Assembly (NCBI GenBank): GCA_018823135.1
Contig: JAHJJF010000074.1
Span: 1 to 48,688 of the forward strand
From: Pseudomonadota bacterium
GTDB taxonomy: Bacteria > Desulfobacterota > Desulfobulbia > Desulfobulbales > CALZHT01
DNA length: 48,688 nt
Direction of reading: 5' to 3'
A model generated the notes under the pieces. The model saw nothing but the letters and a program-made list of their open reading frames with translations. It had not been told where the DNA came from and searched no databases. Of this stretch, positions 1 to 48,688 are shown piece after piece. The position numbers and the translations under genes are program-made. Every line of letters starts with the position of its first letter. Positions within the stretch are counted from its first letter, which is position 1.

Positions 1-29
1 ATCAGTACCAACAATAATTCTGATAACGC

Positions 30-158
30 TTGACAAACATAAAAAAAGAGTCAAAATAAAGAAAACGTAACTCATTAATATTAAAAAGGAAAAACAACAT
101 TTGTTACGTATAGCTGCTATTCATCCTAAAGCCCCGGGATTTAATGGGGCTTTTCCCT
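30..158 (+). ncRNA. possible small transcript, promoter to terminator
   Basis: A perfect -35 hexamer TTGACA (30-35) lies 16 nt before a weak -10 candidate CAAAAT (52-57). About 70 nt further on is a GC-rich hairpin, AAAGCCCC (128-135) with GGGGCTTT (146-153), followed by a T-rich stretch. This could be a short RNA of roughly 90-95 nt. A 22-codon TTG-start reading frame (101-169) with a weak GGA upstream overlaps the hairpin. Alternatively the hairpin may only terminate a gene to the left of the window. The stem lacks a run of T on the minus strand, so it is a poor terminator for arsS. Confidence 0.25.
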
Positions 159-193
159 TTGTATTATAAACGGAAAGAGTAGGAGTTTTTTGG

Positions 194-227
194 GAAGCCC
201 GACCTAGGCTTCGATGGAGCCGCCTCA
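194..227 (-). promoter_or_regulatory. bacterial SECIS hairpin with UGA(Sec) codon of arsS
   Basis: On the minus strand, TGA (227-225) is followed after 12 nt by stem GAAGCC (212-207), loop TAGGTCG (206-200) and GGCTTC (199-194). The loop contains AGGUC, the same core as the apical loop of the Escherichia coli fdhF SECIS bound by SelB. The UGA-to-loop distance is 18 nt, within the usual range for bacterial SECIS elements. The presumed true stop TAG forms the first three nucleotides of the loop. There is no T-run after the stem on this strand, which argues against a terminator. Confidence 0.75.
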
Positions 228-1196
228 CGTGAAGCCGGCGCCGGCGGTGCAGGCAAAGCAATGATCGCCAATGGCAATGGGAGTTCCTTCCGGAGGTGGC
301 GCGGTAAAATCGGCAACGTGTTGTTTGGAGCCTCCCAGGAACAGGGCCGCTGCCTGGTTGAAGTCGCAGTCGTAGATGGTTCCATCCCATCCAACTGAAA
401 TCAGGCTGCGGCACATAAGTCCGTCAATGGTTTCCGGATTAAAATTGTCCCGTAGTTTTTTCATGTACTGGTCATAATTCCCGGAAGAAAGCAGCCAGCT
501 TTTAAACCTGCCCAGTGGCATGTTGGCGAAGGTATAGAGGTTGTTAAATGTGATGTCCCATTTTCGGGCAAGATCGCGTTTGAACTGTTTCTCGGCGCTG
601 CATTGCGAAACCGGTAGAAAGGCCCCGGAGGGGTTTGCCACCAGATTAAGCTCCAGGCCTGAACCTTCCTTTCCATAGCCATTGCGGTTTAATTTTTTAA
701 GCATGATCAGGCAGTTAGCGAAAACACCTTTTCCTCTTTGTGAGGCGGTCTGGCCTTCATTGGTTGAGGGAAAGGATGAAATAATGGAAACCTTGAGCTT
801 TTTCATGAGCTCAAGAAGATCGTTCCTGTCGCATTCAAACAGGGCGGTGAGATTTGACCGGAAAAGCAGTTTTCCACAAAGAGGGCGCAGGGATTCCATG
901 AGGAAATCGATATCCGGCACCATTTCCGGAGCGCCGCCGGTTATATCGATAATTTCGTACTTAACCTTTTGGGCATGGGAGATTACCGCTTCCATGGTTT
1001 GTCGATCCATGACTTCGGTGCGCAGGGGACCGGCTTCAAGATGACAGTGGCGGCAGGCTTGATTACAAAGAAACCCGGTGTTGATCTGGAGAGTTGCGGT
1101 CTTTCCCCGTTTCAGGTTAAGACCTTGCTGGTCCAGGATCTCACCGAATGTAAGCTCAGTTGCAGTATTCTCTATACAGGCAGGTTCAAGGGGCAT
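204..1196 (-). CDS. arsS: ArsS, arsenosugar biosynthesis radical SAM selenoprotein
   Basis: Radical SAM enzyme of the ArsS family, which attaches a 5'-deoxyadenosyl group to dimethylarsenic in arsenosugar synthesis. The [4Fe-4S]/SAM motif CNQACRHC is at residues 44-51, followed by the family signature HLEAGP. The C-terminus reads CFACTAGAGFT and then hits TGA at 227-225. Family members normally continue with a Cys, or Sec, and then Gly-Gly. Reading TGA as selenocysteine gives Sec324-GGSIEA and a TAG stop at 206-204, for 330 residues. A SECIS-like hairpin follows the TGA. The start is ATG 1196, with a weak Shine-Dalgarno site. The AhpD-like partner ends 6 nt upstream, so the two are one transcript. 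Family assignment is firm. Selenocysteine insertion is inferred from the codon context, the hairpin and the known seleno-form of this family. If TGA terminates instead, the protein has 323 residues and no redox residue at its end. Confidence 0.88.
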
Positions 1197-1202
1197 AATT
1201 CT

Positions 1203-1535
1203 TTACAGGGACATTTTATCCGCGACCTTTCTCATCTGCAGGCCGTGAACCAGGGAAGCGCCGCCGCGGATGGCGGTGACCACATGGATCGCTTCGGTCA
1301 TTTCCGCAGTGTTCGATCCTTTTTCAAGACATGCTGAGGTGTAGGCGTCAATGCAGTAGGGGCATTGAATGGCATGGGCCACAGCTAAAGCGATAAGGGC
1401 CTTTTCACGTTCGGTAAGCTCACCTTCGGCAAAAACCGCTCCGTAATAATCAAAAAATTTCCGGGCAAGTTCAGGGGCATCCTTGCCGATTTCCGAAAAT
1501 TTCGGAAGATCAAGCGGATCATAATAGGTATCCAT
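1203..1535 (-). CDS. arsenosugar-associated AhpD-like peroxidase
   Basis: A 110-residue protein of the carboxymuconolactone decarboxylase/AhpD fold, in the subfamily that travels with ArsS. The redox motif is CPYC within HAIQCPYCIDAYT, preceded by the typical EGELTEREKALIALAVAHA helix. The start at 1535 was chosen because GGAGG (minus strand, 1543-1548) sits 7-8 nt upstream and family members begin MxTYYDP. An in-frame ATG 54 nt upstream has no ribosome site. The gene lies 6 nt before arsS, so the two are co-transcribed. The exact substrate of the peroxidase-like partner is not established. A role in arsenic or arsenosugar redox chemistry is inferred from the pairing. Confidence 0.85.
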   Translation of the reverse strand: MDTYYDPLDLPKFSEIGKDAPELARKFFDYYGAVFAEGELTEREKALIALAVAHAIQCPYCIDAYTSACLEKGSNTAEMTEAIHVVTAIRGGASLVHGLQMRKVADKMSL

Positions 1536-1718
1536 ATACAATTCCTCCATGAAAAGTGATACATCTGGAAAAAATCTTTCAGCCGACAAAATTGACTAAT
1601 TAAATCAATAGGTTATGCGAGTGAGGGGGGAGTGAATCAGGTTCTTGGGATCTCGCCGAGCTCGCGCAGCCTGTATTCCGGCAAATGTCGGATCAAGTGT
1701 AGTTATGATATATGCTAA

Positions 1719-1742
1719 GAAATTTTTCCTGAAGAAGGAAAT
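1719..1742 (-). terminator. weak terminator-like hairpin after trpA
   Basis: Downstream of trpA on the minus strand, TTTCCT and AGGAAA form a short AT-rich stem, followed by AAATTTCTT rather than a clean T-run. It may end the trpBA transcript, but the signal is weak. Confidence 0.25.
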
Positions 1743-1762
1743 TATTTATTGATAGGTCGAAT

Positions 1763-2527
1763 CTATCGCAGGCCGGCAATAAACGGTCCAACTGCCTCAG
1801 GTCCCTGTCCGTCAACGAGTTTAATTGTTGCGGTGCCGATAACTGCGATATCCGCCTTGCCGGTAAGCATTGCCACATCAGCTTTTGAGCTGATCCCGAA
1901 GCCAACGGCCAGGGGAAGGTCGGTTGCCTTTCTGCAGCGGGCAAGGTAGCTGTCAAAGTTGTCATCCAGTGAAGTCTTTTTTCCTGTAACCCCGCGGCGG
2001 GCAACGCAATAGATAAAACCGTCGGCATGAGTAGCCAGTTCTTTCATCCGTTGGTCGGTGCTGGTGGGCGCAAAGATCTGGATCGGCGCGATATTGTACT
2101 TCCTTGCGAACGCAAGATATTCACCGCCTTCTTCCGGGGGCAGATCCGGGACGATGAACCCGGTGATGCCGATGGCTTTTGATTTCTTGAAGAAATCTTC
2201 AACACCGTATTGAAAAAGGATGTTGTAGTAGGTCATGAACAGAAACGGGATCTGGTGTTTTGCAGTCATCTCGGCTGCAAAATCGATGCACTGGCGTATT
2301 GTTACACCGGAATCTATGGAGTCCTGGTTGGCCTTCAATATCATCGAGCCGTCGGCAACGGGTTCTGAGAATGGGATCTGCATCTCGATGAGATCCACGC
2401 CGTTTTCAACCATCTGGGCGATGACCATTCTGTTGATCTCAAAGGACGGATAGCCCAGGACAATATGGGTCATCAGCAGAATGTCCTTGTCGGCAAGTTT
2501 ATTTTGTATATTATTTTTCAGCTGCAT
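1763..2527 (-). CDS. trpA: tryptophan synthase alpha subunit
   Basis: Cleaves indole-3-glycerol phosphate to indole and glyceraldehyde 3-phosphate, passing indole to TrpB. It has 254 residues, slightly shorter than the usual 260-270. The catalytic Glu and Asp are seen in VDLIEMQIPFSEPVADG, which corresponds to the family's ELGxPFSDPxADG. The phosphate-binding region includes VGFGISSKADV, and PDLPPEEG matches loop 6. The start is ATG 2527, with AAAGGTG upstream, and overlaps the end of trpB by 17 bp, which implies translational coupling. The upstream tryptophan genes (trpE, D, C, F) are not in the window, so the synthase genes stand apart from the rest of the pathway here. Confidence 0.96.
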   Translation of the reverse strand: MQLKNNIQNKLADKDILLMTHIVLGYPSFEINRMVIAQMVENGVDLIEMQIPFSEPVADGSMILKANQDSIDSGVTIRQCIDFAAEMTAKHQIPFLFMTYYNILFQYGVEDFFKKSKAIGITGFIVPDLPPEEGGEYLAFARKYNIAPIQIFAPTSTDQRMKELATHADGFIYCVARRGVTGKKTSLDDNFDSYLARCRKATDLPLAVGFGISSKADVAMLTGKADIAVIGTATIKLVDGQGPEAVGPFIAGLR

Positions 2528-3746
2528 ATTCCGCACCTTTATCGATGATAAACTGTTTCCAGGAAGGGTCATTCAGGGCATGGGCGATGGTGAAGATATC
2601 CTTGTCGCCGCGGCCGGACATGTTGATGATTATCGCCTCGTCGGAGAAAAGGCGGCCCGCTTCCTTGAATGCCTGCACAAAGGCATGGGCGGATTCCAGT
2701 GCCGGGATTATTCCTTCTTTTTTGATGGTCAATTGAAGCGCTTCGATTACTTCTGTGTCGGTTGCCGCCTCAAACCGGACTTTTCCTTTTTCCCATAGGT
2801 CGCTTAAAATGGGTGAAACCCCGACGTAATCGAGCCCGGCCGCCACTGAATGGGTGTCATTCATCTGGCCGTCGCTGTTTTGGAGAAACATGGTTTTGTA
2901 CCCTTGAGCAACTCCGGCTGAGCCGTCTTTGCCGGCAAGTCTTGCCGCATGTTCGCCGGATTCAAGGCCGTGGCCTCCGGCCTCAACACCCACCAGTTCC
3001 ACCTCATCTTCATCAAGAAAACCCTGGAAAATTCCCATGGCATTGGAGCCACCGCCCACACAGGCAAAAACCTGGGAAGGAAGCTTGCCGAATCTATCAA
3101 GGATCTGCTCGCGGGCCTCAATGCCGATTATTGATTGAAACCAGGCAACCATTTCCGGAAAAGGATGGGGGCCGCACACCGTGCCCATGACATAATGGGT
3201 GGTATCCATGGAACTCACCCAGTCTCGGAATGCTTCATTGATCGCGTCTTTCAAGGTTCTGGAGCCGGAGGTCACCGGCACCACGGTGGCGCCGAGTTTT
3301 TCCATCCAGAAAACATTGGGTCGTTGCCTTATGACATCTTCTTCGCCCATGTAAATCGTGCATTCAAAGCCGAATTTGGCAGCCATGGTGGCGCAGGCAA
3401 CCCCATGCTGCCCGGCACCGGTTTCAGCGATTACCCGCTTTTTGCCCATGCGTTTGACCAAAAGCCCCTGGCCCATGACGTTATTTGCTTTATGGGCCCC
3501 GGTGTGATTGAGATCTTCCCGTTTGATAAATATCTGGGCGCCGCCAAAATGTGCCGAGAGGTTTTCAGCATGGGTGAGCGGCGTGGGTCTGCAGGAATAA
3601 GTTGACATGAGGTCCAGGTATTCCTGCCAGAACAACGGGTCGCTCTTGGCTTTCTCAAAGGCGATATTAAGTTCCTTGAATGTTTCGTAGAGAATCTCGG
3701 GAATAAACGCGCCACCCCAGTTTCCGTAATAGCCTTTCTGTGTCAT
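2511..3746 (-). CDS. trpB: tryptophan synthase beta subunit
   Basis: PLP enzyme that condenses indole with serine to make tryptophan, in a 2:2 complex with TrpA. It has 411 residues, the normal TrpB1 length. Visible motifs are YYGNWGGAFIPE at the N-terminus, HTGAHKANN with the PLP-binding lysine, and the phosphate-binding loop GGGSNAMG. The start ATG 3746 has AAGGA 7 nt upstream and matches the family N-terminus. A longer reading frame to 3839 overlaps the upstream gene and has no support. The gene lies 67 nt after the cyclic-nucleotide/PAS protein gene with no clear terminator between, so they may share a transcript. Confidence 0.96.
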   Translation of the reverse strand: MTQKGYYGNWGGAFIPEILYETFKELNIAFEKAKSDPLFWQEYLDLMSTYSCRPTPLTHAENLSAHFGGAQIFIKREDLNHTGAHKANNVMGQGLLVKRMGKKRVIAETGAGQHGVACATMAAKFGFECTIYMGEEDVIRQRPNVFWMEKLGATVVPVTSGSRTLKDAINEAFRDWVSSMDTTHYVMGTVCGPHPFPEMVAWFQSIIGIEAREQILDRFGKLPSQVFACVGGGSNAMGIFQGFLDEDEVELVGVEAGGHGLESGEHAARLAGKDGSAGVAQGYKTMFLQNSDGQMNDTHSVAAGLDYVGVSPILSDLWEKGKVRFEAATDTEVIEALQLTIKKEGIIPALESAHAFVQAFKEAGRLFSDEAIIINMSGRGDKDIFTIAHALNDPSWKQFIIDKGAEYAAEK

Positions 3747-3813
3747 GATGGATCCTTGGGAAACTGTCGGAGCAGCTCCAGGTCTAATTTGCAAGTTATC
3801 TGCTGCAGCACAA

Positions 3814-5112
3814 TCAATAGCGAATGGCAGCCAGATCATTTACGTTGATATGGTATTCTTCCTGAAGGATTTTCATATCGAGTTGGAAAATAAGCCGCCC
3901 AATGTCTTCGTTTTCTTTTTCAAGATCAAAGGCGAGATCAACCCCCTCATTGCCACCAACCTGGTTGCGGGAAATCAGAAAAACAGTTGCACAGCGTTCC
4001 TCCTGATCTGTGGTGGATTTGAATTTCACTCCTGCATACTCCGTGTCCCGAAGGGCAAAAGGACTTGAGCCGATTTCCTTGCTGTATATGTTCACAATTC
4101 TGTTGTCTTTATCCAGGAGAAGGATGCCGGTAATGGCGAATCTCCCGGGATCATGCAATGCAAAATATTCTTCCATCAAAGCCGTGGACCGGGACCTGTC
4201 CCCCTCAATCAAAGGGTTGGATAAAAGCAGACTTAAGCCGAGATAGTCTCTGGTGATGCGGGATTGGAATCCGATCTGCTCTGCCTGGGTAGAAATGATT
4301 TCGGGCTGGTGCAGATAATTTTTCCACAATTGAAAAACAAGTGGAATTATAATCAGGAGGGCAATGGGCAATAAGAAATTGACAACTTTTTTTTGTTTCT
4401 GGGACATGGTATGGGTTTTGGTCACATCTCGGCCGATAAACAGATATCCCCTTGTGTCGTGATTGCCGTCCAAAAGAACCGTGGTGCTGATGGATACAAA
4501 CTTCCAATGTTCAATGGGATGATTGATTTTAAGGATTTTTTCCTTGACGGATTTTGTCGCGGCAAGCTCTGCCATGAATTGTTTATAGACGCCCTGATTG
4601 TCATATATTTCATCAATGGATCGGCTGCGCATCTGTGTCCATGAGCGACCGTAGAGTCTTTCTGCGGCAGTATTCCACGCAAGAATTTTTTGGTTTTTGT
4701 CGGTCATGATTACCGCATCAGGCAGCTGGTCGCAGAATTCCTTGAGCCCATGCATGACATTGGTGGTTTCATTGAGTCGCCGGGCGAGCATGCTGGTGAT
4801 TTTCTGGGCGATTGCCGGAAACTCTTCCAGGAAGTTGGTGACTTCTTCGCTGGGAATCCTGATTACGGTTACCGTGTCCCGGGCAACTATTGTTGCGGTT
4901 CTTTTGGAGCGCAGCAGGAAGGACATTTCACCGAGCATGGTGCCGGGCTCGGATAAATCGGAAATGCTGTTATCGCCCTTAAACACATCCAGATGACCGG
5001 AAACAAGGATATAGAGGTCCTGGGAATCATCATTCTCCCGAAAAAGATAGTCTCCGGGATTGTATGTTCTAGTGTATTTTTCAAGTTCCGGTTGGTTGAG
5101 AAATTCTTTCAT
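3814..5112 (-). CDS. cNMP-binding / PAS / transmembrane / Cache-like protein
   Basis: A 432-residue protein with an unusual domain order. Residues 1-115 form a cyclic-nucleotide-binding (CRP-type) domain, with a phosphate cassette resembling GExxxLxxxxRTAT at 61-75. Residues 122-235 form a PAS domain (LPDAVIMTDKNQKILAWNTAAERLYG). One strong transmembrane helix spans about 243-261. Residues 265-432 would lie outside the cytoplasm and contain a Cache-like strand pattern (ITGILLLDKDNRIV). No kinase, GGDEF, methyl-accepting or DNA-binding output domain is present. It may act through protein contacts, or the PAS/cNMP half may itself be the effector side. No strong Shine-Dalgarno site is seen before ATG 5112. 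It is followed by trpB. Domain calls are confident, but the role is unknown. Confidence 0.75.
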   Translation of the reverse strand: MKEFLNQPELEKYTRTYNPGDYLFRENDDSQDLYILVSGHLDVFKGDNSISDLSEPGTMLGEMSFLLRSKRTATIVARDTVTVIRIPSEEVTNFLEEFPAIAQKITSMLARRLNETTNVMHGLKEFCDQLPDAVIMTDKNQKILAWNTAAERLYGRSWTQMRSRSIDEIYDNQGVYKQFMAELAATKSVKEKILKINHPIEHWKFVSISTTVLLDGNHDTRGYLFIGRDVTKTHTMSQKQKKVVNFLLPIALLIIIPLVFQLWKNYLHQPEIISTQAEQIGFQSRITRDYLGLSLLLSNPLIEGDRSRSTALMEEYFALHDPGRFAITGILLLDKDNRIVNIYSKEIGSSPFALRDTEYAGVKFKSTTDQEERCATVFLISRNQVGGNEGVDLAFDLEKENEDIGRLIFQLDMKILQEEYHINVNDLAAIRY

Positions 5113-5261
5113 TGTTGTTGGCTATAGGGTGTTTAAATGGTTTCTGGCACACAACTATTAATGGTAAATAGAGAGTTATAATCTCCGACAAGTGTTACCT
5201 ATACTATCAGATAACTGGCTTATGTCGGCAAGGAAATTATATCGAAAAACTTTGCCGGGGC

Positions 5262-5292
5262 AAAAAAATGCCGGACCATTTAGCCCGGCATT
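5262..5292 (-). terminator. Rho-independent terminator of the slyD-like gene
   Basis: On the minus strand, AATGCCGG (5292-5285) pairs with CCGGCATT (5274-5267) around a 10-nt loop, and runs straight into a series of T (5268-5262). It begins 7 nt after the slyD-like stop codon. Confidence 0.85.
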
Positions 5293-5298
5293 GAGTTT

Positions 5299-5868
5299 TC
5301 AACAGGAACATCCCGAGCCGCAACCGCAACCTTGATCACTTTCATCTGATGAGCCGCAGTCGCAACCCTGGTCATCTTCATCTGACGATCCGCATCCGCA
5401 ACCGCAACCTCCGGCCTCGGCAATAGCGGCTTTTTCTTCCTCCGAAGGCTCACGCACTTCGAGAATTTTGATGGCAAAGTGCAACTGTTTGCCGGCCATC
5501 GGGTGATTGAAATCGGCAACAACTTCTTCATCGGTGACAGATTTAATTTCAAATGATACCGGGCCGTTGGGTCCCTCGGCCTGAAACTGTCCCGGTATGA
5601 GTTCCACATCAGGGGGGAAATGACTGCGGGGTACCGTCTGGCAGAGATCTTCGCGAAATTCGCCATAACCGTCTGCAGGGCCCACTATTATGTTTGCAGA
5701 CTCGCCAATGGACATACCCAGTAATTGATCTTCAAGCCCTGGAATGATCATTCCGGATCCGGTAATAAAGCTTAAGGGTTCTCCTTCCTCGGAGCGATCG
5801 ATTTCCTCACCGGATTCAAGGGTAAGGCAATAATCGATAGCAACATACATATCGTTTGCAATTTTCAT
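5299..5868 (-). CDS. slyD: FKBP-type prolyl isomerase, SlyD-like, Cys-rich tail
   Basis: Cytoplasmic peptidyl-prolyl cis/trans isomerase and metallochaperone family protein of 189 residues. The FKBP halves are visible as LTLESGEEIDRS and GSGMIIPGLEDQLLGM, with the inserted chaperone (IF) flap between about residues 70 and 125, then FNHPMAGKQLHF. The C-terminal tail (about 155-189) has nine cysteines in CGC, CDC and CSC groupings separated by a repeated acidic SSDE unit. The E. coli SlyD tail is His/Cys-rich, while this one has no histidine. SlyD helps deliver nickel to hydrogenase. The hypDE genes in the same window make that role plausible, but it is inferred. The start ATG 5868 has AAGGAG 7 nt upstream. 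A TTG directly before it is not needed. Confidence 0.88.
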   Translation of the reverse strand: MKIANDMYVAIDYCLTLESGEEIDRSEEGEPLSFITGSGMIIPGLEDQLLGMSIGESANIIVGPADGYGEFREDLCQTVPRSHFPPDVELIPGQFQAEGPNGPVSFEIKSVTDEEVVADFNHPMAGKQLHFAIKILEVREPSEEEKAAIAEAGGCGCGCGSSDEDDQGCDCGSSDESDQGCGCGSGCSC

Positions 5869-6379
5869 CAAATTCTCCTTAAAAAATTTACGTAGATGAT
5901 TTCCTGGATCGATGATCGAAGAGTTAACTCACAGAAAATCGTTTAGTGTTATTGAGGGATAATAAAAAATGGCCGGAACTGCTGAACAAGATCAACGAGC
6001 ATTTATCCCCGTCAGGTGAATTTTTTACAACTCAAAGGCGGAGATTATAACCGAATATTGCTCGTCTGCCACTGCGGGTTAGGACCGTGAGGGCGTAAAC
6101 AAGCGAATTTGATCAGGTGAATTTCCTTAATATTCGAAGATTCCTTAGTCCGCTTGAAGCGGTACGAGGTGCTACAATATTTCGGGATTCATGGCCGTAC
6201 CTCAACGTCAAATCAATCAAATACAGTAAGTATCTTTACGGTAAAGGTCAACCTTTTTGCAAAGAAGCGGCAACTTCGGTATCGAGTGAGAGGTTTTTAA
6301 TGTTTTTCGGGTGGGAGCATTCAAGAATATTTCAACATAATTATCATTTGGAAAGGAACCGAGGCTCAGCCGGGTTAGG
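5869..6379 (-). promoter_or_regulatory. noncoding region with likely slyD-like promoter
   Basis: No convincing gene was found in this 511-bp stretch. Reading frames on both strands lack ribosome sites and family-like sequence. On the minus strand a promoter candidate has -10 TATAAT (6049-6044) and -35 GTGGCA (6072-6067) with 17-bp spacing, giving a leader of roughly 170 nt before the slyD-like gene. CCGCTTGAAGCGG (6151-6163) is a short dyad of unknown meaning. Confidence 0.35.
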
Positions 6380-7990
6380 TCATAATTTCGGAAGATGCCT
6401 TCGACAGGCCGCGGCAAAATCTTCCGGGTAATGTCCGTTAATAAATCGCAATTGCGCTTCGCTCATGGCGCCCATGGATTGAGGGAGTTTCGGCAGAAAA
6501 GAATAAAGCAGGCGCTGGTCCGGATCCGTGGCATTGATTCGTTTGGGAAATTCAATAGTGGTCACCATTTTCCCGCCCATGCCGGCATAGATTCTCTGGG
6601 CGAGGAGTATCGCATGGTCCAGGGAGGCGCGGGTCCGGCTGTCCGCTTCAATAATATTACCGATCTGTTTTAAGGTCATGAGTTGCAGTTCCCACTGGGA
6701 AGTCTGCGCTTTAGGTACAAAAAGCATGACATTGTCATCTTCATGAACGATGAGACTTGCATCACTGCCGGACTTGCCATCCATCCTTTGGTTATTTTTA
6801 GTTGCCAGAATATAATTTTCAAAGAAATTTTTGCCAGTTTCAGTTTTATACGCTGTAATAAAATCGGTAACCAGATCGCCGCATCCGAAAGAAAACATGA
6901 TGTCTCCATCAGGGGTCTCCACTGAATCCGGGAGCATGGCATATTGCTGATGTATCTGCTGATGGGAGGCATGAAGCCGGTAATTACTCGGGGCATAATC
7001 AAAGCCGTAATTCCATCCCCAGAGGGTTGCGGAAAAGTGTAAGGACAGGTTTTCCGGTTGTGACAGTCTTGCAATGAGTTGTTTTCTTAAACTTTCAAGT
7101 TCATCGATGGACAATGGTGATCGATGTCTATCAACGGCTATGCCGAGTTCCTGGCCAATACGCAAAAAGGTTCGCTGATAATAGAGATGCCTGAGACCCT
7201 GCATGTCTTGCAACGTCAGATTTCCGGTATGATAACGGATCGAATTGTCTGCCATGTTTGATGCATAATGGCCCCAGGGGATATAACTGTTGGCGCGGAG
7301 ATATTCGAAGACATTGCTGGAATTATCCTCGCTCTGCCAGTCGCCGACAATGGGGCTTTCACCCTGTACTCCCGGCCTGAGCACCATGATTTTTTTGTAA
7401 TTGTCCGGGAGATGAGGGTTATTGGCAACCACTTCAAACAGGTTATGATTTTTGTATACCGGGTAAAATGTGCCGGATTTGTTTTTCTGATAGATGAGTC
7501 CGTTTGGCGTGTCGGTTTCCGGGTCACAGGAAAATTCGCATGATAGTTCCGCAAGACAGATAAGATCCCTTGGATCTGTAGAGGTCGCTGCCAGAGCCAG
7601 CAGCAGCGGTTCGGGCAGGCTGCTCAGGGTTTTGATCAGGTTTCCCAGAGAACAATCAAGTTTCTGCAAGGATTCGGAAAAAGAAACTTCCGGCTGTGCC
7701 GGCAGTTTCATCGACGCAGGGTTCAAGGCGGCTCGGTCCGCCCATTTCTTGCCAATATAAGTGGCGCCCCTGAAAGGAAAAGGATTGGGGATTTCAATGA
7801 TCTGGTCTGCCGCGTCAACGCTGATATCGGTATCTGGGAAATTTCGATTATTTATTATTGGAATGCCGTTGGAACTGGTGCCAAGGGCAGTTAAATGGTC
7901 CTGCTCTCTGAGGTTCGTTGACTTGTAGCTTGGCTGATGAATTCCGTAGATGAATTTGCCGGCAGGGGAGATGCAGGTTCGCAGCAGCAT
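6380..7990 (-). CDS. uncharacterised 536-residue protein
   Basis: I do not recognise this family. The frame is open for 536 residues, starts at ATG 7990 with a strong AAGGAG 8 nt upstream, and has natural composition, so it is a real gene. There is no signal peptide or membrane segment, and it is probably cytoplasmic. Notable features are an aromatic, glycine-rich N-terminal stretch (IPNPFPFRGATYIG), a stretch FSATLWGWNYGFDYAP, and then a histidine cluster HASHQQIHQQ around residue 345. Further on is FSFGCGDLVTDF. The proline/aromatic segment plus histidine cluster is loosely reminiscent of nucleotidyltransferases of the HIT/GalT fold, but the HxHxH signature is not intact. That is only a hypothesis. 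Flanking genes are transcribed in the same direction but separated by more than 280 bp, so it is probably monocistronic. Confidence 0.7.
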   Translation of the reverse strand: MLLRTCISPAGKFIYGIHQPSYKSTNLREQDHLTALGTSSNGIPIINNRNFPDTDISVDAADQIIEIPNPFPFRGATYIGKKWADRAALNPASMKLPAQPEVSFSESLQKLDCSLGNLIKTLSSLPEPLLLALAATSTDPRDLICLAELSCEFSCDPETDTPNGLIYQKNKSGTFYPVYKNHNLFEVVANNPHLPDNYKKIMVLRPGVQGESPIVGDWQSEDNSSNVFEYLRANSYIPWGHYASNMADNSIRYHTGNLTLQDMQGLRHLYYQRTFLRIGQELGIAVDRHRSPLSIDELESLRKQLIARLSQPENLSLHFSATLWGWNYGFDYAPSNYRLHASHQQIHQQYAMLPDSVETPDGDIMFSFGCGDLVTDFITAYKTETGKNFFENYILATKNNQRMDGKSGSDASLIVHEDDNVMLFVPKAQTSQWELQLMTLKQIGNIIEADSRTRASLDHAILLAQRIYAGMGGKMVTTIEFPKRINATDPDQRLLYSFLPKLPQSMGAMSEAQLRFINGHYPEDFAAACRRHLPKL

Positions 7991-8154
7991 TGAAGAAACT
8001 CCTTAGGGTCTAAGCATATAAACATTGTATTTATTACTTGGAAGATAATCTTCTCAGGAAGATATCAGATCGTTTCCAGATTGCAAACTGCAATAAGATG
8101 TTTTCAATGGGTATGGGCCGACGGGATTCCTCTAAATCATGAAAAAATTCGGCT

Positions 8155-8252
8155 GTGAAAAAAAGAAAGGGCAGGGCAGCAAGGGGATGTATTTGGGGGA
8201 GGGGCCCCAAAGGTCAAACGCGAGAAGCGTATGACCGCTGCCTTGCCCTGGG
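8155..8252 (-). terminator. structured 3' element and terminator of the RRM gene
   Basis: On the minus strand a 13-bp closing stem (8249-8237 with 8180-8168, one G-T pair) encloses two further hairpins. GGTCA...TGACC with an inner ACGC/GCGT lies at 8236-8212, and TTTGGGG/CCCCAAA at 8211-8192. A T-rich run (8167-8158) follows directly. This makes a three-way junction of about 82 nt ending in a terminator tail, 24 nt after the RRM stop codon. It is far more elaborate than an ordinary terminator and may be a processed small RNA or a binding site for the RRM protein itself. Confidence 0.7.
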
Positions 8253-8272
8253 GGAAGGGAAGCATTATATGT

Positions 8273-8533
8273 TTATCTGGCAATGCCGGCGGAGCGCTCC
8301 TTGGCAACGTCTACACGGAGGTTGCGACCGCCGAAACGCGTATTGTTGAGAGCTTCCTTGGCGCTTACGGCGCTGGTGTCATCCATTTCGATGAAACCGA
8401 AGCCTCTTGGCCTGCCGGTTTCTCTTTCCTTGATTAATTTTACGGAATGAACTTTTCCGTGATTTTCGAATGCCTGACGAATTTCATGCTCAGATACGTT
8501 ATAAGGGAAATTGCCCACATAGAGAGTTTTCAT
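8273..8533 (-). CDS. RNA-binding protein, single RRM domain
   Basis: An 86-residue protein made almost entirely of one RNA recognition motif. RNP2 is LYVGNFPY (residues 4-11), and RNP1 is RGFGFIEM (about 43-50) preceded by the GRP typical of bacterial RRM proteins. It is similar in layout to the cyanobacterial Rbp proteins and to single-RRM proteins of many Proteobacteria, which bind single-stranded RNA. Their targets are generally unknown. The start ATG 8533 has an excellent AAAGGAGG 5-6 nt upstream. The gene has its own long leader and a complex structured trailer, which suggests post-transcriptional control. Confidence 0.93.
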   Translation of the reverse strand: MKTLYVGNFPYNVSEHEIRQAFENHGKVHSVKLIKERETGRPRGFGFIEMDDTSAVSAKEALNNTRFGGRNLRVDVAKERSAGIAR

Positions 8534-8924
8534 ATCATCCTCCTTTGAGATAAGCAGAACTGAAATGGACTTTGTGAAATTGTTATTCTAAAAAACACTC
8601 GAGTTGATAATTAGCCATTAATCGCTTGAATTTCCCAAGTTGTTTCAGGTAGTTAGTCGATTTTTGGAACGTCTTTCATCTTGAACTATAAATTAGCATA
8701 GAAGAATAAAAAAAGAATAATCAAGTAAAAAATTATTATTTTTTTAATTTTTTGTCTGGAGCTGCCTTGCGATCATGTGGAGTTCTAGTGTTTGAATGGC
8801 TGTCGGGGAGAAGAAAATAATTCAGCTGATTTTTCCATGTGAGAGGAGATGGGTAGAAGAAATTCTGAAGGTTGGTTATGGCGTTAATGCATGGATGACT
8901 GCCTGACGATCGGTATCCAGGATC
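8534..8924 (-). promoter_or_regulatory. long AT-rich leader and possible promoter of the RRM gene
   Basis: No gene is seen in this 391-bp interval. On the minus strand TTGATT (8724-8719) and TATGCT (8700-8695), 18 bp apart, form a weak promoter candidate that would give a leader of about 150 nt. The region around 8700-8760 is very rich in A and T. Long leaders are common on cold-inducible RNA-binding protein genes, but no named motif was recognised. Confidence 0.3.
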
Positions 8925-11900
8925 TTATTCGTCCCAGGAAAGCAGTTCAATAAGCTCTTCGCGGTTCAGTCTTTTTATAATGCCTGCATCATCTTCACGG
9001 ATGAGTTCCTTGGCCATATTCCTTTTTTTCTCAATTAATACGTTAATTTTTTCTTCAAGGGTTCCGGCGGTAACGAGTTTGAAAACCTGGACCACATGTT
9101 TCTGGCCCATCCTGTGCACCCGGGAAGTTGCCTGGTCCTCTCTTGCGGCATTCCACCAGCGGTCATAGTGAATGACCGCCTGGGCGGCAGTGAGGTCAAC
9201 ACCCACACCCCCGGCCAGAAGGCTTGCGGAGAAAACCAGGCTTGATGGATCGGTGTTGAATTTGTTGATCATTTTTTTTCTTTCGTGGAGCGTCATACTT
9301 CCTCTGAGACCGCAGAAGGGGATCCCGGTATCGGTGAGATGCTGTTCAATTATATCGAGCATTTTGGTGTAATGACTGAACACCACAACCTTCATTGAGT
9401 TAGCGAGACATTCATCAAGAAGTTCTACGAAAACATCCCATTTGCCGCTGGAATATTTTTTATGATCGGTGCAGCCACCAACCAGGCAGGGATGGTCACA
9501 GATCTGCTTGAGGTAATTGATAATCGCAAGGAGTTTCATGTACGAGTGATTGTTGCTTCCGTTGTTGCCGGACATCGTATCCAGGTGCGTGAAGCCTCGC
9601 CCGGCAATAGCTTCGCGATATAAGCGGACCTGATCATCACTTAAGCGGCAGGTGCGGATATCTTCGATTACTTCGGGCAGTTCGGTGAGAACCTGGTCCT
9701 TGGTTCTTCTGAGAAGAAAGGGGCGGATCAGATTTCTAAGGGTTTCACGTTTGGCCTTGTCTTGATGCTCTTCTATGGGGGCGGCGAATTGATGCTTAAA
9801 AGATGCGTCACTGCCGAGGAAACCCGGAAGGCAGATATTAAACAGGGCTTTTAAATCATGAACGGAGTTTTCAAGGGGCGTGCCGGTAAGGCCGATTATG
9901 ACTTTGCCGGAAAGCTGCACCGCAGCGCTGTAGATGTCGGATTTACGGTTTTTTGCCTGTTGAATTTCGTCAAAAATCACGGCTTCGAAGGGGATGTCCG
10001 CCAACTCCTTCACATCTCTTCGAGTGATGCCGTAGGTGGTAATCAGAATGCTGTGGCCATTGGCTTTTTCAAGGTCGCGGTTACTTCCATGATGCACATG
10101 CCAGTCCAGTTGGGGATAATATTTTTGAATTTTCTCGACCCAGTGGGAAACAACTGATGCCGGACAGATGACCAGGAAGCGTTTTTTTTCTCCGGAAGCT
10201 TCAATGACTGCCTGAAAGAAACCCAGTGCCTGGTGGGTTTTGCCAAGCCCCATGTCATCGGCGAGAATGCCGCCCAATCTATGCTGGTAAAGCTGATACA
10301 ACCAGGCGATGCCGTTTTTCTGGTAGCTTCGCAGATGAGGGGACAGGCCGGGAATGTTCTGGTGGTCCTGCCAAGTGGAAACATTCAATAGTTTCAGGAG
10401 GTCGGCCTTGCTTTGGGAGTCCCTGGTGTTAATTTGTAAATCAGGGATGAAGGCCGAAAGTTTAAGCAGTTCCTGCCTTGAGAGGCGGACGCCTTGGGTG
10501 TTTGAATCCAGGTCGTTGAAAAGCCGATCACTTCCCAGGTTATGAAACCATTCCAGAGAACTATCGTTGAGTTGCAGCCATTCCTTATTGCTTGGGATGA
10601 ATTCATGGCCCTGAGACCTGGCGAGCAATAAATCATACAGGGATATTTTTTTGTTTCCAAGACCATAATTGCCGGAAAGATAGCACCAGCCGTCATCCAT
10701 GGAGTATGAATTGAACTCGAGATGATCAGGTGATTTCTGGAGTTTCATCTCATGGATTTCTGTGGCAACGTCGTTATATCCATTAAGGAGCGCTTCCTGG
10801 TGGTTCGTGATATAGGCCGGTATGTCGCATAAAGGGATCTGGGTATCATCAATATTGCTCTGGCCGGGATTATGCTCTTTTTTCTGTTCCCTGACCGGAA
10901 GGAATTCGTTTTCATCCATGAGATAGTATCTCCCGTACCGGACATCTTCGAGATCTTTCCGTACCAGGACTTCACCGGAATCAAGCTGGAGACAGGGAGT
11001 TATGGTGAGCAGCGAGTTTTCATCATTAAGCCTGACTTTGGAAAACGCCTTGGCGGGCGGGAGTTTAGTTGCTATGCCGAGCTCGGCCATGCTGTCGATC
11101 AGCTCAGGAGTTTTGACTCGTGGAATAATCATTTCAAATGTTGTATTCCCCGAGGTTTTATCAATGGACAGCAGAGAGAACAGACCAGTGTCAGGAGAGC
11201 GTACCAGTTGAAGATTTTTTGGGGAAATCTTCATGTAAAACTGCCTTGTAAGCCACTGCCAGAAGCTTTCATCTTTTTGTTGGCCGATTGTCTTCTGATT
11301 CTGGTCGTTGAGTTCCGCTTCGGTCTTCGAGCGGACCAGGGAAGTTATAAAGGAATAGAGCGTGCTGATTTGAGTATGCTCAGTAAAGGCTTTCGGGATA
11401 TTCAGAAAAGTAATTTTTCCTTGAAAAATCGACAGCGCCTCAATGAGCGATTCATTGTCCAGTTGCCATGAAGCCGGGGTGTCACCGCTTTTATGGGTGA
11501 TCTTCATGTTCCAATGCGTTTTTGACGGCTGAATAGTGATTTCAATATCATGAGCCAGACCGAAAAGGTCGTAGAGGATCTGTCCTGCCCGGTACCAGGG
11601 ACTGGATGGATACCTGAGGGGGAAAGGTTTAAGGCTCCTGTCCGCTTCGCCCAGGGAATTAAGCATGGCGATGGACAGGGCGGCTACGTGGTGGCAAAGA
11701 CCGATATTATGAATATTGGCGCCGCAGAAATCGCATAACGAATGACTGATTCTGAACCCCTGCTGGATGTGCTCGGCTTCTTCGAAAAGGACAATCGCTC
11801 TACCGGTAATGTCATGGGTGAACAGGCCGGCACCGCCGTTCCTGTAAAACATCAGGTGGGTCAAGCGGTGGTCGTTTATCAATTCCGCCCCGGCTGTGAG

Positions 11901-12605
11901 TTTTTCTTCAGAAAACCAGGGTGAGAGCAGTTTTTTAGTGCGTATGTCAATCCTCGGAAGGGCTGATGGCGGCGGATAAACATCCAGGGAGATCTTCTCC
12001 TGTTCCGCCTCAGGCTCATTTATGATGAATAAATAGTCAAAGACATATACCAGCAGACGCTGGATGCTGGTAAGGTCGATCTTGCCTTTTTCAGCAAGAT
12101 TGTTGAGTTCGAGGTCCAAAATCTCGCCGATGGAATTCACCCCGGATTTGCAAACCGCTTCGTGCATGACCGCCGGGAAAAGAATCTCTCTGATTGATGC
12201 TGATGAAACATAGCTGGAAAGGGTGAACGGCCTGCCGTAAAGAATGCGAAGGAAATGAGCGATGGTTTTGTTTTTTTCCGAACTGATCCAACTGTTTAAA
12301 GAAGAACGGTCAAAGGGCGGATGGCCCAGAAGGGAACAGCTGGCCTGAAGTACTGTTTTTTCAAGAGCTTCAACCCCTTTTCTTCTGGAGGAAAGTCTAC
12401 CTGCCAGAGCGGCGCGGAAGGCTTCCCTTACAGTACGGTATCCGAATTTTTTGAGCTGTTGTTTGTCGGAATCAGGTATAGGCAGAGAATTGATTGAAGA
12501 ATCAAGAATTTTCTTTCTCGGTTTTCCCTTTACCGGCGGAAGGTCAAAAGGGATGCCCCTTTTGAAAAGGTCCTGGCCGGAGAATGTGTTTCCAGTAATA
12601 ATCAT
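8925..12605 (-). CDS. SNF2-family DNA-dependent ATPase/helicase
   Basis: A 1226-residue protein of the SNF2/Swi2 superfamily. Its C-terminal motor shows motif I DDMGLGKTHQ (about residue 778), motif II DEIQ (about 877), motif III GLTGTPLENS, and motifs V-VI ending DRWWNAAREDQATSRVHRMGQ (about 1145). The N-terminal part (to about 750) resembles bacterial SNF2 proteins that carry a SWIM zinc finger. Here the metal motif reads CDFC...CHH near residue 288, a variant of the usual CxC...CxH. Such proteins translocate on DNA and remodel protein-DNA complexes. Their cellular role in bacteria is unclear. The start is uncertain: ATG 12605 has no good ribosome site, and a TTG two codons upstream is possible. 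The yjbQ-like gene is divergent upstream. There is no sign of a restriction or defence cluster around it. Confidence 0.9.
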   Translation of the reverse strand: MIITGNTFSGQDLFKRGIPFDLPPVKGKPRKKILDSSINSLPIPDSDKQQLKKFGYRTVREAFRAALAGRLSSRRKGVEALEKTVLQASCSLLGHPPFDRSSLNSWISSEKNKTIAHFLRILYGRPFTLSSYVSSASIREILFPAVMHEAVCKSGVNSIGEILDLELNNLAEKGKIDLTSIQRLLVYVFDYLFIINEPEAEQEKISLDVYPPPSALPRIDIRTKKLLSPWFSEEKLTAGAELINDHRLTHLMFYRNGGAGLFTHDITGRAIVLFEEAEHIQQGFRISHSLCDFCGANIHNIGLCHHVAALSIAMLNSLGEADRSLKPFPLRYPSSPWYRAGQILYDLFGLAHDIEITIQPSKTHWNMKITHKSGDTPASWQLDNESLIEALSIFQGKITFLNIPKAFTEHTQISTLYSFITSLVRSKTEAELNDQNQKTIGQQKDESFWQWLTRQFYMKISPKNLQLVRSPDTGLFSLLSIDKTSGNTTFEMIIPRVKTPELIDSMAELGIATKLPPAKAFSKVRLNDENSLLTITPCLQLDSGEVLVRKDLEDVRYGRYYLMDENEFLPVREQKKEHNPGQSNIDDTQIPLCDIPAYITNHQEALLNGYNDVATEIHEMKLQKSPDHLEFNSYSMDDGWCYLSGNYGLGNKKISLYDLLLARSQGHEFIPSNKEWLQLNDSSLEWFHNLGSDRLFNDLDSNTQGVRLSRQELLKLSAFIPDLQINTRDSQSKADLLKLLNVSTWQDHQNIPGLSPHLRSYQKNGIAWLYQLYQHRLGGILADDMGLGKTHQALGFFQAVIEASGEKKRFLVICPASVVSHWVEKIQKYYPQLDWHVHHGSNRDLEKANGHSILITTYGITRRDVKELADIPFEAVIFDEIQQAKNRKSDIYSAAVQLSGKVIIGLTGTPLENSVHDLKALFNICLPGFLGSDASFKHQFAAPIEEHQDKAKRETLRNLIRPFLLRRTKDQVLTELPEVIEDIRTCRLSDDQVRLYREAIAGRGFTHLDTMSGNNGSNNHSYMKLLAIINYLKQICDHPCLVGGCTDHKKYSSGKWDVFVELLDECLANSMKVVVFSHYTKMLDIIEQHLTDTGIPFCGLRGSMTLHERKKMINKFNTDPSSLVFSASLLAGGVGVDLTAAQAVIHYDRWWNAAREDQATSRVHRMGQKHVVQVFKLVTAGTLEEKINVLIEKKRNMAKELIREDDAGIIKRLNREELIELLSWDE

Positions 12606-13186
12606 TGGCAAGAAATGGGTAAATGGCCTTTTTAAAAAGTTTTAAAAGATTTTTTTTAAAAAAACTTCGAGAATAATGAAACTCTACTTGTAAGAAATGC
12701 CTGCAACAGTCAATATTCCTGCGAACTCAAATTCGGAAGAACGCAACATCAGATATTACTTCTACTTACTGATCGTCGCAATAACTTTAGCCCGAAAAGA
12801 TTCATGAACATTACCGGTAAGTGTCATAACATATTAAATTATCGTTGCTATTTGTTGTTGAGATGGCCTTGATCGAAAGTGCAATGTGAGGTTTCGTGAA
12901 ATTGTATTTTGTTTCTCCGAAATTGTTCACGAATATGCGTCACGAACGGACTGAATCGCTTTCGAAGTCTGCGCTTATCTGTCATTCAGTTTTTTCGCGG
13001 GTCAAAGTACAGGGAACATCCTTTCCCTTAGATCTCCAGCCATCTCGTAGCGTGAATTGTTTCGGGTAGGAATTATATTAATGCCGGCGCCGGTTCTGGG
13101 GCTGGATTAATGTCGGAAATCGTGGTAATGACGTAGTAATTGGTGGACGGATAAATGTTTCGAAAATAACCGAAAAGGTTGCTGGC
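12606..13186. other. divergent intergenic region, no gene seen
   Basis: This is 581 bp between the SNF2 gene (minus) and the yjbQ-like gene (plus), with no supported reading frame. It contains TTCGTGAA (12893-12900) with its inverted copy TTCACGAA (12926-12933) and a further CACGAA at 12942-12947, a possible operator. No clear promoter hexamers were found. Confidence 0.4.
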
Positions 13187-13597
13187 ATGCGGGAAATAAT
13201 TCATACATCAACGTGCCGCCGCGAAGAGCTTGTGGATATAACGGAGCAGGTGCAAAACGTCGTCGCAGAAAGCGGGGTGGAGAACGGTATTGTAACGCTC
13301 TATGCTCAGGGCGCAACCGCTGCGATCATGATTCAGGAAAACTGGGATGACAGCGTGCAGACCGATGTGATTCAATGTCTGCGGAGACTGGTGCCGCAGG
13401 GAGTGTGGCTCCATGACCAACAGGACGGAAACGGTGACGCCCACATTAAAGCCGGGCTCATCGGACCCTCGGAAACTATTCCGGTGATTGACGGCGTCCT
13501 TGGGCTTTCCCGCTGGCAGAATATTTTTCTTTGCGATTTTGACGGGCCGCGGGATAACCGGAAAATTGTCTGTACGGTTATTAATGATGGTAAGTAA
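13187..13597 (+). CDS. YjbQ-like protein (UPF0047)
   Basis: A 136-residue protein of the YjbQ/UPF0047 family. Members have been reported to have weak thiamine-phosphate synthase activity. The physiological role is not settled. Family signatures are GDAHIKAGLIGPSE (the GHAHLKAxLLGPS motif, with its conserved histidine, about residues 83-96) and SRWQNIFLCDFDGPRDNR near the C-terminus. The start ATG 13187 has AAAAGG 8 nt upstream. It lies about 100 bp before recC on the same strand, so joint transcription is possible, though no functional link is obvious. Confidence 0.88.
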   Translation: MREIIHTSTCRREELVDITEQVQNVVAESGVENGIVTLYAQGATAAIMIQENWDDSVQTDVIQCLRRLVPQGVWLHDQQDGNGDAHIKAGLIGPSETIPVIDGVLGLSRWQNIFLCDFDGPRDNRKIVCTVINDGK

Positions 13598-13701
13598 CCA
13601 TAATTTCCCTTAATAAAAGCTCCTGTAAAGATATTTAAAATAATTGTTGAAAACCTAAAGTGGTCGAATTTGTTATTAATCCTCTCTCAAAAATATCCTC
13701 C

Positions 13702-16700
13702 ATGGCGTTGATTCTGCACTCGGGCAACCGTCTGGAAACCCTGTCGGAAAAACTTGCGGATCTGCTCCGGGCCTCGCCTTTGCCGCCGATGGAACCGGAA
13801 ACCATTGTCGTCCAGAGCAGGGGGATGGCGCGCTGGATTGCCATGTCCCTGGCCCAACATCTCGGCGCCTGGGCCAATGCCTGCTGCCCGTTCCCAAATA
13901 CCTTTATTTCGGAAATGTACCGGAAAATCCTCCCCGATCAGCCCGCATCATCGGTTAAGGAAAGTCGTGAAATAATGATCTGGGTGATTATGGGGTTGCT
14001 GGAAAATCTTGGCAACAAACCAATTTTTCAGCCGCTGAACAATTATATTTCGGAAGGGGGCGGGATTAAACGGTTTCAATTGGCCGTGCAGCTTGCTGAT
14101 CAATACGACCAGTATATGATCTACCGGCCGGATTTTATTCTGCAATGGGAAGCAGGCGCTGGCGACAGCTGGCAGGCTCAATTGTGGCGCGAGATCGCCG
14201 CCCGGACCGCCAAAGATCACCGGGCCAGCCAGCTCCACTCCTGTCTTAATATCCTGAGGAGCAAGCAGCTTCCCGCCAACGCCCTTCCCCGGCGGGTTGT
14301 GGTCTTCGGGATTTCATCCATGCCGCCTTACCATCTCAAGGTTTTTGAGGCGCTTTCCGCGTATACGCAGGTGCATTTCTTTTTATTGAATCCCTGCAGG
14401 GAGTATTGGGCGGATGTTCTTTCAGAGAAGGAAAGAGGGCGTTTGCGGAAATTGCACGGTAAAACCGATGATCAATTGTTTCTGGAAAAAGGCAACCCGC
14501 TGCTTTCTTCCATGGGACGCCTGGGCAGAGATTTATTTACCCTGATCCATGAGTATGATTGCCTTGAAGAGGATTGTTTTACCGATCCCGGGAATAATCG
14601 CAGACTTTTTCAATTGCAGAGCGATATATTGAATCTTTGTCGGATGCCCCCCGGAGCTGATTTTCAGGATGATGACTCCATTATAATCAATTCCTGTCAC
14701 AGCCCCATGCGTGAAGTAGAAATACTCCAGGACCATCTTCTGCATCTGTTCCAAAAATATCCGGACCTGTTGCCCAGGGACATCATCGTCATGGCCCCTG
14801 ATCTTGAGAAATACGGGCTTCTGGTGCAGGCGGTTTTTGATACGGCAAAGGACGATCCTCTTCGCATACCCTATACAATTGCTGACCGGAGTTTTTTGAA
14901 AAACGGCGGAATAACCGAAACATTTTTTGCGATGCTGGCTCTTGCCGGCGGTCGGTTCGGGGTCTCGCAGGTCTTACCTTTACTGGACTGCGCCGCGGTC
15001 CGCCGCAAATTCAAGTTGAACAATGATGATATCGAATCAATCGAGACCTGGGTTGCGGAGGTGAAGATCAGATGGGGCCTTGATGAAGAGTCCCGGCGCT
15101 CGCGCGGTTTGCCGGGTTTCAAGGAAAATACCTGGGAAGCGGGTCTGGACCGTTTACTCCTGGGCTATGCGTTTTCCGGCGGCGATAAACAGTTATTTGC
15201 AGGGATTTTGCCCTATGAATATATGGAAGGGACCGCGTCATCGGTGCTTGGACGGTTCATGGACTTGTTCCAGAAGCTTGTTGAACTTGATGCATATGTG
15301 AAAAAATCGCATAACCTTGCCCAGTGGTCGCGGGTTCTCGCGGCGCTCCTTGAAGAATGTTTTGAGCCAGGGGAAGGAGAAGAAAGTGAAATTCTTCTGG
15401 TCCGGGGGGCGTTTGAACATATGCGGTTTACCGGTGCAGAGGCGGATTTTTCAGAGGAGGTCGACCGACAGGTCGTTGATGGGTATCTCAAGCGGGTCCT
15501 GGGGGAAGACCGCAGCGGTTCCGGGTTTTTATCCGGCGCCGTGACTTTCTGCGCATTGCTTCCCATGCGGGCGGTTCCTGCCAAAATCATCTGTCTGCTT
15601 GGCATGAATGATGGAGATTTTCCAAGGATTTCCAGAAAAATGAGTTTTGACCTGATGGCCCAAAGTCCTCTGCCGGGGGACAGGTCGGTGCGTTTTGACG
15701 ATAAATATCTTTTTCTTGAGTCCATATTGTCGGCCAGAAAGCAGCTCTATATCAGTTATGTCGGCCAGTCCGCTCAAAACGGGCGCAGGCGGCCACCCTC
15801 GGTGCTGGTTACTGAATTGATCGACTATTTTGAAGATGAAGCGGCTGGCGGCAAGGATTCTTGCCCAGAGATGATCACCGAACATCGGCTCCAGGCCTTT
15901 GACCCGGAATATTATCGACAAAATGGCCGTTTGCGGAGTTTTTCCCCGGAGAATTATCAGGCAGCCCTGGCCGCGGTGGGTGATAAATTTGCTGCTGTTT
16001 CCCTGGTTGAAGAATCCCTCAAAGAGTCTTCAGAAAGCAGAGAGCTGGCAATTGAGCAGTTGAAGGGTTTTTTTGTTCATCCGGCACGATTCTTCTGCCA
16101 GAACCGGCTGGGGATCTATCTGCCCGGCAGGGAGGACATGACCGATGATATTGAGCCCTTTGACCTGGCCGGACTTGATCGCTATATAATTTCAGAGGAA
16201 CTCCTGGAAAGGTATATACAGGACAAAGGGCAGGGTTTTTTTGAAAGCGCCAGGGCTTCAGGCGTCCTGCCGCCCGGCGCAGTCGGCCAGGTTGCTTATC
16301 ATGAAATGCAGCGCCAGGTGAATTCCCTCTATCAGAATCTGGGAAAACATTTATCTGAATCAATGTCGCCTCTTACTATTAATCTTGAATTGGGCGGTTT
16401 TACTATCACCGGGGTGCTTTCCGGAATCACCGCTTCCGGGCTTGTCCGGTTCCGCAGCGCCAGGATATCGGCAAAAGACATGATCAAGGCCTGGATTGAT
16501 CATCTGCTGCTGAATTTTCTGCAACCCCAGGGGGTTGCTTGTCAAACCCTTATTGTTGGTACTGACGGGATGCTTGCCTTCAGTCCCCTGGCCGATCCTG
16601 AACGAATTTTACAGGAGCTTCTTAATCTTTATCTGGATGGACTGCGCCGGCCGGTGCATTTCTTCCCCCAGACCTCCCAGGAATATGCTAAGCGAATTTC

Positions 16701-16896
16701 TGAAGGAAAAGAAATATCCGCAGCACTGGAAGCAGCCCAGGGCAAATGGCTCGGCACTTATTATCCCGGCGAAGGAACGGATCAGTATTACGGCTTATGT
16801 TTTAAGGATAAAAATCCACTTGACCGGCAGTTCATGGATCTTGCAGAACAGATTTTCGAGCCCCTTCTTGCCTCAATGGAGAATTTCCTGCCATGA
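13702..16896 (+). CDS. recC: exodeoxyribonuclease V gamma subunit RecC
   Basis: A 1064-residue RecC, the inactive helicase/nuclease-fold subunit that recognises Chi and splits the DNA strands in RecBCD. The N-terminus LILHSGNRLETLSEKLADLL aligns in kind with E. coli RecC (YHSNRLDVL), followed by VVQSRGMARWIAMSLAQ and FPNTFISEMY. Later signatures are LLGMNDGDFPR (about residue 632) and YISYVGQS. The start was placed at ATG 13702 from this alignment. It has no clear ribosome site, and a GTG at 13660 would add 14 residues. The stop overlaps the recB start by 4 bp (ATGA), so the two are coupled. recD is not adjacent but lies near 34.1 kb. Confidence 0.93.
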   Translation: MALILHSGNRLETLSEKLADLLRASPLPPMEPETIVVQSRGMARWIAMSLAQHLGAWANACCPFPNTFISEMYRKILPDQPASSVKESREIMIWVIMGLLENLGNKPIFQPLNNYISEGGGIKRFQLAVQLADQYDQYMIYRPDFILQWEAGAGDSWQAQLWREIAARTAKDHRASQLHSCLNILRSKQLPANALPRRVVVFGISSMPPYHLKVFEALSAYTQVHFFLLNPCREYWADVLSEKERGRLRKLHGKTDDQLFLEKGNPLLSSMGRLGRDLFTLIHEYDCLEEDCFTDPGNNRRLFQLQSDILNLCRMPPGADFQDDDSIIINSCHSPMREVEILQDHLLHLFQKYPDLLPRDIIVMAPDLEKYGLLVQAVFDTAKDDPLRIPYTIADRSFLKNGGITETFFAMLALAGGRFGVSQVLPLLDCAAVRRKFKLNNDDIESIETWVAEVKIRWGLDEESRRSRGLPGFKENTWEAGLDRLLLGYAFSGGDKQLFAGILPYEYMEGTASSVLGRFMDLFQKLVELDAYVKKSHNLAQWSRVLAALLEECFEPGEGEESEILLVRGAFEHMRFTGAEADFSEEVDRQVVDGYLKRVLGEDRSGSGFLSGAVTFCALLPMRAVPAKIICLLGMNDGDFPRISRKMSFDLMAQSPLPGDRSVRFDDKYLFLESILSARKQLYISYVGQSAQNGRRRPPSVLVTELIDYFEDEAAGGKDSCPEMITEHRLQAFDPEYYRQNGRLRSFSPENYQAALAAVGDKFAAVSLVEESLKESSESRELAIEQLKGFFVHPARFFCQNRLGIYLPGREDMTDDIEPFDLAGLDRYIISEELLERYIQDKGQGFFESARASGVLPPGAVGQVAYHEMQRQVNSLYQNLGKHLSESMSPLTINLELGGFTITGVLSGITASGLVRFRSARISAKDMIKAWIDHLLLNFLQPQGVACQTLIVGTDGMLAFSPLADPERILQELLNLYLDGLRRPVHFFPQTSQEYAKRISEGKEISAALEAAQGKWLGTYYPGEGTDQYYGLCFKDKNPLDRQFMDLAEQIFEPLLASMENFLP

Positions 16897-19800
16897 AGCA
16901 TTTTGATATCTGGGCCACGCCCCTGGATGGCATACGACTCATCGATGCAAGTGCCGGAACCGGCAAAACCTATACTATTGCGGCCCTGGTTCTCCGTCTG
17001 TTGCTTGAAAAACGGCTGCGGATTTCTGAAATTCTGGTGGTGACTTATACCGAGGCGGCCACCGAAGATCTCAAGGCAAGAATCCGTGAAAAAATCCGTG
17101 ACGCCCAACGGGTGTTTCAAGGGGGGGAGACTGATGAGGCGTTTCTGAGGGATTTATCCGGCCGCCAGGAAGATATGGACGCCGGTCTTGAGGTGCTTGC
17201 CGAGGCGCTTCGGGATTATGACGAGGCCTCGATTTTCACCATCCATGGATTCTGCCAGAGAATGCTCATGGATAATGCCCTTGAGGCCTGCACCTTTTTT
17301 GACAGTGAGTTGCTCTCGGACACCCGCGGACTCCTGGAAGAGATTGCCGGTGATTTTTTCAGAGAGCATTTTTATCAGGCCGGCATCCTCTTTGTCGAAT
17401 ACGGCCGGAAGTTTTTTAATACGGCGACAGTGCTCAAATACATCGGCCAGAGTCATTCGCGCCCTGATCTGGAAATTATCCCGGCATTTGCCGAGGTAGA
17501 CCCGCATGAAATTACTCTGGCAGAGCAGGAATTTTCCCAGTTATTTTCGGCGGCAGTGGAATCGTGGCACCAGGCACGGGATCATATCTACAGCATTTTA
17601 ATGAATGATCCGGGGTTGAGCTTAAGCAAATATAAAAAATCAAACATTGAACCTTGGCTTGCGGCAATGGACGGAATGTTGACGATGCCAACCCCCACTG
17701 TGGATTTTTTCGATAAATTTGAAAAATTCACTACCGGCCATATTGAGGCCTCCGTCAAAAAAGGGCATGTTCCACCAGTTCATCCGTTTTTCGATGTATG
17801 TGAGAATCTGGGTCAGGCCAGAAGCCGGCTCCTTGATCTTTATGATAAACGCGTGAAGCATCTGAGAAGGAAAGTAATTGAGTTTATAAGACGCGAATTG
17901 CTGGTGAGAAAACGTCAGGAGAGTCTTTACTCTTTTGATGATTTACTGAGTGAACTCTCCAGGGCCTTGGCCGGGCCGTCAGGGAAATCAATAGCCGACA
18001 ACATCCGGAAAAAATTCCCTGCCGCGATGATTGATGAATTTCAGGACACTGATCCGGTGCAATACGAAATTTTCCGCAATATTTATGGAGCAGAAGGCCT
18101 TCTCTACCTGATTGGCGATCCCAAGCAGGCTATCTACAGTTTTCGCGGTGCAGATATTTTCACCTATATGGAGGCATCCCAAAAAGCCGGCAGCCGCGCG
18201 ACTCTTGTAACCAACTGGCGGTCGGTTCCGGAGTTGATCACGGCGGTGAACACCATATTCACCAGGCCGCAAACGCCTTTTGCCTTCAGTGCTATTATCG
18301 CCTCGGCGGTGCGCCCGCCGGTGGAAGTCAGGCAGGCAAAGTTGTTGATCGACGGCCGGGATGAAAGCCCGTTTCAGCTGTGGATTGTCCGCCGGGAGCA
18401 GGATCCGGAGAATAAAAGTACAAAGCTGATTGCCAAAGAACGCGCCCGGAAAAGGATTTTGAATGCCGTTGTCCATGAAATAATCCGGCTGCTTACCCTT
18501 GGACATGAGCAGCGCGCGATGATCGGCAACACACCCCTTAAGGCAAGTGATATTGCCGTGCTGGTCAGGACCAATTCTGAAGCGTGCCTGACCCAGCAGG
18601 CCCTGGCCGGATGCGGAGTAGTCAGTGTGTTGCATTCCAATGCCAGTGTTTTCTTGTCTCCGGAAGCAGGGGAAATGCAGCGTCTGCTGCTGGCGGTGGC
18701 AGATCCCGGCAATGAACGGAAACTGAAAAGCGCCCTGGTGACCGATGCCCTTGGTCTTAAAGGGGCGGACCTTGATGAAATCGATGAAAACCGCTGGCTG
18801 GATAGAATAGCCTCTTTCCGCGGGTACCATGATCAGTGGCTGCGTAATGGTTTTATCGGCATGTTCCGGGCGTTCATGGCAAAAGAATCGGTACGAAGCC
18901 GGCTCATTGCCTGTAAGGATGGCGAGCGGCGATTGACCAATATGCTGCATCTTGCTGAAATCCTCCATAAACAGGAAACCGAGCGGCATCTCGGCATGGC
19001 CGGGCTTCTCAAGTTTCTCAATGAAAAAATCAATTCGCCGCAGGCCGATGAAGAAGAGTATCAGCTCAGGTTGGAAAGCGACCGGGACTGTGTACGAATT
19101 GTCACGATCCACAAGGCAAAAGGCCTTGAATATCCGGTGGTGTTCTGTCCTTTTTCCTGGGGTGGTGTAAGAAGCGGCAAACCGGGAACGGACAAACCGG
19201 TGGTATTCCATGATCCGCAGAACAGCAATGCCCTGATAATGGATATCGGCTCGGAAAATATTGAACAGCATAAAGAGCTTGCGTTGCTGGAAGAAATTTC
19301 CGAAGACATTCGTCTGCTGTATGTGGCGTTGACCAGAGCCAGCTGCCGTTGTTATATGGTCTGGGGAGCGCTGAGCGGCGGAGAATATTCAGCCCCGGCC
19401 TATCTGTTCCATCAGGTGAAGGCTGCAACACCTTCCCGGATGATGGAAGATACTGCCAATCGGTTCAAGTCTCTTGCCGATGAGGAGTTGATCGCCGATA
19501 TCGCGGCCCTTGAGCAGGCTTCAGGAAACACCGTGGTCAGCACCAGGTTGCCTTCTGGAAAACCGGGACAGCTATCATTGATCCAACCCCATGAGACGCG
19601 CCTTGAGTTCAAGGCCTTTGACGGGGTTATTTCCAGAAATTTTCGCATTGCAAGTTTTTCTTCCCTGGTCCAGGAGCACGGCGGAGCTGACATTCTGGAC
19701 TATGACAGTATCCACAAGGCGTCCAGGGATTCTGAGACTACGCCCGGCGCTGTTGCTCCGGAGTCGGCCGCCATATTCTCTTTCCCGCAAGGGGCAGGAC

Positions 19801-20519
19801 CTGGAACCTTCATGCATGATTTGCTGGAGCATTATGATTTCACCTGCGAAGACCGGCAGGTCCTCAGAAAACTGGTGCGCGACAAGCTTCAACTCCATGG
19901 GTACGCGGTATCCTGGGAAGAGGCGATTGTCGCAATGGTGGATAATGTGATAATGACCCCCTTGCTTGCCGATGATCCCGAATGTCGACTCTCACAGGTA
20001 TCCGGACCAGCAAGGCTGAACGAAATGGAGTTTTATTTCCCGCAGGTGTCGGTAAGCGCAGGTGCGATCAAAGCAATTATCAACCGGGGCGGAAAGAGGA
20101 GTTCCGGAGTTGAGGACAACCAGGTGTCTCATGGTTTTGGGGCAAAGACCCTTGAGGGGTTTATGAAAGGATTTGTGGATCTGGTGTTTCAGCGAAACGG
20201 CAGATTCTACATCGTTGACTGGAAATCCAACCATCTCGGCAACAGGGTGGAGGATTATTCCCAGGATCGTCTCCGGAAAATAATCCGGGACCGGTCATAT
20301 GATCTGCAATATCATATTTATACCGTGGCCTTGCACAGGTATCTTGGAAGCAGGCTGGCTGATTATGAGTATCTGAAACATTTTGGCGGGGTGTTTTATA
20401 TTTTCCTGCGCGGCGTTGACAAAAGCCGCGGGCCCGGTTTTGGTATTTTTCACGATCGGCCGGAGCAGGAACTGGTTCTTGAGCTGAGTAATATATTTGC
20501 CGGTCATTGCCGGCAGTGA
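16893..20519 (+). CDS. recB: exodeoxyribonuclease V beta subunit RecB
   Basis: A 1208-residue RecB, the 3'-5' helicase and nuclease subunit of the RecBCD break-repair complex. The UvrD-type helicase shows Walker A ASAGTGKTYT (about residues 19-28), VTYTEAATEDLKARI, motif II DEFQDTDPVQ (about 380), GDPKQAIYSFRGAD, and VALTRAS. The C-terminal RecB nuclease motif is complete: FVDLVFQRNGRFYIVDWKSN (about 1093-1112), with catalytic Asp and Lys, then YHIYTVALHRYL. The gene overlaps recC by 4 bp. A histidine kinase gene starts 13 nt after the stop. Confidence 0.96.
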   Translation: MKHFDIWATPLDGIRLIDASAGTGKTYTIAALVLRLLLEKRLRISEILVVTYTEAATEDLKARIREKIRDAQRVFQGGETDEAFLRDLSGRQEDMDAGLEVLAEALRDYDEASIFTIHGFCQRMLMDNALEACTFFDSELLSDTRGLLEEIAGDFFREHFYQAGILFVEYGRKFFNTATVLKYIGQSHSRPDLEIIPAFAEVDPHEITLAEQEFSQLFSAAVESWHQARDHIYSILMNDPGLSLSKYKKSNIEPWLAAMDGMLTMPTPTVDFFDKFEKFTTGHIEASVKKGHVPPVHPFFDVCENLGQARSRLLDLYDKRVKHLRRKVIEFIRRELLVRKRQESLYSFDDLLSELSRALAGPSGKSIADNIRKKFPAAMIDEFQDTDPVQYEIFRNIYGAEGLLYLIGDPKQAIYSFRGADIFTYMEASQKAGSRATLVTNWRSVPELITAVNTIFTRPQTPFAFSAIIASAVRPPVEVRQAKLLIDGRDESPFQLWIVRREQDPENKSTKLIAKERARKRILNAVVHEIIRLLTLGHEQRAMIGNTPLKASDIAVLVRTNSEACLTQQALAGCGVVSVLHSNASVFLSPEAGEMQRLLLAVADPGNERKLKSALVTDALGLKGADLDEIDENRWLDRIASFRGYHDQWLRNGFIGMFRAFMAKESVRSRLIACKDGERRLTNMLHLAEILHKQETERHLGMAGLLKFLNEKINSPQADEEEYQLRLESDRDCVRIVTIHKAKGLEYPVVFCPFSWGGVRSGKPGTDKPVVFHDPQNSNALIMDIGSENIEQHKELALLEEISEDIRLLYVALTRASCRCYMVWGALSGGEYSAPAYLFHQVKAATPSRMMEDTANRFKSLADEELIADIAALEQASGNTVVSTRLPSGKPGQLSLIQPHETRLEFKAFDGVISRNFRIASFSSLVQEHGGADILDYDSIHKASRDSETTPGAVAPESAAIFSFPQGAGPGTFMHDLLEHYDFTCEDRQVLRKLVRDKLQLHGYAVSWEEAIVAMVDNVIMTPLLADDPECRLSQVSGPARLNEMEFYFPQVSVSAGAIKAIINRGGKRSSGVEDNQVSHGFGAKTLEGFMKGFVDLVFQRNGRFYIVDWKSNHLGNRVEDYSQDRLRKIIRDRSYDLQYHIYTVALHRYLGSRLADYEYLKHFGGVFYIFLRGVDKSRGPGFGIFHDRPEQELVLELSNIFAGHCRQ

Positions 20520-20532
20520 GTTGGGGGCAGGC

Positions 20533-21624
20533 ATGTTAAAGGATTGTGTACATATGACCGGTGGTGATACGGTTACCTGTGTTTTTACTGAAATCATGAA
20601 AAACATAGATACCGGCATTATCATCCTTGATCTTGAAAAGGAAGAAGTATTTTTCAGGAATATTCATGCGGTGAAGATTTTCCAGCATGTGGATGCGGCA
20701 TCGAGCTATGAAGATTATTACAAGTTGCTGCGAAACGAGATTGAGGAGCTGAAACAGCCAGGAGTGACGCGCAGCACCAGAACCAAGAAACACAGCGGTC
20801 ATAGAATACTCGGCTACAGTGTCTATCGTCTGGCCCAGAATTGGAAATATGTTTTTGTTTTCATCCGGGATATCACCGACCAGCATCGTTTGGAGGCTAT
20901 TGACGAAGCTTCGGAAATCATGAATAATATCGGCTACCTGTTTTCCGGTATACGCCATGAAATCGGCAATCCTTTGAATTCAATCAAAACGGCGCTCACC
21001 GTAGTTCAGAACAATATCCACAAGTATTCCCCGGAAGAATTTGAAGTCTATTTCAAGAGGATTTTCGGTGAGGTCGCAAAAATTGAAATCCTTTTGAAGT
21101 CGCTGAAAAATTTCAATATGTTTGAAAAACCGGAGATGAAGACTGTGGATCTGGCACAGTTTTTTGAAGATTTATTCCAGCTCATCGGTGTTGATCTGAA
21201 GAGTAAGGATATCGGGATCATTGTCAATTTTCCGGAAAACGCCCGGGTGGTAAGTGTTGATCCACGGGCATTGCAGCATGTTATGATGAACTTGATTGCC
21301 AATGCAACCGATGCCATGGAAGGCAAGGAAGGCGCAACTCTGGTCATCGAGACTTTCGCTGATGATACAGTGGTGCAATTATATGTTAAAGACAATGGCT
21401 GCGGGATGACCCCGGAACTTCTGCAGAATGTTTTTAAACCCTTCTATACAACTAAGATTCACGGCACCGGCCTGGGGTTGGCTATTTCCAAAAAGATGAT
21501 GACCCAGATGAACTGCGGCATTGATATTTTAAGTTCCCACGGAGAGGGCACCATCGTCACCCTCACCCTGCCTGTGAGCGCCAGGGAATCTCAGGAGTTG
21601 AGGCCCGGCAATTTGGCCCCTTGA
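20533..21624 (+). CDS. soluble PAS histidine kinase
   Basis: A 363-residue sensor kinase without membrane segments. A PAS-like input domain occupies about residues 18-118 (FTEIMKNIDTGIIILDLEKEEVFFRN). Next is a dimerisation/phosphoacceptor helix with GIRHEIGNPLNSIK (phospho-His about residue 142). The ATPase domain has an N-box NLIANATDAME, G1 DNGCGM, F-box FKPFYTTK and G2 GTGLGLA. The start ATG 20533 has a GGGGG-type site upstream. A start at 20497 inside recB is less likely. No response regulator adjoins it, so it is an orphan kinase. The tight spacing to recB suggests co-transcription, but a functional link to DNA repair is not shown. Confidence 0.88.
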   Translation: MLKDCVHMTGGDTVTCVFTEIMKNIDTGIIILDLEKEEVFFRNIHAVKIFQHVDAASSYEDYYKLLRNEIEELKQPGVTRSTRTKKHSGHRILGYSVYRLAQNWKYVFVFIRDITDQHRLEAIDEASEIMNNIGYLFSGIRHEIGNPLNSIKTALTVVQNNIHKYSPEEFEVYFKRIFGEVAKIEILLKSLKNFNMFEKPEMKTVDLAQFFEDLFQLIGVDLKSKDIGIIVNFPENARVVSVDPRALQHVMMNLIANATDAMEGKEGATLVIETFADDTVVQLYVKDNGCGMTPELLQNVFKPFYTTKIHGTGLGLAISKKMMTQMNCGIDILSSHGEGTIVTLTLPVSARESQELRPGNLAP

Positions 21625-21722
21625 GGGCTAGAGGTGATGTTGCGAGGGACATTTTAGTCTTCAAAAAAGATTTGAGAATTTCTGGGTGATACTCAAGGGG
21701 CGTAAAAAAAGCTGTCGCAACA
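21617..21722 (+). other. interleaved inverted repeats after the kinase gene
   Basis: CCCCTTGAG (21617-21625, overlapping the kinase stop) has a perfect 9-bp inverted partner CTCAAGGGG (21692-21700). TGTTGCGA (21638-21645) has a perfect 8-bp inverted partner TCGCAACA (21715-21722). The two pairs interleave, which in RNA is a pseudoknot topology. No T-run follows. No coding sequence is supported between 21625 and 21934. Confidence 0.4.
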
Positions 21723-21852
21723 GGTCCATCGCACAAAATTAACAAATTATGACGCAACAACTCGATGAAATCCGTCTTTTCGAAGTCTCATTTTGCATTC
21801 GTTATCCATAGATTTTATCAAAGGTAATTTGTGCAGGGGTTTGTTAAAGTGG

Positions 21853-21885
21853 TATTACAAGTAATAAACGTTGATAATCCAACGT
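21853..21885. promoter_or_regulatory. two adjacent dyads upstream of lpoB-like gene
   Basis: TATTAC-AA-GTAATA (21853-21866) is a 14-bp palindrome. Two nt on, ACGTTG (21868-21873) pairs with CAACGT (21880-21885). They lie 50-80 bp before the lipoprotein start and could be operator sites. No matching regulator is known to me. Confidence 0.35.
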
Positions 21886-21934
21886 AATCAAAAACGAAAT
21901 AATGCATAGGAAAAATATTTTGGAGGTGGAGACT

Positions 21935-22549
21935 ATGAAACGTTTTTTGCAAGTCGTCTGTGTAGTGTTATTGTGCGGGTTCTATTTGGCCGGGCTGGGA
22001 TGCACGGTTTCCACCAGGACCGTGGATGCCGATGAAAAGGTGATTTATGATGAAGGCTATCATTTTTCCGACAAGAAGAGCATTGTCAACGATATGGTAA
22101 GTTCCCTGCTTGCCAAGCCGCCGCTCTCCGCAGCCACGGACCGTCCGGTTGTAATAGTCTACGGTATTGCCAACAGGACCGACGAACATATCAGCACCAG
22201 CGGCATCAGTGATGATATCCGGCAGGCCCTGATTGCCTCCGGCAAGGTGCGTTTTATCAACGAGACCCAACGGGGAAACATAGCCAAGGAAGCGGATTAC
22301 CAGCACGGCGGTCAGGTGGCTGCGGAAACCCGGATCAAACTTGCAAAACAGATCGGCGCCAAATTTATGCTTACCGGCACCCTGCGATCCATGGAAAAGA
22401 AAGAACCCAAACAGGCCAGGTTGAAAAAGAAGGTGTTGCAATATTACAGCCTGAATCTTGAGCTTACCGATATTGAGACCGGGATTATCGAATGGGCTGA
22501 CAGCACCGAGGTTATCCGTGAGGCTTCAAAACCTTTTATCGGATGGTAA
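21935..22549 (+). CDS. LpoB-like lipoprotein (PBP activator family)
   Basis: A 204-residue predicted outer-membrane lipoprotein. The signal peptide spans residues 1-22, with a cysteine at 23 in LAGLGC, a loose lipobox. The mature part matches the LpoB/YcfM type: RPVVIVYGIANRTDEHI, then ISDDIRQALIASGKVRFI, and AKQIGAKFMLTGTLRSM. E. coli LpoB activates PBP1b, but in more distant bacteria the partner is unproven. The start ATG 21935 is preceded by GGAGG. An ATG 33 nt upstream is less suitable. It sits 27 nt before a COG3014-type lipoprotein gene, a pairing known from other Proteobacteria. Confidence 0.85.
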   Translation: MKRFLQVVCVVLLCGFYLAGLGCTVSTRTVDADEKVIYDEGYHFSDKKSIVNDMVSSLLAKPPLSAATDRPVVIVYGIANRTDEHISTSGISDDIRQALIASGKVRFINETQRGNIAKEADYQHGGQVAAETRIKLAKQIGAKFMLTGTLRSMEKKEPKQARLKKKVLQYYSLNLELTDIETGIIEWADSTEVIREASKPFIGW

Positions 22550-22576
22550 TCAAGAGCCTTTCAGCCGGATACTCAG

Positions 22577-23902
22577 ATGTTTCTATCTAAACGGAGCACC
22601 CTCAACAGGGCAGGATCTGACCAGCGTTTTTGCCTGCTGTTTCTAGCCGTGGCTTTATTCCTGAGCCTGGGTGTGGGCGGTTGCGCCTCACAAAAGCTCA
22701 GGGATGCCCGGGATGAATTCCATGCCGGAAACGTCGCAGGGGCAAACCAAGCGCTTGCCGGCATGGATGACTACCCGACCCGTGATCGCCTGCTTTATCA
22801 TATGGAAAGAGGGACTATCCTCTTCAATCTGGCTGCATATGAAGAAAGTGTGCAGGAATTTCTGGCCGCCTCAAAGCTGATCACCGAACAGGAGGTGATC
22901 AGCATAAGCCGGCAGACCGGTTCCATTGTGACCTCTGAATGGTTTACGGAATACAAGGGCGAATACAGTGAACGCCTCTGGGTACACTCCTATCTGATGA
23001 TGAATTTCCTGCTCCTTGACCAGTATGAGGCAGCACTGGTTGAGGCCAAGCAGGCCCTGAAGTTATTCGCGGTCTTTCCCGACGTGCTCAGAAAGGAATA
23101 CGCCGCGCGCGCTTTGATCGGTTCGTGTTACGAGTTTCTATTGGATTACGATGATGCTTACATCGAATTCAAAAAGCTCTTTGATGATATGCCCCAGAAA
23201 AAAAACCTTGCCCGGCATCTCTACGGACTGGCCTGGCGATTGGGGTATAAAGACGATTTTGGGGTATACACTCCCTATCTGTCCGCCGCAGACATGGAAA
23301 AGGTGCAGAAGGCGGATTCCACTGAACTCATCGTTTTTGTGGAAATCGGCAGGGCACCGGTGAAGGTGGCGAGCAATATAATAGTGCCGCCCTCCATACG
23401 TTTTTCCTGGCCAAAATATACTTCTTCCCCGACTGATTATGGCATGCGGGTGAAGAACCGGGATCTTGAGGCGACAGGTATGACCGTGTCAACCGATATG
23501 GGCGCTCTGTTGCGTTCCTCTTTGTCCGCCCGGGCGGAAATCATGATAGTCAAAGAAGCGGCACGGGTGGGGGTCAAAGAGGTTATTGCCCAGGCGGTGG
23601 GTAGGGAGAATGGGGAACTTGCAGGCGCCGCAGTGAGGCTCCTGTTTTTTCTTACCGAAGAGGCGGATACCCGCGGCTGGGAAACCTTACCTGGCGGACT
23701 GGCCCTGGTTCGGATACCGTTACTCCCTGGAAAACACAGAATCGAGCTTGATGTATTCGGTGGGGCCGGTGGGTCTCTTGGCAATATTATTCTACCTGAA
23801 TTTGAGATCCAGAAGGGACAGAAGATATTTAAGTCAGTCCGCTGGCCGGTTAGAAAGATGCCCAATAATCCGCCGGAGAAAAAGAAGATGGACCCACAAT
23901 GA
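22577..23902 (+). CDS. COG3014-type TPR lipoprotein
   Basis: A 441-residue predicted lipoprotein. The hydrophobic signal FCLLFLAVALFLSLGVGGC ends at Cys36, followed by helical TPR-like repeats (about 40-240; for example YEAALVEAKQALKLF and YDDAYIEFKKLF). The C-terminal part is strand-rich with a basic end. It belongs to the COG3014 family of unknown function found next to LpoB. A scaffold or envelope-stress role beside LpoB is inferred from the neighbourhood only. No strong ribosome site precedes ATG 22577, so it may be translated by coupling. A good terminator follows. Confidence 0.78.
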   Translation: MFLSKRSTLNRAGSDQRFCLLFLAVALFLSLGVGGCASQKLRDARDEFHAGNVAGANQALAGMDDYPTRDRLLYHMERGTILFNLAAYEESVQEFLAASKLITEQEVISISRQTGSIVTSEWFTEYKGEYSERLWVHSYLMMNFLLLDQYEAALVEAKQALKLFAVFPDVLRKEYAARALIGSCYEFLLDYDDAYIEFKKLFDDMPQKKNLARHLYGLAWRLGYKDDFGVYTPYLSAADMEKVQKADSTELIVFVEIGRAPVKVASNIIVPPSIRFSWPKYTSSPTDYGMRVKNRDLEATGMTVSTDMGALLRSSLSARAEIMIVKEAARVGVKEVIAQAVGRENGELAGAAVRLLFFLTEEADTRGWETLPGGLALVRIPLLPGKHRIELDVFGGAGGSLGNIILPEFEIQKGQKIFKSVRWPVRKMPNNPPEKKKMDPQ

Positions 23903-23908
23903 TTTCAA

Positions 23909-23952
23909 ACAGGATTCTGTTGACAACAGTAAATTGTCCTGTCTTCTTTTTT
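23909..23952 (+). terminator. Rho-independent terminator after the lipoprotein pair
   Basis: Outer stem ACAGGA (23909-23914) with TCCTGT (23937-23942), inner stem CTGTT (23917-23921) with AACAG (23925-23929), then CTTCTTTTTTC. It separates the lipoprotein pair from the heme-sensor transcript. Confidence 0.65.
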
Positions 23953-24009
23953 CAATTTGGAAATATGATTTAAATTAAATAGATTTACCACGATCTTTTT
24001 GTTAAAACG

Positions 24010-24035
24010 ATCACACAGTGTGATATGAATATAAT
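24010..24035 (+). promoter_or_regulatory. palindromic operator and -10 box before heme sensor
   Basis: A perfect 15-bp palindrome ATCACAC-A-GTGTGAT (24010-24024) lies 5 bp before a consensus -10 TATAAT (24030-24035). No good -35 is present at 17 bp. The palindrome fills the usual spacer, as expected for a repressor site. The TCACA/TGTGA halves recall CRP-family DNA sequence but in the inverse arrangement and with the wrong spacing. The regulator is unknown. Confidence 0.5.
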
Positions 24036-24072
24036 TTATTTTGCGTTTGCTTAAAAAAAGGGGGGAGTAGAG

Positions 24073-24966
24073 ATGTCTTCCAAAAATAAATCTGGAGTGC
24101 GCCCGAAATTTATTGCATTGTTGGGCGGACTCGGATTAGCAGCTCTTCTGGTGATCGGCATTGCCAGCTACAAATTCAGTATGCAGGCGGCAATGAATGA
24201 AGCCAAAACAAAAGGGGAGTTGATTGCCAATTATATATTTTCCGCACGAAAATATTTTCATGATACGCAGCGGCCTTTGATTAATGAACTTCTTGAAAAG
24301 GACAGGTTTTATCCGGAATTAATGTCTGAATTTGTTGTGGCCAAGGAAACCTGGGAAATATTCAAGGAAAGTCTGCCCGGCTATGAATTCAAACAGGCGA
24401 CCATTAATCCTCTGCAGCCGGATAATAAAGCGGATGAGGCCGAGGCTCGAATAATTAATACTTTCCGGGACAATGCCGGTCTGACTAAACAGGAAGGGAT
24501 CCTCAGCAAGAATGACGAGAAATATTATTATCTGGCAAAACCGATCAGGATTGACTCGAAAGATTGCCTTGATTGCCATGGAGATCCCGGAGACGCTCCG
24601 AAAGATCAGGTTGTCCTTTACGGCGAAGAAGGGGGGTATAACTGGAAAATGGGTGAAACGATCTCTGCTGATATCGTTTATATCCCTATCAAACAGGCAC
24701 TTTCATCGGTAAAAACCAATGCCCTGATGATCCTGTTGTCCGGCGGCAGCGTTCTGGTTGTCGCATTATTTATTGTCTGGGTTTTCCTGAATAACAGGAT
24801 TGTTATGCCGATTGTGCGGTTGAGTAACCGGGCAAAGGAAATAAGCCTTGGAAAGAATCTGGAAGAAGAGATAGACTTGAGGGATGCCAAGGATGAAATC
24901 GGTTCACTGGCACAGGCAATTGATCGACTCAGAGTAAGTATGCATAAGATGTTGACCCGTAAATAA
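24073..24966 (+). CDS. c-type heme DUF3365 sensor with HAMP, no output domain
   Basis: A 297-residue membrane protein. TM1 is at about 13-33 and TM2 about 217-239. The periplasmic segment between them is of the DUF3365/Tll0287-like type, with a heme c motif CLDCH (165-169). A cytoplasmic HAMP domain (about 240-294) ends the protein (RIVMPIVRLSNRAKEISLG). Related proteins use the heme to sense redox state or gas and signal to a kinase or methyl-accepting domain. Here nothing follows HAMP, so the partner must be separate. The start ATG 24073 has GGGGGAG upstream. A TPR/signal-peptide protein gene follows 34 nt later and is probably co-transcribed. Confidence 0.88.
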   Translation: MSSKNKSGVRPKFIALLGGLGLAALLVIGIASYKFSMQAAMNEAKTKGELIANYIFSARKYFHDTQRPLINELLEKDRFYPELMSEFVVAKETWEIFKESLPGYEFKQATINPLQPDNKADEAEARIINTFRDNAGLTKQEGILSKNDEKYYYLAKPIRIDSKDCLDCHGDPGDAPKDQVVLYGEEGGYNWKMGETISADIVYIPIKQALSSVKTNALMILLSGGSVLVVALFIVWVFLNNRIVMPIVRLSNRAKEISLGKNLEEEIDLRDAKDEIGSLAQAIDRLRVSMHKMLTRK

Positions 24967-25000
24967 TTAATATCAACTTTTTTATTAAAGAAGAAATGTA

Positions 25001-26191
25001 ATGTTTTATTTATTTGGCAGTAAAATAAAAACCGCTGATGGATTCATGGATATAACCCGAAAAACAATTGCGGCAATTTTTGTAGGGATTTTTGCTGTCG
25101 GCTTGGTCGCGGTGGGAATTGTCGAGGCTGCGGACTGCGATGCTGCTTTTAAATCCATTCGCAAAGAGAGAAACCTCATCAAAAAAAAGGAATTGCTTGA
25201 AGGAGCTATCAAGCAATGCCCCAATGATGCGGAAATAAATTATATGAATGGCTATACCCTTGAAAGGCTTCGTAATTACGACGAAGCCCTGCAATATTAT
25301 AAAAAAGCTGCAAAACTGGATGAAAAATCCGCTAAATATCTTTTTGGGATGGGCGACATCTATATGGTGCAGGGTGATTCCAACGCTGCAATAGCCGTTT
25401 ATGAAAAAGGATTGAGCATCTCACCTGAAAGCAAGCGGGCCCAGAAATCTCTGGAACTTGCCAGACAATCAACAGGTTCTAGCGGTCCGACGGTGCTGCA
25501 CAAGGAAGTTGTAACTGCTGTAAAGCCCGTTGTTGTTCCCGAGAAAAAGGTGCCGGTTCCAGCCTCGCCGCCCGCAGTCGAGAAGGTCGCTCAAGTTCAG
25601 CCAACCCCGTCGCTGCCGGTAAAGTCGCCCCCGAAAAAAGAAATTACCCCGAAGGAAGTAAAGAGCAAACCGACTCCGCCTCCTGAAGTTGTTCAGAAAA
25701 AAGCAGAAGCTCCGGTAAAAGTTGTTATTGCTGAACCGAAAAAGACAGTAACACCTCCTGCGCCAGTTCAAGTCGCAGAAAAACCAGCGCCACATGAATC
25801 AACAGACCTTCCGGTTGCTCCGGTAAAAGTTGTTATTGCTGAACCGAAAAAGACAGTAACACCTCCGACACCTGTTCAAGTCGCAGAAAAACCGCAGTCA
25901 CAGAAAATCATGAAAAGTGCTGTATCCCTCGAAATTGATTTACCTTTTGTTGGCCAGGATAATTTGCTGTCCTTAAAAAGAGAGGACAATATCGATCAAT
26001 TCAGAAAGGCTATGCTGACCGAGGATATGCAAAAACATACCCGGCTGGAAATGTCTTTTTCAGAAAAAAATACTGACGACAGCAGGCTGGAAAATTTGGT
26101 TTCGAGGCGTAGGAAGGAGTTGGAGTCAAGCGTTGAAACAGATTCGATTCAGGTAGATCCGGAAAGGCCTATCATCCCTTATTTCCGTTGA
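25001..26191 (+). CDS. exported TPR protein with Pro/Lys/Val-rich linker
   Basis: A 396-residue protein. A hydrophobic export segment at about 20-42 ends near VEAADC. TPR repeats occupy about 45-150 (YNPAL-like units NYDEALQYYKKAAKLD and DSNAAIAVYEKGLSI). A low-complexity linker (about 160-300) is rich in Pro, Lys and Val. A C-terminal acidic/charged region contains SLEIDLPFVGQDN. The linker carries an imperfect 36-residue internal duplication. The stiff linker is reminiscent of envelope-spanning proteins such as TonB, but there is no TonB C-terminal domain. The start is uncertain: ATG 25001 or ATG 25046, the latter giving a cleaner signal peptide. It follows the heme sensor in the same transcript. 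Confidence 0.75.
   Translation: MFYLFGSKIKTADGFMDITRKTIAAIFVGIFAVGLVAVGIVEAADCDAAFKSIRKERNLIKKKELLEGAIKQCPNDAEINYMNGYTLERLRNYDEALQYYKKAAKLDEKSAKYLFGMGDIYMVQGDSNAAIAVYEKGLSISPESKRAQKSLELARQSTGSSGPTVLHKEVVTAVKPVVVPEKKVPVPASPPAVEKVAQVQPTPSLPVKSPPKKEITPKEVKSKPTPPPEVVQKKAEAPVKVVIAEPKKTVTPPAPVQVAEKPAPHESTDLPVAPVKVVIAEPKKTVTPPTPVQVAEKPQSQKIMKSAVSLEIDLPFVGQDNLLSLKREDNIDQFRKAMLTEDMQKHTRLEMSFSEKNTDDSRLENLVSRRRKELESSVETDSIQVDPERPIIPYFR
25709..25893 (+). repeat. in-frame duplicated linker unit in TPR gene
   Basis: A 77-bp segment at 25709-25785 recurs at 25817-25893 with a few changes near TCCTGCGCC/TCCGACACC. The offset is 108 bp, exactly 36 codons, so the frame is kept. Both copies encode APVKVVIAEPKKTV followed by TPPxPVQVAEKP. 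Confidence 0.9.
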
Positions 26192-26222
26192 CAGTCGCTT
26201 ATCCGGGTTGGCGCAGGCTTAT

Positions 26223-27035
26223 TTAAGGCAGCAGACCTGCTATTTCAGACTTGAATTCCTTTTCCAGTCTTGAGTTGTCTATTTCTGAACAAAGAAGATC
26301 AGCCAGGGCATTCAGGCGGTCATTTGTGCACGGTCCTTCCTTGAGCCATTTTTCCACCATGTCACGCATTATCAAACCGCCGATCGGGCCGATGGCCCTG
26401 GTCAGAGCGTCCTGGAGTTTTTCTAGCGTCACAGCAAAAGGCCCTACCTTGAAAAGCTGATCAATATCTGCCGGGCCAGCTTCTTGGGGCGTTCCCGGTG
26501 ATTGGGATTCATCGGTTGTTGAATCACTTACGGCAGGAGCAGGGTCGGCGGATTTTGCAGCCGCAGGCGAAGTTGAGCTTGAGGCGTTTTTTGCTTTTGT
26601 TTCATCAAAATGTTCAAAAAAACCAGCTCCCGGTTCGGAGGGAAGCAACAGGTCATCATCGCCAAGCTCCGGCAAATCTTCATCTTCCTTGGGATGGGCT
26701 AATGAGTTTTTCAACTCAGGAAGGAGCATGTTCATTGTCATGCTGACTAATGAAAGATTGGCGCTTGGGTCGCAAAAGGTAATTATTGAAGAGCCCTGGT
26801 TAATTCGCTGAACAAACGCCACGGATTCGTTGAATTTAATTTCGAGGCTGTCAACAGCAAGGTCGGAAGGCGCATTCAAGGTGAAGATTCTGTCCAGCGA
26901 ACGACCAACCTTTTCCAAGCCATCCTTTCTGAAAATCCTAGGAAGATCAGTATGTTCCACTCCCTGATTCTCAACATAAATAAAAGAACCGATGATATTT
27001 GGAAGTGATTTAATTTCTTTAAGCAGTGCTTCCAT
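26223..27035 (-). CDS. roadblock/LC7-like protein with C-terminal DUF8082-like helix domain
   Basis: A 270-residue cytoplasmic protein, last gene of the mgl-pilB-like operon. Residues 1-115 look like a roadblock/LC7 (MglB-type) fold: a single-domain alpha/beta unit with GSFIYVENQGVE and SVAFVQRINQGSSIITFCD. Residues 116-195 are a low-complexity acidic and Ser/Pro/Ala linker. Residues 196-270 form a helical domain (LTRAIGPIGGLIMRDMVEKWL) of the DUF8082 kind, seen fused to signalling proteins. It lies 32 nt after the response regulator gene. Assignment of both domains is by pattern and moderately sure. It presumably binds MglA or other roadblock proteins of the operon. Confidence 0.65.
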   Translation of the reverse strand: MEALLKEIKSLPNIIGSFIYVENQGVEHTDLPRIFRKDGLEKVGRSLDRIFTLNAPSDLAVDSLEIKFNESVAFVQRINQGSSIITFCDPSANLSLVSMTMNMLLPELKNSLAHPKEDEDLPELGDDDLLLPSEPGAGFFEHFDETKAKNASSSTSPAAAKSADPAPAVSDSTTDESQSPGTPQEAGPADIDQLFKVGPFAVTLEKLQDALTRAIGPIGGLIMRDMVEKWLKEGPCTNDRLNALADLLCSEIDNSRLEKEFKSEIAGLLP

Positions 27036-27067
27036 AAAAAAGATTTCCTGATTAATCCAATAGGCCT

Positions 27068-28288
27068 TTAGGTTATTTTGGTTTTTTTGAGAACTGGCGA
27101 CAGGGTATCGATAATGGCGCCGGCTGATTCGCCATCATCCAGTTCAAGGCCGATGGTTGCGGCCGGGCCTGGAAGTATGATAATTTTTCCACCCTGCGAC
27201 TGGTTCATGATGATATGTCTCGGACCACTGAACCCTATACTTGCCGCGGTTTGTCGGGAAGCTGCGGTGGCGTATGCAATGAAATTCCCGAATTTTTTTA
27301 CCTCGACGTTATGCTTTGCAAGAACTTTCCCTGATTTGGCGATGACAATCATTTTCTGTATTCCGGGAAGAGAATCAATAGTACTGAGAAGCATGCGAAG
27401 GTTGTTTTTTGGGGGAGGCGGTTTTTGTGAGGGACGAGCTGTCTCATTTTGGTTTTCCGCTTCCAATACCTTTATGAGGTCTTCTTCGGACACGGCATCG
27501 ACAGGGACTGATCTGTCAAAATCAAGGTTGTCAAGGTTCACCCCGGGGATAGGTTCAAGTTCGCCATCCGGACTGGAAGAAGAGTCATTCTCGGCTTGCT
27601 CATCATCTGCCGGTTTATTTTCCCGTTCGTCCTTGAGTCGGGCGCTTTCAATGAGAATGAAACCCAGGGGGACATCTATGGTTTTATTCTGATTTTTGCA
27701 GATATTGATGATTTCAATTTTTGTCTGCTCCCAGCTGGAGATCTCCATCGCGGCTTCAAGACTTTTCAAGCCGTTTGTTGATGCGTTTGTCAGCTCACCT
27801 TGCTGAAAAAACAACATGCCGGTCCGGTTTTTGGAGGTGACGGTGAGTGTGCATGTTTTTTTGTCCAATTGAAGCAATTGCATGAAGGAGGGAAGCGATA
27901 TGCCGTCGATGTGGCCTTTGGAGCAGGCGAACAAACCGTCGGATATTTTTTTGAGAAGGATATTAAAGTCGATGGGTTTTTCAATATATTGAAAAGCGCC
28001 CATGTCCTTCAGTCGATTTTCCATCTCCGGTGTACCGTACGCAGTCATGACAATCACCGGGACATCGGGGTGCGCGGAACTGATATTGGCCAACAGGTCG
28101 AATCCGTCCATTTCGGGCATCTTGAGGTCGGTCACCACAAGATTGATTGAAACGGAATCAAGGATAGAGCTGGCTTCTTTTCCGTTATTGGCGGTCAGGA
28201 CGGAGAATGGCTGCGAACTGCCTTTGAGTAGATCTTCAAGACTGAGCAGAAATCCTTCATCATCGTCAACAATTAAAACATTGTCCAT
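27068..28288 (-). CDS. response regulator with PATAN and roadblock domains
   Basis: A 406-residue protein. The receiver domain (1-120) has the acidic pair DDD near residue 8, phosphoacceptor Asp54 in VVTDLKMPEMDG, Thr in VMTAYG and Lys in EKP. Next is a PATAN/DUF4388 domain (about 127-215: GISLPSFMQLLQLDKKTCTLTVTS, FFQQGELTNAST). A charged linker leads to a C-terminal roadblock/LC7-like domain (about 295-400: LLSTIDSLPGIQKMIVIAKSGKVLAKH). There is no DNA-binding output, so it acts through protein contacts, probably on the MglA/roadblock set. The start ATG 28288 is preferred over a TTG 24 nt upstream. A 179-nt gap to the ATPase gene may hold a secondary promoter. Confidence 0.82.
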   Translation of the reverse strand: MDNVLIVDDDEGFLLSLEDLLKGSSQPFSVLTANNGKEASSILDSVSINLVVTDLKMPEMDGFDLLANISSAHPDVPVIVMTAYGTPEMENRLKDMGAFQYIEKPIDFNILLKKISDGLFACSKGHIDGISLPSFMQLLQLDKKTCTLTVTSKNRTGMLFFQQGELTNASTNGLKSLEAAMEISSWEQTKIEIINICKNQNKTIDVPLGFILIESARLKDERENKPADDEQAENDSSSSPDGELEPIPGVNLDNLDFDRSVPVDAVSEEDLIKVLEAENQNETARPSQKPPPPKNNLRMLLSTIDSLPGIQKMIVIAKSGKVLAKHNVEVKKFGNFIAYATAASRQTAASIGFSGPRHIIMNQSQGGKIIILPGPAATIGLELDDGESAGAIIDTLSPVLKKTKIT

Positions 28289-28467
28289 CTTTGTTTCCAA
28301 ATGCAGCGGCAACGGTTATTCTCATCCATCCGCCGCACTAAGGGATATTTGAAAATCATAAACAGTGGAATAACTGCTTATGGTGTAGAATCGACTTTAT
28401 TAACGGTTATCGTGCCAAAAAAAATATGTTATCGACAGATTGTCAAGAATATGATGGCAGTTTGAGA

Positions 28468-30813
28468 TTATTTTATGCAGGCGGCTCGAACCTGTTTGAA
28501 GTCGGTTTCTCCAAGGATTACTTTTTGGATGCCATCCTGTTTGAGGGTGAACATGCCTGATTGTAGTGCCTGGCTTCTAATCTCGCTCACCGTCGTGCGT
28601 CTTTCAACAAGTTGTTTGACTGCGTCGTCCACCGTAAGAACCTCATGAATTGCCAGGCGTCCGGAATATCCCGAGTTATGGCATTTTTTACACCCTTTAG
28701 GTTTGTAAAGTGTGATCTTGTTAAACGATAACAGTGTCAAAGGTGAAATCGGATGCGCACCGAATTCCTCAATGATCATATTTTTTTCTTCTTTTTCCGG
28801 TTTGTAAGCCTCCTTGCAATTTGGGCAGAGGCGTTTGATCAGCCGCTGGGCAATAACTCCGATAAGGGAGTCTGCGAAACTGTAGGATTCAATCCCCATG
28901 CCGAGAAGTCTGGTGATCGTTTCGGGTGCGGAGTTTGTATGCAGGGTTGTCAGGACAAGATGTCCGGTTAAAGACGCTTCAATAACCGTTTTAGCGGTTT
29001 CTTCGTCCCTTGTTTCGCCGACCATGATTATGTCCGGGTCGGCCCTGAGAAAGGCCTTCAGGACTTTTTCAAAAGTCAGGTCAATCCCTGGTTGAACCTG
29101 GATCTGCCGGAGTCCGTCCTGAATGATTTCCACTGGATCTTCCACGGTCCATATCTTTTTTTCGGGACGGTTGACCTGACCCAGGGCGGCATGCAGGGTT
29201 GTGGTTTTTCCGGAACCGGTGGGGCCGACAACCAGGATAAGGCCGTAGGGCATTTCAAGCATTTTTTTCGCGAGGGCGAAATTATGCTCTGAGAAGCCCA
29301 TTTTCTCTAAAGGCATGGCCTTGGTGTCGGTAAGTACTCTCAGCACCACATCTTCATAACCCGATGCTGTGGGGAGTGTCGCAACGCGGAGTTCAATGGT
29401 TCTTCTGGTGCGGGTCTTGAATTTGATCTTGCCGTCCTGAGGGAGTCTTCTTTCCGAGATATCCAGTCGGGCGAGGATTTTGATTCGGGAAACAACCGCA
29501 CGTTTGTATTGATATGGGATAATCCTGTATTGTTTGCAGTCGCCGTCGGTCCTGAAGCGAACCACTGTGCCGTTATTGCCCGACAGGGTTTCAATGTGAA
29601 TATCCGAGGCCTTACTTTTTATGGCGTCTTCAATGATTTTGTTGACCAGCTGGACGACAACGCCTTCAGCATGAATGGCTGTGTCGTATTCATCAAGCTT
29701 ATCATCTTCCTGCTCTTCAACGAGTTCCAGCTGGTCGAAGAGATCATCGGACGATTGTTCGACGGAATATTTGCCGTAGAAAAAATCAATGAATTTATCA
29801 ATATCATCCTTAAGAGCCACGGCAAATCTGACATCAGCGGATTTGAAAACCGATCGAATATTATCGGTTTTAACCATGTCAAAGGGGTTATCTGCGGCAA
29901 TGACCAGTTTGCCGTTATCTTCGGAAACCGGTACGCAATTATTGGCCCTGAAAAATTTTTCCTTGATACCCTTGATGCAGGAAGGGGTGGGAAGCATTTC
30001 GAGTTCGTTGAATTCCAGAAAAGGACAATCGTAATAATCACTTAAAGACTGGCCGAGTTCATGCTTATCGATATTGAAGTCGGACATCAACACCGCATCC
30101 ACAGGTTTGCCTTTTTCTTTGGCGACTTGTATGGCTTTTTCAAGGTCCTCGACCTTGAGATGTTTTTCCTGGATGAGGTGATAGAAACGGCCGAATTTCT
30201 GGGCGCTTTGTGAGAGATGCTTAAGATGCTTTTTGGCATTTCTGAATTTGGGGTTGATCTTGACAATTTCTTCAAGGGCTTTTATCGCCGCAGGGAAGGC
30301 ACCGATGTTTTCATAGGCCAGCGCCAGACGGTCAAGGACTTCGAGTCTTTCTATGCCCCTGTCAAGAACTTTTGAATCTCTTGCTTTTTCGAAATGCTCA
30401 ATGGCCTTGAATTCATCGTTTAAACTGAGATAGCACTCGCCGATTTTAATATGTAAAGTTGATTCAGAAAAGTGTTTATTACCCAGGAGACCAAGCAACT
30501 CCTTAAGGGCTTCGGCAGGAAAACCTGCGTCCATGAGGCCGACGCCTGTTTCAAAACGATGCTGGGTTTCCTCTGCGGGATCTGTTTTGGATGCTTTTTC
30601 CTTTTGTTTACTGAAATGGGTGAGACCTTGGCTGGGTTCGTCCAGCTCGGAAAGGAGATTATTAATCTCGCTGATAATAGCTGCATCATTCTTGCCGAGT
30701 TGTTCAAGAAGTGAATGATAAACATCCGAAGCCTCCTTGATGAGGCCGTGGGTTTTATAGAGTTCGGCCTCGGCGAATTTATTGCTGATTTCTTCTTGTG
30801 TTGATTTGGACAT
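28468..30813 (-). CDS. PilB/GspE-type ATPase with N-terminal TPR region
   Basis: A 781-residue secretion/pilus-assembly ATPase. Residues 1-215 are helical TPR-like repeats (for example ALKELLGLLGN and FKAIEHFEKARDSKV), not usual for PilB. A MshEN/T2SSE-N domain follows (about 235-350). The ATPase core has Walker A GPTGSGKTTT (about 526), an Asp box, Walker B IIMVGETRDEE (about 591) and the His box TTLHTNSAPETI. A zinc-binding pair CPNC (about 659) and CKKC (about 706) matches the family. It would power type IV pilus or type II secretion-like assembly, or be a regulatory paralogue. No pilin, PilC or PilQ gene is present nearby. It starts 17 nt after the CheW-like gene. Confidence 0.9.
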   Translation of the reverse strand: MSKSTQEEISNKFAEAELYKTHGLIKEASDVYHSLLEQLGKNDAAIISEINNLLSELDEPSQGLTHFSKQKEKASKTDPAEETQHRFETGVGLMDAGFPAEALKELLGLLGNKHFSESTLHIKIGECYLSLNDEFKAIEHFEKARDSKVLDRGIERLEVLDRLALAYENIGAFPAAIKALEEIVKINPKFRNAKKHLKHLSQSAQKFGRFYHLIQEKHLKVEDLEKAIQVAKEKGKPVDAVLMSDFNIDKHELGQSLSDYYDCPFLEFNELEMLPTPSCIKGIKEKFFRANNCVPVSEDNGKLVIAADNPFDMVKTDNIRSVFKSADVRFAVALKDDIDKFIDFFYGKYSVEQSSDDLFDQLELVEEQEDDKLDEYDTAIHAEGVVVQLVNKIIEDAIKSKASDIHIETLSGNNGTVVRFRTDGDCKQYRIIPYQYKRAVVSRIKILARLDISERRLPQDGKIKFKTRTRRTIELRVATLPTASGYEDVVLRVLTDTKAMPLEKMGFSEHNFALAKKMLEMPYGLILVVGPTGSGKTTTLHAALGQVNRPEKKIWTVEDPVEIIQDGLRQIQVQPGIDLTFEKVLKAFLRADPDIIMVGETRDEETAKTVIEASLTGHLVLTTLHTNSAPETITRLLGMGIESYSFADSLIGVIAQRLIKRLCPNCKEAYKPEKEEKNMIIEEFGAHPISPLTLLSFNKITLYKPKGCKKCHNSGYSGRLAIHEVLTVDDAVKQLVERRTTVSEIRSQALQSGMFTLKQDGIQKVILGETDFKQVRAACIK

Positions 30814-30830
30814 AATTAAGTTGTCTTGTT

Positions 30831-32405
30831 TTATGATTCAAGCCGGGAGACATCCACAACAGGTAGAAATTCTCCGTGTATCTGCAGGTGACCGGCTAAC
30901 ACGGAACTTTTTTGAGGATTTGCCTCCCAGAGCCATTGCTGTGATACATTTATGTTGTTGGTTTGTGAGTCGAGAAAGACCACACCGCCGATTTCATGAT
31001 GCGAAAGAAGCATGATGAAATTTTCGTCTGCCGGCTCCGCAAAATTTTGAAAAACACCTGGATGGTCGAGAATAGGGAGCATCATCGATTTCAGCTCTGC
31101 ATCGGTTTTGGTGCTGATATCGCCGCCCAATAATGGTTTGAGCTTTGACCATGGCCAACTCTTAAGGTTTTTTAACGGGAAACTCTGCCGGTTTTTAAAT
31201 TTTTCATAGGCATTGATCTGATTATCGCTAACATATGCGACCTGCTCTACCAGAAAGGCGACAAAAGAACCCTTCCATTTTGCAACGGTCAATTTTGACC
31301 ATGGACATGGAGATTCCCCGGAGCTTTGCTGGGATATTCTGGTTTTTTGAATCGGCGCACCCTGCTGAGGCGGAAGGGATGAGAAATCTCCCCCCAGGGC
31401 GTTGGCCAGGGAATCCCGTTGGATTTCAAGCTGTTCACGAAGTTTTTTATTGATCAGGTGGAGTTTGTCATACCCCGGAGTTCTGGCGAAGAGTTGCTCA
31501 AGGGGCATGATGCGATCAATACAGCGACCGAGCATTACAACGTTTGACTGGATTACCTTGCCAAGTTCATCGGGAATTGCCGAAGTGCCAGGGAGGCGCG
31601 GCGCGGGTGCCGCCACTCTTTTTTCTTCAACCCTCTTTTTAGGGCGGATGGATTTTTGATCAGGGGATTTAAGTTGCTTGGTGTTTTCATCGGCCTGGGA
31701 TAGCGTGAGTGTATCGTCCTCTTGCCCTTCGATGACCAGTGTGCCTTTATCGCCTTCAGCAACGAGATTAAAATCATCCGGTTGATCTTCGGAAGATTCT
31801 TTTTCAAGCTCCATGTGTAATTCTTCAGTCTTTGGCTGGGCGGCTTTTAATTCAGAAAGAACAGATCCCAGGGAAGACTGAATTGCATCTTTCGATAGGT
31901 TTTCCAACGATATTTTTTTGAGGATATCGAGGGTCTTTTTCAGAGTCTTGGGTGCAGAAGTCGGCACAGTGAGAGGGGAGGCGAGCAATGCATCAAGAAC
32001 ACCGTTCATGAGTGACAAGGCTTCGGAGGTCCCGGGGGTTTTTTCTCTTTCGAATTTACCCTGCAATTCGGTAAGGGAATCTTTTGCATGTTGTATTGTT
32101 TCAGGAGAAACTTCCCATTCCAGGGAGAGAATGGCATGGTCCGATTGGCTTAAAAGATCATCGGCTGTTTCAAGGACATCCTGTTGACCCAGGTCGTTGT
32201 CGCTTTCGAGTTCCAAAGAGGATTCAAAAGATTCATCATCGAAAATCAGGGTGTCCTGGTCATCTTCTGTTGCAGAGGCGGTTTTCATGACCTCGCTGGT
32301 CAAGGGATCTATTTCAATTTGTTCGAATTCACTGAAAAGATCATCAACCGCATCGTCGATTTCGGTTGTTAAGCTTTCCCTGGTCGGGGATCCGTTTTTA
32401 TCCAT
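30831..32405 (-). CDS. CheW-like adaptor with long acidic N-terminus
   Basis: A 524-residue cytoplasmic protein. The N-terminal 260 residues are highly acidic, probably partly disordered, with a helical segment at about 100-200. About residues 285-345 form a helical stretch (VVMLGRCIDRIMPLEQLF). The C-terminal ~150 residues resemble a CheW/PilI fold: KWKGSFVAFLVEQVAYVSD, ENFIMLLSHHEIGGVVFLDS and the ending LPVVDVSRL, comparable to the IPVIDLRRL of CheW. CheW proteins link receptors to a CheA kinase, and here the partner is unknown. Start ATG 32405 has AAGGAG 7 nt upstream. The CheW call is tentative, but the gene itself is certain. Confidence 0.6.
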   Translation of the reverse strand: MDKNGSPTRESLTTEIDDAVDDLFSEFEQIEIDPLTSEVMKTASATEDDQDTLIFDDESFESSLELESDNDLGQQDVLETADDLLSQSDHAILSLEWEVSPETIQHAKDSLTELQGKFEREKTPGTSEALSLMNGVLDALLASPLTVPTSAPKTLKKTLDILKKISLENLSKDAIQSSLGSVLSELKAAQPKTEELHMELEKESSEDQPDDFNLVAEGDKGTLVIEGQEDDTLTLSQADENTKQLKSPDQKSIRPKKRVEEKRVAAPAPRLPGTSAIPDELGKVIQSNVVMLGRCIDRIMPLEQLFARTPGYDKLHLINKKLREQLEIQRDSLANALGGDFSSLPPQQGAPIQKTRISQQSSGESPCPWSKLTVAKWKGSFVAFLVEQVAYVSDNQINAYEKFKNRQSFPLKNLKSWPWSKLKPLLGGDISTKTDAELKSMMLPILDHPGVFQNFAEPADENFIMLLSHHEIGGVVFLDSQTNNINVSQQWLWEANPQKSSVLAGHLQIHGEFLPVVDVSRLES

Positions 32406-32640
32406 AACATTCTCCTTGGCGTTCTATCTTCTTTCGCAGGGGGTGTGCAAAAACTCCTGTCGTCATACGAATCTGTCTGGTTTGTATCTTCAGCCTCGAA
32501 AACGGGATATACGCAAAAAAGGGCATTGATTGTAAGAATTGCCGCTTCAGCACCGCCTCGTTGGACTTGAGGTGATGGTTGAAATTTCCTGCGGCAAGGG
32601 GCTTCATCTCCGAACTCTGCAAAATGAAGACTGAGGACAT
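32398..32640 (-). CDS. possible 80-residue protein in the mgl operon
   Basis: A frame of 80 codons fills almost exactly the 258-bp gap between mglA and the CheW-like gene. It starts at ATG 32640 with GGAG about 11 nt upstream, and its stop overlaps the next start by 8 bp, as in coupled genes. The sequence is basic and rich in Phe, Gln and Arg, with no recognised family and no membrane helix. It may equally be chance in a leader region. Confidence 0.25.
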   Translation of the reverse strand: MSSVFILQSSEMKPLAAGNFNHHLKSNEAVLKRQFLQSMPFFAYIPFSRLKIQTRQIRMTTGVFAHPLRKKIERQGECYG

Positions 32641-32663
32641 GAGGCTTTGTTCTCCACGGTCAA

Positions 32664-33281
32664 TTATATCCCTTTTAATAAATGCTTGGTTGCCACCCGA
32701 TGGACGGTTCGCTTGCTGATTTCCTTAAGCGTCTCAAACACTCCCTTCCCCTTGATGGCAACTGATTCAAAATGTTTACGTTTGAGTTCGGGGTTGAGGT
32801 CGTGCTGGAGTTCTTCAACAGACAGGGTAGGAATAGGGGTGTCCACCAAGTCTCTTTTATTATATTGCATAACAAGAGGCATGTCATCGAAGTTGAGGCC
32901 GTAATCGTGGAGATTGCGGCGAAGGTCTTCAAGGCTATCGATGTTTTTTTGTTGCCGGACCCTTAATGGATCGGCAACAAAAACCAGCCCGTCAACACCT
33001 TTTAAAACCAGTTTTCGTGTCGCCTCGTACATCACCTGTCCTGGAACGGTATACAGCTGTATCCGGACATCAAAGCCACTTATTTTCCCTAAATTAAGGG
33101 GCAGCAAGTCAAAGAAAAGAGTCCTGTCACCTTTGGTGTCGATGGTCAGCATCTTTCCTCTGTTGTTACTGGTCATGGCATTGTAGATATAGAGGAGGTT
33201 TGTTGTCTTGCCGCATCTGCCCGGGCCGTAATAAACAACTTTGCAATGTACTTCTTTTTTGCTGAGATCGATAAGGGCCAT
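32664..33281 (-). CDS. mglA: MglA-type Ras-like GTPase
   Basis: A 205-residue small GTPase of the MglA family, which sets cell polarity and controls gliding or type IV pilus motility in Myxococcus and relatives. P-loop GPGRCGKTTN is at residues 19-28. The switch region contains TLFFDLLPL, G3-like TVPGQVMY replaces the usual DxxGQ, as is characteristic of MglA, and G4 is NKRD. The start ATG 33281 has AAGGA 6 nt upstream and is only 3 nt after the mglB stop. MglB is the expected GTPase-activating partner. Confidence 0.95.
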   Translation of the reverse strand: MALIDLSKKEVHCKVVYYGPGRCGKTTNLLYIYNAMTSNNRGKMLTIDTKGDRTLFFDLLPLNLGKISGFDVRIQLYTVPGQVMYEATRKLVLKGVDGLVFVADPLRVRQQKNIDSLEDLRRNLHDYGLNFDDMPLVMQYNKRDLVDTPIPTLSVEELQHDLNPELKRKHFESVAIKGKGVFETLKEISKRTVHRVATKHLLKGI

Positions 33282-33284
33282 CGA

Positions 33285-33680
33285 CTATCCTTCGAAAATT
33301 AGCCTGATTGATTCTGATAAATCTGAAATTCTGCACCGGACCAGCCCAAGGGAAACGTCTTCTCCGAAAATAGTTACAAGAATGAGTTCCTTACCGATCC
33401 TCCCGAAATGAATGTTGCCGTTTTTGCCTTTGTGAAAAAGGAGTGAAAAGTCGTCTTCGCCAATGAGTTTGGCTATTTGAGATGTGGCTCCCAGGTTGGC
33501 TGCGGCAAGGGCCGCAAGGGATATGGAATCGATATCATCAGCCTCCTGGCCGCAGTTCACGAGAATATTTCCGGCGCTGTCAATGAGCATTACTGTGCGA
33601 ACCCCGGCTTTGATCAGCGAGTTCACAAGTATGTTCTTGGCTTTTTCGAGTATTTTTGATGTTAAGACAAAGTCCGGCAT
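33285..33680 (-). CDS. mglB: MglB-like roadblock/LC7 protein
   Basis: A 131-residue single roadblock/LC7 domain protein (VMLIDSAGNILVNCGQ, SLAALAAANLGATSQIAKLIGEDDF, FGRIGKELILVTIFGEDVSLGLVR). MglB proteins dimerise, bind MglA and stimulate its GTP hydrolysis, restricting MglA-GTP to one cell pole. ATG 33680 has AGGAGG 8 nt upstream. It is the first gene of the six- or seven-gene minus-strand operon ending near 26.2 kb. Confidence 0.9.
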   Translation of the reverse strand: MPDFVLTSKILEKAKNILVNSLIKAGVRTVMLIDSAGNILVNCGQEADDIDSISLAALAAANLGATSQIAKLIGEDDFSLLFHKGKNGNIHFGRIGKELILVTIFGEDVSLGLVRCRISDLSESIRLIFEG

Positions 33681-34118
33681 GTTGGAAGCCTCCTGGGAGC
33701 GTGGCCTGTACTTGAAGCAAGAATTTTGTTGAAAATATATAGGTAATTGTAGGTGGTAGTTGTATTCATAAAATTATAGGATGTGGTAAGGAAGGATGCG
33801 TTTATTTTAGCTGAGATATCGAGGATATTCCAATAAAAAGGATTAATCGGCGTACAGCCTGGTCTGGAAATTTTTAGGCGTGTGTACGAAAGCATTCCCC
33901 TGTAACTTTTTTGCATGTTTTTACATTAAAAATGTATAATCGGTCGGGAATAAGTCCCGATCTTGTGAAGATCATCTTTGAACTTGTGCCGAAGTATATC
34001 ATTAAAACTACTAATTTCAAATAATTTCAATACAATATATGCCATTTCGTGTCAAGAATAAACCGTTTGCCAAGTGTGCGGTGAAACCAGACTTAAGACA
34101 CGGGCACAGGTGTGGTGA
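33681..34118 (+). promoter_or_regulatory. mglB-recD divergent region with recD promoter and hairpins
   Basis: No gene is supported in this 438-bp interval. On the plus strand TTGCAT (33911-33916) and consensus TATAAT (33935-33940), 18 bp apart, form a good promoter toward recD. The start of the transcript would contain two touching hairpins: TCGGGA-ATAAG-TCCCGA (33944-33960) and GATCTT-GTG-AAGATC (33959-33973). The leader is about 170 nt. A TATAAT on the minus strand near 33777-33782 may serve mglB but lacks a good -35. Confidence 0.5.
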
Positions 34119-35942
34119 ATGGATACATTAAAGCAATTGACTCTGGATTCCTTTGACAGGCATTTTGCCGGTTTTATTAACAGGATCGCCAAAAAACCTG
34201 GAGACGGCCTGTTGCTGGGAGCCGCACTGGTCAGTTATTATACGCGAAACGGCCATGCCTGCCTCGATCTTTCAAGTATTGCCGGGAAGCCTCTTCCCAG
34301 GGATCTTGTTGTCGGAGATGCTGAAATTCACTGCCCCGGTTTTGAAGCATGGCTCGCGGATCTGACTGCAAGTGGTGTGGTCGGCAGACCGGGAGATTCC
34401 ACTCCTCTGATAATTCAGCCGCCCCAATTATATCTCCAGCGTTTCTGGAATTATGAAACGCAGATTTCGGAATTCATCCTGCAGAGATCCAGCATCCAAT
34501 TGGGCGATATTGATCCAGAGGAGCTGGCTAAAGGTCTTGATCGGCTGTTTCCACATAACGCCGACAAGACTGATTGGCAGCGGGTTGCAGCTTTTACCGC
34601 AGTCAGCAGGCGGTTTTGTGTAATTACCGGCGGCCCGGGGACCGGCAAAACAAGCACCGCAGCCAAGATAATCGCTTTGCTGATTTACATTGCCGCGGCC
34701 AGGGGTGAAAAGGCACCGAAAATAATGCTGGCCGCGCCCACCGGTAAAGCCGCTTCCCGGATGCAGGATGCTTTGAAGTGCTTGCAACAGGAAATTGTAT
34801 CCGATGCTGCTGGCAGATATGAAATGCCTGAAAAGGTGACCACCCTCCATCGGCTTCTCGGTGCCGGCGTCAGGACGGGTGCTTTCAAGTATCATTCGGA
34901 AAATCAATTGCCTGCCGATACGGTGATTATTGATGAAGCGTCGATGGTTGATATTTCCTTGATGTTCCATCTGATGGAGGCCCTGCCCGCAAACTGCCGG
35001 CTGATTCTGATGGGCGATCGTGATCAGCTGGCATCCGTTGAGCCAGGAGCAATACTCGCGGACATTGCCCACCGCACATTCTCAGAGCCTTTTTCCGAAA
35101 AATTTATTCTTGAATACCAAAACACCGGGGGGCGGAGTTTTCAACCGGAAATCTTATTAAGGGGGGCCGGACTCCACGATTCGGTTGTCGAACTCAAAGA
35201 GAATTATCGTTTTAAAGACAGCAGTGGCATCCGGATTCTCAGCCAGGCAATAAACCGGCAGGAACCGGACCTGGTTATGGAGGTTCTGTCCCGGAAAGAG
35301 CTTGAGGACATAGCCTGGAAAGAATTTTCTTCTCAGGAAGAATTTGAAATGAGTCTGGCCGAAAGAGTGCATGACTTTTTCCCACGATTCGAGATGGGGG
35401 AATCTCCCCGGGACGCCCTCAATTCTCTGGGGAGGTTCGGCATATTGTGTGCCCACCGAAAAGGCAGATACGGAGCTATGGCGGTCAACGCGCTCATTGA
35501 AAGGATTCTGGAGCAGACGCCTGCGGCAGGAGGAGGGGACTATTATGTTGGCAGACCGGTGATGGTTGCTAAAAATCATTACGGACTGGGGCTCTTTAAC
35601 GGCGATGTGGGTGTTGTCTTTGAAGACAGTGAAGCCCTGGGGAAAAAAAAGGTTTATTTCCGTGGTTCCGATGGCTCGGAGCGAAAATTCATGCCTGAAC
35701 TGCTTCCTGAGCACGATACCTGCTATGCAATAACCGTCCATAAAGGTCAGGGTTCGGAGTTTGATCATGTGCTGCTCATATTGCCGGAGGCCGTTTCTCC
35801 GGTCCTCACCTGTGAGCTTATCTATACTGCAGTTACCAGGGCAAGGAGCAGTGTCGAAATCTGGGGAGGCAGGGAAATACTTCGTGAGGCGATACAGTCG
35901 AAGGTGAACAGGCAGTCCGGTTTGCTTCAGAAATTGGAATGA
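34119..35942 (+). CDS. recD: exodeoxyribonuclease V alpha subunit RecD
   Basis: A 607-residue RecD, the 5'-3' helicase of RecBCD and almost exactly the length of E. coli RecD. Motifs: Walker A GGPGTGKTST (about 170), PTGKAASRM, Walker B VIIDEASMVD (about 269), GDRDQLASVEPG, VHKGQGSEFDHV (about 540) and YTAVTRARS near the end. Its length and N-terminus fit RecD of the complex rather than the longer stand-alone RecD2. Start ATG 34119 has AGGTG upstream. It is monocistronic and about 13.6 kb from recC-recB, whereas these genes are usually together. Confidence 0.93.
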   Translation: MDTLKQLTLDSFDRHFAGFINRIAKKPGDGLLLGAALVSYYTRNGHACLDLSSIAGKPLPRDLVVGDAEIHCPGFEAWLADLTASGVVGRPGDSTPLIIQPPQLYLQRFWNYETQISEFILQRSSIQLGDIDPEELAKGLDRLFPHNADKTDWQRVAAFTAVSRRFCVITGGPGTGKTSTAAKIIALLIYIAAARGEKAPKIMLAAPTGKAASRMQDALKCLQQEIVSDAAGRYEMPEKVTTLHRLLGAGVRTGAFKYHSENQLPADTVIIDEASMVDISLMFHLMEALPANCRLILMGDRDQLASVEPGAILADIAHRTFSEPFSEKFILEYQNTGGRSFQPEILLRGAGLHDSVVELKENYRFKDSSGIRILSQAINRQEPDLVMEVLSRKELEDIAWKEFSSQEEFEMSLAERVHDFFPRFEMGESPRDALNSLGRFGILCAHRKGRYGAMAVNALIERILEQTPAAGGGDYYVGRPVMVAKNHYGLGLFNGDVGVVFEDSEALGKKKVYFRGSDGSERKFMPELLPEHDTCYAITVHKGQGSEFDHVLLILPEAVSPVLTCELIYTAVTRARSSVEIWGGREILREAIQSKVNRQSGLLQKLE

Positions 35943-36320
35943 ATTCGTGATCCTTTGGTTTTTATCTGAAGTTAATGGTCGGAAAAAAAACTAAAGTCTG
36001 TACGACTGAAAAGCCCTGTCTCCCAAGGTCTCTAGGGTTTGAGTCTGTTGACTGGATCTGCCTGCAGAAAGGTGATTATCTTTTTATTGCCGGGAGAATT
36101 CAGGTGTGCTATATATGAAAATTTTGCTGGTTGACACTAAGGTGAAATTCACAATCTTCAAGGCCGCAGTAATCTGAACATTCTTAATATTTTTTTTCGA
36201 TGATCGGTAATTGTCGTGGTGGGTTTTTAGGGTTATGGTACCAGCTTGCACTTGATAACATTTGAACAAGATCGACAAGAAGTTCAGTTCGAGAATGCTT
36301 ACTATAAATGAGGTGTACTG
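35943..36320. other. intergenic region before pycA, no gene seen
   Basis: This is 378 bp without a supported gene. A TATAAA (36303-36308) lies directly before the AGGTG ribosome site of pycA, too close to serve as its -10. No hairpin terminator for recD was found. Confidence 0.4.
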
Positions 36321-37760
36321 TTGAAAAAAATACTGGTTGCTAATCGAGGTGAAATTGCGATTCGAGTGATTCGGGCCATTCAGGAGCTCAGCTACGTTGC
36401 TGTTGCGGTTTATGAAACTCCGGACAATGATGCCCTGCATATACGAGTTGCCGACGAAGCCATCTGGCTTGGTAAAGGACCACGGGTTGATTATTTAAAT
36501 ATCGACAAGGTGATTGCCGCAGCCCGCAAGGCAGGGGCCGACGCCATTCATCCCGGCTATGGTTTTCTCGCGGAAAACCCGGATTTTTCCCAGGCCTGTC
36601 AGGATGCCGGTATAACTTTTATCGGACCGACTCCGGAAGTTATCCGTAACCTTGGCGACAAGGTTACGGCGCGCAGGATTATGCATGATGCGCAAATCCC
36701 CATGGTTCCGGGAACTCAGAATCTTGCCCAGGGAGATGACGGACTCAATGAGGCCAAGGCCTTCGGAGCGAAATACGGCTATCCCATTATGCTCAAGGCA
36801 ACTGCCGGTGGCGGTGGACGCGGAATCCGCAGAATCGAGGATGAAAGCCAGCTGGTTAAAGAGATTCCCATTGCCAGGTCAGAGGCAAAGGCGGCATTCA
36901 GTAATGACAGCGTCTATCTCGAAAAGGTCGTACTCACGCCGAAGCACGTTGAGGTTCAGATCATTGCCGATAATTTCGGAAACACCGTGCACCTGGGCAC
37001 CAGGGATTGTTCCATTCAGCGCCGTAATCAGAAACTCGTAGAAATTGCGCCTTCGCTGATCAAGGATCAGAAACTTCTTGATGAAATTTGTCATACCGCG
37101 GTCAAGGCCGCCCGGGCGGCAAATTATACCAATGCCGGCACCGTTGAATTCCTCATCGACAAGGATATGAAATATTATTTCATGGAGATCAATACCAGGG
37201 TTCAGGTAGAGCATACGGTCACCGAAATGATTACCGGCATAGATATTGTCAGGACCCAGATTAAACTTGCACTGGGTAAAAAACTCGCTTTCAAGCAGGA
37301 GGATATCCAGCTCAGAGGGCATGCCATCGAGATGCGGATCAATGCCGAGGACCCGCAGAATAATTTTATGCCCGAAGCCGGCAAGACTGTTTCCGTCTAT
37401 CGTTCGCCGGGGGGATACGGTGTACGTCTGGACGGTTTTGTTTACCAGGGCTACACAATTCCTGAAGCGTATGATTCCCTGCTGGTTAAAATGACTGTAT
37501 TCGGTTTCAGCTGGAACGAAACCGTTGACAGGCTCCGCCGCTGTTTGAAGAATTTTGTCATCACCGGGCCCAAGACGACGATCCCTTTTTATATAAATCT
37601 GGTAAACGACGTGGATTTTCAGAAAGGGGATTTTAATACGTCCTATCTTGAGACCCATCAGTATCTTATGGATTATGAGGAAAAATGCACCGAGGGAAAC
37701 AAGCTGGCGCGCTTGATAGCCGAGATTCATCATAAAAAGGAAAACCCCTACGCCATATAA
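36321..37760 (+). CDS. pycA: biotin carboxylase subunit (pyruvate carboxylase subunit A type)
   Basis: A 479-residue ATP-grasp biotin carboxylase that charges biotin with bicarbonate for the adjacent carboxyltransferase. Motifs: KKILVANRGEIAIRVIRA at the N-terminus, the glycine-rich ATP loop GGGGRGIRRI, KHVEVQIIAD, GTRDCSIQRRNQKLVE, and the catalytic MEINTRVQVEHTVTEM. The start codon is TTG 36321, with AGGTG 5 nt upstream; the family N-terminus fixes it and no ATG lies nearby. Length is somewhat above the usual 440-470. It could also be called AccC, but the immediate downstream gene points to a two-subunit pyruvate carboxylase-like enzyme. Confidence 0.93.
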   Translation: MKKILVANRGEIAIRVIRAIQELSYVAVAVYETPDNDALHIRVADEAIWLGKGPRVDYLNIDKVIAAARKAGADAIHPGYGFLAENPDFSQACQDAGITFIGPTPEVIRNLGDKVTARRIMHDAQIPMVPGTQNLAQGDDGLNEAKAFGAKYGYPIMLKATAGGGGRGIRRIEDESQLVKEIPIARSEAKAAFSNDSVYLEKVVLTPKHVEVQIIADNFGNTVHLGTRDCSIQRRNQKLVEIAPSLIKDQKLLDEICHTAVKAARAANYTNAGTVEFLIDKDMKYYFMEINTRVQVEHTVTEMITGIDIVRTQIKLALGKKLAFKQEDIQLRGHAIEMRINAEDPQNNFMPEAGKTVSVYRSPGGYGVRLDGFVYQGYTIPEAYDSLLVKMTVFGFSWNETVDRLRRCLKNFVITGPKTTIPFYINLVNDVDFQKGDFNTSYLETHQYLMDYEEKCTEGNKLARLIAEIHHKKENPYAI

Positions 37761-37831
37761 GTTGAGGATCGACAGATACGTAATTTTTTCGCCGGCAGAC
37801 CTGTACGGCAGTTAAACGATAAGGAGTCACC

Positions 37832-39745
37832 ATGGAACGAATTGTTCAGGGTATGGATATCAAGGAAGTATTAAGGATTATGCGGGCAGCGGACGGGTAT
37901 TACATTACCAATACCGCCCGCGACCTTTCCCAGTCGGATTTTAAAAACAGGATACTCCTGCACACGGACCTTCTGGCTGCCAAAGCCAGGGAGGATGCTA
38001 ATTTCTTCTCCCTTGAGATCACCGGCGGCGCCTCCGTTCATGTGGATATCCTGAGAAAGCAGGTGGATCCGTTTCTGAAACTCGAGCTGCTCAGGGAACA
38101 GATGCCCAACACCATGTTTCAGACCTTGTGCCGGGGGGTGAATCTGTTTGGATACCGGCCGTATCCTCAGAATGTCATTCGCCTTGTCGTCCGTGAATTT
38201 GCTAAATATGTCGATGTGTGGCGGGTGTTCGATTTCATGAACCATATCCCCAATATGCAGGCGGTTTTCGAGGAAGTGCAGAAGGCCGGCAAAATACTCG
38301 AACCCAGCATCTGTTTTTCCACCGGTCCGGAGCATACGGATGAATATTATGTCAGGAAGGTCGGTGAGATCATCGATGTCACCGGCGAAGATATTCTCCT
38401 CTGTATCAAGAACCACGGCGGACTCGGGACTCCCAAGCGCATCGGGGATCTTGTCGCTGCCATCAAGGATAAATATCCGGATATGGTCATTCACTACCAC
38501 GGCCATAACACCGACAGCAATGATATCGGCAGAATTACTGCAGCAGTGCTGAACGGAGCAACCATTGTTGATGCAGCAGACCATGCATTTACCGGCTATT
38601 TCGGTCCGCCGCCGATTCTTACGGTAATCGATACCTTGAAGGACTACGGCAAGACCGCGGTTGGTGTCAATGTTGCTGCGGTTATTGAAACATCCGATAT
38701 TCTCCGTGATGAACGCCAGTATTATGAATATTTTGAGTCGCAGTTCAAGGGGTTCCTGCCCACGGTGCAGATTCATAAGCTGCCCGGCGGCGCAATGGGG
38801 AGCAGCTTTGAGCAGGCCGTCAAGGGCGGCTTCCTTGACAGGATGCCCACCATTCTTCACGATGAATTGCCTAAAGTCCAGAAAGAGCTCGGCAACTGGT
38901 GGAGTGTCACCCCCGGCTCGCAGATTCTCTGGACAACAGCGGTGAGCAATGTCCTTGGCGGTGACCGTTACGGGAATCCCTCCGGGGATCTTAAAAACCT
39001 GTTGCTTGGCAAATACGGGCCTTTTCCATTCTATCAGCCTCCCGACTGGATATATGAAAAGGTGTTCGGCGCCGACTGGAAGACCATTCTTGAAAAACAG
39101 GGCGGTGTAGAGGATATCGGCGATATGGATATCGAAGAGGAACGAAAAGCCCTTGCCGCAAAACTCGGAGTTGAACCCACCGAGCAGCAGCTTGTCACCT
39201 ATCTGCAGCATCCTAATGATGCGGTTAACTTTTTTAAATTCGAAGAAAAATTTGGAAAAGTCTATGTTCTGCCACCGAGTATTCTTCTCAAGACCGGCGG
39301 TTTCAAGCTCGGTGAAACCATTAAGTTCAAAGATCATTATGGCAAAGAACATATTATCGAGATCGGTCCTGAACAGGAGAATGAAGACGGAGAGTTCAGT
39401 ACCTATCTGAATATCGACCATCATCAGCGGGTATTCAAGTTTCAGGCTGAAGTTGCCGAGGGCACGGTCTCGGCCGCAGCTCCGCAGTTGAGCAAGCAGG
39501 AGATTGTAGCTCTTGCCAAGGCCGGAGATATCCGGGCGCCTTTTGGGGCCAATGTCTGTGAAATAAGTGTCAAGGTAGGCGATACTGTCAAGCAAGGCGA
39601 TCAGCTGGTCATGCTTGAAGCAATGAAAATGCAGACCCCGATTAACAGCGAAGTGTCAGGAAAGGTCGCGGAGATTTCCACCGAGGCGGGGGTTGCAGTG
39701 AAACCTGGCGACAAACTCCTGAAAATCGAGGTTGGAGGCGAATAA
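37832..39745 (+). CDS. carboxyltransferase/biotin carrier subunit, PycB/OadA-like, divergent
   Basis: A 637-residue protein with an HMGL-like TIM-barrel carboxyltransferase (about 15-300), a PYC_OADA connecting region, and a biotinyl domain with EAMKM and biotin on Lys599. Likely metal ligands are Asp31 (TARD), Lys193, and His223/His225 in HGHNT. Around the lysine the usual IKDMAGLL reads IKNHGGLG, the usual HTHDT reads HGHNT, and the first signature DTTLRDAHQS is replaced by NTARDLSQSD. The expected reaction is pyruvate to oxaloacetate, but these changes leave the 2-oxoacid substrate open. Start ATG 37832 has AAGGAG upstream and the gene follows pycA by 71 nt. A strong terminator follows. 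Confidence 0.88.
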   Translation: MERIVQGMDIKEVLRIMRAADGYYITNTARDLSQSDFKNRILLHTDLLAAKAREDANFFSLEITGGASVHVDILRKQVDPFLKLELLREQMPNTMFQTLCRGVNLFGYRPYPQNVIRLVVREFAKYVDVWRVFDFMNHIPNMQAVFEEVQKAGKILEPSICFSTGPEHTDEYYVRKVGEIIDVTGEDILLCIKNHGGLGTPKRIGDLVAAIKDKYPDMVIHYHGHNTDSNDIGRITAAVLNGATIVDAADHAFTGYFGPPPILTVIDTLKDYGKTAVGVNVAAVIETSDILRDERQYYEYFESQFKGFLPTVQIHKLPGGAMGSSFEQAVKGGFLDRMPTILHDELPKVQKELGNWWSVTPGSQILWTTAVSNVLGGDRYGNPSGDLKNLLLGKYGPFPFYQPPDWIYEKVFGADWKTILEKQGGVEDIGDMDIEEERKALAAKLGVEPTEQQLVTYLQHPNDAVNFFKFEEKFGKVYVLPPSILLKTGGFKLGETIKFKDHYGKEHIIEIGPEQENEDGEFSTYLNIDHHQRVFKFQAEVAEGTVSAAAPQLSKQEIVALAKAGDIRAPFGANVCEISVKVGDTVKQGDQLVMLEAMKMQTPINSEVSGKVAEISTEAGVAVKPGDKLLKIEVGGE

Positions 39746-39870
39746 ATCGCAGGTTGTTGCAGCGTTAGAAAAAAGTTGAAAATATTTAAAATGAGTGATA
39801 TCTAAGCAAAAATTATAACGATGAAATAAATTTGTATGTTTATGCTGAGATCCAGATAAACTTCAAAAAT

Positions 39871-39907
39871 AAAAAGGCATTCCGCGATCCGGGATGCCTT
39901 TTTTGTT
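39871..39907 (+). terminator. Rho-independent terminator of the pyc operon
   Basis: AAAAAGGCATTCC (39871-39883) pairs with GGGATGCCTTTTT (39891-39903) around a 7-nt loop, followed by further T-rich sequence. The flanking A and T runs make it potentially bidirectional. Confidence 0.9.
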
Positions 39908-39915
39908 ATTTTTTT

Positions 39916-40131
<216 letters not shown>

Positions 40132-40157
40132 ATTTTGTTTTACGACTCTCAGCCTTT

Positions 40158-40559
40158 TCAGCTGACGGTGATGATCGAGTTTTCTCCGTGATAGGGGTTG
40201 GAACATTTCTCAGGGCTTTCCGGGTCGGTCCACCAGGAACCGTCAACCAGGAAAAGGTATTCGTAGCGCCCCGGTTTAAGTTTCATGCTTTTTTTGAAAA
40301 TGTCGCCCTTGGATTTTTGCATTTTCAGTGAACTCGTGTTCCATTCGTTGAAATCTCCGGCAAGAAAAACTTTACTGGCGCCCGGAGCGCATACCTTGAA
40401 TTCAATTGATGGAATTGTTTTTTTCGGCTTGGGAGCGGCCGCCTTTTTTGTCGGTACTGCTGTTTTGGTGGCGATTGGTGTTGCAACGGCTGCGACGGCT
40501 TTTTGGGGCTTTGCAGTGGCTTTGGTTTTAATTGTTTTGGTTTTTGGCGTTGTTGCCAT
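40158..40559 (-). CDS. glycogen-binding (CBM48/AMPK-beta type) domain protein with basic tail
   Basis: A 133-residue protein. The first 48 residues are a Lys/Ala/Pro/Thr-rich tail resembling histone H1-like sequence. Residues 50-133 are a carbohydrate-binding module of the AMPK-beta/CBM48 kind: VFLAGDFNEWN (the GxFNxW motif), KLKPGRYEYLFLVDGSWWTDPE, and N-P-Y-H-G-E-NSIITV at the end. Such domains bind glycogen or starch. Stand-alone versions are common in Desulfobacterota and of uncertain role. The tail may bind nucleic acid or simply be disordered. Start ATG 40559 has GGGAGG 7 nt upstream. Confidence 0.88.
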   Translation of the reverse strand: MATTPKTKTIKTKATAKPQKAVAAVATPIATKTAVPTKKAAAPKPKKTIPSIEFKVCAPGASKVFLAGDFNEWNTSSLKMQKSKGDIFKKSMKLKPGRYEYLFLVDGSWWTDPESPEKCSNPYHGENSIITVS

Positions 40560-40797
40560 GTTTGAATCCTCCCTTAAAGGTGAAACATATCATTATTATA
40601 CACAGCTTTATAAATCCGATTCATCATGGCATGCTGTGTCTTTCTCTGCGGTTGCCTGCTCACCGCGCTGCAAGGCTGTTCTGCAGGTCCCTGCCTTTGT
40701 TCAGGACCTGACATGCGCCTCGAATTTGTGTCATTCGTCTATATCTCAAAAACAATAATGTGGGAAAAGTTAGGGTGGAGTCAATGAAAAAATAATG

Positions 40798-41235
40798 TTA
40801 CTTGAAAGTAATTCGATTGAATCCCCCTTTTTCAAACCAGGGCCGGGTGGCATCGATGCCGCAGATTTCAAAAATTATTGCTTCAAGAATCAAATAGACC
40901 TTTGTGCCTTTGCGGACACATGCAGTCAAGGTGTCGCCGTGGTGGCCCAGAGCGGCATGGAGATGAATTCTCGGTTCTACTTCATCCCAGAAAATGCTTC
41001 CTGCGCCTAATACCTCACGGGCTGTGTCTTCGTGTTTCCATACCGGCTCGGGAGGCATCACCGGTTCCTTGGGTCCGGTCACCACATCAGCTTCAAGCAT
41101 TCCCCCCAAAACCTGGAACCAGCCGCAGCGGATATTTTCTCTGACGATCAGTTCTTTCAACTCTCCAAGAAAATCATCCTGGTGATCAAAACGGGCGGAG
41201 AATACCCTGCCCATGGTTCCGGTTCTGTAGTCCAT
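40798..41235 (-). CDS. PPC/DUF296 domain protein
   Basis: A 145-residue protein of the PPC (plants and prokaryotes conserved, DUF296) fold, a trimeric domain found in plant AT-hook proteins and as single-domain bacterial proteins. Visible features are the N-terminal MGRVFSARFDHQDDF, GWFQVLGGM, and the metal-type histidine motif HLHAALGHHGDTLTA, with its conserved HxH and Gly. Biochemical function in bacteria is unknown. The start ATG 41235 has AGGA upstream, and a 12-bp palindrome ATATTATAATAT (41267-41278), including a -10-like TATAAT, lies just upstream. Confidence 0.85.
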   Translation of the reverse strand: MDYRTGTMGRVFSARFDHQDDFLGELKELIVRENIRCGWFQVLGGMLEADVVTGPKEPVMPPEPVWKHEDTAREVLGAGSIFWDEVEPRIHLHAALGHHGDTLTACVRKGTKVYLILEAIIFEICGIDATRPWFEKGGFNRITFK

Positions 41236-41305
41236 AATTGTTCCTAATAGTGTCCAGTTTTAGGTGATATTATAATATTTTCAGGATTTACACGAGTATG
41301 TTTAG

Positions 41306-41522
41306 GAATAACGAATATCGAACAAGGAATATCGAATGTCGAACGAACTAATCTGACCATTAGAATATATACCGCAATTATAGAGGGTAATTGCATATAG
41401 ATTTTGTTTTGGTGAATTCTGCAAAACAAATGGTAAAATATATCTTCTTAAATGATTTGATCTATATCCTTGGAAAACATCTACAGTTCATTATTCCTTG
41501 TTCGATGTTCTGCGGTTCAATG
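41306..41522. repeat. heptamer-armed inverted element D
   Basis: Left arm: six 7-bp units in register (41306-41347), each beginning GAA, such as GAATATC and GAACAAG. Right arm: units beginning TTC (41487-41514, then 41516-41522 after a 1-bp slip), such as TTCCTTG and TTCGATG. A 15-bp segment, 41317-41331, is perfectly complementary to 41492-41506. The ~140-bp spacer has no gene. The element lies between the PPC gene and darP and accounts for most of the 366-bp gap. Confidence 0.85.
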
Positions 41523-41601
41523 TCGCCCTTGTCGGGGGCACCGATCTTTTTAAATATATACCTCCAGTATTTGGCAGTGGAGGAAAACAGTCATTCGGGA
41601 G

Positions 41602-42141
41602 TTAAATCCCAAACTTTGCCTTTTCAAACGCCCCTTTGAGCATTCTGAATATTTCTCTGTTCAGGGTGATTTTTCTGGTTCTTGCAAAGCGGAACGCCAG
41701 TTGTTGAATCGAAAGCAAATCCAGATCAGGAAAAGTTTCCCTCAAAGATGCGAGAGAAGGGCTTTCCCATTTGGGTGATAATGATTCATTCTGGCTTCTT
41801 GCCTCATCAAACGCTGCGATGGTTTCGTTAAGAATTGTGTCACGAAGATGCTCAAGTTCGTGAAAGTCCCGATTTTCTTTGAGCTTGGAACCTCTTTTTT
41901 CTTCAAGAAAATCGAGAATCGGATCAGTCTCAATATTTCGCAGTTCTTTGGCAATATATTTTATAAGCCTCTTTTTTGCGCCGCCCTTGATTTTTTGCGC
42001 CGCAAGTATCTCTGGTACCAGATATTCAGGGCACGGTAAATTTGTAATATTTTTCACCGAGAGTTTTACCAATTCCTGGGCAAGGTCTTCGATTCTTTGG
42101 GCTCGGCGTTTCAGCTCCGAGCGACTCGTTTTATTTTCCAT
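41602..42141 (-). CDS. darP: DarP/YjgA family ribosome-associated protein (DUF615)
   Basis: A 179-residue helical, charged protein of the DUF615 family. E. coli DarP (YjgA) binds the late 50S precursor and helps fold 23S rRNA near the peptidyl-transferase centre. Signatures: SRSELKRRAQRIEDLAQELVKL at the N-terminus, KGGAKKRLIKYIAKELRN, and ending RETFPDLDLLSIQQLAFRFART. Start ATG 42141 is supported by family length and N-terminus. It is monocistronic, with heptamer element D downstream. Confidence 0.88.
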   Translation of the reverse strand: MENKTSRSELKRRAQRIEDLAQELVKLSVKNITNLPCPEYLVPEILAAQKIKGGAKKRLIKYIAKELRNIETDPILDFLEEKRGSKLKENRDFHELEHLRDTILNETIAAFDEARSQNESLSPKWESPSLASLRETFPDLDLLSIQQLAFRFARTRKITLNREIFRMLKGAFEKAKFGI

Positions 42142-42386
42142 AAAAAAGTATCCGTCTTTTTTTAAGTTGCCATTCGATTGCGGCCTGCAGTAGAATCTGC
42201 TTTAGTTAAGTACTGGTAGTAAGTAATTTCCTGGTAGGTTTTGACTAAGAAAATACTGAAACACGCTTCAATACACTCCAAAACAGCATGCATTTTTTTG
42301 GAGAGATCAGCAGACATCCAACCGGACTATACTATTTTAAGGTATCATTCGTATCATTTTTTTTAAACTATAAAGGAACGAATATC

Positions 42387-43556
42387 ATGGCAGACAAATT
42401 TTTGATCAATCAGCCGACCCGGATTCGCTTTGGACAGGGAGCAATCAATGATCTTGCGCAAATGGTCAAGGATTTGGGCGGCAAGAAAGTTTTCATGGTG
42501 GTTGACCCGGGATTAAAGGGCGCGGGTCTTGTGGAAAAAATCACTGCGCCGTTGATACAAGCTAAAATGAAATTTGAGATCTACGATGCTATCGACCCGG
42601 AACCGGGCTTGAAGCTTGCCGATAACGGCGCCACCCTTGCCACGAAGGCCAAATGTGACTGCGTGGTCGGCGTGGGCGGTGGTTCGGCCATGGATGTCGC
42701 CAAGGCGGTAAGTATTCTGCTTACCAATGGCGGCAAGGCGGAGGATTATCTGGGGCTCGGTAAAATCAAGAAACCCGGAGTACCGAAGATCATGGTGCCG
42801 ACCACCGCGGGCACCGGCGCTGAAGTTACCTTTACGGCGGTGTTTATCAATGAAAAAACAAAATCCAAAGGTGGCATGAACGGTGATCCGTTGTATCCTG
42901 ATGCGGCGATTCTCGATCCGGAACTGACGGTTTCCATGCCCAGACATATCACCGCAAGCACCGGCATCGATGCTTTTACCCATGCACTTGAGGCATTCAC
43001 CTCAACCCAGGCACACAGGGTTTCCGACATGTACGCCATTGAGGCGATCGATCTGATCAGCAGGAATCTGCCCCTGGCATATGCCCATGGCGGCAATATG
43101 CAGGCCCGTGAAGCAATGCTTATGGGAAGCCTGCTTGGCGGCAAGGCCCTGGCCACTGCCGGAGTCGGTCTGGTTCATGCCATGGCCTATCCCCTGGGCG
43201 GCATGTTCGGTATTCCCCATGGACTGGCAAATGCCGTACTGCTTCCCTATGTTGTGGCTTACAATATTATCGGCAACCCGGAAAAATTCGCAATCATTGC
43301 GGAAGTCATGGGCGAGGACACTGAGGGCCTTTCTTTGCGGGAAGCTTCCCTGGCTGCGGTTGAGGCTGTGTATAATCTGAATGCCGATGTCGGCATCCCG
43401 GCAACCCTTGCTGATCTCAAAATTCCTGCGAAAAAAATTCCAGAAATGGCCAGGATTGCCCTCACCGTCACCAGGCCGATTGAAAACAATCCCCGCAAAC
43501 CGTCCCTTGAAGACGTGATCCAGGTCTATGAAACCGCAATGAATGGTTGGGAATAG
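42387..43556 (+). CDS. iron-containing alcohol dehydrogenase
   Basis: A 389-residue NAD(P)-dependent alcohol dehydrogenase of the iron-activated family (AdhB/1,3-propanediol/lactaldehyde reductase group). Visible: an N-terminal GAINDL region, the nucleotide loop GVGGGSAMDVAKA, TTAGTGAEVT, the metal ligands in GIDAFTHALEAF and HAMAYPLGGMFGIPHG (two His), and NAVLLPYV. Substrate cannot be told from sequence, but many sulfate reducers use such enzymes for ethanol or other primary alcohols. Start ATG 42387 has AAAGGAA upstream. The frame is open to 42288 but only the later start fits the family. It is monocistronic with a strong terminator. Confidence 0.93.
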   Translation: MADKFLINQPTRIRFGQGAINDLAQMVKDLGGKKVFMVVDPGLKGAGLVEKITAPLIQAKMKFEIYDAIDPEPGLKLADNGATLATKAKCDCVVGVGGGSAMDVAKAVSILLTNGGKAEDYLGLGKIKKPGVPKIMVPTTAGTGAEVTFTAVFINEKTKSKGGMNGDPLYPDAAILDPELTVSMPRHITASTGIDAFTHALEAFTSTQAHRVSDMYAIEAIDLISRNLPLAYAHGGNMQAREAMLMGSLLGGKALATAGVGLVHAMAYPLGGMFGIPHGLANAVLLPYVVAYNIIGNPEKFAIIAEVMGEDTEGLSLREASLAAVEAVYNLNADVGIPATLADLKIPAKKIPEMARIALTVTRPIENNPRKPSLEDVIQVYETAMNGWE

Positions 43557-43903
43557 GATTGTTCGAAGACGGACTGAATCGTTCTAAATTTGTCTGACCT
43601 CAAAATCGTATATTCGCAAGTAAATCAGGAAAAAGCCCCCGGGATAATCTATGAGAAGAATTCCGGGGGCTTTTTTGATCCGGACCAGCAAGGAACGAAT
43701 TCCAATGTCATTTTCACCCGCCAACCTGAGTCTCATTTATTCAAAACTGCCGAAGATCTTTCGAAGCAAGGAAGACGATATTATTTGATTCCCGCGTAAA
43801 GTCCTGGTCAAGCTGCCGGCGTTTGACCCAGGAGAGCATCAATATCTTGATTGACTGAAGTGTTAGTGTTACTATTCCATAAATTTTATGGGGGAGTTTT
43901 TTT
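43557..43903 (+). terminator. intergenic region with adh terminator at 43630-43676
   Basis: AAAAAGCCCCCGG (43630-43642) pairs with CCGGGGGCTTTTT (43663-43675), a perfect 13-bp stem with a 20-nt loop followed by T. The remainder up to the PilZ gene has no supported gene. A 69-codon TTG-start frame runs through the terminator hairpin and is not credible. Confidence 0.9.
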
Positions 43904-44329
43904 ATGGCGGCAGATAAAACAAATTTTGACGAGAAACGCCAGTTTCGACGTTATGACGTTGATTTGGGATCATTTGCTATTTTTCGGCAGGACATTAAAG
44001 TGATGCCGGGTTTGATAATCGACATCAGCATGGGTGGTTTGGCTTTTATTTATTACGATGGCGAGAACTGGCCCCAGGACCCTGATGAGCTTTTCCATCT
44101 TTTCGGCTACGAGTTCAATGTGGAAAGGGTGGCCATGGAAACAGTATTTGATGCTGTAATCAATGACGAAAGCAATACTTTTTACCAGCTTCTCGTGCAG
44201 CATGGATCGGAAAAAAGAAAGATCCGGCGGCGGGGCGTGCGGTTCGGTGAATTGACTGAAAAACAGAAACTGGGACTCGAAGGGCTTATAAAAGAATTTA
44301 ACGAAGCCCTTGAAAATCAGAAGAAATAG
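43904..44329 (+). CDS. PilZ domain protein
   Basis: A 141-residue cytoplasmic protein with a single PilZ domain, a c-di-GMP receptor. The two binding motifs are present: RQFRR (RxxxR, residues 12-16) and DISMGG (DxSxxG, about 41-46). It may regulate motility or exopolysaccharide at the protein level. It carries no other domain. Start ATG 43904 has GGGGGAG upstream. The MglAB/PilB-like operon in the same window makes a motility link attractive, but the genes are 10 kb apart. Confidence 0.9.
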   Translation: MAADKTNFDEKRQFRRYDVDLGSFAIFRQDIKVMPGLIIDISMGGLAFIYYDGENWPQDPDELFHLFGYEFNVERVAMETVFDAVINDESNTFYQLLVQHGSEKRKIRRRGVRFGELTEKQKLGLEGLIKEFNEALENQKK

Positions 44330-44347
44330 ACGGTTTCTCTGATATAC

Positions 44348-44390
44348 AAAAAAAGGCGGTCTGGAAATTTACTCCGGACCGCCTTTTTTT
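44348..44390 (+). terminator. Rho-independent terminator of the PilZ gene
   Basis: GGCGGTCTGG (44355-44364) pairs with CCGGACCGCC (44374-44383), flanked by A and T runs, 9-nt loop. It starts about 20 nt after the stop. Confidence 0.9.
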
Positions 44391-44401
44391 TATTCTTTCT
44401 T

Positions 44402-44603
44402 AGGGTTTAATACCCCGTTGCTTGCAGCGTTTCGATAGAGCCGCTGAAAGCAACGCGTAAGAAGGATTTTTTGTATCCAGAAGCCAGGAGCCAGAATTCA
44501 GAATAAAAAACAAAAGAATGGGAACTTTAAAGGTCTGTTCTTCTGGTTTCTGACTCCTGATGCCCCGTAGCTCGAAGTCATAGCTTTCCTGCTGCGGGGT
44601 AAT
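44402..44603. repeat. heptamer-armed inverted element B
   Basis: Outer ends AGGGTTTAATACCCCG (44402) and CTCGAAGTCAT...CTGCTGCGG (44571-44597) match element A. ATACCCCG near the left end has an inverted counterpart CGGGGTAAT at the right. An imperfect hairpin lies at 44416-44455 (CGTTGCTT with AAGCAACG, and CAGCG with CGCTG). Left heptamer arm 44473-44507 (for example GTATCCA, GAAGCCA), right arm 44541-44561 (TTCTGGT, TTCTGAC). The right end abuts the hisHF stop codon. No reading frame is present. Confidence 0.85.
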
Positions 44604-46187
44604 TCATCGGGTTTCGATTCCTTTGTCGCGCATATGTTTTTTTACGTCACTGATCGGGATTTCTTTTCTGTGAAAGATTCCTGCAGCCAGGGCTGCCTCC
44701 ACATCGGTTTTTGCGAAAACCTCGGAAAAATGTTCAACCCGGCCAGCGCCGCTTGAGGCAATGATCGGGATGGTCACCGCCTTCCTGATCATATTTATCA
44801 GTTCGATATCAAAGCCGCTGTTGGTGCCGTCTTTATCAATGCAGTTTAGGAGAATTTCTCCGGCTCCAAGGGTTTCAGAGGTTTGAGTCAATTGAACCGC
44901 ATCCACGTCCCGGCCTTCGCGGCCGCCCTTCACCGTGCACTGATACCAGCAGTATCCCTCACCTTCTGGTCCGGGAAGATCGGTTTTTATGGTGTGATGA
45001 GCGGTCTCTTCCGGACTCGACACATATACCCTGCGCGGGTCCACGGAGATGACCACTGCCTGGTTGCCGTAGACATGGGATATCTGTTCGATGGAACTTT
45101 TGCCGGTTTTTTTGCCGGTGCGCAGATATTCTTCAACAGTGTAAACTGCGTCGCTGCCGATGGAAATTTTGTCGGCACCGGAGCGGAAATATTCCGAGGC
45201 CACGTCAAGAGCGGAAGAGTAAATGCCGTCTGATGCAGTATACTCCCTTATCCCGCCGCCGATGGTAAGCGGCACAAAGACGTTTTCTGAAGTGCGTTTC
45301 AAGACCTCGAGCATGGGCTGGTCTTTCATGGGGAAATCCCGGAAGCCGGTGATGTTTAAGAAGGTTATTTCATCGGCGCCTTCTTCATAATACCGGCGCG
45401 CAAGTTCCACGGGTTTTCCGAGATTCCGCACCTCGCCCTGGTCGCGGACATCGTACTGGTCGCCCTTGGTCACCACAAGATCGCCGTTGTCGTTGGTCCG
45501 TACATCGAGGCAGGCAATGATTCTTTTGGCAATTCTTGTTTTTCCTTGCTGTCCGGGAGCAAGGCTTGCCGGTAAAAGGGAATCCGAGGTAAGAAAGTTG
45601 TTGAGAATGTTGAGCCCCGCCTCGCCGCTTTTTTCAGGGTGGAACTGGAAGGCGGCGATATTGCCTTTCTGGACACCGCTGATGAATTCTTCGCCGTAAT
45701 CGGTCTGAGTGAGGATCCAGTCGCGGTTTTGTTCGTTTTCTGCAGCCCGGTAAGTGTGGACAAAATAGAGCTTCTCCCCTTCATAGCCGTCAAGCAGTGG
45801 GGAAGCTTTTGCCGGCTTGATGCCGTTCCAGCCGATCTGCGGAATAGAAAGCCCGGTATCGGTAAACCGTTTCACCATGCCGGGAATGATTCCCAGTCCG
45901 GCAACCCCCAGAGACTCTTCGCTGCCTTCAAAAAGGGTCTGCAGGCCCAGGCAGATGCCAAGGAATGGCTTGTTGGATTTAATATGGGCGATGAGGGGTT
46001 CAATATAGCCCAGTTCCTTTAAGCGGGAGATGGCGCTGCCAAAACTGCCGACTCCGGGGAATATCAGTTTTTCTGCCCGGATAATGTCTTCGGGGGTTTT
46101 GACATCCCGTACCTCAAACCCAAGCTTTTTTATGGCGTTTCTGACGCTTCTGACGTTGCCGGCGCCGTAATCAAGAAGTGATATCAT
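44604..46187 (-). CDS. hisHF: imidazole glycerol phosphate synthase, HisH-HisF fusion
   Basis: A 527-residue bifunctional enzyme of histidine synthesis. The N-terminal glutamine amidotransferase (about 1-200) has [12 protein letters not shown], nucleophile Cys in GICLG and His/Glu in FQFHPEKSG. The C-terminal cyclase barrel (about 218-527) has Asp in [30 protein letters not shown], Asp in SVDPRRVYV, and ASSGAG. The cyclase half carries the long insertions typical of yeast HIS7 and plant HISN4 (for example [22 protein letters not shown]). Most bacteria have separate hisH and hisF. Start ATG 46187 fits HisH N-termini; AGGA is 12 nt upstream. No other his gene adjoins. The gene is isolated between element B and hypE. 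Confidence 0.95.
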
Positions 46188-46340
46188 TGTAAAAAATATC
46201 CTCAAAAGGATTCAAATTAAGTTCCAGAACCAGACATTTCTTCTGTAGGTTGAAAGCGCACAAATTTACAGGAGACAGGTGAGAAAAGCAAGGCTTGAAC
46301 TTTCCTTAAGGATTCAACTTTGATGGAAGAATTATTCCGG

Positions 46341-47393
46341 CTAGCATATTCTTGGCAGCTGCTCCCCTAAAGGCATATCAACAATCCGCTCAACTCTCAG
46401 GGCTGTTCTGATCGTAACCATGCCCCGATGATCCTCCACCACTCTGCCGATGATTGCAGAATTCTTGCCTTGGGGATGACTTTTCATCGAGGAGATTATC
46501 CGCTCGGCCCATTCCTCAGGCACCGCGGCAACGAGTTTTCCTTCGTTTGCCACATAAAGCGGGTCAATGCCAAGTATTTCGCATGCAGCCCGTACTTCCT
46601 CTCGCACCGGGATTTTCTCTTCATCAATAACGATGCCGAGATTGGATGCCTTGGCCCATTCGTTCAGCGTTGCGGCAACGCCGCCGCGGGTGGGATCGCG
46701 CAATGCATGAATATTTTTTGAAACCGCAAGCATTGCATCCACCAGATGATTCAGCGGTGCGGTGTCGGAAAGGATTCTGCTTTGAAAGGATAACCCCTTC
46801 CTGCTGGTCATAATTGCCATGCCGTGATCACCCAGGGTTCCCGAGACAATAATCGCATCACCAGGTTTGAGGCTTGCCGCGGAAATCATCGTCCCCTCCG
46901 GTATCATTCCAATCCCTGTGGTATTGATAAATATCTTGTCGCAACTCCCAATGTTTACGACTTTTGTGTCGCCGGTGACAATAACAACGCCGGCATTTTT
47001 CGCGGCAATTTCCATGGAAACCAGAATTCTGTGCAGATCAAGCATCGGCAGGCCTTCTTCAAGAATGAAGGCTGCACTTAAGAAAAGCGGTTTGGCACCG
47101 CTCACTGCAATGTCGTTAACCGTGCCGTTTATCGCCAGGTCGCCGATATCGCCGCCCGGGAAAAATATGGGATCCACCACAAAGGAATCTGTGGTAAATG
47201 CCAGTCTCCCTGGCCCTATATCAAGGGTTGCCTGATCCTCGAGCCTGTTGAGGATCGGGTTGCCGAATCTGGGCAGAAAGAGTTTGTCGATGAGCTCGGC
47301 AGACATTCTGCCGCCGCTGCCGTGAGAAAGCTGGACGCGCTGGTGATTGATGATCGGCATGGGGCAGGAGAGTTTTTCAGGGTCAAATGGCAT
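46341..47393 (-). CDS. hypE: hydrogenase maturation protein HypE
   Basis: A 350-residue ATP-dependent dehydratase that makes the cyanide ligand of the [NiFe] hydrogenase active site from a thiocarboxamide on its own C-terminal cysteine. The protein ends with the diagnostic PRIC. The PurM-like fold is seen in LSHGSGGRMSAELI, TTDSFVVDP, GDLAINGTVNDIAVSGA, VTGDTKVV and LRDPTRGGVAATLNE. Start ATG 47393 has GAGGA upstream and is 1 nt after the hypD stop, so they are coupled. Hydrogenase structural genes must lie elsewhere. Confidence 0.96.
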   Translation of the reverse strand: MPFDPEKLSCPMPIINHQRVQLSHGSGGRMSAELIDKLFLPRFGNPILNRLEDQATLDIGPGRLAFTTDSFVVDPIFFPGGDIGDLAINGTVNDIAVSGAKPLFLSAAFILEEGLPMLDLHRILVSMEIAAKNAGVVIVTGDTKVVNIGSCDKIFINTTGIGMIPEGTMISAASLKPGDAIIVSGTLGDHGMAIMTSRKGLSFQSRILSDTAPLNHLVDAMLAVSKNIHALRDPTRGGVAATLNEWAKASNLGIVIDEEKIPVREEVRAACEILGIDPLYVANEGKLVAAVPEEWAERIISSMKSHPQGKNSAIIGRVVEDHRGMVTIRTALRVERIVDMPLGEQLPRIC

Positions 47394-47394
47394 T

Positions 47395-48483
47395 TTATCT
47401 GGTCCTCTGATAACTGTAATAGGCGGCGCAGGCCCCTTCGCTTGAAACCATGGTCGCACCCAGGGGATGCTCCGGGGTGCAGTCGTTTCCAAAGACCGGG
47501 CATTGGCCTGGTTTGATCAGGCCTTGAAGAATTCTACCGCTTAAGCATTTTTCCGATTCCTTTGTGTTGATGCCTGAAACTTCGAACTTTTTTTCCGCAT
47601 CAAAAGTTGCAAAATTATCTTTGACCTGAAGGCCGCTTGCAGGAATTTCGCCGATGCCGCGCCAGGTCCTGTCAATAATTTCAAAAACCGTAAACATTGC
47701 TTTTTGTGCAGCCGGATTACCTTGCCGGTGGACAATGCGTTTGTATTGGTTTTGTACTTCATATGTTCCGGCTTCAAGCATCTTTGTCACCATGAGTATG
47801 CCTTCGAGAATGTCGATGGGTTCAAAACCCGTAGGCACCATGGGTACCTTGTATTTTTGGGCCAACGGCTCGTATTCTTCCCATCCCATGACCGCGCAGA
47901 CATGGCCGGCAGCAAGAAATCCCTGGACCCGGTTTTCCGGAGAGGAAAGGATGGCGTTGATTGCCGGCGGCACCAGCACATGGCTTGCAAGTATACTGAA
48001 ATTGTCGAGATGTTCCCGGTCTGCCTGGAGCACGGCCATGGCGTTTCCCGGTGCGGTTGTTTCAAAGCCCACCGCAAAGAAGACCACTTGCTTTTCGGGA
48101 TTTTCTCTGGCGATTTTTACCGCCTCAAGGGGAGAATAAACGATTCGTACATCGGCTCCTTCGGATTTTGCGATGAACAGGTCTTTTTCACTTCCCGGTA
48201 CCCGGAGCATATCCCCGAAACTGGTAAAGATGATATCAGGCATCCGCGCGATGGCAATCGCCTTGTCAATGAGTTCCAGAGGGGTAACGCACACCGGGCA
48301 GCCCGGCCCGTGAACCAGTTCGATTTCCTTGGGCAGTACCTGGTCGATGCCGTTTCTGACAATGGCGTGGGTCTGGCCGCCGCAGATTTCCATGATGACC
48401 CACGGGCGGGTCACGGTTTTGTGGATTTCAGCAATGATTGTTGCCGCGACCTCAGGGTCCCTGTATTCGTCAATGAATTTCAT
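47395..48483 (-). CDS. hypD: hydrogenase maturation protein HypD
   Basis: A 362-residue iron-sulfur protein that, with HypC, carries the Fe(CN)2CO unit for [NiFe] hydrogenases. Motifs: [14 protein letters not shown] with catalytic Cys, [22 protein letters not shown], and the C-terminal [4Fe-4S] region with [28 protein letters not shown] 48483 gives the normal family length although its ribosome site is weak. hypE follows after 1 nt. hypC, if linked, would be beyond the right edge, past the heptamer array. Confidence 0.96.
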
Positions 48484-48494
48484 GTGTTAAAGAT

Positions 48495-48688
48495 AGTGAT
48501 GAGTGATGAGTAAATAGTTAGTGAAAAAAATAAATAGTAAAAAGTGACAAGTTTTATGGGAGCATGTATTTTTTCAGCACTCAGCACTCAGCACTCAGCA
48601 CTCAGCACTCAGCACTCAGCACTCAGCACTCAGCACTCAGCACTCAGCACTCAGCACTCAGCACTCAGCACTCAGCACTCAGCACTCA
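48495..48688. repeat. heptamer element C, runs off the window
   Basis: Left part: two perfect copies of AGTGATG plus AGT (48495-48511). Then a ~60-bp AT-rich spacer, then CAGCACT repeated 16 times without a single change from 48575, with two more bases to the window end, so the true length is unknown. The left unit read in reverse (CATCACT) differs from the right unit by one base, so the layout is again two inverted heptamer arms. It lies directly upstream of hypD. Confidence 0.9.

Follow-up and report, generated by a model that had tools for sequence, protein, structure and literature searches.

A probable ArsS selenoprotein gene whose stop codon lies in the loop of its putative SECIS hairpin, a layout shared by most Sec-type relatives

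Introduction

The listing of TIGR04167, 'arsenosugar biosynthesis radical SAM (seleno)protein ArsS', as a selenoprotein family reportedly goes back to the 2005 bSECISearch paper. The family stands among the bacterial selenoprotein families in PMC13188914, which takes the entry, with AAR34688.1 as exemplar, from its reference 13, and which names the coding region as the typical place of bacterial SECIS elements. ArsS enzymes are described as adenosylating arsenic in oxo-arsenosugar synthesis in PMC12159101, citing Cheng et al. 2021. Our own literature search for ArsS together with selenoprotein or arsenosugar gave no paper. Here we analyze a minus-strand arsS gene at the left end of a contig (G000:C74:1-48688; this whole 48,688-nt stretch is referred to as the window). 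Comparison with its relatives leaves us highly confident that the gene belongs, as an ordinary member, to the Sec-containing branch of TIGR04167, with an in-frame UGA that would be decoded as selenocysteine by means of a hairpin at 194-212.

Results

The arsS gene and its recoded C terminus

The standard open reading frame of arsS spans 225-1196 on the minus strand and encodes 323 aa ending in ...CFACTAGAGFT at a TGA (225-227), so that automatic annotation truncates the protein at residue 323 and loses the Sec, as the first-pass annotation had anticipated. Taking this TGA as Sec adds the seven residues UGGSIEA up to a TAG stop at 204-206, for a total of 330 aa; the C terminus then reads ...GFTUGGSIEA in place of the ...HCFACTAGAGFT on which the 323-codon frame ends. 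The features of the locus are as follows.

1203..1589, minus strand: arsenosugar biosynthesis-associated peroxidase-like protein of the AhpD/CMD fold family (TIGR04169, 190.4 bits against a cut-off of 120; PF02627)
204..1196, minus strand: predicted full selenoprotein frame of arsS, 330 aa, with Sec at residue 324, CNQACRHC and DUF3641
225..227, minus strand: UGA, putatively read as selenocysteine (U324), within HCFACTAGAGFT-U-GGS; the same column holds Cys or UGA in 142 distinct relatives
213..224, minus strand: spacer of 12 nt from the UGA to the hairpin, coding for GGSI (from the sequence)
204..206, minus strand: UAG stop codon, its U the closing base of the stem and its A and G the first two loop bases (from sequence and fold)
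194..212, minus strand: putative SECIS hairpin of 7 bp with loop AGGUC at 201-205 (from the fold and from covariation in relatives)

The family identity proposed at first pass is well founded. The 330-aa protein matches TIGR04167 with 384.7 bits over positions 2-303 of 303, and even the 323-aa form without readthrough scores 374.8 bits, against a curated cut-off of 300 bits. The sequence carries the radical SAM CxxxCxxC cluster motif as CNQACRHC and a DUF3641 domain (PF12345, 3.6e-52), together with a PF04055 match (E 4.5e-6) that falls slightly below the gathering score. Upstream of arsS lie the TIGR04169 peroxidase-like partner gene, whose start codon is uncertain (its family match starts at residue 20), and then trpA and trpB. 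Judged by sequence similarity, apart from any family search, a relative from the Desulfobulbaceae (L116) apparently has the same gene order around arsS. Elsewhere in the window, 5299-5871 (minus strand) encodes an FKBP-type peptidylprolyl isomerase, SlyD-like but scoring under the family cut-offs, whose C-terminal tail abounds in GCGCG and GCDCG repeats and is likely metal-binding.

The Sec/Cys column among relatives

The comparison covers the C termini of 142 distinct loci, drawn from Desulfobacterota and from other phyla. The search pattern permitted any residue at the Sec/Cys column for the 80 newly fetched loci; L168, one of the 80 named loci, fell outside the pattern and was left out of the counts. 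The column holds UGA in 87 loci and Cys in the other 55, after 44 and 31, respectively, in a first set of relatives. No third residue occurs among the 142 distinct loci read, which bears out the earlier placing of this TGA, followed by GGS, at the family's Cys/Sec position and leaves no relative with neither residue there. UGA also stands at the Sec position in the closest relatives, which come from the same family and order, and most of the 87 UGA-type loci keep, after the UGA, a conserved GG and a covarying hairpin. One same-family genome (G396) has two arsS genes on separate contigs (C75 and C123), each with one in-frame UGA, that are 62% and 48% identical to the arsS of the window.

The hairpin after the UGA

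On the minus strand the hairpin consists of the arms GAAGCCU (206-212) and GGGCUUC (194-200) around the loop AGGUC (201-205), with a predicted energy of -9.9 kcal/mol and, in the minimum-energy fold, a U-G pair closing the stem. The numerical rules given for bacterial SECIS elements in PMC13188914 are an apical loop of 3-9 nt, an upper stem of 4-16 bp, a loop 16-37 nt past the UGA and an energy of -7.5 kcal/mol or lower, along with a G within the first two loop positions. The arsS hairpin lies inside all four numerical ranges, with a loop of 5 nt, a stem of 7 bp, the AGGUC starting 19 nt past the UGA and the energy given above, and AGGUC has a G within its first two positions. The SECIS-like hairpin 12 nt after the UGA and its AGGUC loop were therefore described correctly at first pass, and the '18-nt distance' to the loop was right to within a base (19 nt in the window, 17 nt in E. 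coli fdhF). The one departure concerns the coding region, since the frame ends in the loop and the 3' arm is untranslated; a SECIS partly outside the coding region is a departure from the usual and no defining failure.

Taken singly, the arsS hairpin is modest evidence, suggestive and not conclusive. Among other UGA-ended frames of the window and the named relatives, 34 of 420 are followed by a hairpin that passes the rules (at or below -7.5 kcal/mol), and 7 of 420 by one with its loop at the arsS distance; within the window, the only such hairpin among 20 UGA-ended frames is that of arsS. When the 23-nt stretch of the hairpin is shuffled, just 4 of 200 versions fold equally well, and a longer 40-nt stretch has no unusual stability (z -0.27), so stability is weak evidence that we do not use by itself. 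An Rfam scan of the window gave no match at gathering scores.

Comparison across relatives is what we regard as making the hairpin evidence decisive. A MAFFT alignment of the SECIS region failed to place the UGA-stop and UAG-stop classes in a common pairing register and shifted the row of the window by three bases; a script therefore counted covariation, letting the register vary over five positions in the data and in the shuffles alike. As a null, the 3' arms were redistributed among loci 5000 times. Across the 87 UGA-type loci the mean stem is 4.31 bp against a shuffled 3.00 (sd 0.11, maximum 3.39), a pairing reached in 0 of 5000 shuffles, in which the kinship of the sequences remains. The covariation stands separately for UGA-stop, UAG-stop and other UGA-type loci, with compensating G-C, A-U, U-A and C-G pairs at the third and fourth stem levels throughout, and the hairpin sits in a near-fixed register to the UGA. 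The Cys-type loci, which served as the negative control, are without the hairpin and pair at 1.80 against 1.52 bp, inside the shuffled range.

Within the GFT-motif group, one Cys-type arsS (L158) has AGACC-UAGGGUAU-GGUCU after its UGC, with a UAG at the usual place; this hairpin has the look of a SECIS left over from a change of Sec to Cys. Two further Cys-type genes of the group (L132 and L159) have a UAG stop at the same distance.

The stop codon within the loop

The A and G of the UAG stop are, as had been noted, the first two bases of the loop, and its U closes the stem. The first-pass annotation called this layout unusually compact, a description that does not survive comparison: the stop overlaps the apical loop in 76 of the 87 UGA-type arsS genes and lies exactly 18 nt after the Sec codon in 71 of them. 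As far as these sequences go, the layout is the norm of Sec-containing ArsS and nothing unusual. The 76 loop-overlapping stops comprise 45 UGA, 31 UAG and no UAA, whereas UAA ends 17 of the 55 Cys-type genes (Fisher 7e-8 for UAA use in UGA-type versus Cys-type genes, phylogeny ignored), and the tail after the column is usually 5 residues in the Cys-type versus 6 in the Sec-type. A G comes directly after each of the 45 UGA stops at +18 (GT in 31, GG in 14), unlike at Cys-type stops, with AGUU and AGGU among the resulting loops; after the UAG stops at +18 the next base is U or G in 26 of 26 cases, and the loops are AGUU, AGGU or AGGUC. Most of the 11 exceptions have a similar hairpin with a sense codon (CAG, CCG or CGG, for example) at the stop's place, and the protein continues for some codons; two of the 11 (L059 and L060) belong to a divergent motif type.

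Selenocysteine machinery in the genome

The machinery that the first-pass annotation pointed to is present as selA (C41, 641.6 bits), selC (tRNA-Sec with anticodon UCA, C140, 70.5 bits) and selD (C52), the last itself of Sec type, with its own in-frame UGA followed by a hairpin of -11.2 kcal/mol. For selB, queries with the whole family, with a same-family relative's protein and with the SelB-wing_3 domain did not find the gene in the assembly. The matches to the selB queries look like EF-Tu and other translational GTPases, and the wing domain gave nothing. The assembly consists of 157 contigs and is 95.33% complete, and for this reason we ascribe the missing selB to an assembly gap; the gene likely lies outside the assembled part of the genome. 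The selB cut-off was passed in 15 of the 18 genomes of the relatives search, and one same-family genome has selB matches only as fragments on separate contigs. The counterpart of a gene that adjoins selB in a same-family relative could be located in the present genome, where it has different neighbours, so the gap could not be placed.

Two further genes came to light. Adjoining the Sec-type selD and DsrE-like genes on C52 is a selenoprotein gene of the TsoC family (NF045708, NEPxGxxU, 143.8 bits; L048, 3294-3608, minus strand), in which the Sec codon is followed by a hairpin with a GGU loop (-7.1 kcal/mol) and a second in-frame UGA near the end, without such a hairpin, is probably the stop. 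On C112, a methyltransferase-like gene (L197, 951-1844, plus strand) is distantly ArsM-like (180.8 bits, below the cut-off of 263) and has two in-frame UGAs, in NSNCUPPSD and SQUIGGT; it is possibly an arsenic-related double selenoprotein.

Discussion

The frame, the family, the Sec/Cys column, the covarying hairpin and the placement of stops in relatives are all directly visible at this locus and in its family, and they provide a framework for how the gene may be decoded. In the mechanism that we propose, SelB carrying Sec-tRNA, presumably acting as it does in E. coli, would bind the hairpin at 194-212 and bring Sec to the UGA at 225-227; the ribosome would then unwind the hairpin, append GGSIEA and end at the UAG that had formed the hairpin's top. 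Because Sec lies near the C terminus, a SECIS at the required distance would straddle the end of the frame and absorb the stop into its loop, and because the loop needs a G, UGA and UAG would suit it, by supplying or preceding that G, and UAA would not. We incline, with some reserve, towards a further step in which, across Sec-containing ArsS, selection keeps the termination codon within the loop that SelB binds, as a dual-purpose codon restricted to UGA(G) and UAG with the tail length set by SECIS geometry, and in which termination may have a physical link to the SECIS being released or refolding. The Sec itself may serve catalysis or the redox chemistry of arsenical adenosylation; our guess would be that it provides a thiol/selenol site where As(III) binds, or that it acts in redox together with the neighbouring CxxC.

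Other readings of the same sequence have to be weighed. It is very unlikely that the UGA is a true stop, either of a 323-aa ArsS that does without the last residues or of a gene that a recent nonsense change has broken. The standard annotation with its 323-aa frame and the lack of a selB in the assembly would both fit; the same codon is shared by 87 distinct loci, mostly with the conserved GG and the covarying hairpin, and a fresh nonsense change is not expected to be conserved across a phylum. Another reading takes the repeat at 194-212 for a transcription terminator, or for an inverted repeat that arose by chance, in place of a SECIS; in its favour, hairpins of similar strength follow 8% of other UGA-ended frames. 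We consider this most improbable: the hairpin accompanies UGA-type and not Cys-type arsS and keeps its register to the UGA, while past it the coding strand continues with CCAAAAAAC and no U run, and folding places a better terminator-like repeat at about 131-150, downstream of the hairpin.

Recoding of the stop within the loop, UGA or UAG, might extend the protein further, a thought invited by the 45 relatives in which a second in-frame UGA occupies the loop, 18 nt past the first one. We give it hardly any credence, since the peptides past the second stop vary among the relatives listed, the tail before it is conserved, and the stop of the window is a UAG, which a Sec-tRNA with anticodon UCA is not expected to read. 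A single Sec at residue 324, followed by termination in the loop, is the reading that we retain.

This arrangement has practical consequences. Standard gene calling drops seven residues of ArsS, Sec among them, and SECIS finders that require the hairpin in the coding region would miss most ArsS selenoproteins; the family-wide arrangement thus departs mildly from the statement in PMC13188914 that places bacterial SECIS elements there. The family offers natural cases of one codon acting both as stop signal and as top of the recoding hairpin, and is convenient for asking how decoding directed by SelB coexists with termination 18 nt away. The literature that we searched, with most subscription papers outside our reach, held no statement of the stop-in-loop rule, which is no proof that it is unreported. 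The rule is a small observation, and the arsS of the window is an added member of a known family.

Compared with the listed ArsS/TIGR04167 selenoprotein, the gene scores above the cut-off and has its C-terminal Sec in the same motif; nothing material sets it apart, the window being from another species with an assembly without a detected selB. A relative from Geobacter sp. (L082, the same place as L151) shows the same layout, with UAG in an AGGUC loop. Cys-type ArsS shares the family and the C-terminal motif, with Cys at the Sec position, and differs in having no covarying hairpin, a tail usually one residue shorter and common use of UAA as stop. The SECIS of E. coli fdhF likewise presents AGGUC atop a paired stem, 17 nt past the UGA as against 19 nt in the window, on a stem that is longer than that of arsS and has bulges. 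Unlike arsS, where the second half of the element belongs to the 3' untranslated region and the loop takes in the stop codon, fdhF keeps its whole SECIS within the coding region.
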